Positions 1 through 40,871 of a DNA stretch of 40,871 bases are shown here, one piece after another. How positions within the stretch are numbered: the stretch's first letter is position 1; every line of letters starts with the position of its first letter. This DNA is from a virus: the IMG/VR virus record IMGVR_UViG_3300043449_001629, positions 1 to 40,871 of that record; one strand, given 5' to 3'. The position numbers and the translations under genes were made by a program. Under the pieces are notes generated by a model. That model ran no database searches. It had not been told where the DNA came from and saw only the letters and a program-made list of their open reading frames with translations.

Positions 1-889
1 CTGTATCAGACTTTTTAGCAACTACTTTTAGGCTTAAAGCATAAATTGCTGCTGGAGCAGAACTTAAATCAGCAGTAGCAAACAAGTCAACAGCGTCAAC
101 AGTACTTGAACTGTTATATGATGTATCGCCATCAATTGCAGTATCTGCTACCATTGAATAATTAGTTCCACTAAGTGGAGTAAATTGTGTAGATGACCCT
201 GCACCGTTAGGTGATAATACAATAGCTCTAGTGTCACCTATCCATGTATTAGGTATACTTCCTGAGCTATCATAAACAAGGAAATCATCAAAGTGTGCTG
301 TCCAAGAACCAGAGTTAGTACCTAGTCTAACACCCGTTGCATATGAGTTTGAGCCGTTTCGTGTGTTAAGACCTGTTGCTGAAAAAGTGTCATTGGGGTC
401 ACCGTCTTTACGGATTTTTACAGATCCTGCACTAGGATCGATAACAATTTCAAACTGCCAATGGTTCCATGTTAGCGGAGTAAACGCAGATGGAAAAGTT
501 GCAATAACAGTGTCACTTAGCCCGCCTCTGTAACAAACAATAGATCCGTCTTCTAGAAAAGCAACAGTAGTCTGTACAGTTGCACCATCCATGAATGAAA
601 CATAGCCATTTCTAGTAGAGCCGCCTACACCTCCTGAATATTTGTAAGAAAATGCTGCATATACAGTAGCACTACTGTTTGAATCAAATGTTTTCCAAGC
701 ATAATTAGTGCTCCACATTTGTATTCCTTTGCCTGTATTAAATCTACTATAACTAACATCGGCTCTAATATCATTACCATTAGTGCCAGTCCAGTTACCG
801 TAATTTACCATATCACCGCTACTGCTGCCTATGTAACGCACGTTTCCAGCAACGTAAAGATCAAAACTATCACCAAAAAGAAAAGCCAT
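1..889 (-). CDS. LamG-like tail fibre/virion surface protein (3' end outside window)
   Basis: The gene starts at ATG 889 behind a GGAGA ribosome site and runs off the window edge after about 296 codons, so its C-terminus is missing. The protein opens with MAFLFGDSFDLY and is rich in Ser, Gly, Asn and aromatic residues. Alternating beta-strand segments such as WNHWQFEIVID followed by a HFDDFLVYD block resemble concanavalin A/laminin-G jelly-roll folds. It is a paralogue of the next gene, which opens with MAFIFADSFDFY and has WHHWQIKVVLD and YFDDFFIID at matching places. Position beside other fibre genes suggests a virion surface or fibre-tip protein. The role in host or glycan binding is inferred from fold and context. 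Confidence 0.7.
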   Translation of the reverse strand, partial: MAFLFGDSFDLYVAGNVRYIGSSSGDMVNYGNWTGTNGNDIRADVSYSRFNTGKGIQMWSTNYAWKTFDSNSSATVYAAFSYKYSGGVGGSTRNGYVSFMDGATVQTTVAFLEDGSIVCYRGGLSDTVIATFPSAFTPLTWNHWQFEIVIDPSAGSVKIRKDGDPNDTFSATGLNTRNGSNSYATGVRLGTNSGSWTAHFDDFLVYDSSGSIPNTWIGDTRAIVLSPNGAGSSTQFTPLSGTNYSMVADTAIDGDTSYNSSSTVDAVDLFATADLSSAPAAIYALSLKVVAKKSDT

Positions 890-901
890 CGAAAATCTCC
901 G

Positions 902-1957
902 TTATTCTATTACAGTATAACCTGTTTCTAAATTATTAATATCATTTAATGTCCAAGGTATACTATTAGTTGGATTTGTTACGTAAGTATCAATCAATCC
1001 TGTATATGTACTTGAAAGTATCTTAGTCTGACCAACTTCTAACTGATTATTAATTCTTAATGCAGTTGCACCTGATCTGTATGCTGTATCTGATTTTCTT
1101 GCAACAACCTTAACAGTTAAAGCGTAAATGTTTTCAGGAGTAACTGTAAGTTGTTGAGTATTAAACAGATCTAATGTACCAGGAGTACCTGAATAATTGA
1201 ATGTCGTATCTCCGTCTTGTTGCAACTCATTAATCATTTGATAATTACTTCCAGTTTGTGGAGTAAATCCTACAGTTGATCCGTTTGAGATCGGAGTTAA
1301 TGGAATACAACGAACATCCCCAGGCCAATCATTAGGAGAAGACCCAGTATTATCAATAATAAAGAAATCGTCAAAATAGGAACGATTGTAATATGGATCG
1401 CTATTGCCGCCTATTTCAACTGCATCTGCAAAGTTTGAAAAGGTCATCATAGTATCTACATTTTCAATAATGTATGTATTAGTAGGTGCACCGTCTTGAC
1501 GTATTGTAACAGATCCTGATACTGTATCTAACACAACCTTAATTTGCCAATGATGCCAAACACCGGGTTCGAAAGCATTTGGAAATTCAGCAAGTACATC
1601 TCCAGTGCTATAATCTCCTTTTCGAACTACTATTGATCCGAGTCCGGTAAAACAAACACTAACCTGCTCAGTAGAGTTTTCATAAAGTGTTACATATTGA
1701 CTTGTATTATTATTACTAAATCCGTGTCCTCTAAGAGTAGCAAATGCTATAAAAACAGTATTTGATGACGGTGATGCAAAGTTTTTCCAAATTCTATCAC
1801 CACCTGCAACAGAATAAGAGCTTCCTAGGTTAAATCTACTAACATCTGAAGTAGGGCCGCCTCCGCCACCCCAGGATGTCCAGCCACCTTGGATTACTTG
1901 AGCTACACCACTACTGTTATTATAAAAATCAAAACTATCTGCAAAAATAAAAGCCAT
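902..1957 (-). CDS. LamG-like tail fibre/virion surface protein, paralogue of the preceding gene
   Basis: 351 residues; start ATG 1957 has GGAGA 8 nt upstream. It opens with MAFIFADSFDFY and shares the order of blocks with its downstream neighbour: an N-terminal jelly-roll-like region with WHHWQIKVVLD (about residues 135-145), then YFDDFFIID, then a C-terminal module containing LTVKVVARKSDTAYRSG. The partial neighbour ends in a matching KVVAKKSDT. Twelve bases separate the two genes, so they look like a tandem duplication within one late operon. Function as a receptor-binding or decoration protein is inferred from the fold and neighbours. No catalytic motif is visible. Confidence 0.7.
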   Translation of the reverse strand: MAFIFADSFDFYNNSSGVAQVIQGGWTSWGGGGGPTSDVSRFNLGSSYSVAGGDRIWKNFASPSSNTVFIAFATLRGHGFSNNNTSQYVTLYENSTEQVSVCFTGLGSIVVRKGDYSTGDVLAEFPNAFEPGVWHHWQIKVVLDTVSGSVTIRQDGAPTNTYIIENVDTMMTFSNFADAVEIGGNSDPYYNRSYFDDFFIIDNTGSSPNDWPGDVRCIPLTPISNGSTVGFTPQTGSNYQMINELQQDGDTTFNYSGTPGTLDLFNTQQLTVTPENIYALTVKVVARKSDTAYRSGATALRINNQLEVGQTKILSSTYTGLIDTYVTNPTNSIPWTLNDINNLETGYTVIE

Positions 1958-1969
1958 TAATAGTCTCCG

Positions 1970-2461
1970 TTACCTATAATTGTATCCTGCGACAGTTCCA
2001 TATATTGTTGTTCCGCCGTCAAATGTGCATAATATAATAAGATCTTTGCCACCAACTCCTTGTGTTAAAGGAGGAATAATACCGTCAGCCCAAATAGTTC
2101 CAGCTGGCCATGCTAAAATACTATATGGCCCGGTATTGTTAATTTCTAATATTAAGCGTGCAAAGGTTCCTGTAGGTGGCCACCCTGTTACAGTAAAACT
2201 AGTAACATCACCTTGTAGGATAATTTTATGTATTTCTCTGTTATTTCGATCAATAACTGTTGCACCATTAGCACCAGTAACCCCTATAGGTATTTCTGTA
2301 GGTCTTCCAGCAACCCAAGACAGTTGGCCATTACTGTATTTTAGATAACGTTCATTGATTGATGGAGAATTTACAACTCCAGTACAATCGTTTAACTGTT
2401 GTAACTCTTCTGGCCAAAGAGGAAAATTAAGTTCAAGTAGTTCTACTGCTGATATTGTCAT
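1970..2461 (-). CDS. small virion/tail-fibre-associated protein
   Basis: 163 residues from ATG 2461. The N-terminus (LLELNFPLWPEELQQLNDC) is followed by a beta-rich domain ending in a GGTTIYGTVAGYNYR tail typical of phage fibre head domains. A late-type CATAAATA element lies only 8 nt before the ATG and there is no clear Shine-Dalgarno, so this gene probably starts the late transcript for the three LamG-type genes downstream. No named family is recognised. Assignment as structural rests on neighbours and composition. Confidence 0.6.
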   Translation of the reverse strand: MTISAVELLELNFPLWPEELQQLNDCTGVVNSPSINERYLKYSNGQLSWVAGRPTEIPIGVTGANGATVIDRNNREIHKIILQGDVTSFTVTGWPPTGTFARLILEINNTGPYSILAWPAGTIWADGIIPPLTQGVGGKDLIILCTFDGGTTIYGTVAGYNYR

Positions 2462-2469
2462 AACAATAG

Positions 2470-2477
2470 TATTTATG
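2470..2477 (-). promoter_or_regulatory. late-type promoter element CATAAATA
   Basis: The octamer matches the T4-family late motif TATAAATA at 7 of 8 positions and lies 8 nt upstream of the ATG of the 163-residue fibre gene. Initiation about 6 nt downstream would leave a leader of only a few nucleotides. Confidence 0.45.
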
Positions 2478-2530
2478 ACACAAAGTTTAAATTATATTGC
2501 CCACTTGCTAGATAATTTCTTAACAGAGCA

Positions 2531-3484
2531 TTATGGAGAATCTATGGCCCAATCGGCACTAGCACCATAGTTTAAATAAGCACCACCGTCAAAGTAAACG
2601 CTGCCAAGACCAGGTTGAGTAAATGTCCAAGTATGAATTCCTATAGGATTAAAATCTACTGGAATGTCAATGTATCCAGGAGAACCTATAACAGCATCAC
2701 CGATTACTGTGCCAGATAATACTCCATCTGTAACAGTCCAACCTGCTTTGACATTTAATAGATCAGTATTGTAGTTGTCACCGGTGAATGATATAACATA
2801 CAATCCCCCTGGTGTGCTGCCGCTTTGATTAGTGCCTTGTGTGTAAGGACCTAACGCTGTGAAAGGTGAATCGCTACTCCAGGTAGGAAATCCAGTTACG
2901 CCAATAGCTACCTTTCCGCCTGCAGAATCTGCATATTTTGTTCCGTCGGAGGAAGTTCTCATTAAGAACACACTTCCTGTAGTTGATACTAACGGACTAG
3001 TTGCTGGAGTAAAGTTTCCTGTATACTTGGCGAACCCTTTCATAATGTGTAAGTTAGTAATATATCCCTTATAGTTTCCTGCGGCAAGTTCACCTGTACC
3101 TACATATAGCGGAACATTTGTAGCGGTGATTAGATTACTATCAGAAGCATCACTAGTGTATTGTGTGCCATTGATATAACCTCTAACTACTCCGTTGTAA
3201 CGCACATAGGCTATATGACGCCATCCTGCTCCTACATGGTTCTGTGAAGTAACCATTATGTAACTATCATTGATCCAGAAGTAGTCGCTGGTTAAACTTT
3301 CATAACTCAAACTCAACTTCTGTACGGGATAAAGTCCTACTGACCAAGGACGAGCATTGGTGCTACTATTCTCAACCTTTTGCCACCATTCGATAGTAAA
3401 GTCAGCAGCAGAACCGCCACCACCACCACCGCCACCTGCGGATATAGTAAGATTAGTGCCTATAATTGCTTGTGTAATACTCAC
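2531..3484 (-). CDS. LamG/concanavalin A-like tail fibre protein
   Basis: 317 residues. The start is GTG 3484, supported by AAGGAG 6 nt upstream; no ATG fits. After MSITQAIIG and a run of eight glycines comes a textbook LamG-like domain: FTIEWWQKV, WRHIAYVRYNGVVRGYING, LYVGTGE, GYITNLHIMKGFAKYTG. The C-terminal 90 residues form a separate beta domain. LamG folds bind glycans or proteins, so a fibre or host-recognition role is likely. It lies 9 bp after the giant fibre gene in the same late operon. The poly-Gly linker probably separates a short attachment peptide from the jelly roll. Confidence 0.75.
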   Translation of the reverse strand: MSITQAIIGTNLTISAGGGGGGGGSAADFTIEWWQKVENSSTNARPWSVGLYPVQKLSLSYESLTSDYFWINDSYIMVTSQNHVGAGWRHIAYVRYNGVVRGYINGTQYTSDASDSNLITATNVPLYVGTGELAAGNYKGYITNLHIMKGFAKYTGNFTPATSPLVSTTGSVFLMRTSSDGTKYADSAGGKVAIGVTGFPTWSSDSPFTALGPYTQGTNQSGSTPGGLYVISFTGDNYNTDLLNVKAGWTVTDGVLSGTVIGDAVIGSPGYIDIPVDFNPIGIHTWTFTQPGLGSVYFDGGAYLNYGASADWAIDSP

Positions 3485-3493
3485 GGCTGCTCC

Positions 3494-6400
3494 TTAATCA
3501 TTATCGTAGAGGTCACTAGGTCCACTGACTATCCATACATCTTGATATACAGTATCAGCATCGCTGTTCAACATTGAATAACCGCTCTTTATCTTTAAGA
3601 GTGTTACCATTGACCCTGAACCGCTATCTGGAATGCCTACAGCAATAGTACTAAGGTTACGTCCTGCTAGTTTCATTAACCCCCAGTTATCACCGCTAAT
3701 AGGATCTGGCTCACATTCTACATAACAATCATCGCCTGTGGTATTAACAATAGTAAATGTAAATCCTACAGGTAGATTCTTTACAGTCCAGTGCGGAATA
3801 TATATTCTACCATTTTCGTGTTCAAAGAATATATGTTTACCCGAATCTTGTTCTGTTAGATAGTAGTCATTGGCTGCTGGAATCTGTGGAATCTTGTCTG
3901 TGGCAAAACTCTGCTTTGATCCGTCGCCAAACTCTAGATAACCGTCTGAGTCGTTAGTAATGTTAAAGGTCCATACATTTAATTGTCCAACAGGATCTAT
4001 ACTCTTGTAATCTCTTTCACCGCCTATTATAGTAACGGTATTAAGATGTTCCGTAGCAGTAAAACTATCAAAAGCCGGAGTTACTGTAGTTATATCCCAC
4101 CAATAGCGGCCTAAAATATGTTCACCAATACTGACATATTCACCTAGTGCTAGATCCTTATACCCGTCGAGTGGTAACTTAACTAATAAAGCATTATAAT
4201 AGTAATCTGTAGGTACATAGGTATGACCGGCTACGACTAGATAATCGTTATCAGCAGCATCGGTATAAACATCTGCAAAGTTAGGTGTTGGTGTGTTGTA
4301 ATAATTGTAGTTTGAGTTACTATCAGAACTTAGAACTCTACTAGATAATATATTACCGCTAGTATCAATAACTAGATAACCCAAACCACGACTGTGCATA
4401 GGAGTACTCATTTCTGTACCAATTACAATGTTTCCGTCTAATGGTCTAAGGCTGATTTCATAATCAACGTCCATAGGATTGCCGTCGTTGTTCCATGTAT
4501 ATGTTTTTTGCCAAACAGCAACACCATTTTCTGTCATACGGGTTATAACCAGTTCGTCTTCGTATATGTTATCATTATACCAAGCACCTGCTACAATAAG
4601 ATCTGAGCTTCCTGGCACTAGGCATACAGCACGGGCTTCTCTATTAAAGGTAGTTGCTTCGGAGAATTTAATATCCTTGCCCCATATAACAGCACCTGTT
4701 TCGTCGTTAAACTTAACAACCAATGCCTGATCGTAATCAGTTTCGTAACGTCCACGACCTACAGCAAATATCGAGTTACCATCCTGACTGTAACACACAT
4801 CGTAGAATCTATCTCCACTTGGTCCTCCAATAGCATTTGACCAAAGAGGCGTCCAAACAAATGCTTCGCCGCCTAGATTCTGTTTCATTGACCATAAACC
4901 GTCTGAAGGAGTAAAGTCTACACCGTTAACAATAATTCTTAGTGCGTCTGTTGGAGCAGTTCCTGTTATAGCCCCGTCTACTACACTGTTTATGTCTCCA
5001 CTAATTCCTATACTTCCTACAATCATAGTGCCGTTGTTAGCGGGACTTGTACCGTTGGCAAAGTTAGTTCCTGCGATAGTTAGCACATCACCTACTACAT
5101 AGTTAGATCCTCCGTTTGAGTATCCACTATAACTAAATGCGCCTGTTTGAGTGTCAACATAGGCAGTGAATATAGCACCTGAACCTACATTATAGTTTGT
5201 ACCTGACACTCCGTCATAGCTTGTTGGAGACAATCCTGCAGCGGTTCCTGTTACAGTGGCTCCAGTAATAATACCATCTATATCAACTGTAGATATAGTT
5301 ACGATAGCATCGTTAGCAGGAGTTGCCCCGCCTAGACTTGTACCTAATATCTTAATTTTGTGTCCTGGAAGATAATTGTTTCCAGGCGCTGAACTAAACC
5401 CTAGAACAGAATATGCGCCTAATCCGTCGTCATAGATATTAAACGTAGCACCGCTACCTTCTCTGGTTGTAACTGCAAGGTTTTGGTAGTAATTGACATC
5501 GTCAACATTGCTTATTGTGGAAATACCAGTACCTGATAACCAGAAGTCACCATACCAATCAAATGGGCTGCCTGGGTAATGTTCTGCATCAATATCTGAT
5601 TTTAGAATGTCAAAATACCCATTAAAAGCCTGTAAAAATATTAGCGTACCAAACTGTCTAAACTCACCGTACTTCTCGCCTACGATAACGACACCGCCTT
5701 GGGTATTTTTTAGTTTAATAGAGTTAGCAAAGACGTCACCTTCTGTGCTTAGTGTTATTCCTTGATCTACGTTGCCAGTAGTAGGATCTACAACATACAC
5801 ATTAGTCCAAGTATAATAACTATCAAGGTTAATGTCACCTAGGCCGCTGCGATATTCTGAAACTACAACGAGTTTGTTAAGAAATGAATCGTACGCAATA
5901 CTGTTAACATCGCCTTGAGCATTATTGTTTTCTGCTACTAGTCCAGTAAATGTACCGTTTGATATGCCTGTTAAGTTATAACCTGGTTTGATACTTGCTG
6001 TAAGAATAGCACCTGTTACCTCGTCTACAGTATCAACTACTACTGTAACGCGATTAGTTGCTTCGTTGCCATTCCATAACCAACCAGGGAAATGTAGTTC
6101 TTCATTTACAATATATCCTAGTCCGCCACCGGCTATAGCAGTTATTGTAATTACTTCACTAGTAATATCAAAATCAAATGAGGCATCACGTCCTGTTACA
6201 ATCTGTTTAACCCATACTTGATTACCAGTTTCTAAATCAAACTTGTATATCTTTGTTAAGTTTGTGCTATTATCAGTGTAGTAATCGCCCCCTAGAACAT
6301 AAGCATGATCGCCGTGTATAACTACTGACTCAAACCATGCTTCGTCGTTTTCATTAGGACGATCACCTACTAGGTCAATCCAACCTTTCTTAGTGTTAGC

Positions 6401-7072
6401 AATAGTAGCTGTTCCAGATGTTCCTGGTTCACCTTGTGGGCCAGTTGGTCCTAAATTTCCTTGTGGGCCAGTTGGGCCTGTTTCACCCGATGGACCGGGC
6501 ATACCAGCAGGTCCGCCCATTCCTTGTGGGCCAGTTGCACCTTGTGGACCTGTTGGACCTAATTCACCTTGTGGGCCAGTTGCACCTTGTGGACCGATGC
6601 TAACAAAATTTTCACCGTTTAATTCTACAGTTCCGTCATCTTTAAGTACAAATGTATTAACACCATTTACTAAACGATCAGTAGTTACAACACCTGGAGC
6701 ATCTGGTACAGGGGCTTCTGAAACTTCACCAGGATTTGTAACTTGCTGTACAACCAGCTGTCCGTCATTGTTACTAAGTTTAACATCGCCGATATAGATA
6801 CTACCGTTACTAACAAATATGTCACGCCACTGATTAGTTGGAGACCCTAGATCGTAGGTATTGTCTGTAGCAGGAATAATATGTCCAGCAAAATTTGACA
6901 TATCAGTAACTTTATCGTCCCAATACGCTAAACTGTTCCAGGCAGTTGTGCCATTTCCTATTTTAATCTTATTGTTAGTTAGGTCGATACCAATTTCGCC
7001 TTGTCCTAAAGTTGGATTAGCAGCCGACCATGCTGCTGCTGTATCTCTTCTTAGTTGTATTCTACGTGCCAT
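3494..7072 (-). CDS. large tail fibre protein with collagen-like and propeller-like regions
   Basis: 1192 residues from ATG 7072, preceded by GGAG at 6 nt; an upstream in-frame ATG lacks a ribosome site. The N-terminus ([20 protein letters not shown], then [21 protein letters not shown]) is the phage fibre attachment motif common in T4-like marine phages. Residues about 160-225 are collagen-like GPTGPQG repeats. The centre has repeated strands of the form [11 protein letters not shown] and [15 protein letters not shown], suggesting a beta-propeller. Two copies of a Gly/Ser beta repeat sit inside it (GSGATF... [12 protein letters not shown] and GSGAIF... [12 protein letters not shown]). The C-terminus is a compact beta domain. 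It probably forms a long trimeric fibre carrying a host-binding head. Confidence 0.8.
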
Positions 7073-7073
7073 G

Positions 7074-7382
7074 TTATGCTCCGCCCCCATCTAATATTGT
7101 TTCATTGTCATAGATTGTGGAGGCTGCTCCACCGTCTAAATCTTGTTCTACTACTATGTTAAATTTGTTTTCTTCATCAGGATAAGATACATATATTCCA
7201 TGATGATCACCGTTTAACAGCATCTCAGAAACATAGTCTTGTGTTAATTCTTTTAAACTATTAGGTTCTAAAAGATTATATATTTCTGTGAAATTTTCGT
7301 TAATTTTTCCAAAGGCCGAACGAATACTTTCACCATCACCTGCTAATTCTGTACTACCTATATCAATTAATTGTTTAGCCAT
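7074..7382 (-). CDS. short tail-fibre adaptor-like protein with [17 protein letters not shown] motif
   Basis: 102 residues from ATG 7382. Residues about 8-37 carry [19 protein letters not shown] and [11 protein letters not shown], a motif that opens two other fibre proteins in this window (at about 24.5 and 25.9 kb). The rest is a short beta-rich tail ending in Gly and Ala. Its stop lies one base before the start of the 1192-residue fibre gene, so the two are translationally coupled. It may be an attachment or trimerisation unit for the adjacent fibre; that is inference from the shared motif and position. Confidence 0.65.
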
Positions 7383-7469
7383 TTAATTGTCCCCTTGACT
7401 CTGCAACTCCAGCAGATAGTTCTCGTACAACCTTGAGTTTTGAAAGATAAGTTCGACGATAATAGTCAT
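7383..7469 (-). CDS. possible 28-residue peptide upstream of fibre adaptor gene
   Basis: An ATG at 7469 opens a 28-codon frame (MTIIVELIFQNSRLYENYLL plus eight residues) whose TAA directly abuts the ATG of the fibre adaptor gene. A late-type AATAAATA lies 8 nt before it and there is no Shine-Dalgarno. The peptide looks protein-like (amphipathic, no low complexity) and could be a real small protein or a leader that couples translation into the next gene. No family is recognised. Confidence 0.3.
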   Translation of the reverse strand: MTIIVELIFQNSRLYENYLLELQSQGDN

Positions 7470-7477
7470 ATTAAGTA

Positions 7478-7485
7478 TATTTATT
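7478..7485 (-). promoter_or_regulatory. late-type promoter element AATAAATA
   Basis: Matches the late motif and lies in the intergenic region between the 127-residue protein gene and the fibre adaptor gene. It probably drives the main fibre operon from 7.4 kb down to the window edge. Confidence 0.45.
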
Positions 7486-7534
7486 AAAGTGGATGACTAA
7501 TTAGATCCTGTAAAAATCATTTTAAAACTTAAGA

Positions 7535-7918
7535 TTATACAGGTTCTTCAGGTGGTACATCTACTAATGGCGGCGGAGGATCGTTATTAACTGTCCAAGG
7601 TAATACAGGACGAATTACAGGAGGATTGATCTGAGCTTGTATTTGTTGATCAAGAATTGCATCAAGTTCAGCAATACGAGTTGTACCTATTGCATCTTCC
7701 AACCAACCTTCAACTTGTTCTTTAGTTAGATCAGCATATGCAGTAAAAGGACCGGTGGGATCAACCGTAATTTCTTGTAAACCATAAGTATCAGCCCAAT
7801 GTCCTAGACCATCATCTGCTTGTCTTCTCCAGTGAATTGTAAAAATAACTTCTAATAGTCCTTCATGCTCTGGATAGCAATCTAATTGTGATATAACCCA
7901 ACTGTATGTATTGGCCAT
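7535..7918 (-). CDS. conserved phage protein, probable virion accessory
   Basis: 127 residues from ATG 7918 with AAGGT upstream. The N-terminal 85 residues (WVISQLDCYPEHEGLLEVIF, then an IHWRR strand, then LTKEQVEGWLEDAIG) resemble a small beta-alpha phage domain often found beside tail genes. The C-terminal 30 residues are proline-rich (NDPPPPLVDVPPEEPV) and probably disordered. It lies 11 bp after the 136-residue gene in a likely late operon. Function is unknown. Confidence 0.6.
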   Translation of the reverse strand: MANTYSWVISQLDCYPEHEGLLEVIFTIHWRRQADDGLGHWADTYGLQEITVDPTGPFTAYADLTKEQVEGWLEDAIGTTRIAELDAILDQQIQAQINPPVIRPVLPWTVNNDPPPPLVDVPPEEPV

Positions 7919-7929
7919 TTGTAATACCT

Positions 7930-8340
7930 TTAAAAATTAAGCATTATACGATTAATATGTCCGTCAGCCCATGAGGAAATCTTAGCACGAACCCATACAA
8001 AGTTGCCTACAAAATTATAAATTTTATTGTGATTAGAATTTGTTAATTCGAGACTATTGATTATACCAACAATGGATACAAAACCGGTTGTATCTACGCG
8101 GTACTCACCTTGATCGTTTAAGGTAATATCAACCCAGTCGAGTTCAGAAGGATCTGTTGCTAAAGATCCTTGTATAGTGATTGTTCCTGTGAAATTTGTT
8201 ACTTGAATTTGTACAGAATGAAAGCCGTCCCCCATTCCGTAAAAGCCAGCACCTTTAAATTTTTCACCAATTAATAAACCGTTGGTGCTATCGGCATTAT
8301 GACTTTGTGATGGTAATATTATAACGCTATTTGCGGCCAT
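7930..8340 (-). CDS. probable virion structural protein
   Basis: 136 residues. The start is placed at ATG 8340 (MAANSVIILPSQSHNADS) because AGGAAAG precedes it; the longer frame would need a TTG inside an inverted repeat. The sequence is beta-rich (VQIQVTNFTGTITIQGSLA, VDITLNDQGEYRVDT, FVWVRAKISSW) with no charged catalytic cluster, as in many small phage surface proteins. It is the first gene after a late-type promoter held in a perfect hairpin. The specific role is unknown. Confidence 0.6.
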   Translation of the reverse strand: MAANSVIILPSQSHNADSTNGLLIGEKFKGAGFYGMGDGFHSVQIQVTNFTGTITIQGSLATDPSELDWVDITLNDQGEYRVDTTGFVSIVGIINSLELTNSNHNKIYNFVGNFVWVRAKISSWADGHINRIMLNF

Positions 8341-8351
8341 ATCATATCTTT

Positions 8352-8380
8352 CCTGCTCCAATATTTATCTTTGGAGCAGG
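8352..8380 (-). promoter_or_regulatory. late-type promoter inside a perfect 10-bp inverted repeat
   Basis: CCTGCTCCAA and TTGGAGCAGG are perfect complements separated by 9 nt. The loop together with the arm edge contains GATAAATA on the minus strand (8362-8369). The repeat lies between the end of the 96-residue gene and the start of the 136-residue structural gene, so it could end upstream transcription and host a late start at the same place. No U-run follows the stem, so a simple intrinsic terminator is not supported. Confidence 0.5.
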
Positions 8381-8395
8381 ATAGATTGCGTATGC

Positions 8396-8686
8396 TTATT
8401 TTGTCTTTTTAGGTTTTACCTTAATTCTGTATGCCTGTGCATACCTCTGTATATCCATACCTTCGATGTCAATAATATCTTCAAACTTTGTATCTCTAAT
8501 CTTTCGATCTTCGTAATAAACAGAGATGCTATCATCGTTTACCTTGGAAATTTTCCCATACTTTGTAACAAAAATAGGAGCACCACCGAATCCAAGTGTT
8601 GGAATTTTAGCATTAATACTCATACCTTCAGTTAGCAATTTCTTCTCAATAAGAATCTTAGTAATTTCAGTAGAGTTATTTGTCAT
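8396..8686 (-). CDS. conserved unknown protein, beta-barrel-like (KOW/Tudor-like appearance)
   Basis: 96 residues from ATG 8686, preceded by GGAAGAGA; the longer in-frame extension overlaps another gene and lacks a ribosome site. Alternating strands (FGGAPIFVTKYGKISKVND, then SISVYYEDRKIRDT, then FEDIIDIEGMDI) look like a small beta-barrel such as those that bind nucleic acid. The C-terminus is basic (YRIKVKPKKTK). It overlaps the end of the 59-residue gene by 11 bp and so is translationally coupled to it. I do not recognise a family. Confidence 0.55.
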   Translation of the reverse strand: MTNNSTEITKILIEKKLLTEGMSINAKIPTLGFGGAPIFVTKYGKISKVNDDSISVYYEDRKIRDTKFEDIIDIEGMDIQRYAQAYRIKVKPKKTK

Positions 8687-8855
8687 TTGTTCTCTTCCTT
8701 TTTTGATATTCAAGCAGTTCTTCCCAAGACTTTGCAGTACTAGCAACCCAATTACTGCAAAGCAGTCGTTCGTAGTCACTGAGCTTTAAACATTTACATT
8801 CGTTTAATTCACAGTGACCGTATGTTTTCTTTATGTATTCAGCTAGACTGGACAT
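8676..8855 (-). CDS. small Cys-containing protein, 59 residues
   Basis: Reading from ATG 8855 gives 59 residues starting MSSLAEYIKKTYGHCELNEC. Four cysteines and a histidine (HCELNECKC and LLCSNW) could form a small metal site. The start overlaps the stop of the upstream 232-residue gene by 17 bp and its TAA overlaps the ATG of the next gene, a continuous coupled arrangement that supports it being real. The C-terminus is basic (YQKRKRTNDK). Function unknown. Confidence 0.6.
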   Translation of the reverse strand: MSSLAEYIKKTYGHCELNECKCLKLSDYERLLCSNWVASTAKSWEELLEYQKRKRTNDK

Positions 8856-9537
8856 TTTCTTCGATTTCGTTATAAGTCATAGTCTTTACAACTTCTCTAA
8901 TAAATGGTTGTAAAATCATTTGCACCATTAACAAGAATTTACTGTCCTTTACATAGAAATATTGCACTCCCCAGTAATATGGACTAGGTCTCTTAAGTCC
9001 TTTTTTCATACTGTCCGTTAGAATAATGTTCTCAGGGTGGGTTTTTGCAAGGTTATAAAATTTTAATCTAGCATCAGGAAGAAACTTATCAAAGTTTTTT
9101 AGGAAGACAGTATAGCGACATCCATGAGTTAGATCTTTCTTGATCTCAACACGTTCGTTTGAGAGTAAAAACTCTAGAGAAGCCTCGTCTGCTGGTTCCC
9201 ATAGCGTTTCAATAATAGAACCTGAATCAAGATTAAGTGCATTAATCTCATCAATAATTTTGCGATCTTTGAAAAAGATAGATGCAGTCCACTCGTATCT
9301 AATTCGAATGTCTTCTCTATTAAATTTTTCGAAATATTCGATTAGAGCACAAACTTTATCTGGATAAAGATGGGCGGCACGATTAATCATGCCCCAATCA
9401 CCTATTTGGCCTTTCTTAATCTTTCGAATGTCGCTGGGCTTAAAACGTAGCCCAGCAATGATCCAATCAATTTTCCTGAACGTTGCCTTATAAGGAAACG
9501 AACGGTAGTAGAGCTTCTTCGTTTTCTGTATTTTCAT
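8839..9537 (-). CDS. conserved phage protein of unknown function
   Basis: 232 residues from ATG 9537, five nt after AGAGG; the codon just before is GTG. The start overlaps the end of clpA by 50 bp. The N-terminus is basic ([20 protein letters not shown]), the middle mixes alpha and beta segments, and near the C-terminus is YYWGVQYFYVKDSKFLLMV followed by a helix. Tight coupling to clpA suggests co-expression with it. No catalytic motif is recognised. Confidence 0.55.
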   Translation of the reverse strand: MKIQKTKKLYYRSFPYKATFRKIDWIIAGLRFKPSDIRKIKKGQIGDWGMINRAAHLYPDKVCALIEYFEKFNREDIRIRYEWTASIFFKDRKIIDEINALNLDSGSIIETLWEPADEASLEFLLSNERVEIKKDLTHGCRYTVFLKNFDKFLPDARLKFYNLAKTHPENIILTDSMKKGLKRPSPYYWGVQYFYVKDSKFLLMVQMILQPFIREVVKTMTYNEIEENVQSS

Positions 9538-11755
9538 CACTGCCTCTGAATACTAGTTTAACATCATTGTTGTTAGTGTCAACTTCTACTACACCACCGT
9601 TCTTTAGTGAGCCAAAAAGCATCTCTCTACTCAGTGGTTTCTTGATTTCATTTTCAATAACACGAGCTAACGGCCTAGCGCCCATCTTAGGATCAAAGCC
9701 TTTCTTGATTAAAAGATCCATTCCTGCCTTTGACACAAGTACACGAACGTTCTTTTCACTGATAAGTGCATTAAGACTCTTAATAAACTTACGAACAATC
9801 ATTTCCATACTGTCCTTGTTTAGCTTATTAAACTTAATAATACCATCAAGTCTGTTACGGAATTCTGGAGCAAAGAAGTTCGTTACAGCTTCGTCGTCGT
9901 CATTGTATCGATCTTCAATCGAAAAGCCGATAGTAGCACGTTCGGCGTCTCTAGCACCAAGGTTCGAAGTCATAATAAGAATGACATTACGCAGATCAAC
10001 TTCCTTACCGTTACTTCCTGTGATCTTACCATTGTCCATACCTTGTAGTAGGATATTAAACACGTCTGGATGAGCTTTTTCAATTTCATCAAGAAGTAGA
10101 ACACAATGCGGATGCTCTTGAATCTTAGTAATCAGCTGTCCAGCATTGTCATCAAAGCCAACATAGCCTGGAGGTGCACCAATAAGCCTGGACACAGAGT
10201 GCTTTTCCATGAACTCACTCATATCAAAACGAACCAAGTTCACTGCAAGATTCTCAGCAAGTTGCTTTGCTGTCTCAGTCTTACCACAACCAGTTGGACC
10301 AAGGAACACAAAGCTACCAATTGGCTTTGTAGGATCTTTAAGACCAGCACGGGCAATAAGGATCTTCTCAATAACCTTATTGATTGCATCCTCCTGGCCA
10401 AACACATGGCTTTTCATATTAGCTTCAAGATTAGCAAGTCCTTCGCTTTCGGTTTCGGCAACTGTATCAACAGGAACCTTAACCATCTTGCTGATTTCAA
10501 ATTCAATGCTCTTCTTAGTAACAATACGCTCCTTAGAAGCATCAAGTTTAAAACGTGAACAAGCAAGATCGATAAGATCGATAGCCTTATCTGGCAGCTT
10601 CTTGTCTGCAAGGTACTTAACACTGAGCTTAACTGATTCTTCAATAGCTTCGTCAGTAATTTCAGCCTGGTGAAATTTCTCGTAATACTTCTTAATACCC
10701 TTAAGAATATCAATAGCAACTTCAGAAGTTGGCTCATCAACAGTTACACGTTGAAATCGACGCATTAATGCACGATCTTTTTCAAAGTGTTTACGGTACT
10801 CTTCCCAGGTAGTAGAAGCAATAACCTTGATTGCACCCTTGCTCAACGCAGGCTTTAACATATTAGCCATATCGTTTGGATTATTGCTGCTCGATCCTGC
10901 GCCATTCATCATGTGAGCTTCGTCGATAAAGATAATTGCTTTACCTTTCTTTTCGATAGCTTTTAGGACAGCCTTAAGACGCTCTTCAAACTCGCCACGA
11001 TACTTAGAACCAGCAAGCATAGCAGCAATGTCGAGATTGTAAAGTGTATGTTCCTTTAAGAATTCTGGAACTTCTCCATTAACAATTTCATAAGCAAGCC
11101 CTTCTGCGATAGCAGTCTTACCAACACCTGGATCGCCAACTAGAATAACATTGGCCTTGTTACGACGTCCAAGTGCTAAAACAATACTTTCAATCTCAGT
11201 CTCACGACCGATAACTGGATCGATTTTGTTCTTAGTTACTTGCTGATTAACGTTGGTCGTGTATTGTGCTAACAACTTATCGATCTGCCCACTGTTAATG
11301 TTTTCTTCGTCAATGTGAATGGATTCTTCATCGACGTATGCTGAGAACTTTTCCTTAGTAAATCCTGCTTTATTAAGATAATAAACAGAATAACTCTTCT
11401 TTTCACTAAGAATGCTTAGGAACAAGTCATTTATCTCAATCTTCTGTCGTGCATTAAACAATACCTGAGTAAAGGCACGGTTAAGGCAGCGTTCAACTGT
11501 TTGAGTCTTTTGTGGTTTTACCTTTCGAGACTCGTTAACAATATCTGTGAGATTAGTCTTGATAAAATGTTCTAAGTTTGTTTTAACATAATTTGTATCA
11601 CCAGGATAAGATGAAAGGAATTCTAAGAATTTTTCATCTGAGATAGTTGCTAATACAATATGTTCAAGTGTTAGATATTCATGATGATGAGAAACGGCAA
11701 TTTCCATTGCCTTATCATAAATTCTCTGAAGTTCTTCACTGGGTTCTAAAATCAT
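9488..11755 (-). CDS. clpA: ClpA-type AAA+ unfoldase (Clp protease ATP-binding subunit)
   Basis: 755 residues, close to bacterial ClpA. The N-domain (about 1-145) has the paired Clp repeat ([11 protein letters not shown]). The first AAA+ module has Walker A GDPGVGKT (207-214) and Walker B IFIDEAH (275-281). The second has Walker A GPTGCGKT (486-493), Walker [13 protein letters not shown] (553-564) and sensor-2 GARPLARVI. The tripeptide IGF at 609-611 sits where ClpA and ClpX carry the IGL/IGF loop that docks on ClpP, so the phage protein may feed substrates to host ClpP. No ClpP is seen here. ATGA overlap with the deformylase gene couples the two. The family unfolds proteins using ATP; which targets the phage needs is unknown. 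Confidence 0.93.
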
Positions 11756-12246
11756 CGTTTGCCCTTTCTCATTTTCTTTATGGCCATATCTAACTTAACT
11801 CTACCTACTCTGTCAGTGTAACATACGCCGTGGAGATGATCAAACTCATGTTGAAAGCATTTTGCCATATATCCTTCAACTTTAATTTCATTCCACTTTT
11901 GATCATGATCTTGATAAGCAGCAATAATCCAAGCAGGTCGTTCAACATTTAGCCACAACCCAGGAAAACTTAAACAGCCTTCTCGATCTAGTTTACGTTC
12001 TTCACTGACTTTTATAATTGTAGGATTAATAAACAGCGTAGGCTTAATAAAACCTTCGATGTGATTAGCTCCCATAACGAACATAGCGTATGGAAGATTA
12101 ACTTGATTAGCAGCAAGGCCGATGCCACGGTTTGCAAGCATGGTTTCAACCATCTGCTGCTCAATTTCTTTGGTATCTTTATCAAATTCAAATTTTGCTA
12201 CTGGCATATGCAGTAGCGGAAAGGGTTCGAGTTGTATATCTAGCAT
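11752..12246 (-). CDS. def: peptide deformylase
   Basis: 164 residues, typical length. All three deformylase motifs are intact: GIGLAANQV (41-49), EGCLS (89-93) and HEFDH (133-137); Cys91, His133 and His137 are the expected metal ligands and Glu134 the catalytic base. The enzyme removes the formyl group from N-terminal fMet. Phage versions are known from marine T4-like phages, where they are thought to keep translation products maturing during infection. Its promoter ends 6 nt before the ATG and there is no Shine-Dalgarno, suggesting a leaderless message. It begins the def-clpA-downstream operon. Confidence 0.95.
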   Translation of the reverse strand: MLDIQLEPFPLLHMPVAKFEFDKDTKEIEQQMVETMLANRGIGLAANQVNLPYAMFVMGANHIEGFIKPTLFINPTIIKVSEERKLDREGCLSFPGLWLNVERPAWIIAAYQDHDQKWNEIKVEGYMAKCFQHEFDHLHGVCYTDRVGRVKLDMAIKKMRKGKR

Positions 12247-12252
12247 ACTAAT

Positions 12253-12281
12253 AATATAAAATAAGTATCGAATTAAATCAA
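12253..12281 (-). promoter_or_regulatory. sigma70-type promoter for def (leaderless layout)
   Basis: On the minus strand: TTGATT (12276-12281), 17 nt, TATATT (12253-12258), then 6 nt and the def ATG. The same geometry occurs before the UV-endonuclease gene and the 216-residue gene. Confidence 0.6.
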
Positions 12282-12290
12282 TACTTATTT
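12259..12290 (-). terminator. 10-bp inverted repeat at the dnaJ-like gene stop
   Basis: AAATAAGTAT and ATACTTATTT are perfect complements around a 12-nt loop. The repeat overlaps the stop codon of the DnaJ-like gene and much of the def promoter. It is AT-only in the stem apart from one G-C pair and has no U-tract, so it may act as a weak terminator, an RNA processing site or an operator. Confidence 0.35.
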
Positions 12291-13157
12291 TTGTGTTTTA
12301 CGAATTTCATCTGCTAAATTTTTTACCTTTTCTATCATACCAGAATCAACTACTACAGGAGTTTTCACTGTGACATGAACTATAAGATCACCTTTAACAT
12401 TAGGAAATCTAAGGTTTTGGAATCCTAATCCTTTGCAAGCATATCTCTGACCGTTTTGTGTTCCAGGCCTAATTACAAGATCTACCTCGGAGTCATCGAT
12501 ATTCTTTATAATTCTATTACATCCTAGCATAGCATCGAATACATCGATTTCTAGTCTAGTTACAATAGCCATATCATCTCTATGGAATATAGGGTCACGA
12601 TCTACTTCGATATGAACTATAAGATCTCCTCTACCAGCATCAGGTATAGAGTCATCTCCCATGCCCCCTAGCTTCATTTGTTGTCCTGATGCAACTCCAG
12701 CAGGAATGTTAATCTCAGTAGTCTGACTCCTTCCACTAGGTAATGGATAATCGATAGTCATAGTTTTACCTAAGAAACTATCTTTCAAACTTATCTTAAT
12801 TTTTATTTGTAAGTCACTATTTCTAGGCCTTGCTTGAGGGCCTCTTTGAAAGCCAAAGCCAAAGTGTGAAAAAATATCTTCAAATGGATCAGCACCAAAT
12901 GGATTTTGCTGTCCTTGGAACGGATTACCGCTACGGAATTCATAAAATGAGCTATTGCCGTAGTTAGTACCACCTCTGTCATACATACTTTTCTTTTCGG
13001 GATCACTGAGAACTTCGTATGCATGAGTTATTTCTTGGAATTTAACTTGATCACCACCTCGGTCGGGATGGTGCTTTAAAGCTAGTTTGCGATATGCAGC
13101 TTTTATTTCTTCAAAAGATGCATTTTTGCTTACACCTAAAGTATCGTAATGGTTCAT
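12285..13157 (-). CDS. DnaJ/CbpA-like co-chaperone lacking the zinc-finger domain
   Basis: 290 residues. The N-terminal J-domain (1-65) has the HPD tripeptide at 30-32 and YEVLSDPEKKSMYD. A Gly/Phe-rich linker follows (NPFQGQQNPFGADPFED), then two DnaJ C-terminal substrate-binding domains (LQIKIKISLKDSFLGK, GRGDLIVHIEV, KGDLIVHVTV). There are no CxxCxGxG repeats, so it is the CbpA-like class. Such proteins deliver clients to DnaK and stimulate its ATPase; the phage copy presumably recruits host DnaK. With the deformylase, ClpA and GroES-like genes nearby it forms a protein-quality set. A late-type AATAAATA overlaps the upstream gene's stop codon. Confidence 0.92.
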   Translation of the reverse strand: MNHYDTLGVSKNASFEEIKAAYRKLALKHHPDRGGDQVKFQEITHAYEVLSDPEKKSMYDRGGTNYGNSSFYEFRSGNPFQGQQNPFGADPFEDIFSHFGFGFQRGPQARPRNSDLQIKIKISLKDSFLGKTMTIDYPLPSGRSQTTEINIPAGVASGQQMKLGGMGDDSIPDAGRGDLIVHIEVDRDPIFHRDDMAIVTRLEIDVFDAMLGCNRIIKNIDDSEVDLVIRPGTQNGQRYACKGLGFQNLRFPNVKGDLIVHVTVKTPVVVDSGMIEKVKNLADEIRKTQK

Positions 13158-13187
13158 AGTAATACTTATTCCCTAAAATTAGGAGAA

Positions 13188-13195
13188 TATTTATT
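13188..13195 (-). promoter_or_regulatory. late-type promoter element AATAAATA
   Basis: Overlaps the stop codon of the 241-residue gene and lies about 30 nt before the dnaJ-like ATG. A short palindrome (CCTAAAATTAGG) lies between the element and the gene. Confidence 0.4.
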
Positions 13196-13916
13196 TTAAG
13201 AGTTTAAGAATAAAAGCAATATTTTCATTCTCAAACACAAAGTTATCTCCGTATTTGGTAATATTATAGTTACCAAAATACTTTGTCAACCACATTGTCT
13301 CGCTCATTGCACTTTCGTCTACACGAATAGTACCTGCAAGATCATTTAGAATATTAGTTCTTGTACCATGTTCGATCATTTTCATTCTAACAGGAGTTGC
13401 AAAAGAACGTTTAAAAGTAATAACATCATTTTCAATTAGCAAATAGTCTAGTGGAGTTTTACGAAAGAAAAACCTCATCTCATTTTCGAAGATACCTTCC
13501 ATTTTTCTTTGATAATCCTCAGGTGTATTAGGTATAGTAGTTATTTCACCAAGTGGTTGGCTGCGATAATCTTTATAATAACGAAAGCGCCAATCGGTGT
13601 GTCCTGTTAGTTCAGACAATCCGTACATAATTTCATTTATTTCTTCACTAATCTTACGTCCACGCTCAATTTCAACAAATACCTTAAAGTTACCATTCTC
13701 GTCCTCACCTGTACTAGTGTCGGCATCTAGTACAAAATTGTAGCCCTTTTCCACAAAATCAACAAGATCTAATGCTGCTTGATGACCAGTAACTTCAAAT
13801 GACAATACTACAACATCCTGGTCCTCGCCCATCTTGCTTTTATAAGCATCGACTTCAAAAACAGGCTTTATACGATCATTAAGATCGTTATTTTTAAGTC
13901 CTTCACATAGTTGCAT
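13191..13916 (-). CDS. conserved phage protein of unknown function
   Basis: 241 residues if started at ATG 13916, which has GGAGA 5 nt upstream; an in-frame ATG 27 nt earlier has no ribosome site. It overlaps the end of the preceding gene by 14 bp. The sequence is acidic and mixed alpha/beta (VVVLSFEVTGHQAALDLVDF, VFVEIERGRKISEEINEIMY) and ends in a hydrophobic NENIAFILKLLK. No domain is recognised. It is probably expressed late with its partner, since that gene has a late-type promoter. Confidence 0.6.
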   Translation of the reverse strand: MQLCEGLKNNDLNDRIKPVFEVDAYKSKMGEDQDVVVLSFEVTGHQAALDLVDFVEKGYNFVLDADTSTGEDENGNFKVFVEIERGRKISEEINEIMYGLSELTGHTDWRFRYYKDYRSQPLGEITTIPNTPEDYQRKMEGIFENEMRFFFRKTPLDYLLIENDVITFKRSFATPVRMKMIEHGTRTNILNDLAGTIRVDESAMSETMWLTKYFGNYNITKYGDNFVFENENIAFILKLLK

Positions 13917-14454
13917 TAACGTCTCCGGCCATTGGCTGTTCATTTGGTGGCATATCTATGCTCTCTTCGCCCATATTTTGTTCAGTATCGGTATCTTGAT
14001 AGAAACTTTCAAGATCTACTTTATTATTCTTTTGTCCTCTTATTGATCCTTTGAAAATTTCAAACATTAATTCTTTAGGCATCTTAATAGTTACGATCCA
14101 AATTGGAATCTTATCCATTTTTCCTTTTTTACTAACTGGTCTAAAATCACCTGGATTTTCAATTTTGCGAGGCTTTTCTATATGGTCTTTAGCGTAAGTA
14201 ACTTTGCAGTTATATTCTAAAAGTCTCTTACCTCCTATAGGATCAGGCATTTCATCTTTCTTATACATGAAAGAACATTCAACCCAGTGACGGCTTATCT
14301 TAGGGCCCATAATAAGTTCGCCCTCTTCCCAGTTCTTATAAACGTATAGATTCAATTCATCTAAAACACGTTCAAAATCCTTAAGAACACGTAGACTTGT
14401 ATTACTATCATATAGAGTAGAAATGTTTCTTATAACTTCTTTTTCGTCAACCAT
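13903..14454 (-). CDS. conserved phage protein of unknown function
   Basis: 183 residues from ATG 14454 with AGGCGAG upstream. It has an alpha-helical start (VIRNISTLYDSNTSLRVLKD), a central beta region (WVECSFMYKKDEMPDPIGG, IPIWIVTIKMP) and an acidic, Met/Pro-rich tail likely to be disordered. It is coupled by overlap to the 241-residue gene, and a late-type GATAAATA lies 22 nt upstream. The pair probably act together late in infection; function unknown. Confidence 0.6.
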   Translation of the reverse strand: MVDEKEVIRNISTLYDSNTSLRVLKDFERVLDELNLYVYKNWEEGELIMGPKISRHWVECSFMYKKDEMPDPIGGKRLLEYNCKVTYAKDHIEKPRKIENPGDFRPVSKKGKMDKIPIWIVTIKMPKELMFEIFKGSIRGQKNNKVDLESFYQDTDTEQNMGEESIDMPPNEQPMAGDVNATM

Positions 14455-14476
14455 TTTTGCACTCGCCTGCTTTAGT

Positions 14477-14484
14477 TATTTATC
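14477..14484 (-). promoter_or_regulatory. late-type promoter element GATAAATA
   Basis: Upstream of the 183-residue gene, in the 83-bp divergent region shared with phoH. The match to the late motif is 7 of 8. Confidence 0.45.
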
Positions 14485-14527
14485 GCTTCAAAACTTAATA
14501 TATCCACTTATGATTTTGTCTTAAGTC

Positions 14528-14534
14528 TTAAATA
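14528..14534 (+). promoter_or_regulatory. possible late-type element TTAAATA before phoH
   Basis: TTAAATA lies 3 nt before the first in-frame ATG of phoH. The other lone plus-strand gene (29367) has TTAAATA 5 nt before its ATG. The spacing is too short for a normal leader, so either these are leaderless or true starts lie further in. Confidence 0.3.
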
Positions 14535-14537
14535 ATT

Positions 14538-15335
14538 ATGTGGGACGCATGTCCTAAACTGGATATGTGTCCTGCAAAGCAATTTGAAGGAGCATTGCAT
14601 TTGTCCAGACAAAGAGCACAAAAGAAATTTCAACAATTTCAGCAACAGAATAACAACATAATAAATCTACAAGAATATATCCCGGAAAAGAAAAAAACAG
14701 TACGTATTATACCTCGAAATAGATCACAAGAGATATACTACTTAAAACTACAAGATCCAAACAACAGCGTTTTATTTGCTGTAGGTCCAGCAGGTACTGG
14801 TAAAACACTATTAGCAACTCAAACAGCCATTAAACTTCTAAAAGATAAGAAAATTGATAAGATTATTGTAACTCGTCCTGCAGTAAGCGTTGACGAGCAA
14901 CACGGATTCTTACCAGGCGATCTTAATAAGAAAATGGAACCATGGACACGCCCAATATTTGATGTCTTTGCAGAATATTACTATGCTAAGGAAATACAGA
15001 GTATGCTCATTGAGGGCGTAATCGAGGTAAGTCCACTTGCGTACATGAGAGGGAGAACATTTAAAAATGCTTTTATAATTGCAGACGAAATGCAAAATGC
15101 TACACCGAATCAAATGAAGATGTTACTTACACGTATAGGTGACAATAGTAGAATGGTAGTAACCGGCGATTTGAAACAAGCGGACCGAATTGAGGATAAT
15201 GGTTTGATTGAATTTATCAGACTTCTCAAGACTAAAAACAACCTACAGTATGTTGACATAGTCAACTTTGGACAAAAGGATATTGAGCGACATCCTGCGG
15301 TCAAGGAAATATTAGATATTTACGGTGATGCTTAA
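14538..15335 (+). CDS. phoH: PhoH-like ATPase
   Basis: 265 residues on the plus strand, convergent with the clamp-loader gene. It has Walker A GPAGTGKT (83-90), the PhoH signature VTRPAVSVDE then HGFLPGDLNKKMEPW, Walker B IIADEMQN (180-187) and VVTGDLKQADR. PhoH-like proteins are near-universal in marine T4-like phages; they are P-loop ATPases implicated in RNA metabolism or phosphate response, but the phage role is unsettled. The start is uncertain: the first ATG has no ribosome site, whereas AAGGAG at 14587 precedes a TTG at 14601 that would give a 244-residue form. It is the only plus-strand gene in the first 25 kb. Confidence 0.93.
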   Translation: MWDACPKLDMCPAKQFEGALHLSRQRAQKKFQQFQQQNNNIINLQEYIPEKKKTVRIIPRNRSQEIYYLKLQDPNNSVLFAVGPAGTGKTLLATQTAIKLLKDKKIDKIIVTRPAVSVDEQHGFLPGDLNKKMEPWTRPIFDVFAEYYYAKEIQSMLIEGVIEVSPLAYMRGRTFKNAFIIADEMQNATPNQMKMLLTRIGDNSRMVVTGDLKQADRIEDNGLIEFIRLLKTKNNLQYVDIVNFGQKDIERHPAVKEILDIYGDA

Positions 15336-15336
15336 G

Positions 15337-15357
15337 GTAAGGGCGTAATGCCCTTAC
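15337..15357. terminator. bidirectional terminator between phoH and clamp loader
   Basis: GTAAGGGC and GCCCTTAC pair perfectly around the loop GTAAT, followed by TTT on the plus side. It sits between the convergent stops of phoH and gene 44 and could end both. A near twin lies at 29582. Confidence 0.75.
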
Positions 15358-16280
15358 TTTTCTACTAGATTCGCAATACGAATGAGCGTAGCAGCAAGGT
15401 TGATCTCAGCATCAGCAATTGATACGTGATCAACTAGTCCTTGTTTAATGATAAGGATAGCCTTGTCTTGTATAATTTCATCTTCACTAATTAATTCAAG
15501 ATTGTCATATAACCAGCGATAGATTTCTTCCATTTCGTCGGGCTTGGCACTTTTACAGATCAGCTTTCTGGCGTCTTGTATTTTACCTGCCTTAAACAAC
15601 TGTACCATATCTATACGCCAATCGGCAGCACTTTTGTCTCCTTTAGCAGGGGCTACTAGTGTACCTGTAGCTGAGTTTTGCTGAACAAGGTTAATACACT
15701 TTCTAAGGTCTGGGTATGTTGCTTTTACAAAGGTATCAAGAGTGTCCAAGTCTAAGTCAACATTCTCGTTAACAAGAATAGTAGCAACTCGAGCAGTAAA
15801 CTCGTCCTTATCTACGCTTTCAATATGAAAGCCTTGGCAGCGTGAATGCAGAGCTGGAATAATCTTGTGTGGGTAGTTACAGGTTAGAATAAATCTAACT
15901 ACTGAATGATATTCTTCCATAACACCACGCAATGCTGCTTGAGCATTTACAGAAAGATAATCAGCCTCGTCTAACAAGATTATTTTAATAGATCCAAACG
16001 CCATAATTTGAGAAAACTTAACAATTTTGTCTCTAACTTCGTCAACACCATTTGTTCTAGATGCGTTAATTTCTAATACATCAAATGGATTGATATCTAG
16101 TGCATGAATAAGCATTTTAGCAAGAGTAGTCTTGCCAATTCCTGCAGAACCAGAAAAGATTAAGTGCGGAATACTTCCTTCCTTAATCCACGATTCTACC
16201 TGTGCTTTCTGATTTTCATCACGAAACACATAATCCTGAATTTCCTTCGGACGGTACTTTTCTACCCAAAGTTCCTTCAA
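15354..16280 (-). CDS. 44: clamp loader large subunit (T4 gp44-like, RFC family)
   Basis: 308 residues, the usual size of gp44. It opens with LWVEKYRPKEIQDYVF and has Walker A GSAGIGKTT (44-52), Walker B LLDEAD (102-107), the RFC-type SRC arginine-finger motif (146-148) and a helical C-terminal collar domain. Gp44 with gp62 uses ATP to open the gp45 sliding clamp and place it on DNA for the polymerase. The start must be TTG at 16280, overlapping the TGA of the preceding gene, because no ATG or GTG precedes the conserved N-terminus. The usual partners gp62, gp45 and gp43 are not in this window. Confidence 0.95.
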   Translation of the reverse strand: MKELWVEKYRPKEIQDYVFRDENQKAQVESWIKEGSIPHLIFSGSAGIGKTTLAKMLIHALDINPFDVLEINASRTNGVDEVRDKIVKFSQIMAFGSIKIILLDEADYLSVNAQAALRGVMEEYHSVVRFILTCNYPHKIIPALHSRCQGFHIESVDKDEFTARVATILVNENVDLDLDTLDTFVKATYPDLRKCINLVQQNSATGTLVAPAKGDKSAADWRIDMVQLFKAGKIQDARKLICKSAKPDEMEEIYRWLYDNLELISEDEIIQDKAILIIKQGLVDHVSIADAEINLAATLIRIANLVEK

Positions 16281-16558
16281 CGCAGCATCTCCAGGGTAAT
16301 AATCTTAGTTAAGCTCTCACTAAAATTTTGATCTGCTGAAATAATATACATATTAGAGGTATTTTCTTTATATTCAGTATACTTACGGAACTCAACAATA
16401 TATCCGCCAGTGGCAGACCATACGTTGATGTTCGTTCCGTTGGAGGAAGGCCTATTAGTTGATTCCTTTATCATAACGGCATTAGTAGCAGGCACTGGAT
16501 AGTCTACGTATGCAGTCTCATTTAATTTGTTAGTAAGCCATCTAAAAAACCATTTCAT
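16277..16558 (-). CDS. small conserved protein next to clamp loader
   Basis: 93 residues from ATG 16558, preceded by AGGAGA at 8 nt. The N-terminus is hydrophobic and aromatic (MKWFFRWLTNKLNETAYVDY), and the middle has strands INVWSATGGYIVEFRKYTEY. It overlaps the clamp-loader start by 4 bp and the tiny membrane-protein stop by 4 bp. Function unknown; its position suggests co-expression with replication genes. Confidence 0.55.
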   Translation of the reverse strand: MKWFFRWLTNKLNETAYVDYPVPATNAVMIKESTNRPSSNGTNINVWSATGGYIVEFRKYTEYKENTSNMYIISADQNFSESLTKIITLEMLR

Positions 16559-16713
16559 TTGCGATTCTCCTGTCCTATCCCCATTAATATTAACATAATA
16601 TAAAGGACAGGCCAAACCCATCCGTCTAGATGTCCTAAAATATGAAGTACCATGAGAGCAATACCAGTTGCTCCCAAGGTACTAATGCCCGTTGGGGCAG
16701 TTGGAAGTTTCAT
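16555..16713 (-). CDS. tiny membrane protein, 52 residues
   Basis: Reading from ATG 16713 gives 52 residues: MKLPTAPTGISTLGATGIAL, then hydrophobic segments MVLHILGHLD and WVWPVLYIMLILMGIG, ending QENRK. That fits one or two membrane spans. The ATG directly follows the MazG stop, GAAGG lies upstream, and its TGA overlaps the next ATG, so it sits in an unbroken coupled series. No family recognised; it could be a holin-like or inner-membrane factor, but nothing specific shows this. Confidence 0.6.
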   Translation of the reverse strand: MKLPTAPTGISTLGATGIALMVLHILGHLDGWVWPVLYIMLILMGIGQENRK

Positions 16714-17124
16714 TTAGAGGTCGCCTTCCTTACGGTTCTCACTGTAGTAGGCATCAAAGTGGCCTCCAGGATAACGAGATTCTAACTTTCCGACGTTTTC
16801 TGCGATAACGTCATTTGGATCAAGTCCTAATGCCTTACAGGCATTAACCCAATACCAAATGATGTCACCTAGTTCACGCTTCATATGGAAGATATTGTCC
16901 TCGTTAAGCGGCTTACCTTGAAATAAGATCTTTTTAACGATCTCGTTAAACTCGCCACCTTCACTAGAAAGTCCAATAGCACCGGTCATTAAAAGACTGA
17001 TGTTAACATTATTCTGTTGCTTTAGACTGTTAAGATGTTCAATCAAAGCATCGATATTTTTACTGTTTTCGCTAGTAACAGCATAAACAAAGTCTTGATA
17101 TCTATTAAGATCAACGTGGTTCAT
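16714..17124 (-). CDS. mazG: MazG-like nucleotide pyrophosphohydrolase
   Basis: 136 residues, one MazG domain. The metal-binding EXXE/EXXD signature of all-alpha NTP pyrophosphatases is present: Glu55 and Glu58 (SSEGGEF) and Glu84 and Asp87 (ELGDIIWYW), followed by KLESRYPGGHF. Such enzymes hydrolyse NTPs or dNTPs to monophosphates; phage MazG has been proposed to tune (p)ppGpp or recycle host nucleotides. It lies 3 bp after the GroES-like gene within the same operon. Confidence 0.88.
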   Translation of the reverse strand: MNHVDLNRYQDFVYAVTSENSKNIDALIEHLNSLKQQNNVNISLLMTGAIGLSSEGGEFNEIVKKILFQGKPLNEDNIFHMKRELGDIIWYWVNACKALGLDPNDVIAENVGKLESRYPGGHFDAYYSENRKEGDL

Positions 17125-17127
17125 ATT

Positions 17128-17460
17128 TTACTCACTTGCTGTATAAGTGTCTTGAGGTCTCTCATCACTATGCAGTAATATACACTCAGGATCGACTCTA
17201 CGCAAAGTTAAAATTGTACCATTATCTCTTTCAAAATTGAATCCGCGAGTCCAACGGCCATGTTCTATATAAACCCACTCACCGACCTTTACATCTTCTT
17301 GATCAGGGCCAACAGCATAGACTCTAGCCCATCTAGGCTTGATTCCATGCTGCTTCCCGTCATCATCGACAATAATAATTCCCCCTGGAGTTCGCTGTTC
17401 ACCAAACTCCATATCTTCAACAATTACATGGTTTCTTATTGCACGAATGTTTTTATTCAT
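17128..17460 (-). CDS. GroES/gp31-like co-chaperonin
   Basis: 110 residues, GroES length. The N-terminus IRAIRNHVIVEDMEFGEQRT fits strand one plus a mobile-loop region, then GGIIIVDDDG, WARVYAVGPDQEDVKVGEWV and a final strand ILTLRRVDPECIL, the strand order of the GroES fold. Phage co-chaperonins such as T4 gp31 replace GroES on host GroEL to fold large capsid proteins. Sequence identity to GroES is visibly low, so the call rests on fold pattern and genomic company. Start ATG 17460 abuts the stop of the upstream gene. Confidence 0.72.
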   Translation of the reverse strand: MNKNIRAIRNHVIVEDMEFGEQRTPGGIIIVDDDGKQHGIKPRWARVYAVGPDQEDVKVGEWVYIEHGRWTRGFNFERDNGTILTLRRVDPECILLHSDERPQDTYTASE

Positions 17461-17733
17461 TTACTCTTCGTTTCCTCCGCTTAATCTCTGGGGACTAGGC
17501 TTAAGTGGCATTCTCTCTTCCGGAACTGCATTAGGATTATTCTCATAATACTCGGCAATAATATCTTCTCTTTTACGAATAATTTTACCACCAGGTCCTA
17601 ATTCGTCACCACGTGCATTAACACGCATATTACCAATAGCAGGGGCAAGCTCGTTGGCCTGAGAAAGAAGCTCCATGTCAACTAATTTACCCTGCATTGA
17701 TCTATACATTTTTCTAATACCATCACTACTCAT
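17461..17733 (-). CDS. conserved phage protein of unknown function
   Basis: 90 residues from ATG 17733 with TAGGAGAT 6 nt upstream. It contains VDMELLSQANELAPAIGNMR then VNARGDELGPGGKIIRKRED, a highly conserved-looking block, and a disordered Pro/Glu tail. I associate similar proteins with marine T4-like phages but know no function. It sits directly upstream of the co-chaperonin gene and may be translated with it. Confidence 0.55.
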   Translation of the reverse strand: MSSDGIRKMYRSMQGKLVDMELLSQANELAPAIGNMRVNARGDELGPGGKIIRKREDIIAEYYENNPNAVPEERMPLKPSPQRLSGGNEE

Positions 17734-17742
17734 TGATATCTC

Positions 17743-18270
17743 CTATCTTAGAAATTCATTGATATCTAAATTGTATTTAATCGAATCTATTTTGTGAACT
17801 CCAATAAGATAGAGACAATAACTAGCCACACTAGACCCTCTTCCTACACCCCATAATATCTTATTTTCCCTCATTTGATCAACCAAAAACTTTAAGAAAC
17901 ATAAAACTGTTATCATATTATGCTTTTTAAAAAGAATCAGTTCACTTTTTACTCGTTCAGTTTCATTATCATTTATACATACCGAATAAAGATACTCTTC
18001 GATGTTAAAATTCTTATATTCGTCGGGCATGAACCAATTAGACTGGCATAGATTATTATATTCTGTAAGAGAAATTTCGCTACCTAAATTTTGACTAGGT
18101 AGCGGCCAGTCTATTAAATTATTATCTGCAACAAATTGGAGATAATTTATAATATCAGAATCATTAAAATCAACCTTTGCTTGGTTAATTTTATTTAGAT
18201 TTCCACGATATATCTCAAGTATTAAATCATTACTAGAAAATATAGGCTCGTTAAGCTGGTTTAGTTTCAT
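17743..18270 (-). CDS. DnaE (Pol III alpha) palm-fragment-like protein
   Basis: 175 residues from ATG 18270, with GAGG 8 nt upstream and a 20-bp overlap with the preceding gene. The C-terminal 40 residues (ILWGVGRGSSVASYCLYLIG then IDSIKYNLDINEFLR) closely follow the bacterial DNA polymerase III alpha motif GPGRGSAAGSLVAYLLGIT with DPIKYDLLFERFL. The protein ends there, before the catalytic aspartates of the palm, so it cannot be a polymerase alone. The N-terminal 130 residues are helical and unassigned. It may be a relic or a domain that interacts with the replication machinery. Confidence 0.65.
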   Translation of the reverse strand: MKLNQLNEPIFSSNDLILEIYRGNLNKINQAKVDFNDSDIINYLQFVADNNLIDWPLPSQNLGSEISLTEYNNLCQSNWFMPDEYKNFNIEEYLYSVCINDNETERVKSELILFKKHNMITVLCFLKFLVDQMRENKILWGVGRGSSVASYCLYLIGVHKIDSIKYNLDINEFLR

Positions 18271-18901
18271 CCTTTCCGCCTCGAATAATTTCAAATTTAC
18301 TCTTTTTAACATCTAAACTTTTAGCTTTTTCAATTTCAGTTTCAAAATGTTCATCCCACTTAAATTCACCAGCATAAATGTCTTCACCTTTAATAACTTC
18401 GTCATATGTAGCAGTATCTGGTCTCATCCACCAGGGTTGGCTTTTAATATCCTCATCTTCCCACCAGTCATCTTTTTCTGGTAAAAGTACATGAAGCTCG
18501 GGTGAATGATTATCGATAGTATAACGAACATTTCGTCCTAAGTCGCTAGAAATTTTAACATATTCAATTGAGAGATCATCTCCTACGATAGCCATTAACT
18601 TAGAAAAAATTACTGATCCTAGTGTTTGATCATTAAGCAAATCTGGAAGCTCAATAAAATTGTTTTCTATAGGTGGACGCTTTTCGATAAAATCTTTCTT
18701 ACCAATAACAATATTATTGGTTAACAAGATATCAAAAAACATTTGAACTTTTTCAAATGCAACATCATGTAGAATTGGATTTGATGCTACAGTGTCAAAT
18801 CCAACTTCAAAGTTATAATGGTTGATTAATAGTAAGTCGTCAACAAACACCATACAGTTGCAGTTAACGGACCAGGAGTGTGGGATAATTTCTTCAGTCA
18901 T
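18251..18901 (-). CDS. conserved phage protein of unknown function
   Basis: 216 residues, acidic, with a Trp-rich patch (DDWWEDEDIKSQPWWMRPD) and a charged C-terminus (KKSKFEIIRGG then KDETKPA). The N-terminus MTEEIIPHSWSVNCNCMVFV precedes mixed alpha/beta sequence. It is the first gene of an operon running to the clamp loader, with a sigma70 promoter whose -10 ends 6 nt before the ATG and no ribosome site, implying a leaderless message. No domain recognised. Confidence 0.6.
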   Translation of the reverse strand: MTEEIIPHSWSVNCNCMVFVDDLLLINHYNFEVGFDTVASNPILHDVAFEKVQMFFDILLTNNIVIGKKDFIEKRPPIENNFIELPDLLNDQTLGSVIFSKLMAIVGDDLSIEYVKISSDLGRNVRYTIDNHSPELHVLLPEKDDWWEDEDIKSQPWWMRPDTATYDEVIKGEDIYAGEFKWDEHFETEIEKAKSLDVKKSKFEIIRGGKDETKPA

Positions 18902-18907
18902 AAAAAT

Positions 18908-18936
18908 AGTTTAGCATACAGCAACAAAGAAGTCAA
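18908..18936 (-). promoter_or_regulatory. sigma70-type promoter, leaderless layout
   Basis: TTGACT (18931-18936), 17 nt, TAAACT (18908-18913), 6 nt, ATG. It begins the operon 18901 down to 15354, which carries the DnaE fragment, GroES-like, MazG and clamp-loader genes. Confidence 0.65.
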
Positions 18937-19167
18937 TTAGTCGATTTTGATAAGATCGTCAAACGGAGTATCGTCGTTAGGTCTAAGTGATTTCTCGACA
19001 AGTCTTCTTTGTTGTTCCCATTTATATCCGTCAATCATCATAGCTATTTGTTGAGCAGCGCCCGGAACAAACCTAATAGCCTGGAAATACTTACGAGAAA
19101 GTTCGTTGATCTTGTTTTCTAATTCTTGATCAGTAAGTCCAGTAATATTAGGCTGTAAAGGATGCAT
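18937..19167 (-). CDS. small conserved helical protein
   Basis: 76 residues: MHPLQPNITGLTDQELENKI then NELSRKYFQA, predicted as two long helices with basic and acidic faces. The ATG shares its A with the TAA of the upstream structural gene, so it is coupled to that gene. I have an impression that similar short proteins occur in marine T4-like phages next to structural genes, but I know no function. Confidence 0.55.
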   Translation of the reverse strand: MHPLQPNITGLTDQELENKINELSRKYFQAIRFVPGAAQQIAMMIDGYKWEQQRRLVEKSLRPNDDTPFDDLIKID

Positions 19168-19748
19168 TATGTAAATTTTCCAAGATAATCACAGAATACA
19201 GTACTACCGCTGTCTCTTGTCCAAAACTCAAAAATAATCGGATTAGTAGAACTATCTACAAGGAACGATGCTCCAGCTGGAATTCTAGAACTTTTTAGAA
19301 TTGTTGATGCACCATCGATTACAAACTTTACATATCTACTAGTGTTATCTGCAGTTAGCTCTACAGTGATTTTAGAAAGATCGGTTATAGCAGGAAATCC
19401 TGTAATAGTAAATGTTACAGGATCATCAACGTTTCCATAATTTACAACAAATGCTTGGTAATGCCCGCTTTTGTAATCAATTGTTGTAGAACTATTTACA
19501 GGGCCTGCATCATAAACTTTTTGCGAAACTGCAAGAAGATTTACATTAGTGATTGTATTATTGTTAAAATCAACAGTACCGACATCTAGTCTAGCAGTAT
19601 TCATTTGGAGATCTTCTATATCTCCTTTTGCTGTTGCAAAGTTATTCTTTATAATAGAAAAGTTATCACGAAATCCTTGACTATCGTTATCTTTTCCTGC
19701 GATAGGATATGTTGCGTCAATACTTATAAAATCAATATTACTAGCCAT
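19167..19748 (-). CDS. virion structural/fibre-associated protein
   Basis: 193 residues from ATG 19748 (MASNIDFISIDATYPIAGKD), which overlaps the stop of the giant upstream gene by 8 bp. The segment NDSQGFRDNFSIIKNNFATA resembles the RxAFxKxNxNF motif of the fibre genes here. The remainder is beta-rich (TVDFNNNTITNVNLLAVSQ, PVTFTITGFPAITDLSKITV). A late-type promoter lies inside the upstream gene's last codons. Likely a fibre or baseplate accessory. Confidence 0.6.
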   Translation of the reverse strand: MASNIDFISIDATYPIAGKDNDSQGFRDNFSIIKNNFATAKGDIEDLQMNTARLDVGTVDFNNNTITNVNLLAVSQKVYDAGPVNSSTTIDYKSGHYQAFVVNYGNVDDPVTFTITGFPAITDLSKITVELTADNTSRYVKFVIDGASTILKSSRIPAGASFLVDSSTNPIIFEFWTRDSGSTVFCDYLGKFT

Positions 19749-22700
19749 TAATAATCTCTCTTGCTCCAAATGCGATATATTTATCGCCTTGTTCATCCTT
19801 AACAGAATCAATTATGATTCTATCAACGGTGAAGTCTATACTCTTAAAATCAACACCTAAATTCTTTATATTGTTAATAATTCTATCACCATTGCCTGGT
19901 TTAACATAACACAATACAATACCTTTAACATAACGTTCTGCAATACCACTAAAAGACTGTGGAGTTCTCATCCATAGTGGACGGAAGTTCTTTTCTGTTT
20001 CCCCTAGTTTTGAAATCTCACCTCTAATATTAGTGGTGCTATTTCCGAAAACGTTGCTTTTATTAATGTCACTAACTAGTTGTCCAGAAAAATCAGCAGT
20101 CATGATGTTATCCTGCATCCAAATACGGTTCAAAATATCTAAATTAGATTGTGCTATGTTATTATCAGTTATTTCACTATCCCAAAGATCTCTTGTACTT
20201 TGGTTAACAGTAATTGGAGAATCAGTGAATCTAGTTATTATTTCCTTAGAAACACTTCCTTTACTGTTTTCGAGATCGTCAATGACTTCAACATAAACAG
20301 CCTCATATATTACTTTATTAGTTCCAGGAGTTTTAGCAACAGCTTTCTTTACCCTTCCAAATCGATATTTTTTTCTAGAACTTCTTCCTAGTGCAGCAGC
20401 ATATTCTTCTGCTTTTCTAGTTTCAATTCCTGCATAGACTAACATTTTTAATTGGGATTGAATACCAAATTCTGGATCAGTTGGTCTATATAATAAATTA
20501 TATTCGAAGATATCGGTATTACTGAAGAATCCACTAAGTGTTTCTCTCTTTTCGCGACTAAGGAATGGCTTAACAAATATATTACTGTAAAGTAAATCAT
20601 TTGGTGTAGTTACAGTTACAGTGAATATCTTTGTAACAGCACTATACTGGAATTGATCTTGTGCAAGCACAATAAAAGTAAACTGTCTATCAATAGTTGT
20701 GCTACCTCTATCAATTGTAGTTGTAGCTCCGTCAAATGTTGTTAAGCCTGGGGTATCTTCTGTAGCATATTGATTAACTTTTCCTTGTATTGTTCCATCA
20801 CTAACAAGAGTTAACCCAGGGGGTAGTTTACCTCCAACTAATGAATAACTTAATGTAGCATTTGGAACAGTTGTAACGGCTTCTACGTTAAGCTCACTAA
20901 TAAAGTTAGCAGGAATAGTTCCTAAATCGCCAGCAGTAATAAATCTAATAGTGCTATCAATTTCTCCCATTATATCAATGGTGAATGTTTTAGCAGAACT
21001 TACAAGATAGTTGAACAAGAATTTTTGTCCTGCAGGTATATCCTGTAGTATTAATGTATTAAGTGTTACAGTATTGTTTATAGGATCAATAGCAGTTATA
21101 ATTGATCCGGGAGTAATATACTTTGCTCCCGGTGGTTGGGTTACTAAACTGTTCAGCTGTAAGTTTAAAACATCGTTAAGATAAAGGATATTTCTTCCTG
21201 CCTTACTTGTATTTTTTGACAGTTTAGCATAAGTGTGAAGAGGATTATTGTTATCGTAGTTTATAGCTCTAACACTAAATTTATAAGTTTTAGTCACAGC
21301 CGGTTGATATGGAACATCTCCATAAATCTCACCTGTGATTTGGTCTAACCTCATCCCTGGCGGAAGTTGACTAGGTGTCCCGTCGTTATTAACAGGATCT
21401 AATACATATGCTAGTTGTCCACTTAGTGTAGATGAATCATATACATCTAAGTATGTTGTTATATAGTTATTAGCTCTTCTACGTCCAAGATAGCTAGGTG
21501 TTAACCAGAATGGAGCACGTATTGGCGTAGAATCAGCAGTAAATGTACTGTTTCCAACGTTCATGTATGTAACGTCTGCTCTGAAGAAGTCATCACCTAC
21601 TAAGAATATACGGAATCTTCGGTCACTATAGTTTATGCCGTCTGTAACTCTAACAATGAATTGATAATAGCGGTTAATTTTTCTTGGTGAAACACTGGCA
21701 TCACTGTAATCGTAAAACACAGTGTCATATAAGAAACTATCAAATCCGTTATATGGTCTAACGCCATAGTCGTAGCCATACTTATCGTAGAGTTGCATAT
21801 CGTAATTACCGTTGAATTCAACTTGTTCGTTTGCTAACAACGCTTCAGTGAATCCAGATATTACACCATCCTCTGACAATGTTAATCCAGGCGGTAATAC
21901 ACCTCCACGAGGTGGAATATAGTATTTTAATTTAGATCCTGTAGCAGTATCGGAATCAACAGCATTAAGTTGATAGTTAACATATTGATTATCTAGTACA
22001 TACAGATTGCTATGATAGCGAGTATACTTGAATAGTAATTCGGTACCGTTTGGAATAACACCAATTAAAGGTTTACTTAGTGTTAATGTTTTAGTAATAG
22101 AGTTAATACTTACAACCGATGTACTTAATGCTATAGAATTAGGATAGTCTGGACATGTTACAACACTGTCTCTTTGTATATCAATCACTGAGGTAAGTTT
22201 AATTGCTGTATTACCTGTAACAGCTATGATATCGAGTATTCCAATTTCTTCATCAGTTCTAGTGCCTCTAGTTCCTATTTCTAAATCACCGGTGGGAGTT
22301 TCCCACACAGGACTATCGGGCCCGTCAACTGTTAGGGTATATGTTCGATCAGAGAAACCGTCTGCATTTCTTGCTCTTAAAACAAATCGAAATTGCTTAA
22401 TATTTTCAACTTCAAAAGGAACACCAGTAATTGTTAATCCCTCAATTCTCATACCTCTTGGTATTTGACCTGAAATTACTTCTAAGCTGATATCACCAGG
22501 AAATTTAAATTCACCGTTAGGTAATAATGGCTCTTCGTAATACGTAGGACCAAGTATATAAGGGTACCTTGGCAAGTTTACATCATCGGGATCAACAGTA
22601 ATAAAGTATGCATAAATTCCGCCTGGGTATTCTGGTGTTTTACAAAATCGACCATTATGTTCATCTAAGTCACCTAGCCCAGATTGATAAACAAAGTCTT

Positions 22701-23556
22701 CTATAAAAGTTCCATCTGGTAAGGTATGGTTTTCTCTTTGAACTTCTGTTAAACGATAACTGCTTTTCATAACTTTTAATGCAGGATTACCTTGTATTCT
22801 AAGTTTTCCAGTAGCAGGATCAGTTTCAGTTTGTGGTAAAGGATCAGCATATCCAAATGGTCCATATATAGGGTTTCCATCAAATGCATATCCTATTATG
22901 GGACTATGCTTAGTTGGATCCTTACTGTACAACAATCTTGGATCTGACTGATAAAAAAACTTTCTATCACTCTCAATAACACCAGATCCATCTACAAAAT
23001 AGTCATTTGCGGGATACTGATTCGGGCCAATGCTGTAAGGTAAGCCACCTAATATCTCCTGGCATGGCATTATGTAAGAGTTTTCTGTGTAATACTTTTC
23101 ACCCATACGAACAATTCTATTAGTTTTAGGGCTTTTAAATGGAACACCGTTAATTGCTACACCAAAAAACTCATCTACAACAAATGGTTGAAGATTGTTG
23201 TCTTTGTCCTTATAGAAGTTTCTTCTTGGAACTACAGTTGTACTCTCACCGTCGATTGTAATTTGATCTCTTGGAAATTTAAAAACATAAGACTGTGCTT
23301 TTGGACTATATCTAGTACAATCAGCACCTTCTCCTAACCAAGGAGTTTGTGCTAAACCTATACTTTGTATCCAGAAGAACTTATCGTTACTATAATTTGG
23401 TAATATTGTTGAATCGACAAAATTTTCAAAATTTATAGTTTCAACAGTACTTCTATCTTCATTATCAAAAACTAAGACTGGAATAGTTGTTTGTCGTCGT
23501 TCTTGTATTATTCCTAAACTAGTTCTCGAAGGATAAGTCCATTGTGGTTTAGCCAT
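19741..23556 (-). CDS. giant virion protein with YHYH and Ig-like (He_PIG) domains
   Basis: 1271 residues from ATG 23556. Residues about 218-310 form a YHYH domain: GYAFDGNPIYGP at 222-233, later LDEHNGRFCKTPEYPGGIY. Several putative Ig-like modules follow, each with the PPGLTL or PRGMRI signature (GQIPRGMRIEGLTITGVPF, LPPGLTLSEDGVISG, KLPPGLTLVSDGTIQG). The C-terminal 250 residues are helical and end in a GDKYIAFGAREI segment. Similar large YHYH/Ig proteins are structural in marine T4-like phages, so a fibre or baseplate role is likely. The Ig-like modules probably contact host surface sugars. Confidence 0.8.
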   Translation of the reverse strand: MAKPQWTYPSRTSLGIIQERRQTTIPVLVFDNEDRSTVETINFENFVDSTILPNYSNDKFFWIQSIGLAQTPWLGEGADCTRYSPKAQSYVFKFPRDQITIDGESTTVVPRRNFYKDKDNNLQPFVVDEFFGVAINGVPFKSPKTNRIVRMGEKYYTENSYIMPCQEILGGLPYSIGPNQYPANDYFVDGSGVIESDRKFFYQSDPRLLYSKDPTKHSPIIGYAFDGNPIYGPFGYADPLPQTETDPATGKLRIQGNPALKVMKSSYRLTEVQRENHTLPDGTFIEDFVYQSGLGDLDEHNGRFCKTPEYPGGIYAYFITVDPDDVNLPRYPYILGPTYYEEPLLPNGEFKFPGDISLEVISGQIPRGMRIEGLTITGVPFEVENIKQFRFVLRARNADGFSDRTYTLTVDGPDSPVWETPTGDLEIGTRGTRTDEEIGILDIIAVTGNTAIKLTSVIDIQRDSVVTCPDYPNSIALSTSVVSINSITKTLTLSKPLIGVIPNGTELLFKYTRYHSNLYVLDNQYVNYQLNAVDSDTATGSKLKYYIPPRGGVLPPGLTLSEDGVISGFTEALLANEQVEFNGNYDMQLYDKYGYDYGVRPYNGFDSFLYDTVFYDYSDASVSPRKINRYYQFIVRVTDGINYSDRRFRIFLVGDDFFRADVTYMNVGNSTFTADSTPIRAPFWLTPSYLGRRRANNYITTYLDVYDSSTLSGQLAYVLDPVNNDGTPSQLPPGMRLDQITGEIYGDVPYQPAVTKTYKFSVRAINYDNNNPLHTYAKLSKNTSKAGRNILYLNDVLNLQLNSLVTQPPGAKYITPGSIITAIDPINNTVTLNTLILQDIPAGQKFLFNYLVSSAKTFTIDIMGEIDSTIRFITAGDLGTIPANFISELNVEAVTTVPNATLSYSLVGGKLPPGLTLVSDGTIQGKVNQYATEDTPGLTTFDGATTTIDRGSTTIDRQFTFIVLAQDQFQYSAVTKIFTVTVTTPNDLLYSNIFVKPFLSREKRETLSGFFSNTDIFEYNLLYRPTDPEFGIQSQLKMLVYAGIETRKAEEYAAALGRSSRKKYRFGRVKKAVAKTPGTNKVIYEAVYVEVIDDLENSKGSVSKEIITRFTDSPITVNQSTRDLWDSEITDNNIAQSNLDILNRIWMQDNIMTADFSGQLVSDINKSNVFGNSTTNIRGEISKLGETEKNFRPLWMRTPQSFSGIAERYVKGIVLCYVKPGNGDRIINNIKNLGVDFKSIDFTVDRIIIDSVKDEQGDKYIAFGAREIING
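19772..19787 (-). promoter_or_regulatory. late-type promoter within a 6-bp inverted repeat
   Basis: GCGATA and TATCGC pair perfectly around AATA; the unit contains GATAAATA (19778-19785) on the minus strand. It lies inside the last codons of the 1271-residue gene and 30 nt before the 193-residue gene. Confidence 0.45.
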
Positions 23557-23566
23557 GTTTTTAATT

Positions 23567-23591
23567 CCTATGCAATATTTATCGCATTAGG
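23567..23591 (-). promoter_or_regulatory. late-type promoter GATAAATA inside an imperfect inverted repeat
   Basis: GATAAATA (23576-23583 minus strand) lies between CCTATGC and GCATTAGG, which pair with one bulged base. It is 19 nt before the 1271-residue gene. Confidence 0.5.
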
Positions 23592-23593
23592 AG

Positions 23594-24481
23594 TTATAAG
23601 ATTACCGGGCCATCAGCCAATGGGCCACCGTCGATAGTAAATTCGGCCGGAGAATACATGGTTCCCATATCAATTACTGTAAGCAATAAAAATAATTGTG
23701 CTGGAGTATATACAACTCCGCTAATTAGACCAAAGTCAAATGTATAAAGAGTGTCATGTATCTGACGAATGTCGTGATCATATACTAACCCTGTAACATT
23801 TCCGGTTAAATTTCCAATTACATCTCCGATAAAATTTCCATAAAATGCATTTGCTGTAACATTTGATGAAGAATCTCCGATAATATCAAACCCGTTTAGA
23901 TTTAAATTACCTGCCAGGGTAGGGTTAGTATCGTTACTTAAGGTATAATCGTTACCTGTAATAGTTAAAGTGGTACCATTGATGCTTGTAGTGATTCCAG
24001 TACCACCAACGAAGCTAATCGACTGTGTTTGGCTACTTGCAACTAATATACCAGTATCACCTCGTACAGTAGTGATCATATTCTTTGTATCAGATATTGT
24101 TAAAGTGTTATCAGTTATAGATGTTGTAATACCTCGATCACCTACAATGTTAAGAGATTGGGTAGGAGTTAAAGCAGTTAATGATCCGTTCTGAGAATTA
24201 ACAGTAACAATCATGTTATAGGTATTTGATATAAGAACATCATTAGGATTACCTGTAATACTAATGCCAGGCCCTGCTGTAAGAGTCTTCAATCTTAAAT
24301 CAACACCGATTTTTTCTTTATATAGAGGTACACCTAATCCTATATTTGATATAGTGTTTGCTTGACCGCCTTGTAACTGAATATCGTAAAAATTTTCGTT
24401 TACTTTTTGGAAGGCAGTACGTAAGTCATCACCTGATCCATCATTTGAACGGTTACCGATGTTAATTATTCTCATTGCCAT
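23594..24481 (-). CDS. tail fibre-like protein with shared N-terminal motif
   Basis: 295 residues from ATG 24481 after AAGGT. It begins MAMRIINIGNRSNDGSGDDL then RTAFQKVNENFYDI, the N-terminal motif shared with the next gene and the 102-residue fibre adaptor. Repeated strands GITTSITDNTLTISDT and GITTSINGTTLTITGN show an internal duplication, and a TANAFYGNFIGDVIGNLTGN stretch resembles fibre shaft repeats. The C-terminus is short and hydrophobic. Probably a fibre or whisker-like trimer. Confidence 0.7.
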   Translation of the reverse strand: MAMRIINIGNRSNDGSGDDLRTAFQKVNENFYDIQLQGGQANTISNIGLGVPLYKEKIGVDLRLKTLTAGPGISITGNPNDVLISNTYNMIVTVNSQNGSLTALTPTQSLNIVGDRGITTSITDNTLTISDTKNMITTVRGDTGILVASSQTQSISFVGGTGITTSINGTTLTITGNDYTLSNDTNPTLAGNLNLNGFDIIGDSSSNVTANAFYGNFIGDVIGNLTGNVTGLVYDHDIRQIHDTLYTFDFGLISGVVYTPAQLFLLLTVIDMGTMYSPAEFTIDGGPLADGPVIL

Positions 24482-24497
24482 AATTGTTTACCTTTTC

Positions 24498-25886
24498 TTA
24501 AGAAATTGTTATTACACCATTGTTATTCCATGCTTGGCCAGGTGAACCAGGCGTAGTAGGCAATTGAGCAGCCCAAGCTTCAAAGAATGTTGTAAAATCA
24601 TTGTAACTTTGGAATGACCCAGTAGGTCCAGTGGGGCCTACTGTTCCTTGTGGACCTTGTATATTTCCGGCCTGTGTCCATCCACCTCCAGTCCATGACC
24701 ATAAATCACCACTGTTACCGACTAGGTAACTGTCGCCTATATTTCCCATATAACCTGATGGATACCCAGGAAGTTCTGTATATGTGTTTACTGATCCCTG
24801 AATTAAAACACCTGGACCCATTTCTCCAGTTGGACCAGTTGGGCCAACATTGCCTGCTAGTCCAGTTGGACCAGTTGCACCTTGTAGTCCCGACGGTCCA
24901 GTTGGACCGATATTTCCTTGCGGACCTTGAATGTTACCGAGATTATCCCACCCGCCGCCCGACCATACCCATAAATCGCCACCGACTAGATATCCATCAC
25001 CTATGTTGCCAAGATATCCTGACGGATACCCAGGAAGCTCAGGAACTGAATTTACTGATCCTTGTATATTAACTGCTGATCCGATTGGACCAGTTGGACC
25101 TATAGGACCAGTAGTACCTTGTGGTCCTTGGATATTACCGAGATTATCCCAACCACTTCCTGACCATACCCATAAATCGCCACCGACTAAGTATCCGTCG
25201 CCTATATTTCCAAGATATCCTGAAGGATAGCCTGGGAGCTCAGGAACTGAATTTACTGATCCTTGTATATTAACTGCTGATCCGATTGGACCAGTTGGAC
25301 CAGTTGGACCGATGTTATTAAGAAATAATGTATCTACATATTCTTTAGTAGTAGCAATTAATGGATTGTCTCCACCTGAGATTGGCCCAGAAAGAATCAA
25401 TTGTCCAGTCATAGTTCCGCCGGCTAACTGTAGGTATCTGCTATCAGCATAACCTTTATTAATAGCAAACGAGTCGATATTAACATTATATTGAGTTGCA
25501 AGTAGTGTGCTAGGGTTAGATAATCTATAAATGGTAAAAGTACCAGCATTTAAATCGTTCGCTAATGCAGGAGCAATGTCGTTTGATAAGTTTGATGCAG
25601 TTGAAATAAATTTCATTTTGGTTGGATCACTATTATCAATAGTGATACCTTGTCCTTCTAATGTTTTAGAAATGTATTTGTTTGCAGCAACATTTGCTAT
25701 AAGAATAGAAGAAGGAACAATTTCATCGGGGCCTTCTCTTAAATTAGTAAAGGATATGCCAGCGCCTTGACCAACTGCCGAATATAACTCATTAAAGTTG
25801 TCATTTATTTTTTTAAACGCTGCTCTAATAGGATCACCAGACGCATCATTGCCTTCGACACCTATATTAACAATTTGTCTACCCAT
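24498..25886 (-). CDS. collagen-like tail fibre protein with triplicated module
   Basis: 462 residues from ATG 25886. It starts MGRQIVNIGVEGNDASGDPI then RAAFKKINDNFNELY, the shared motif. From about residue 195 it alternates collagen-like GPTGPIG/GPQG runs with three copies of a roughly 50-residue module (QGSVNSVPELPGYPSGYLGN then DGYLVGGDLWVWSG). Copies one and two are nearly identical; the third is diverged (ELPGYPSGYMGNIGDSYLVG). The C-terminus is NNGVITIS. The long Gly-X-Y stretches suggest a trimeric shaft; the modules may be binding knobs. Confidence 0.78.
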   Translation of the reverse strand: MGRQIVNIGVEGNDASGDPIRAAFKKINDNFNELYSAVGQGAGISFTNLREGPDEIVPSSILIANVAANKYISKTLEGQGITIDNSDPTKMKFISTASNLSNDIAPALANDLNAGTFTIYRLSNPSTLLATQYNVNIDSFAINKGYADSRYLQLAGGTMTGQLILSGPISGGDNPLIATTKEYVDTLFLNNIGPTGPTGPIGSAVNIQGSVNSVPELPGYPSGYLGNIGDGYLVGGDLWVWSGSGWDNLGNIQGPQGTTGPIGPTGPIGSAVNIQGSVNSVPELPGYPSGYLGNIGDGYLVGGDLWVWSGGGWDNLGNIQGPQGNIGPTGPSGLQGATGPTGLAGNVGPTGPTGEMGPGVLIQGSVNTYTELPGYPSGYMGNIGDSYLVGNSGDLWSWTGGGWTQAGNIQGPQGTVGPTGPTGSFQSYNDFTTFFEAWAAQLPTTPGSPGQAWNNNGVITIS

Positions 25887-25915
25887 TTTGGCTCCAATCC
25901 AACCCTGCTTTACTA

Positions 25916-25935
25916 TATTTATTCCTTAATAAATA
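25916..25935. promoter_or_regulatory. divergent late-type promoters forming one palindrome
   Basis: TATTTATT (25916-25923) and AATAAATA (25928-25935) are perfect complements 4 nt apart. One reads toward the collagen-like fibre gene, the other toward the H1-like gene; the elements are so close that only one polymerase could occupy the site. Confidence 0.55.
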
Positions 25936-25956
25936 AACTCTATAAAGGAGACATCT

Positions 25957-26214
25957 ATGTTTGGATGGTTAAAAAATATTTTCGGTGGCGGCACTCCTAA
26001 GGCAGAGTCGGTAAATGAAATAAAAGTTGAAGAAACTAAAGTTGTAGAAATAAAATCAAAGGCACCTGCTAAGAAGAAGGCACCAGTTAAAAAGACACCT
26101 GCTAAGAAAAAAGAAGCGCCAGTAGCAGAAGCTCCAGCGCCTGTAGTAGATGCAGGTAATGTTGTAGTGCTTGCTCCTAAGAAAAAAGCAGGGCGTCCGA
26201 AGAAGACCGCTTAG
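25957..26214 (+). CDS. histone H1-like Lys/Ala/Pro-rich protein with AT-hook
   Basis: 85 residues on the plus strand, with AAGGAG 7 nt before the ATG and a late-type AATAAATA upstream. After a short aromatic start (MFGWLKNIFGG) the protein becomes KAPAKKKAPVKKTPAKKKEA and ends APKKKAGRPKKTA, an AT-hook core (GRP flanked by lysines). Such tails bind the minor groove of AT-rich DNA. Its 3' end overlaps the end of the UV-endonuclease gene on the other strand by 38 bp. A role in compacting or protecting phage DNA late in infection is inferred from composition. Confidence 0.75.
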   Translation: MFGWLKNIFGGGTPKAESVNEIKVEETKVVEIKSKAPAKKKAPVKKTPAKKKEAPVAEAPAPVVDAGNVVVLAPKKKAGRPKKTA

Positions 26215-27226
26215 TAGCCTGTTCGTGGAGAGCAAAGCTGGCTAAGTTCTTAGCCTTGCTCTCGCAACAGATATCAAAATTATCCCAGAAGCCTAATGCC
26301 CACTCGTTAACAGCAGAATTCCAATAGTAGTCAGAATGTGCGCGAAGCTTCTGTTTGTTGTGACCAGTTTTAAGCAATTCGTCGAGATCCAACAGCATTT
26401 CATTATTTTTTAAAATAGTTTCTGTTAGATGCTCTTCTCTGCTTACAGAGTAGTGTGCTACCGGACGAACACCTCGCCAGCTGTTGATAACACGCTTAAC
26501 ACGATCATCATTAGGATTAATGTACTCACCAGTTTTGACCCAGTGATGATGTATGTCTAGAACGATAGCACAATGTTTCTCTAGTTCTAGAACAGTATCT
26601 AGTCCGTGTGTAATCTCTTCGTTCTCTATAGTAATAAGATTCCGAGCTTCAGGACTAAGGGCATCCAAAACATTAATAATGCCATTAGGGCCACGCCTAC
26701 CAGCGATATGTACATTGATCTTAAAACCGTGATCGTGCCAGGACTTGCCAAAACCCATCCAACGAGCCATGTCAACATGATATTCAAACTCCTCTATAGA
26801 ACGTGTAACAACATCATCACTATCACTAGCAAGCACACAAAATTGGCCAGGATGAAAACTGAGTCGTACTCCAAGTTGGCGAGCCAGATTGCCAACTTCT
26901 GCAAAGTGTTTCTCAGCATATGATCTTACATAATCTTGTTGCCAAAAGTAACGGTAGTTGGGTTCAGTATAGACAGGTAGAATGTCGCTAGATAAGCGAA
27001 CCATTCTTAGTTGCTCATGTAGTGTGCCAACCTCTTTTACTAAGAGCTTAATAGATTCGATATTATGGACCATTAAGTCCCACAGCTTCTGTTCAACAAT
27101 TTCTGAATTATGTTTCTTAAGCCATGCAACAGTAGTAGTTGAAGTATTAAGCCGAGGAATAGAAACAATGCCTTTCTTAGCATCATGTGTAACGTATTTG
27201 CAGCAAAAGCCGATCTTGTTTGTCAT
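26177..27226 (-). CDS. uvsE: UV-damage endonuclease (UvdE/UVDE family)
   Basis: 349 residues from ATG 27226 (MTNKIGFCCKYV); upstream in-frame ATGs precede the promoter. The TIM-barrel hallmarks are visible: IGFCCKY, LSFHPGQFCVLAS, FKINVHIAGRRG, ITIENEE and VLDIHHHWV, with the His and Glu residues that bind metals. UVDE nicks 5' of UV photoproducts and abasic sites, beginning repair. It fits a phage exposed to light. The promoter gives an mRNA starting at about the ATG. The last 38 bp overlap the H1-like gene on the opposite strand. Confidence 0.92.
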   Translation of the reverse strand: MTNKIGFCCKYVTHDAKKGIVSIPRLNTSTTTVAWLKKHNSEIVEQKLWDLMVHNIESIKLLVKEVGTLHEQLRMVRLSSDILPVYTEPNYRYFWQQDYVRSYAEKHFAEVGNLARQLGVRLSFHPGQFCVLASDSDDVVTRSIEEFEYHVDMARWMGFGKSWHDHGFKINVHIAGRRGPNGIINVLDALSPEARNLITIENEEITHGLDTVLELEKHCAIVLDIHHHWVKTGEYINPNDDRVKRVINSWRGVRPVAHYSVSREEHLTETILKNNEMLLDLDELLKTGHNKQKLRAHSDYYWNSAVNEWALGFWDNFDICCESKAKNLASFALHEQATKRSSSDALLFS

Positions 27227-27232
27227 AGTATG

Positions 27233-27261
27233 ATTATAGCTATAAGATTGGATTCTGTCAA
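27233..27261 (-). promoter_or_regulatory. consensus sigma70 promoter with leaderless layout
   Basis: TTGACA (27256-27261), exactly 17 nt, TATAAT (27233-27238), 6 nt, then the UV-endonuclease ATG. Both hexamers match consensus completely, so transcription should begin at or next to the A of the ATG. Confidence 0.85.
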
Positions 27262-27948
27262 CTACTGCCAATGCCGTATTACCCAAGGATCTCTACTGTC
27301 TAAAGGTTTTGGCTCACCATGAAAAACGGCTATACAGCCATCTGGAAGTATTTTTGGATTTCTTACTGTAGTAAAGTTTCTTTTACCATCGATAAGCTGT
27401 ATTTCATTCTTTTCTCGCATTTCCCACTTGTAACTTTGAATCCATTCGTCAGGCCAATATAACGCATATCCTTTTAGGATAGAAAAAAGATAGTCCTGAT
27501 CACCATGCATTTTTTTCATAATGTTATTGTGATCGGTAAAAAACTTATCCCAAATCCATTGATTCTTTTCAGCATTAAATCTAAAAACGCTGCTATTAAA
27601 GCGATCCCAACCAGGATTAACGTGCCTAGTAAAGTCTCTTATTAACAAAAAGTTAGCAGGTTTAAACTGCCATAGTTTGTCTATGTTATTAAAAATAACA
27701 ATATCAAGATCTAAGAACAATATGTCACCTGTTAAACCAGCATCTTTGTTAAAGATATACATTTTTAACCACCAACTATGTAGAGGAAGTGGCGGCAGTC
27801 TATGAATTGTAATTTCTGGATTTATATCTTTAATATCATCAGTAAAACAAATGAAATTAAAGTCAATAGTGCAATGCCTTTTACACATATTGTAAAGAGC
27901 ATTGACATATTGAGCTGTATACTTGTTGCCCCATTTTAAGCAGGCAAT
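27262..27948 (-). CDS. glycosyltransferase-like protein with no canonical start
   Basis: The frame carries an A-type glycosyltransferase pattern: TIACLKWGNKYTAQYVNALY, FICFTDDI, LDLDIVIFNN with a DxD-like LDLD, then HGDQDYLF and a final CIAVFHGEPKP. The first ATG is at 27888, which would cut off the conserved ACLKWGNKY strand. Upstream of it no ATG, GTG, TTG or CTG exists before a stop in the frame; the interval given starts at an ATT. The frame is entered by a -1 shift at A AAA AAC at the end of kdsA. It presumably transfers a sugar to LPS or a similar acceptor. Confidence 0.6.
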   Translation of the reverse strand: MACLKWGNKYTAQYVNALYNMCKRHCTIDFNFICFTDDIKDINPEITIHRLPPLPLHSWWLKMYIFNKDAGLTGDILFLDLDIVIFNNIDKLWQFKPANFLLIRDFTRHVNPGWDRFNSSVFRFNAEKNQWIWDKFFTDHNNIMKKMHGDQDYLFSILKGYALYWPDEWIQSYKWEMREKNEIQLIDGKRNFTTVRNPKILPDGCIAVFHGEPKPLDSRDPWVIRHWQ

Positions 27949-27965
27949 AGTTTTAGTATTATTTG

Positions 27966-28781
27966 TTAATTGTTTTTTACTAATTGGTCTAGCTTTCTGA
28001 GATCAGTTAAGATACGTTTGGCATCTTTAATATGTATCATATTAGCCCCGTCGCTAGGAGCACGATCTGGATCCTCATGCATTTCCATAAAGAGACCAGC
28101 AACCCCTATAGCACAAGCAGCCTTAGCTAATGGATAAACCATGCGACGATCGCCGCCGCTGTTTTCTCCATTAACACTAGGACGTTGTACAGAATGGGTA
28201 GCATCAAAAATTACAGGATAGCCTGTTTCTTTCATAATTTCTAGTCCGCGAAAATCAACAACAAGGTTGTTATATCCAAAACTAGTTCCGCGCTCACATA
28301 ACATAATATTTTCATTACCTGTACTGGCAATTTTAGCAGCAACATTTTTCATATCATGTGGTGCAAGAAACTGACCTTTCTTAACATTAACTGTTCTTCC
28401 GGAATTTCCACAAGCAAGTAACAAATCCGTCTGTCTGCAAAGAAACGCAGGAATCTGTATAATGTCTGCAACATGTTTAACCTGGTCAACTTGCCAAACT
28501 TCATGAACGTCTGTTAGTATTGGAAGATCATGTTCTTTCTTAATCTCAAGTAGGATATCTAACCCTTGCTCAATACCGATACCACGCTTGCCGTTAATGC
28601 TGCTACGATTAGCTTTATCAAAACTGCTTTTGTAAATGAGCTTAATGTCTATCTCTTTACAAATTTCTTTAATAGCAGCCGCGGTGTAGTGAGCATGATC
28701 CCTGCTCTCAATCTGACAAGGACCTGCTATGAGAATAAATGGTAGAGAATTATCTACTGGAGTACCATGGATATTAATCAA
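27966..28781 (-). CDS. kdsA: 3-deoxy-8-phosphooctulonate synthase (KDO-8-P synthase)
   Basis: 271 residues if started at TTG 28781, which has AGGGAGG 9 nt upstream; a GTG at 28808 lacks a ribosome site. Motifs match the family: GPCQIES (20-26), KSSFDKANRSS (51-61), ILTDVHE, FLCRQTDLL, CERGTSFGYNNLVVDFRG and FDATHSVQRP. It condenses phosphoenolpyruvate with arabinose-5-phosphate to make KDO-8-P for LPS inner core. It overlaps the QueD-like gene by 8 bp and precedes the glycosyltransferase-like frame, which together suggest LPS alteration. Full length, with no missing catalytic residue seen. Confidence 0.95.
   Translation of the reverse strand: MINIHGTPVDNSLPFILIAGPCQIESRDHAHYTAAAIKEICKEIDIKLIYKSSFDKANRSSINGKRGIGIEQGLDILLEIKKEHDLPILTDVHEVWQVDQVKHVADIIQIPAFLCRQTDLLLACGNSGRTVNVKKGQFLAPHDMKNVAAKIASTGNENIMLCERGTSFGYNNLVVDFRGLEIMKETGYPVIFDATHSVQRPSVNGENSGGDRRMVYPLAKAACAIGVAGLFMEMHEDPDRAPSDGANMIHIKDAKRILTDLRKLDQLVKNN
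27972..27978 (-). promoter_or_regulatory. possible -1 frameshift heptamer A AAA AAC
   Basis: On the minus strand the heptamer is in the kdsA zero frame (GTA AAA AAC AAT TAA). A -1 slip skips the kdsA stop and enters the glycosyltransferase frame. A six-pair TTGCCT/GGGCAA hairpin lies about 25 nt downstream, further than usual. Confidence 0.35.
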
Positions 28782-29250
28782 ACTCTTTATCCTCCCTATG
28801 TCCGACACGCATAGCCATGTTGGAATCTGTTTCGCGAACTTCTACCTTGCAGCACCAAATACGTGCAGCTTCTTCTGCTCCATAATTGGGAAGAAAGATT
28901 GTATTAACGTATTCGTATAAAAAGTCCGCTAAACCCTCGCAACCAGTCTTTTCAACCTCCGTGATTTTTGCAAGCCCTAGCGTACCGAGTCGCAATAGTT
29001 CATCACGCTTTGGGTCGTCTTGTGCAACTAACAACGTATGGTCAAACCAATCTTCTAGCAATGCTTTTAGTGGTTTCAGGCCGCCGAAGTCCATGCACCA
29101 GTTACGAGCGTCTAGCGTATCGCACTCAAACTCAAAATGAAAGCTGAGTGCATATCCGTGTACTAAACGACAGTGACTATCAGCCCGCCACTGTCTATAG
29201 GCTACAGGTCCTATCTGTCTATATGTTTTTGTTGAAATGTATTTTGTCAT
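28774..29250 (-). CDS. 6-pyruvoyl-tetrahydropterin synthase/QueD-like protein
   Basis: 158 residues from ATG 29250, with GAGGA 7 nt upstream. Family features: SHCRLVHGYALSF (expected CxxxHGH), a WFDHTLLV motif with the catalytic Asp-His pair, and VEVRETDSNMA with the pterin-binding Glu. The second His of HGH is Tyr here, so one expected zinc ligand is altered. QueD makes carboxytetrahydropterin on the queuosine or archaeosine pathway. No other pathway gene is in this window, so it may act on pterins differently or complement host enzymes. The promoter at 29277-29304 serves it. Confidence 0.75.
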   Translation of the reverse strand: MTKYISTKTYRQIGPVAYRQWRADSHCRLVHGYALSFHFEFECDTLDARNWCMDFGGLKPLKALLEDWFDHTLLVAQDDPKRDELLRLGTLGLAKITEVEKTGCEGLADFLYEYVNTIFLPNYGAEEAARIWCCKVEVRETDSNMAMRVGHREDKEFD

Positions 29251-29276
29251 CAAATAATCCTCAAATGATGACATGC

Positions 29277-29304
29277 AGAATATTTAAAGAGGGATGAATG
29301 TCAA
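29277..29304 (-). promoter_or_regulatory. sigma70-type promoter for queD-kdsA operon
   Basis: TTGACA (29299-29304), 16 nt, TATTCT (29277-29282). Start would lie near 29270, leaving a 20-nt leader that contains the GAGGA site for the QueD-like gene. Confidence 0.6.
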
Positions 29305-29354
29305 AGGCCTCTAATGTATTTAATATACAGTTTTTATAGGCTAGAAATCAAATA

Positions 29355-29361
29355 TTAAATA
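29355..29361 (+). promoter_or_regulatory. possible late-type element TTAAATA
   Basis: TTAAATA lies 5 nt before the ATG of the plus-strand zinc-ribbon gene, similar to the layout before phoH. Confidence 0.3.
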
Positions 29362-29366
29362 GTATT

Positions 29367-29585
29367 ATGATAGGAATTCCAGATTGGCACGATAAAGAAC
29401 ATAAAAACGAAGTTAGAGAACGTGAGAAAGTTAGTAAGTCTCTGCGACAACAACGCATAGAGATATGCAATAGTTGCAAGAAAATGACTGCCTTTAAATT
29501 CTGTAAGGCTTGCGGATGTTTTCTTCCTGTTAAAACATATTTGAAATTTGCAGAGTGCCCCTTAGATAAATGGCCAAAAGAATAG
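29367..29585 (+). CDS. small zinc-ribbon protein
   Basis: 72 residues on the plus strand. A charged helix (DWHDKEHKNEVREREKVSKS) is followed by a zinc-ribbon-like region: CNSC, FCKACGCFLP and ECPLDKW, with six cysteines. The C-terminal CxxCGCFLxxK...CPLxKW pattern recurs in marine T4-like phages. It is flanked by minus-strand genes and ends at a bidirectional hairpin, so it is a single-gene plus-strand unit like phoH. Function unknown; nucleic-acid binding is plausible. Confidence 0.7.
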   Translation: MIGIPDWHDKEHKNEVREREKVSKSLRQQRIEICNSCKKMTAFKFCKACGCFLPVKTYLKFAECPLDKWPKE

Positions 29586-29606
29586 GGGCATAACGCCCCT
29601 ATTTTT
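29582..29606. terminator. bidirectional terminator
   Basis: ATAGGGGC and GCCCCTAT pair perfectly around ATAAC and are followed by a run of T (29602-29606) on the plus strand. It ends the zinc-ribbon gene and probably the convergent 414-residue gene. Confidence 0.75.
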
Positions 29607-30849
29607 AAGTGTATGCTTTGAGCAGGATAATGTCTGCATTGATTCTGCCGTTTAACTTTGTCTCAATGCTGTTAACATCGTCAAACAATTTCCGCAACTT
29701 AGTTTTGGGCAACTTGTTTGCATCCTTTAACTGCTCTTCGGGCTTACGAAGTGTCTTTGCAACGCTCTTAGCTTCGTTGTAGTTAACGATAGTTGTTCCC
29801 TTAACACTCAATGCCGCAGTTTCACTTGCAACATAAACGCCTAGTTTGCGTGTCTTAGTGTTAAACACCCAAAGCTCAAGTGCAGCCGCAGCTTCCTCGG
29901 GCTTAATGCTAACGAGCTTGTAACGATCATCATGTGTCTTAAACTTGAGCTTGCTAACCAGCTTCTCCTTGCTAGGCGCCTTTTTAGCACGAGGCTTACG
30001 ATTAATCTTAGCCTGCTGAAGGAACATATTGGTAGCACTCATAATCTCTTCAAGTGCAAAAAGCATGTTCTTAATCTGCGCTTTGGTATAAGCACGATAG
30101 CCTTCAACGAGCTGCTGATAACTGTCATCCTTAACCTTAGGCGGATTAACAAGCATAGTAAATTCGTTATAGATCGGTTCGTAAAAGTCACGAATGATAC
30201 GAGCATGAGCTTGATTAATCTCACGGGCTTTGAAATAGTTGATAATGTTCATGCCCTTAGGATCAAACTTTGCAGGATCAATAATCCAAGTCTCAAGCCA
30301 TTCGACAATTTCTTCCATGTGATTGTAAGAAGCTTCGCGAATACGCTCTTGAATAGAAGGAACATAAACAGCGCCCTTCTTCTCTTCTACCTTCTGGACC
30401 TTTAGGAGTTCTTTTCCTTCAGTAATAATGGGGCCAATCTTTTCCTTAAGCCAGATGGCGCAACTGCGATCATCGTCTTGAGGATGAAGCTCAGGCATAC
30501 CACGGAGTAGCATAGTAGCAGTAGACCCCATTGTAACAGACACCCTGTGATCAGGTGCAGCTTTGAACGCTCTAACATCATCTTTAGTGTAACCTTCCTT
30601 GGTCATCCAAGAAACGACCTGCGGTATCATTTCTTTGGCATTGCTAAAGTAATTATAATAAAAATATCCCCAATGTTTAGTTTTGCGAAATTTCTCATAC
30701 GACCAACCTTCCCAGCCGTTCCACTCGGGCTCAGGACCAGTGTACTTTTCGTCCAAAAGGAGAGGATTGCGAGTAACTTTCTTCTTCTTAGCACGAGGAG
30801 TCAAATTGATCTTACCGCCCGTGTTATTTCGTTTAGCAGCTCTAGCCAT
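29605..30849 (-). CDS. conserved basic phage protein of unknown function
   Basis: 414 residues from ATG 30849 with AAGGAG upstream. The N-terminus is strongly basic (MARAAKRNNTGGKINLTPRA then KKKKVTRNPLLL). The middle is helical and aromatic, a further basic patch lies near residue 285 (RKPRAKKAPSKEKLVSKLKF), and the C-terminus is an all-helical coil. Basic tails suggest nucleic-acid binding. It has its own strong promoter with a palindromic spacer. I do not recognise the family. Confidence 0.6.
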   Translation of the reverse strand: MARAAKRNNTGGKINLTPRAKKKKVTRNPLLLDEKYTGPEPEWNGWEGWSYEKFRKTKHWGYFYYNYFSNAKEMIPQVVSWMTKEGYTKDDVRAFKAAPDHRVSVTMGSTATMLLRGMPELHPQDDDRSCAIWLKEKIGPIITEGKELLKVQKVEEKKGAVYVPSIQERIREASYNHMEEIVEWLETWIIDPAKFDPKGMNIINYFKAREINQAHARIIRDFYEPIYNEFTMLVNPPKVKDDSYQQLVEGYRAYTKAQIKNMLFALEEIMSATNMFLQQAKINRKPRAKKAPSKEKLVSKLKFKTHDDRYKLVSIKPEEAAAALELWVFNTKTRKLGVYVASETAALSVKGTTIVNYNEAKSVAKTLRKPEEQLKDANKLPKTKLRKLFDDVNSIETKLNGRINADIILLKAYT

Positions 30850-30872
30850 AATTCTCTCCTTATTGTTTAATT

Positions 30873-30900
30873 AGTATAACATCGTAAAAAACGATGTCAA
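30873..30900 (-). promoter_or_regulatory. sigma70-type promoter with palindromic spacer
   Basis: TTGACA (30895-30900), 16 nt, TATACT (30873-30878). A perfect 7-bp inverted repeat ACATCGT-aaaaa-ACGATGT (30879-30897) fills the spacer and enters the -35. It looks like a repressor operator, though the stop of the upstream gene is also inside it. Confidence 0.65.
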
Positions 30901-31352
30901 GAGTGTAATGGAAGTGCAGCCACAATGGATTTCAGCACAGGATTATTTCGATCCATAAGAATCCAACCGCATGTAACTTCTGGACGAGTGAACAGATTAG
31001 TATTAACTCTCGTAACCGCCGGATCCTTTTCTACAAAGTCCGCAATCTCTGTATCGACGAAAAATGGATAGCTCGGATCCAAAATTGAATCACACAGAAC
31101 ATTGTCAAACATTTGTGCAATGTTTAGAGCGTTTTCAATTTGAGTCAAATTAGCACTCAGCACGATTGTAGTATTAAAGTGATCGGCATCATTCTCAACA
31201 CCGTATTCCAGATACCACCGTGCTAATCGATCTGTATGATATTTGCCCATGAGCTGAACACCAGCATGATGCACTTGGGCCATAGCTTTACCCGGATTCA
31301 TGCTAGGCAGATCGTTTCGGACAAGAACGTAAACTGCGAGATCTTTTTCCAT
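30897..31352 (-). CDS. PTH2-like (peptidyl-tRNA hydrolase 2 type) protein
   Basis: 151 residues from ATG 31352 with AGGAG upstream. The N-terminus LAVYVLVRNDLPSMNPGKAM then AQVHHAGVQ matches the peptidyl-tRNA hydrolase 2 pattern (VVRxDLxMxxGKxAAQxxHA). Later parts (IVLSANLTQIENALNIA) fit the alternating strands of the fold. PTH2 frees tRNA from stalled peptidyl-tRNA. The C-terminal half is diverged (a TRVNTNLFTRPEVTCGWILM segment), so substrate use is uncertain. It has its own promoter. Confidence 0.6.
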   Translation of the reverse strand: MEKDLAVYVLVRNDLPSMNPGKAMAQVHHAGVQLMGKYHTDRLARWYLEYGVENDADHFNTTIVLSANLTQIENALNIAQMFDNVLCDSILDPSYPFFVDTEIADFVEKDPAVTRVNTNLFTRPEVTCGWILMDRNNPVLKSIVAALPLHS

Positions 31353-31369
31353 AAATGCTCCTATGATGT

Positions 31370-31397
31370 ATTGTACAGTATTCTTAAATTATGTCAA
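31370..31397 (-). promoter_or_regulatory. sigma70-type promoter for PTH2-like gene
   Basis: TTGACA (31392-31397), 16 nt, TACAAT (31370-31375), with AGGAG and ATG downstream. The -35 lies in the last codons of the upstream gene. Confidence 0.6.
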
Positions 31398-31901
31398 TGA
31401 CTGTAAATAATTTCTTATATCATAGTAGCTTAATTCTTCTTTGGGCTTTTTAAATTGGACGGTGAAAAGATAGCGAGTTTCTTCAAATGTAATTATGGTA
31501 TGATTAATTTGGGTATTGAATAACACAAATTTATTCGGCGGATACATTAGTTCCAGATATTTTACTCGTTCCTTGTTTATTTCTTGTTGTTCGAAAAGAC
31601 ATAGGCTGTAAATCTTTGGGTTCATTAACATGTTTATAGCAACACCTCTGGAAAAATCCAAATGCCATTTGTAACTCTCATTTGGATCCATCTTAATGAA
31701 TCCAGCACCCTCGATTTCAAATACATTATTAAGATCTGATAAAAACTTATTACTCATAAGCACATCATATGGTAGGAGAGCCAAGTTCCATAACGATTCG
31801 TGTTCGTGCCAATTTAAATCATTAAAATTATTAGAGAAATATTCTTCTATTTCTCTTGTATCACCGTTGATATAGAAAAAGCAGTCTGCTTCAGTAGTCA
31901 T
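31389..31901 (-). CDS. 2OG-Fe(II) oxygenase-like protein, paralogue 1
   Basis: 170 residues from ATG 31901, whose A closes the upstream stop (TAATG). The double-stranded beta-helix facial triad is suggested by WHLDF (His80, Asp82) and INHTIITF (His134), with TRYLF (Arg143) where 2-oxoglutarate would bind. Such enzymes hydroxylate proteins or nucleic acids and are common in T4-like marine phages. It is a tandem paralogue of the next gene, with matching spacing of motifs. The triad is read by eye, not by structure comparison. Confidence 0.6.
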   Translation of the reverse strand: MTTEADCFFYINGDTREIEEYFSNNFNDLNWHEHESLWNLALLPYDVLMSNKFLSDLNNVFEIEGAGFIKMDPNESYKWHLDFSRGVAINMLMNPKIYSLCLFEQQEINKERVKYLELMYPPNKFVLFNTQINHTIITFEETRYLFTVQFKKPKEELSYYDIRNYLQSLT

Positions 31902-32509
31902 TAGATAAGTCCTATAGATGAGAAAATTTCTTTTGCTTCTGTCCAAGATAAATCTTCCTGTCCTCTTTTAAAAACAGCAGAAAATAGATAGCGTGGATTT
32001 TCAAAATTTAAAATAGAATGTATAATTTCGGTATTATATAAACAAAATTGGTGCGGTTGATATTTACACTCAACTAAGTTGGAAGTATCTGTAATGTTGC
32101 GACTAAAGAGAGAATGACTTCTCGATTCCGGAGTAAGCAGTAAGTTTAACGCTGGGCCTTTTCTTGGGAAATCGTAATGCCAAGCAAGCCAGGAGTTAGG
32201 AGATATTTCCATAAATGAACAAACAGAAATTTCAAGAACTGCATTAATTCTAGATAATGTTTCGTTGTTTTTTATTATTTCTAGCGTAACGTCTGGTGTT
32301 GTATAGAAATGTTTCCAAACATTGAAGTTTGGTTGAGGATTTGAAAATTCTATATTGTTAAAGTTATTTTGAAAGTATTCTTCAACTGAACGTCCATTCC
32401 CGTGTATTTGGCAAAAACAATCGTCATTAGAAATTGAACTAAGGTTCAAAAGATCAGAGTACTCAGCAAGAGTTACAGGGTTATTCCCAAATTTTTCATA
32501 AGCATTCAT
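31901..32509 (-). CDS. 2OG-Fe(II) oxygenase-like protein, paralogue 2
   Basis: 202 residues from ATG 32509. The motif order equals that of its neighbour: WHYDF (His111, Asp113), EIIHSILNF (His164), PRYLFSAVFKRG (Arg173). It is about 30 residues longer at the N-terminus. No ribosome site is obvious before the ATG, so it may be coupled to the upstream 127-residue gene, 8 bp away. Substrate unknown. Confidence 0.6.
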   Translation of the reverse strand: MNAYEKFGNNPVTLAEYSDLLNLSSISNDDCFCQIHGNGRSVEEYFQNNFNNIEFSNPQPNFNVWKHFYTTPDVTLEIIKNNETLSRINAVLEISVCSFMEISPNSWLAWHYDFPRKGPALNLLLTPESRSHSLFSRNITDTSNLVECKYQPHQFCLYNTEIIHSILNFENPRYLFSAVFKRGQEDLSWTEAKEIFSSIGLI

Positions 32510-32517
32510 AGGAATAC

Positions 32518-32901
32518 TTATCTTGGTCTTTTTGTAGGAACAAATTTTGCAACTGGACTCGATGTTTGAGTATCGGACATTTCATCGCTAGTTGCTGTAG
32601 TCATTGTCTTAGACCTAACTCCAACTAGTTTAAGTGCTAATTCGATAGTTCTTCGACCTTCTTCAGTCTGGGCAACTAATAACATATTCTCGCCCCAATC
32701 ACTATCGTTTTTAAATTCGATATCGCCGTTCTCAACAGCACGGGCAGCAGCTAGAGCCAGACCCATTCTATATTGTCTATAAGCATCTTGATTTTGTAAT
32801 TCTGGAACAGCAATCAGTGACGGAATTGCATCTGCAACATTTTTTTGTATAGATCCAGTATTAGATTCAACTAATTGAGCTAGTTTTCTTAATTCTCTCA
32901 T
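32518..32901 (-). CDS. conserved helical phage protein
   Basis: 127 residues from ATG 32901; the longer frame would run through the tRNA-Val gene. It is alpha-helical (LRKLAQLVESNTGS then AYRQYRMGLALAAARAVENG) with a Thr/Ser-rich tail. CTAAATA lies 4 nt before the ATG. No family recognised. Confidence 0.5.
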   Translation of the reverse strand: MRELRKLAQLVESNTGSIQKNVADAIPSLIAVPELQNQDAYRQYRMGLALAAARAVENGDIEFKNDSDWGENMLLVAQTEEGRRTIELALKLVGVRSKTMTTATSDEMSDTQTSSPVAKFVPTKRPR

Positions 32902-32905
32902 GAAG

Positions 32906-32912
32906 TATTTAG
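32906..32912 (-). promoter_or_regulatory. CTAAATA late-type element
   Basis: Sits just downstream of the tRNA-Val 3' CCA and 4 nt before the ATG of the 127-residue gene; the same element and spacing recur before the gene at 37039. Confidence 0.35.
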
Positions 32913-32916
32913 TGTG

Positions 32917-32992
32917 TGGTAGTCGGTGACGGGTTCGAACCGCCGACATTCACGGTGTAAACGTGACGCTCTACCAACTGAGCTAACCGACC
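32917..32992 (-). tRNA. tRNA-Val (anticodon TAC)
   Basis: Full cloverleaf: acceptor GGTCGGT/ACCGACT with a G1-U72 wobble, D-arm GCTC...GAGC, anticodon loop reading TTTACAC with TAC, T-arm GGTTCGAAC, and an encoded 3' ACCA. It reads GUA and other valine codons. CTAAATA lies 6 nt before its 5' end. Confidence 0.93.
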
Positions 32993-32998
32993 ATAACA

Positions 32999-33005
32999 TA
33001 TTTAG
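32999..33005 (-). promoter_or_regulatory. CTAAATA late-type element before tRNA-Val
   Basis: Exactly 6 nt separate the element from the mature tRNA 5' end. It partly overlaps the inverted repeat after the outer-membrane protein gene. Confidence 0.35.
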
Positions 33006-33029
33006 TGAGTAGCTCGTAAGCTACTCACT
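33004..33029 (-). terminator. strong hairpin after the outer-membrane protein gene
   Basis: AGTGAGTAGCT and AGCTACTCACT pair perfectly (11 bp) with a 4-nt loop. There is no U-run on the minus strand, so it may act as a processing or attenuation hairpin more than a classic terminator. Confidence 0.5.
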
Positions 33030-33037
33030 CTTTTGAA

Positions 33038-33832
33038 TTAGTACTTAGCGAGCGTAGGAAGCAAGTCGCTAGTATTAAAGTGATAGTTAACACCTGCACG
33101 AACAGTATTGAAACGTGTGTTGTTGTTAACATTGTTGAGCCCAAACCCAGCATTAGTTACGCTGTTGTTGCTGCCGCTAAGATCGGTATAAAGATACTCT
33201 GCCTTAGCCGACCAAGCCGGAGTGAACTTGTACTCAACACCACCACCAGCGGTCCAGCCAGTCTGCATAGCGTTTGACGAAACGAAAGTACCGTTACGCG
33301 AAACATCGCCATAAGCAAAACCACCAGTACCATAAACCATAAGAGCCGGAGTAAGCGGAACAATACCAACTCGACCACGAACAGTACCGAACCAATTGAT
33401 ATTAGTTCCACCGGTATAACCAGCAATCGTGTTCGGATAAAGTCCACCAATGTAAGCAACATTGGAAGCAGCGTTCTGTCCACTGCTCATTGAAGTGCCC
33501 TGGAAATCGGTCTCAGCGCCGACAACTAGCCACGGATTAACCTGATAGTTGTAACCGACCTGCACACCGCCAACAACGCCGGCGTTACCGTTACTGTTGT
33601 TAAGTCCCCAAGTCGTGCTAGACATATTAACGGGATCATAGGCCCAAACACTACCATTGCCGTTGGACTTCCAACCAGCGCCGATATTAGCACCTAGATA
33701 AGCACCCTGCCAAAGCATGATAGGAGCCGGAGCCACATAAGCCGGAGCGGACTTGCGTGACGGTAGGTCAGCAGCAAAGGCCGATCCAATTAGTGCAGCC
33801 GAAGCAAGCACAGTAGCGATAATCTTCTTCAT
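33038..33832 (-). CDS. outer-membrane beta-barrel protein (Omp25/RopB-like), host-type
   Basis: 264 residues from ATG 33832 with GAGGAG upstream. The signal peptide MKKIIATVLASAALIGSAFA is followed by ADLPSRKSAPAYVAPAP, a hallmark start of alphaproteobacterial Omp25/31 (RopB-like) barrels, then GAYLGANIGAGWKSNG. Paired beta-strands follow (VQVGYNYQVNPWLVVGAETD, RVGIVPLTPALMVYGTGGFA, AKAEYLYTDL) ending in TVRAGVNYHF with the C-terminal Phe of barrels. Host copies form small porin or opacity proteins. A phage copy could alter the host surface, for example masking receptors. It looks acquired from a Hyphomicrobiales host. Confidence 0.88.
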   Translation of the reverse strand: MKKIIATVLASAALIGSAFAADLPSRKSAPAYVAPAPIMLWQGAYLGANIGAGWKSNGNGSVWAYDPVNMSSTTWGLNNSNGNAGVVGGVQVGYNYQVNPWLVVGAETDFQGTSMSSGQNAASNVAYIGGLYPNTIAGYTGGTNINWFGTVRGRVGIVPLTPALMVYGTGGFAYGDVSRNGTFVSSNAMQTGWTAGGGVEYKFTPAWSAKAEYLYTDLSGSNNSVTNAGFGLNNVNNNTRFNTVRAGVNYHFNTSDLLPTLAKY

Positions 33833-33863
33833 ATAACATCTCCTCTGTGTTGTTAATAAGTGT

Positions 33864-33892
33864 AAGTTAGCAGACGAAGTGTCTGCTGTCAA
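33864..33892 (-). promoter_or_regulatory. sigma70-type promoter with palindromic spacer
   Basis: TTGACA (33887-33892), 17 nt, TAACTT (33864-33869). The spacer is filled by a perfect 7-bp inverted repeat AGCAGAC-gaagt-GTCTGCT (33869-33887). The layout is the same as before the 414-residue gene, with a different repeat sequence. Confidence 0.65.
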
Positions 33893-33949
33893 TGTCTTAT
33901 TTGCTAACTTTGTTGTCTTTGTTATAGGTGTTGCAGATATCACACAATT

Positions 33950-34417
33950 TTAAGTACAGGTAAATCTACCCTTTTTGTAGTCTTGGTAAAGACTTGTTTT
34001 CTTTACATTACAAAGTTGGCAGAGTGTTTGAATGTTTTCTTTACAATCAGTGCCTCCGTCAACTCTTCGTAGAATGTGATCTGCAACCATTGTCGACCGT
34101 TGCGCCCTAAGTTTGTGAGCCGCATTCTTAAATGGAACAGGTGGATTTTCAAACCATGGATCAGTAAGTGGAGAATAGCCACACCAATCGCAAGTCCATT
34201 CTCTAGAGAATGTCCAAAGTCTATTAGCCTTGCCGACGCCACCGTATTCTACCTGTTGTATCTGATGTTTACGGCATAACTTATTTTGTCCTGGGCCTTT
34301 AAACAAAGTTAAAGGCTCATTACAATCCGGATGTGAACATCTCTTGTCTTCTTGTAACTGTTTAGCAATAACTCCCGGTGACTTAAACTGATCGTTTTCG
34401 GGCAATCTAATCGACAT
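33950..34417 (-). CDS. HNH endonuclease
   Basis: 155 residues. Its ATG directly follows the stop of the ParB-like gene. The N-terminal zinc part (CSHPDCNEPLTLFKG, LCRKHQ) is followed by CDWCGY and the HNH core MVADHILRRVDGGTDCKENI then QTLCQLCNVKKT, where DH and N are catalytic and CxxC pairs bind zinc. HNH enzymes nick or cut DNA, and phage copies are often mobile homing enzymes. Close coupling to the ParB-like gene suggests a two-gene unit. Confidence 0.88.
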   Translation of the reverse strand: MSIRLPENDQFKSPGVIAKQLQEDKRCSHPDCNEPLTLFKGPGQNKLCRKHQIQQVEYGGVGKANRLWTFSREWTCDWCGYSPLTDPWFENPPVPFKNAAHKLRAQRSTMVADHILRRVDGGTDCKENIQTLCQLCNVKKTSLYQDYKKGRFTCT

Positions 34418-35557
34418 TTAGATAAGATCTTCTTCTGGAACAATCCATAGCGGATTGCTAAGAACAGGAACAGGTCCACTAAAGTTCTTTCTAACCTGTT
34501 CCAGTAGGAACGTTACGCCAATTCTTTTTTCAGGATAGCTAATGCCCAACAATGTGTTATCGTTATTCGGCTTGTTAATCCTAAACCAATCCTGCCAGCT
34601 CTTAGTAGCAACTTCGTACAATTCGTTAGCATCGAAATCATCATTAAATGCCGTTCGGAGGCTATTTGCTACTCCACGGATATAAGCATCGTCTATGACA
34701 ATTCCTGCTTCCTCACAAATACGAAAATATTCATACATCATCCAACTTTCCTTAGGAGAGACAGGCCTTGAGCTATTGCAAACATACATAAAGTATTTGC
34801 AAAAATGCTGCGTAATAGAAAGGTCATATCTCCTATGAGTAAACTCAGTAAGAACAGTTAGTGCGCCGGGCTTATTTGTGTCGCCAAACTTAGTGTTAGT
34901 CGCAAACATCTTCGCATTTTCTAAAGCCGTCTGCTTCTGTTCAGCAATCTTCCATTCTTCGATCTCGGCGCCGTCTGTGCGAACACCGAATACCATCTGG
35001 TGAAACAGATCGATAGCATCTAGAGGCTTTTTATCTGTACCATTTAGATAGATAAAGTTAAGACGCATTTCACTCTTCATGCTGCTAGGATAGATATTAA
35101 TAGGAACTTCACACTTCTTAATATCTAAGTTTAGAATTCTAGTCGCGATTACCAACAAAACTATAGCCGTATGCTGACCATCCCAACACACGTAATTACC
35201 AGGTGAGTTAGGGTCTTCATACACACTAATAGGCATAACTTCGATAGTGCGAAACTTGCGCAGGATTGAACTTGCATGTAGCAAGTCTAAGAGTCTCTGC
35301 AAAGTAGTATCGATGATAATCTTATCTAAAGTTGTAGACTGCGCCTTACAGAACTGCATCTGTTCCCAATGTGTAAGGTTAGAGTACCGCCGACGAAATT
35401 CATCTTCAGATGCTTCGAGCGCTCTCTTTGACCAGTTATCAGAAAGATTTTCTTTCAAACGAGCCTTTAATGATACATAGTGACTTTCGGTTTGATTAAA
35501 CTGTTCATTCACAATATCTGCATAAGTCTGTGTAGAAGGAATTAAATTCATAACCAT
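34418..35557 (-). CDS. ParB/Srx-like domain protein
   Basis: 379 residues from ATG 35557 with AGGG upstream. The central part (PISVYEDPNSPGNYVCWDGQ then HTAIVLL) matches the ParB/sulfiredoxin fold, in which the DGQHR-like motif binds nucleotide. Predicted helical domains surround it. Its stop abuts the HNH gene start. Partition is unlikely for a virus of this type; such proteins may act as nucleases or regulators. A promoter lies upstream. Family membership is by motif only. Confidence 0.65.
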   Translation of the reverse strand: MVMNLIPSTQTYADIVNEQFNQTESHYVSLKARLKENLSDNWSKRALEASEDEFRRRYSNLTHWEQMQFCKAQSTTLDKIIIDTTLQRLLDLLHASSILRKFRTIEVMPISVYEDPNSPGNYVCWDGQHTAIVLLVIATRILNLDIKKCEVPINIYPSSMKSEMRLNFIYLNGTDKKPLDAIDLFHQMVFGVRTDGAEIEEWKIAEQKQTALENAKMFATNTKFGDTNKPGALTVLTEFTHRRYDLSITQHFCKYFMYVCNSSRPVSPKESWMMYEYFRICEEAGIVIDDAYIRGVANSLRTAFNDDFDANELYEVATKSWQDWFRINKPNNDNTLLGISYPEKRIGVTFLLEQVRKNFSGPVPVLSNPLWIVPEEDLI

Positions 35558-35596
35558 TTCGTTTTCCCTATTAGGTTAAAGATACTCACAATTATA

Positions 35597-35624
35597 ACTA
35601 TACAACAGAAGTCGTAATTGTCAA
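35597..35624 (-). promoter_or_regulatory. sigma70-type promoter for ParB-like/HNH pair
   Basis: TTGACA (35619-35624), 16 nt, TATAGT (35597-35602). A TATAAT 6 nt further downstream is an alternative -10 with poor spacing. Confidence 0.5.
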
Positions 35625-35655
35625 CTCAGATTAAAGATTCTATTGGAAAGTTTCT

Positions 35656-35730
35656 TGGAGCGGGTGATGAGGATCGAACTCACGACTTCAACTTTGGCAA
35701 AGTTGCGCTCTACCACTGAGCTACACCCGC
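35656..35730 (-). tRNA. tRNA-Gly (anticodon GCC)
   Basis: Acceptor GCGGGTG/CACCCGC pairs perfectly. D-arm GCTC...GAGC, anticodon loop with GCC, T-arm AGTTCGATC and encoded 3' TCCA are present. A CTAAATA element lies 7 nt before the 5' end. Confidence 0.93.
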
Positions 35731-35737
35731 ATATTTT

Positions 35738-35744
35738 TATTTAG
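35738..35744 (-). promoter_or_regulatory. CTAAATA late-type element before tRNA-Gly
   Basis: The element overlaps the stop codon of the secreted proline-rich gene and stands 7 nt upstream of the tRNA 5' end. Confidence 0.3.
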
Positions 35745-36058
35745 TATAGTGGTACTGGGTAAGGTGCCGGAACAGGATAAGGAACAGCATAAGGCTGAGG
35801 TACTGGATAAGGTATTGGACGGTCAACTGGCACTGGATAAGGCTCAGGAACGGGCACTTCTACAACAACCGGCGGAGCCTGCACAACTACAGGCTGCGGT
35901 GGAGGAGCAGCATAACACGGCTGTCCAAAAATACTATCCATAACAGAAGTTAGTGGATCCAGATACGTGCAATGGTAATTTCCATATCCATCATACCATG
36001 CATAAGCAGGAGACGACATCCCGATAACAAGGGCGGTACTAATCAGTAATTTCTTCAT
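35741..36058 (-). CDS. small secreted Pro/Val/Tyr-rich protein
   Basis: 105 residues from ATG 36058, 6 nt after AAGGAG. Signal peptide MKKLLISTALVIGMSSPAYA with a likely cut before WYDGYGN. Two cysteines follow (YHCTYLDPL and GQPCYAA), then repeats of the form PVPYPVP (PVVVQAPPVVVEVPVPEPYP, YPVPVDRPIPYPVPQPYAVP). Such tails are extended and may span the periplasm or bind the wall. The signal and start (SPAYAWYDGYG) resemble the partial protein at the end of the window (SPANAWYRGYG). Confidence 0.75.
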   Translation of the reverse strand: MKKLLISTALVIGMSSPAYAWYDGYGNYHCTYLDPLTSVMDSIFGQPCYAAPPPQPVVVQAPPVVVEVPVPEPYPVPVDRPIPYPVPQPYAVPYPVPAPYPVPLY

Positions 36059-36074
36059 CTTCATCTCCTTAGTT

Positions 36075-36148
36075 TGGCTGGGGTACAAGGATTCGAACCT
36101 CGATAGACGGAATCAAAATCCGTAGTCCTACCATTAGACGATACCCCA
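36075..36148 (-). tRNA. tRNA-Gln (anticodon TTG)
   Basis: Acceptor TGGGGTA/TACCCCA (U1-A72, as usual for Gln), D-arm CGTC...GAC type, anticodon loop TTTTGAT containing TTG, T-arm GGTTCGAATC and encoded GCCA. Confidence 0.92.
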
Positions 36149-36175
36149 AAAACCTTTACAAACTATATATGTAAA

Positions 36176-36251
36176 TGGTAGACCCTGCCGGGTTCGAACC
36201 GGCGACAAACGGATTAAAAGTCCGCTGCTCTACCTACTGAGCTAAGGGTCC
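36176..36251 (-). tRNA. tRNA-Lys (anticodon TTT)
   Basis: Acceptor GGACCCT/AGGGTCT with a terminal G1-U72 wobble, D-arm GCTC...GAGC, anticodon loop CTTTTAA with TTT, T-arm GGTTCGAACC, encoded ACCA. Confidence 0.93.
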
Positions 36252-36258
36252 AAAAACT

Positions 36259-36450
36259 TTATCGAACTAGCGGAAGTTTGGTAGCTTCCTTAAGGAGGAC
36301 AATGAGGTCCTCAACATCCGTTACAATCGTCTTAGAAGTGATCCAATCTTCCTCAGCGTTCTGCCCGGACACTTCAATCATAAAACCATTATCGTAACGG
36401 TAAATGGTGATGCTCTCATCGACTTTAGCGAGTTCTTTAACTGATGCCAT
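36259..36450 (-). CDS. small acidic protein between tRNAs
   Basis: 63 residues from ATG 36450 (MASVKELAKVDESITIYRYD), with AAAGG upstream. Strands YRYDNGFMIEVSG and a helix VEDLIVLLKEATKLP give a compact beta-alpha appearance. It lies between the tRNA-Lys and tRNA-Leu genes. Function unknown; a small regulator is possible. Confidence 0.5.
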   Translation of the reverse strand: MASVKELAKVDESITIYRYDNGFMIEVSGQNAEEDWITSKTIVTDVEDLIVLLKEATKLPLVR

Positions 36451-36490
36451 TTTGTTGCCTTTCATATAGTTTTGGTAATTCCTTAAAGTT

Positions 36491-36575
36491 TGGTACCCCT
36501 GGAGAGACTTGAACTCCCACTCCTCACAGAACTAGATCCTAAGTCTAGCGTGTCTACCAATTCCACCACAGGGGC
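36491..36575 (-). tRNA. tRNA-Leu (anticodon TAG)
   Basis: Class II tRNA of 85 nt with encoded CCA. Acceptor GCCCCTG/CAGGGGT with a G1-U72 wobble, D-arm GGTGGAATTGGTAGACAC, anticodon TAG, a long variable arm, T-arm AGTTCAAGTCT. Confidence 0.92.
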
Positions 36576-36586
36576 AAACTTTATTT

Positions 36587-37039
36587 TTATACTATACTGC
36601 AACCGTCGGTTTTTGTCAAGTGCTTCTGTTTAATTGCTTCGGATATTTTCTTTCGATGTTCTTCGGATTTTGGTTTCCCTAAATTCGCTTTCCCACCGGC
36701 AGCTTTGTTTCCTCTTGCCTGTTTTCTTCTTGCCTCTTCTAAACCGTACTTATCTACCATTCTTTCCCAAATCGACTTGCCGCCATTACTGTCGGCATCT
36801 TTTTTATTTTCTGAAGCAGTTCCCCAATATAAATGATTTGGGTTGCTGCATTTTCCGTTGTGGCAAGCATGACAAACGTGTATCATTTTACCCGACGGAA
36901 TTGTTGTTTCATGTAAATGAGCTAACAACCCTTTAAGGTACATGCTTTGCCCACCGCGTTCTAAACAAGGCTCATCGAGCCTTAAGTGTTTTTGTCTTTC
37001 CTCTTTAGGAAGTAGAATGTATTCTTCTATTTTCTTCAT
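36587..37039 (-). CDS. HNH homing endonuclease-like protein with NUMOD3 tail
   Basis: 150 residues from ATG 37039. HNH-type core HVCHACHNGKCSNPNHLYWG then TASENKKDA, with a zinc-like CHxCHNGxC and the NPNHL motif of phage HNH_3 enzymes. The C-terminus (KPKSEEHRKKISEAIKQKH) is a NUMOD3 DNA-binding motif typical of homing endonucleases. It sits among tRNAs and small exported genes with no intron visible, so it is probably a free-standing homing enzyme. Confidence 0.85.
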   Translation of the reverse strand: MKKIEEYILLPKEERQKHLRLDEPCLERGGQSMYLKGLLAHLHETTIPSGKMIHVCHACHNGKCSNPNHLYWGTASENKKDADSNGGKSIWERMVDKYGLEEARRKQARGNKAAGGKANLGKPKSEEHRKKISEAIKQKHLTKTDGCSIV

Positions 37040-37043
37040 AAAG

Positions 37044-37050
37044 TATTTAG
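37044..37050 (-). promoter_or_regulatory. CTAAATA late-type element
   Basis: GCTAAATA followed by CTTT and the ATG of the NUMOD3 HNH gene, the same layout as before the 127-residue gene at 32901. Confidence 0.35.
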
Positions 37051-37074
37051 CACTAAACACACAGACCAACGTGT

Positions 37075-37296
37075 TTATTGATCTTGCCCATCCATTTTAT
37101 TTTTTGCCTGACTTATTGTTATAGCATTTGCAACTAACAAAAGTGGACCCATTATAACCAAGATCCAATCTTTGTAAGTTATTTTATCTTCGGAACTTGG
37201 GCAATCCTCTTTTAAAAAGTTTTCCCATTCTAAAACACCGATAATTCCGGGTATAATCCAAATAATAACTATAAATCTAAAAAGTATATCGTCCAT
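37075..37296 (-). CDS. small membrane protein with two spans
   Basis: 73 residues. The first hydrophobic segment (FRFIVIIWIIPGIIGVLEW) and the second (WILVIMGPLLLVANAITI) are joined by a charged loop (NFLKEDCPSSEDKITYKD) with one cysteine. A cytoplasmic C-terminal tail KNKMDGQDQ follows. It could be a small inner-membrane protein such as a holin-like or superinfection-exclusion protein; nothing specific shows which. Confidence 0.6.
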   Translation of the reverse strand: MDDILFRFIVIIWIIPGIIGVLEWENFLKEDCPSSEDKITYKDWILVIMGPLLLVANAITISQAKNKMDGQDQ

Positions 37297-37301
37297 TCAG
37301 C

Positions 37302-37529
37302 TCAATCTAAAAACAATTTTGGAACACATTTTATTTTAACATACGATGGATCACCTAGTTCGGGAGAAAATGCTAATCTTGCTGCTCGAGATTGTCCTTC
37401 AAACAAGCAAGCCATCGGAGAATTTTGATGTTCTCCGATTGTTACTGTTACACCTTTTCTCTCTGCCTTACATTCCGTTTCCGGAATGTCGGCATGACAG
37501 ATTAAGATTATTGGAATATATTTTAACAA
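37302..37529 (-). CDS. small Cys-containing protein, probable exported
   Basis: 75 residues. The start is TTG 37529 (MLKYIPIILICHA), with AAGGG upstream. A short hydrophobic start is followed by four cysteines across the chain (ETEC, MACLFEG, IKCVPK plus ILIC). The domain VTVTIGEHQNSPMACLFEGQ suggests a small beta fold. It lies in the row of tiny exported genes; export is inferred because the signal is short. Confidence 0.5.
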   Translation of the reverse strand: MLKYIPIILICHADIPETECKAERKGVTVTIGEHQNSPMACLFEGQSRAARLAFSPELGDPSYVKIKCVPKLFLD

Positions 37530-37531
37530 AA

Positions 37532-37711
37532 TTAACCCTTACAAAGTGTAATGACTTTAAACTTATCGTAAGTACTATTCTTCGGTAGTTTCATTTCAAC
37601 CGAACTGGTCTTACAATAGCTCTTGTCTGCTGTTACTTCTCTATATTGACAGTCAGTAGTGACTCCCTGACTTAGACAGGTGTATAGAGTGGCTACGATT
37701 AATGTTTTCAT
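37532..37711 (-). CDS. small exported Cys protein
   Basis: 59 residues from ATG 37711, preceded by AAGGAG. Signal-like MKTLIVATLYTCLSQGVTT, then DCQYREVTADKSYCKTSSVE and a final LCKG. Three cysteines remain after the likely cleavage, with one more in the signal region. A late-type GATAAATA lies about 40 nt upstream. Function unknown. Confidence 0.6.
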   Translation of the reverse strand: MKTLIVATLYTCLSQGVTTDCQYREVTADKSYCKTSSVEMKLPKNSTYDKFKVITLCKG

Positions 37712-37750
37712 TTGTGTCTCCTTGTGTGTGTATGGTATTTCTACCAATGT

Positions 37751-37758
37751 TATTTATC
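37751..37758 (-). promoter_or_regulatory. late-type promoter element GATAAATA
   Basis: Immediately after the stop of the 56-residue gene and about 40 nt before the 59-residue exported gene. Confidence 0.4.
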
Positions 37759-37929
37759 TTAGCACTTAAAACGGATTTCACTTTCTACCCATTCTCCATT
37801 TACTGGAACTTGGTATCTGTGAACACCGCAATCTTTCTTTTCTATTTTAACGTCATGCTGCTCATGTTTAACTGAGCAGTCTGGCGTACCAATGCATACA
37901 GTCATAACTGCAAGTATTAGTTCCTTCAT
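37759..37929 (-). CDS. small exported Cys protein, 56 residues
   Basis: Starts at ATG 37929 (MKELILAVMTVCIGTPDCSV), whose ATGA overlaps the stop of the 104-residue gene, with AAGGA upstream. Mature part KHEQHDVKIEKKDCGVHRYQ then VPVNGEWVESEIRFKC, with three cysteines after a likely cut. The composition resembles its neighbour at 37532. Function unknown. Confidence 0.6.
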   Translation of the reverse strand: MKELILAVMTVCIGTPDCSVKHEQHDVKIEKKDCGVHRYQVPVNGEWVESEIRFKC

Positions 37930-38240
37930 GATAATCCTTGTAGACCTTTTTCTTCAATAATCCTATCCCAAGCCTTTTGGTCGAAAGTAGGAATGCCCGT
38001 ATAAAGAAAAGGTTTATCATCCTCTAATGCTTTTAACGTTTCGTGATGCGTTTCAATAGCAATTTTAGATATTTCTTTAATACGGGCTTTACGCTCACGT
38101 TCTTTCTTATCTAAGTCATCCATCCAAATTAAGACACGTTGATAAGGATACCTGTTAAATGCCTTACCTTGTGAGTACTGGACGTTATGACTTAGGGTAG
38201 CTTCAATGAGACTGCGAAGTTGTTCCCATTTGTCTGTCAT
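37926..38240 (-). CDS. conserved helical protein of unknown function
   Basis: 104 residues from ATG 38240 with AAGGA upstream. It is charged and helical (LDKKERERKARIKEISKIAI), with no signal peptide, unlike its neighbours, and ends PTFDQKAWDRIIEEKGLQGLS. It is coupled to the 56-residue exported gene. No family recognised. Confidence 0.55.
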   Translation of the reverse strand: MTDKWEQLRSLIEATLSHNVQYSQGKAFNRYPYQRVLIWMDDLDKKERERKARIKEISKIAIETHHETLKALEDDKPFLYTGIPTFDQKAWDRIIEEKGLQGLS

Positions 38241-38249
38241 TCTTAATCC

Positions 38250-38402
38250 TTACATTCCAAAGCTCTTAGCAACAACACGGACGGCAGCGTTAAAAACTTC
38301 AAGAAGGACTTCGTCGGATGGAACAGTTGCACCATTAGAGGACAAAACTTCCTTCATGGTCTCAACAGCTTCGTTCTTAGTTTCGTCGGAAATTCTAAAC
38401 AT
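38250..38402 (-). CDS. small protein, 50 residues
   Basis: From ATG 38402, 6 nt after AAGGAG: MFRISDETKNEAVETMKEVL then SSNGATVPSDEVLLEVFNAA and VRVVAKSFGM. Two helices with an acidic N-terminus. It has a sigma70-type promoter and is 9 bp upstream of the 104-residue gene. Function unknown. Confidence 0.65.
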   Translation of the reverse strand: MFRISDETKNEAVETMKEVLSSNGATVPSDEVLLEVFNAAVRVVAKSFGM

Positions 38403-38421
38403 TTTTATCTCCTTATGATTT

Positions 38422-38450
38422 AATATAACATAGCCTTGTTAATTTAGCAA
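38422..38450 (-). promoter_or_regulatory. sigma70-type promoter
   Basis: TTGCTA (38445-38450), 17 nt, TATATT (38422-38427), then a leader with AAGGAG before the 50-residue gene. The -35 overlaps the end of the lipoprotein gene. Confidence 0.45.
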
Positions 38451-38641
38451 GGTTTCCATGCAGTACTATTTGTACCTGTTTTATATTCACAAATCTTTTG
38501 TGCAGGCTTAGTTCTCTTTGAGTAGTACCCATTTGTATCAAAGTTAAGTCCTATACTATCAGCAGTTGAAACTGCATGACTGGCCACGCCTAGTGAATTG
38601 CACCCACTTAGAAATAGGCTGAGAATTAGTATCTTCTTCAT
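38444..38641 (-). CDS. small lipoprotein
   Basis: 65 residues from ATG 38641; the frame could begin 3 nt earlier at GTG. Signal MKKILILSLFLSGC contains the lipobox LSGC, so Cys14 should be lipidated. Mature part NSLGVASHAVSTADSIGLNF is followed by YYSKRTKPAQKICEYKTG and a final Cys. Phage lipoproteins often block superinfection at the outer membrane; that function is inferred, not shown. The ATG shares bases with the stop of the 55-residue gene. Confidence 0.75.
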   Translation of the reverse strand: MKKILILSLFLSGCNSLGVASHAVSTADSIGLNFDTNGYYSKRTKPAQKICEYKTGTNSTAWKPC

Positions 38642-38808
38642 CACTTCTTCTCGACCTTAGGAGCAATTTCTGCCGGCGGCTTCCAAGTGCCGGTGTATGG
38701 CTTCAAGTTAGCCGGTCTCTTTGGCGGTAGCGGAACTTCTTTAGCTGTTACCATAGCAAAAGCACTAGTACTAAACATTAATGCAAAAAGAAAAGATAAT
38801 ATACGCAT
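38641..38808 (-). CDS. small exported Pro/Lys-rich protein, 55 residues
   Basis: From ATG 38808 after GGAGAAA. Signal MRILSFLFALMFSTSAFA, then MVTAKEVPLPPKRPANLKPY then TGTWKPPAEIAPKVEKK. It has a clear signal peptide and a proline-rich mature part of about 37 residues. TGATG overlap couples it to the lipoprotein gene, so the two probably form a small envelope unit. Confidence 0.7.
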   Translation of the reverse strand: MRILSFLFALMFSTSAFAMVTAKEVPLPPKRPANLKPYTGTWKPPAEIAPKVEKK

Positions 38809-38854
38809 TGCGTTTCTCCATATACTGTAATTAGTTTTTTGGAGAAGAGGTCAC

Positions 38855-38875
38855 AAAAAAAGCCCCTTGCGGGGC
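38855..38875 (-). terminator. intrinsic terminator with GCAA loop
   Basis: On the minus strand GCCCC-GCAA-GGGGC is followed by seven T. It is a canonical intrinsic terminator and ends the structured RNA. A 60-codon frame (38851-39033) reads straight through it and is therefore not accepted as a gene. Confidence 0.9.
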
Positions 38876-39212
38876 CGTTTTGCAGACGCTGAGATTACAC
38901 GCCTTGTATTAGTGCCTCGGACATTATCGCCAGCCTTGCGAGCTGCTTTCTTCCGACATCCACTACATGCCTTTCGGTCATATAGTCCACTAACAATGTC
39001 GCCGTTTTTAAAGTCAGGCAGTAGACTTGTCATTGAATGCTATTCTACACCATCCATTCCGTTTGCCTTGCGAGCAATTCACAGTCGCTAAACTGTTACG
39101 AACCCCCAGGTATAAACTAACTAGGCCTTGCGAGCTTTGTTAGGCTTGATTAGCTTTCGCTTCAAGCATTAGACACCTTTCACATTCAACCGAGGCAGGC
39201 TTTGCGTTTTTA

Positions 39213-39284
39213 ATCAACAGAGGGAGTTGAACCCACTACCGATCGCTTCAAGCGCGATTGCTCTACCAAATGAGCTATGTTATG
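39213..39284 (-). tRNA. degenerate tRNA-like domain inside the large RNA (TTG in anticodon position)
   Basis: A cloverleaf can be drawn: acceptor CATAACA with TGTTGAT (five pairs, two mismatches at the tip), D-arm GCTC-ATTTGGTA-GAGC, anticodon stem ATCGC/GCGAT, T-loop TTCAACT with a stem mismatch. The anticodon loop is GCTTGAA, so position 33 is C where nearly all tRNAs have U. No CCA is encoded. It is more likely a structural tRNA mimic or relic than a working tRNA-Gln. Confidence 0.55.
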
Positions 39285-39778
39285 CAACCTACTGTGATGT
39301 GCTGCCTCAGTTGCTTCATACCTTGTTAGATACAAAATACAACACACCCCGTACCTTTCGTCTGCCGACTACTAAGTAGTTTTTCTCGACCTGTGTCCAT
39401 TGTCCACAGACCAATAAAACTGCATACCAGCTCTTGCTTGCGAGGCTCGAACCAATACGCTACCCTTTCCCATACTAGATAGCAAGTTGGTTTCGTTGTG
39501 AGGTCAGCACCACCTGTTACTCTCCGTTTGCTTGCGTTACCTTTGCAGGCGCTTGAGCAAACGTTCTTTCCACAACACTTGCGTCACTATTACCTCTACC
39601 CGTTGGAAGTAAAGGCTGGATTTCTCCAGTGAGCAGGCTTGCTTAGATGGACCAATTGCTTGGCGCTAGTATGTAGGCATTCTAGCTTTGGGTGCATCAC
39701 TGCACTTATCCTAATGGGGCTAAGCCCCCAATTCCTACAGTAAAAACAACTTGCGTTGTCCTTACTGCTTATTTTGTT

Positions 39779-39807
39779 AATATACAGTCTCTACTAATTC
39801 GTGTCAA
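39779..39807 (-). promoter_or_regulatory. near-consensus sigma70 promoter for the large RNA
   Basis: TTGACA (39802-39807), 17 nt, TATATT (39779-39784). Predicted start about 39772. No gene begins before 39034, so this promoter supports a non-coding transcript. Confidence 0.8.
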
Positions 39808-39830
39808 CTTTTTTATAAACTTTTTTTAAA

Positions 39831-40067
39831 TTAATTTATCTGATAAACAGCAGTTCCGCAGGACGGCTTAATAACTGGGCTACGTTCCCAAGGACGAAGC
39901 CATCCCATATGCCATGTTCCTTGAACACAATACATTCCGCGATGAACCGGAACGGACCAATCGCCGTCAAATGGTGCATCCTGAACTGGATTGTAATATG
40001 TCCCATATGGTGCTGCGATTGCAGCGGTACTAATTAACATGCTTGCTATAATTAAAAACTTTTTCAT
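39831..40067 (-). CDS. small exported protein with a disulfide-capable pair
   Basis: 78 residues from ATG 40067 with a GAGA-type site upstream. Signal MKKFLIIASMLISTAAIA, then APYGTYYNPVQDAPFDGDWS. The mature part has two cysteines (GMYCVQGTW and KPSCGTAV) that could form one disulfide. It sits directly after tRNA-Ser and before the large RNA promoter. Function unknown; periplasmic or surface location likely. Confidence 0.7.
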   Translation of the reverse strand: MKKFLIIASMLISTAAIAAPYGTYYNPVQDAPFDGDWSVPVHRGMYCVQGTWHMGWLRPWERSPVIKPSCGTAVYQIN

Positions 40068-40083
40068 TATCATTCTCACATTA

Positions 40084-40167
40084 TGGCGGAGGGTAAAGGA
40101 ATCGAACCATCACCATTGCTGGGGCACGGTTTTCAAGACCGTTTGCACACCTTGTACGCTACCCTCC
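40084..40167 (-). tRNA. tRNA-Ser (anticodon TGA)
   Basis: Class II tRNA with encoded GCCA. Acceptor GGAGGGT/ACCCTCC, anticodon stem ACGGT/ACCGT with loop CTTGAAA (TGA), long variable arm CCCCA/TGGTG, and a T-arm with one mismatch. It starts 2 nt after the stop of the upstream gene, so it is co-transcribed with it. Confidence 0.9.
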
Positions 40168-40169
40168 AA

Positions 40170-40607
40170 TTACTTGTATTCGTAATTAACACTGGTTTTA
40201 TTTACTCTTAGCACTTTAGCTCCATTATTTGTATGAAAGCGGCTTGCTGTAAATGTTAGCGGGCTAAGTGTAATGAAACGTCCAATGTTTTTTCTATTCT
40301 CTTTTATATAGTCTTTTGCCTTAAAGAGCAACTTCTTTCCTGAGCCAGGTTTATAACTCCAGATTGTGTAAAATATTGCTATAGTAGCATTATTTGAAGA
40401 TATTAAGTCGTTTTCAGAAGAAGGAATAAAATCTTGATATGAAATACAAACTACTGCGGAAGGCTTTTCGTCTTCAATCAAGACCATTATTTCTTTATTG
40501 CCAATTATTCTTTCAATTTGATAAATGTCTTTACGTACAGGATCATCTTTTACTAACCACAAAAGAGGATCCTGTATATCGTTAACAACGTGTATCTTAC
40601 CAGCCAT
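40170..40607 (-). CDS. GNAT-like acetyltransferase domain protein
   Basis: 145 residues from ATG 40607, overlapping the end of the exported gene upstream by 11 bp. Strands MVLIEDEKPSAVVCISYQDF and ATIAIFYTIWSYKPGSGKKL then LFKAKDYIKENRK, then RFITLSPLTFTASRFHTNNG with a final strand ALxR-like (KVLRVNKTSVNYEY) follow the GNAT order, with the GSGKK loop in place of the acetyl-CoA P-loop. It resembles marine phage proteins of the same plan. Substrate unknown. Confidence 0.65.
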   Translation of the reverse strand: MAGKIHVVNDIQDPLLWLVKDDPVRKDIYQIERIIGNKEIMVLIEDEKPSAVVCISYQDFIPSSENDLISSNNATIAIFYTIWSYKPGSGKKLLFKAKDYIKENRKNIGRFITLSPLTFTASRFHTNNGAKVLRVNKTSVNYEYK

Positions 40608-40871
40608 AGTAGTTTGGGGGGTAGTAGTAAACTGGAGGAGCAGGGTAATAATATCTTGGAACAGGAGCATAATAGTATCCGCCGCCGTAATATGGATATG
40701 AGTTTGCAATAGCAGCACCAGCAAGTGCTCCAACAGCTAGTCCAGCAATAGCAGCACCAGCGGCTGCACCACCGTATCCGTATCCGCCATAATAACCGTA
40801 ACCATAACCACGATACCATGCATTAGCAGGACTTGCAAGCCCGATACTAATTGTGATAACTGCTAAAAATG
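40597..40871 (-). CDS. partial exported Gly/Tyr-rich protein with glycine zipper
   Basis: The 5' end lies beyond the window; about 91 residues are visible. It has the end of a signal peptide (FLAVITISIGLASPANA) followed by WYRGYGYGYYGGYGYGG, then a glycine-zipper-like stretch AAAGAAIAGLAVGALAGAAI that could cross or insert in a membrane, and a Tyr/Pro-rich tail (YYYAPVPRYYYPAPPVYYY). It resembles small exported proteins of Hyphomicrobiales. Its signal end and mature start match the 35741 protein. Confidence 0.65.
   Translation of the reverse strand, partial: FLAVITISIGLASPANAWYRGYGYGYYGGYGYGGAAAGAAIAGLAVGALAGAAIANSYPYYGGGYYYAPVPRYYYPAPPVYYYPPNYYGW

Follow-up and report, generated by a model that had tools for sequence, protein, structure and literature searches.

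A GOLLD RNA gene with a degenerate tRNA-like linker in a virus genome fragment

What does a virus keep in more than 900 bp that carry no acceptable gene? We analysed a linear virus record of 40,871 bases (hereafter the window), which is a fragment, so that its gene density is judged on a fragment. For the gene-free stretch, the initial annotation had proposed a giant structured RNA of the GOLLD or ROOL type or, failing both, a new class; it had suggested a search with the large-RNA models of Rfam and a survey of covariation in relatives, and had named a conserved coding frame, or paired stems that are not conserved in relatives, as the outcomes that would speak against an RNA; neither was observed. 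The Rfam search returned GOLLD (RF02032) at 38886–39350 on the minus strand, over the complete model (1–416), with 197.2 bits and E=2.6e-54, well above the curated gathering cut-off of 150 bits; the match comprises the last 5′ stem, the linker and the conserved 3′ domain. ROOL was absent among the seven Rfam matches in the window, and no other large-RNA family reached its cut-off. We conclude that the stretch is the gene of a GOLLD RNA, which belongs to an established class of very large, folded phage RNAs. Of the three identities proposed, GOLLD stands, and ROOL, which gave no match, and a new class do not. Like GOLLD, ROOL is a giant phage RNA found near tRNA genes, and it builds a cage from RNA alone that has a linker in its interior (PMC12286853), but its sequence and fold are unrelated to those of the window RNA. 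All features of the RNA lie on the minus strand, which the initial annotation had given only within its proposed check.

Could the stretch instead be a decayed or unannotated protein-coding region in which hairpins are incidental? ORFs of 60 aa (38851–39033, minus strand) and 74 aa (38867–39091, plus strand) do exist. However, the longest stop-free runs sit at different places and in different frames across the relatives, and thus no conserved protein is encoded in the ~0.92 kb, as the initial annotation had expected. The substitutions are compensatory, and the E value of the GOLLD match also argues against a coding origin. Because of the covariation described below, the coding reading is already refuted, and we give it practically no credence.

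The RNA appears to be made from its own transcription unit of ~918 nt (38855–39772), delimited by a promoter, a terminator, the Rfam match and full-length homologues over 38886–39731; at more than 800 nt from promoter to terminator, this single predicted unit has the length of a GOLLD RNA. The predicted sigma-70-type promoter, TTGACA-17-TATATT (39779–39807), agrees with the consensus at 11 of 12 positions, and would place the transcription start near 39772; 0.3% of shuffles yield an upstream site as good. In the nearest relative (L026), TTGACA-17-TATATT stands at the same place, and L082 has TTGACA-16-TATAAT; when promoters were sought in fixed upstream stretches, no convincing sigma-70 promoter was found in 5 of 9 relatives. 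At the other end lies a predicted intrinsic terminator, GGCCCC-GCAA-GGGGC followed by seven T (38855–38876), and L026 carries one of the same form at the same place with a different sequence (ACCCC-TTCG-GGGGT and a T-rich tail). The near-consensus promoter and GCAA-looped terminator of the initial annotation were thus both recovered, as were its GNRA-capped hairpins (GCAA several times, GAAA). One predicted hairpin of ~14 bp with a GCAA loop forms the 5′ leader (39737–39768); in the alignment its sequence is unconserved among relatives. The fold has a minimum free energy of −301 kcal/mol, a value that none of 20 dinucleotide shuffles attained (z=−3.4). In several relatives (L145, L082, L135 and L125) the GOLLD 3′ end is closely followed by a variable stretch enclosed between inverted repeats, TTCTAAAACACA ... 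TGTGTTTTAGAA or similar sequences. The window lacks these repeats, which could represent an additional outer stem or an alternative terminator.

To what extent is this fold shared? For the collection of relatives, GAAAGGTGNCTAATGC proved too short a pattern, with GOLLD in only 1 of 24 records; a pattern from the GOLLD 3′ end yielded 119 stretches of viral DNA. Among viral records with GOLLD patterns, 44 of the 46 tested scored above the GOLLD cut-off, against 0 of 14 control genomes. GOLLD was found in five named phages, above the cut-off in Phosso, DSS3_MAL1 and MD18 and below it in two Erythrobacter phages. Matches in Erwinia phage IT22 and Streptomyces phage BRock cover the tRNA-like part only and were set aside. 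Full-length relatives of the window RNA, in other viral contigs, are 66–80% identical to it. We aligned nine of them with the window (38886–39731), and the consensus fold of these ten sequences has 227 pairs, 141 of which show compensatory changes on both sides. The paired stems thus covary massively, not just in the 3′ half but also in the 5′ half, which lies outside the Rfam model, and the window RNA has the conserved, covarying 3′ domain of GOLLD.

Mutual information computed over 66 3′ domains pointed to a further helix outside the nested fold, in which GGUGUC (39172–39177) pairs with GACAUU (38995–39000) over 6 bp within the 3′ domain. Five of its positions pair in 65/65 sequences and the sixth in 64/65; overall the helix is 98.2% paired, compared with at most 86.6% in 2000 shuffles, and pairing ends sharply on both flanks. 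This helix may be a published GOLLD pseudoknot, stem or contact, and we do not claim it as new. In GOLLD, bridge B8 involves a self-complementary dinucleotide in loop L21a. The hairpin that position arithmetic tentatively places at env-38 nt 656–657 has the loop UUUAGCGA (GC) in the window and a CGCAA-type loop (CG) in three relatives.

The other half of the RNA is a separate, more variable structured 5′ domain (39286–39640), closed by a helix between AAGCCTGC (39640–39633) and GTAGGTT (39292–39286) that hardly varies; the domain rests on the covarying consensus fold and is of a subgroup-specific type. A covariance model of 138 nt of it (R1, 39455–39592) serves as a subgroup marker, with ~50 subgroup loci at E<1e-10 and 0 among the other GOLLD loci searched. 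One of the aligned relatives (L117:1607-2458) has the linker type and 3′ domain of the subgroup but a different sequence over much of its 5′ half, which points to modular exchange of segments within this half. Compared with the GOLLD of env-38, solved by cryo-EM (PMC12286853), the window RNA matches the whole RF02032 model, has a conserved 3′ domain, a variable 5′ domain and a linker between them, exceeds 800 nt, and lies in a phage genome near tRNA genes. It differs in its 5′ domain, whose type was not seen outside its own subgroup in the searched loci, and in its linker, a tRNA-like cloverleaf where env-38 has a 42-nt disordered loop.

The genomic surroundings fit a GOLLD gene. ARAGORN calls six tRNA genes at no more than 7 kb from the RNA, and tRNA genes are present on both of its sides (32917–36575 and 40084–40167), which bears out the location among tRNA genes given in the initial annotation. 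By their ClpA-like and PhoH-like proteins, the nearest named phages are jumbo phages (such as Phosso, Atu_ph07 and PA5oct, 43–54% identity), and of these Sinorhizobium phage Phosso also has GOLLD. The tRNA region includes a gene for an HNH/His-Me homing-endonuclease-like protein (36587–37069, minus strand), comparable to the co-occurrence of GOLLD and an HNH endonuclease in mycobacterial tRNA clusters (PMC9569102). An OmpA-like outer membrane beta-barrel protein (33038–33943, minus strand) is encoded beside the phage tRNA genes. Another gene of the window, which may be an auxiliary metabolic gene, encodes a DAHP synthetase I family protein (27966–28808, minus strand; PF00793, E=1.9e-71).

What, then, is the linker? 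The initial annotation had noted an embedded tRNA-like fold, and this fold is real: the Rfam tRNA model scores 40 bits at 39216–39281, and cloverleaf analysis delimits the linker at 39213–39284, one base after GTAGGTT. It has a 5-bp acceptor stem (positions 1 and 2 are mismatched), a D arm, an anticodon arm and a T arm with a mismatch. Its anticodon loop, GCTTGAA, carries the anticodon UUG behind C33 rather than U33, and positions 73–76 read TAAA instead of ending in CCA; ARAGORN makes no tRNA call at 39213–39284. The window linker is thus a degenerate tRNA mimic, typical of its subgroup. A pattern from the last 5′ stem retrieved 89 viral-contig stretches plus two from bacterial genomes (Thalassospira and Pseudaminobacter), and the cloverleaf is present in 61 of 69 unique linkers. 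Its pairing is retained at 95–100% in the D, anticodon and T arms, with heavy covariation, and at 92–95% for acceptor pairs 4–7, whereas acceptor pairs 1–3 are found at 46–52%, the chance level. In many relatives the outer acceptor strand lies within the GTAGGTT motif, which pairs with AAGCCTGC in the consensus fold. From these pairings, sharing of the strand with the closing helix would set the cloverleaf flush against that helix and leave it with a short stem.

One explanation is that the cloverleaf is a real phage tRNA gene, with GOLLD acting as a long precursor from which the mature tRNA is cut. The intact D, anticodon and T arms would suit a tRNA, as would the embedded 7-nt anticodon loops (U33 in 50/52, A37 in 47/52), the conserved TTCRA of the T loop, the few copies with seven acceptor pairs and the position of GOLLD among tRNA genes. 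However, CCA occurs in 0 of 61 embedded cloverleaves versus 891 of 1016 free-standing tRNAs in the fetched loci, and a complete 7-bp acceptor stem in 6/47 versus 888/1016. The outer acceptor pairs are at chance and their strand often belongs to the motif that closes the 5′ domain, the window copy combines C33 with a T-stem mismatch, and excision would cut GOLLD in two. The cloverleaf is therefore unlikely to be a working tRNA, and the precursor explanation is in our view highly improbable. Two named phages, DSS3_MAL1 (L028:3059-3134) and MD18 (L029:3059-3134), have an annotated tRNA-Arg inside GOLLD, which corresponds to the embedded cloverleaf and is perhaps no working tRNA. A short distance downstream of GOLLD, both also carry a tmRNA gene in permuted form (L028:3547-3955 and L029:3701-4109; tag ANTNAAPMEMAIAA).

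Alternatively, the linker fold could be leftover tRNA sequence that drifts in a tolerant site of GOLLD and has no role of its own. Consistent with drift, the linker is the variable, disordered part of env-38 (PMC12286853), the cloverleaf is missing from 8 of the 69 unique subgroup linkers, and the window copy is degenerate. Two loci (L105 and L107) have cores that are 99.6% identical and linkers that are only 64% identical, yet both linkers form cloverleaves. Persistence of the cloverleaf through linker replacement and anticodon turnover, with strongly covarying arms, argues against drift, and we consider a leftover without function possible but rather unlikely. Mapped onto a tree of the RNA core, the anticodon label requires 36 changes, compared with 42.0 for shuffled labels, and NUU-type anticodons nonetheless account for 39 of 52 embedded loops versus 7.6% of free-standing tRNAs from the same loci. 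Shared descent may explain part of this concentration, and the window copy (UUG, C33) is not of the NUU type.

A third, more speculative explanation, in which we place still less confidence than in leftover sequence, is that the subgroup linker is a selected, non-translating tRNA mimic, present in many copies inside a cage, that captures or decoys a host factor with affinity for tRNA, for instance an anticodon nuclease, a synthetase, a modification enzyme or the ribosome. It is hinted at by arms that covary while the acceptor end is lost, by a cloverleaf that survives linker replacement, and by the prevalence of NUU despite the number of changes on the tree. Earlier papers already describe tRNAs and pseudo-tRNAs embedded in GOLLD. 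Phage tRNAs sometimes occur in the GOLLD linker (PMC12286853), and the predicted tRNA embedded in a mycobacterial GOLLD appears to be a pseudo-tRNA whose expression was not detected (PMC6582537). That RNA resembles ours in lying in a tRNA cluster with an apparent pseudo-tRNA embedded; it was reported for a mycobacterial tRNA cluster, whereas the degenerate cloverleaf of the virus subgroup studied here recurs, with covariation, in 61 unique linkers. What we add is a well-defined tRNA-mimic linker subgroup.

How might such an RNA act? In our preferred reading, which we hold with considerable though not full confidence, the locus is a GOLLD gene whose RNA is likely made during infection and accumulates as cages, with the cloverleaf as a non-decoding module of the lumen. 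The promoter and terminator would yield a ~0.92-kb RNA composed of the subgroup 5′ domain, the tRNA-like linker and the 3′ domain common to all GOLLD RNAs, and covarying helices hold all three parts. By analogy with env-38, which forms a D7 14-mer with its disordered linker inside (PMC12286853), copies of the RNA would fold and, with no protein involved, join into a closed cage that encloses the linker, although the oligomer size could differ from that of env-38 or the cage may not form. Production of the RNA during infection and its accumulation as cages are most likely by analogy; a GOLLD is reported to accumulate during lytic infection, and a GOLLD was also reported to be dispensable for phage production in L. 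brevis (PMC7567579). The tRNA-like linker would be a retained, folded module that fills or decorates the lumen without being released as a working tRNA. In pull-downs, ribosomes are reported to bind GOLLD (PMC12286853). Our best guess is that the cage sequesters a translation-related host component, and the cloverleaf might bind such a partner or replace tRNA towards it.

For annotation, these results carry a warning, since annotated tRNA genes in some phages, such as tRNA-Arg of DSS3_MAL1 and MD18, sit inside GOLLD RNA. Few known assemblies made of RNA alone are as large as GOLLD cages, and a subgroup with a conserved, probably non-decoding tRNA mimic facing inward would offer a concrete handle on the purpose of the cage.
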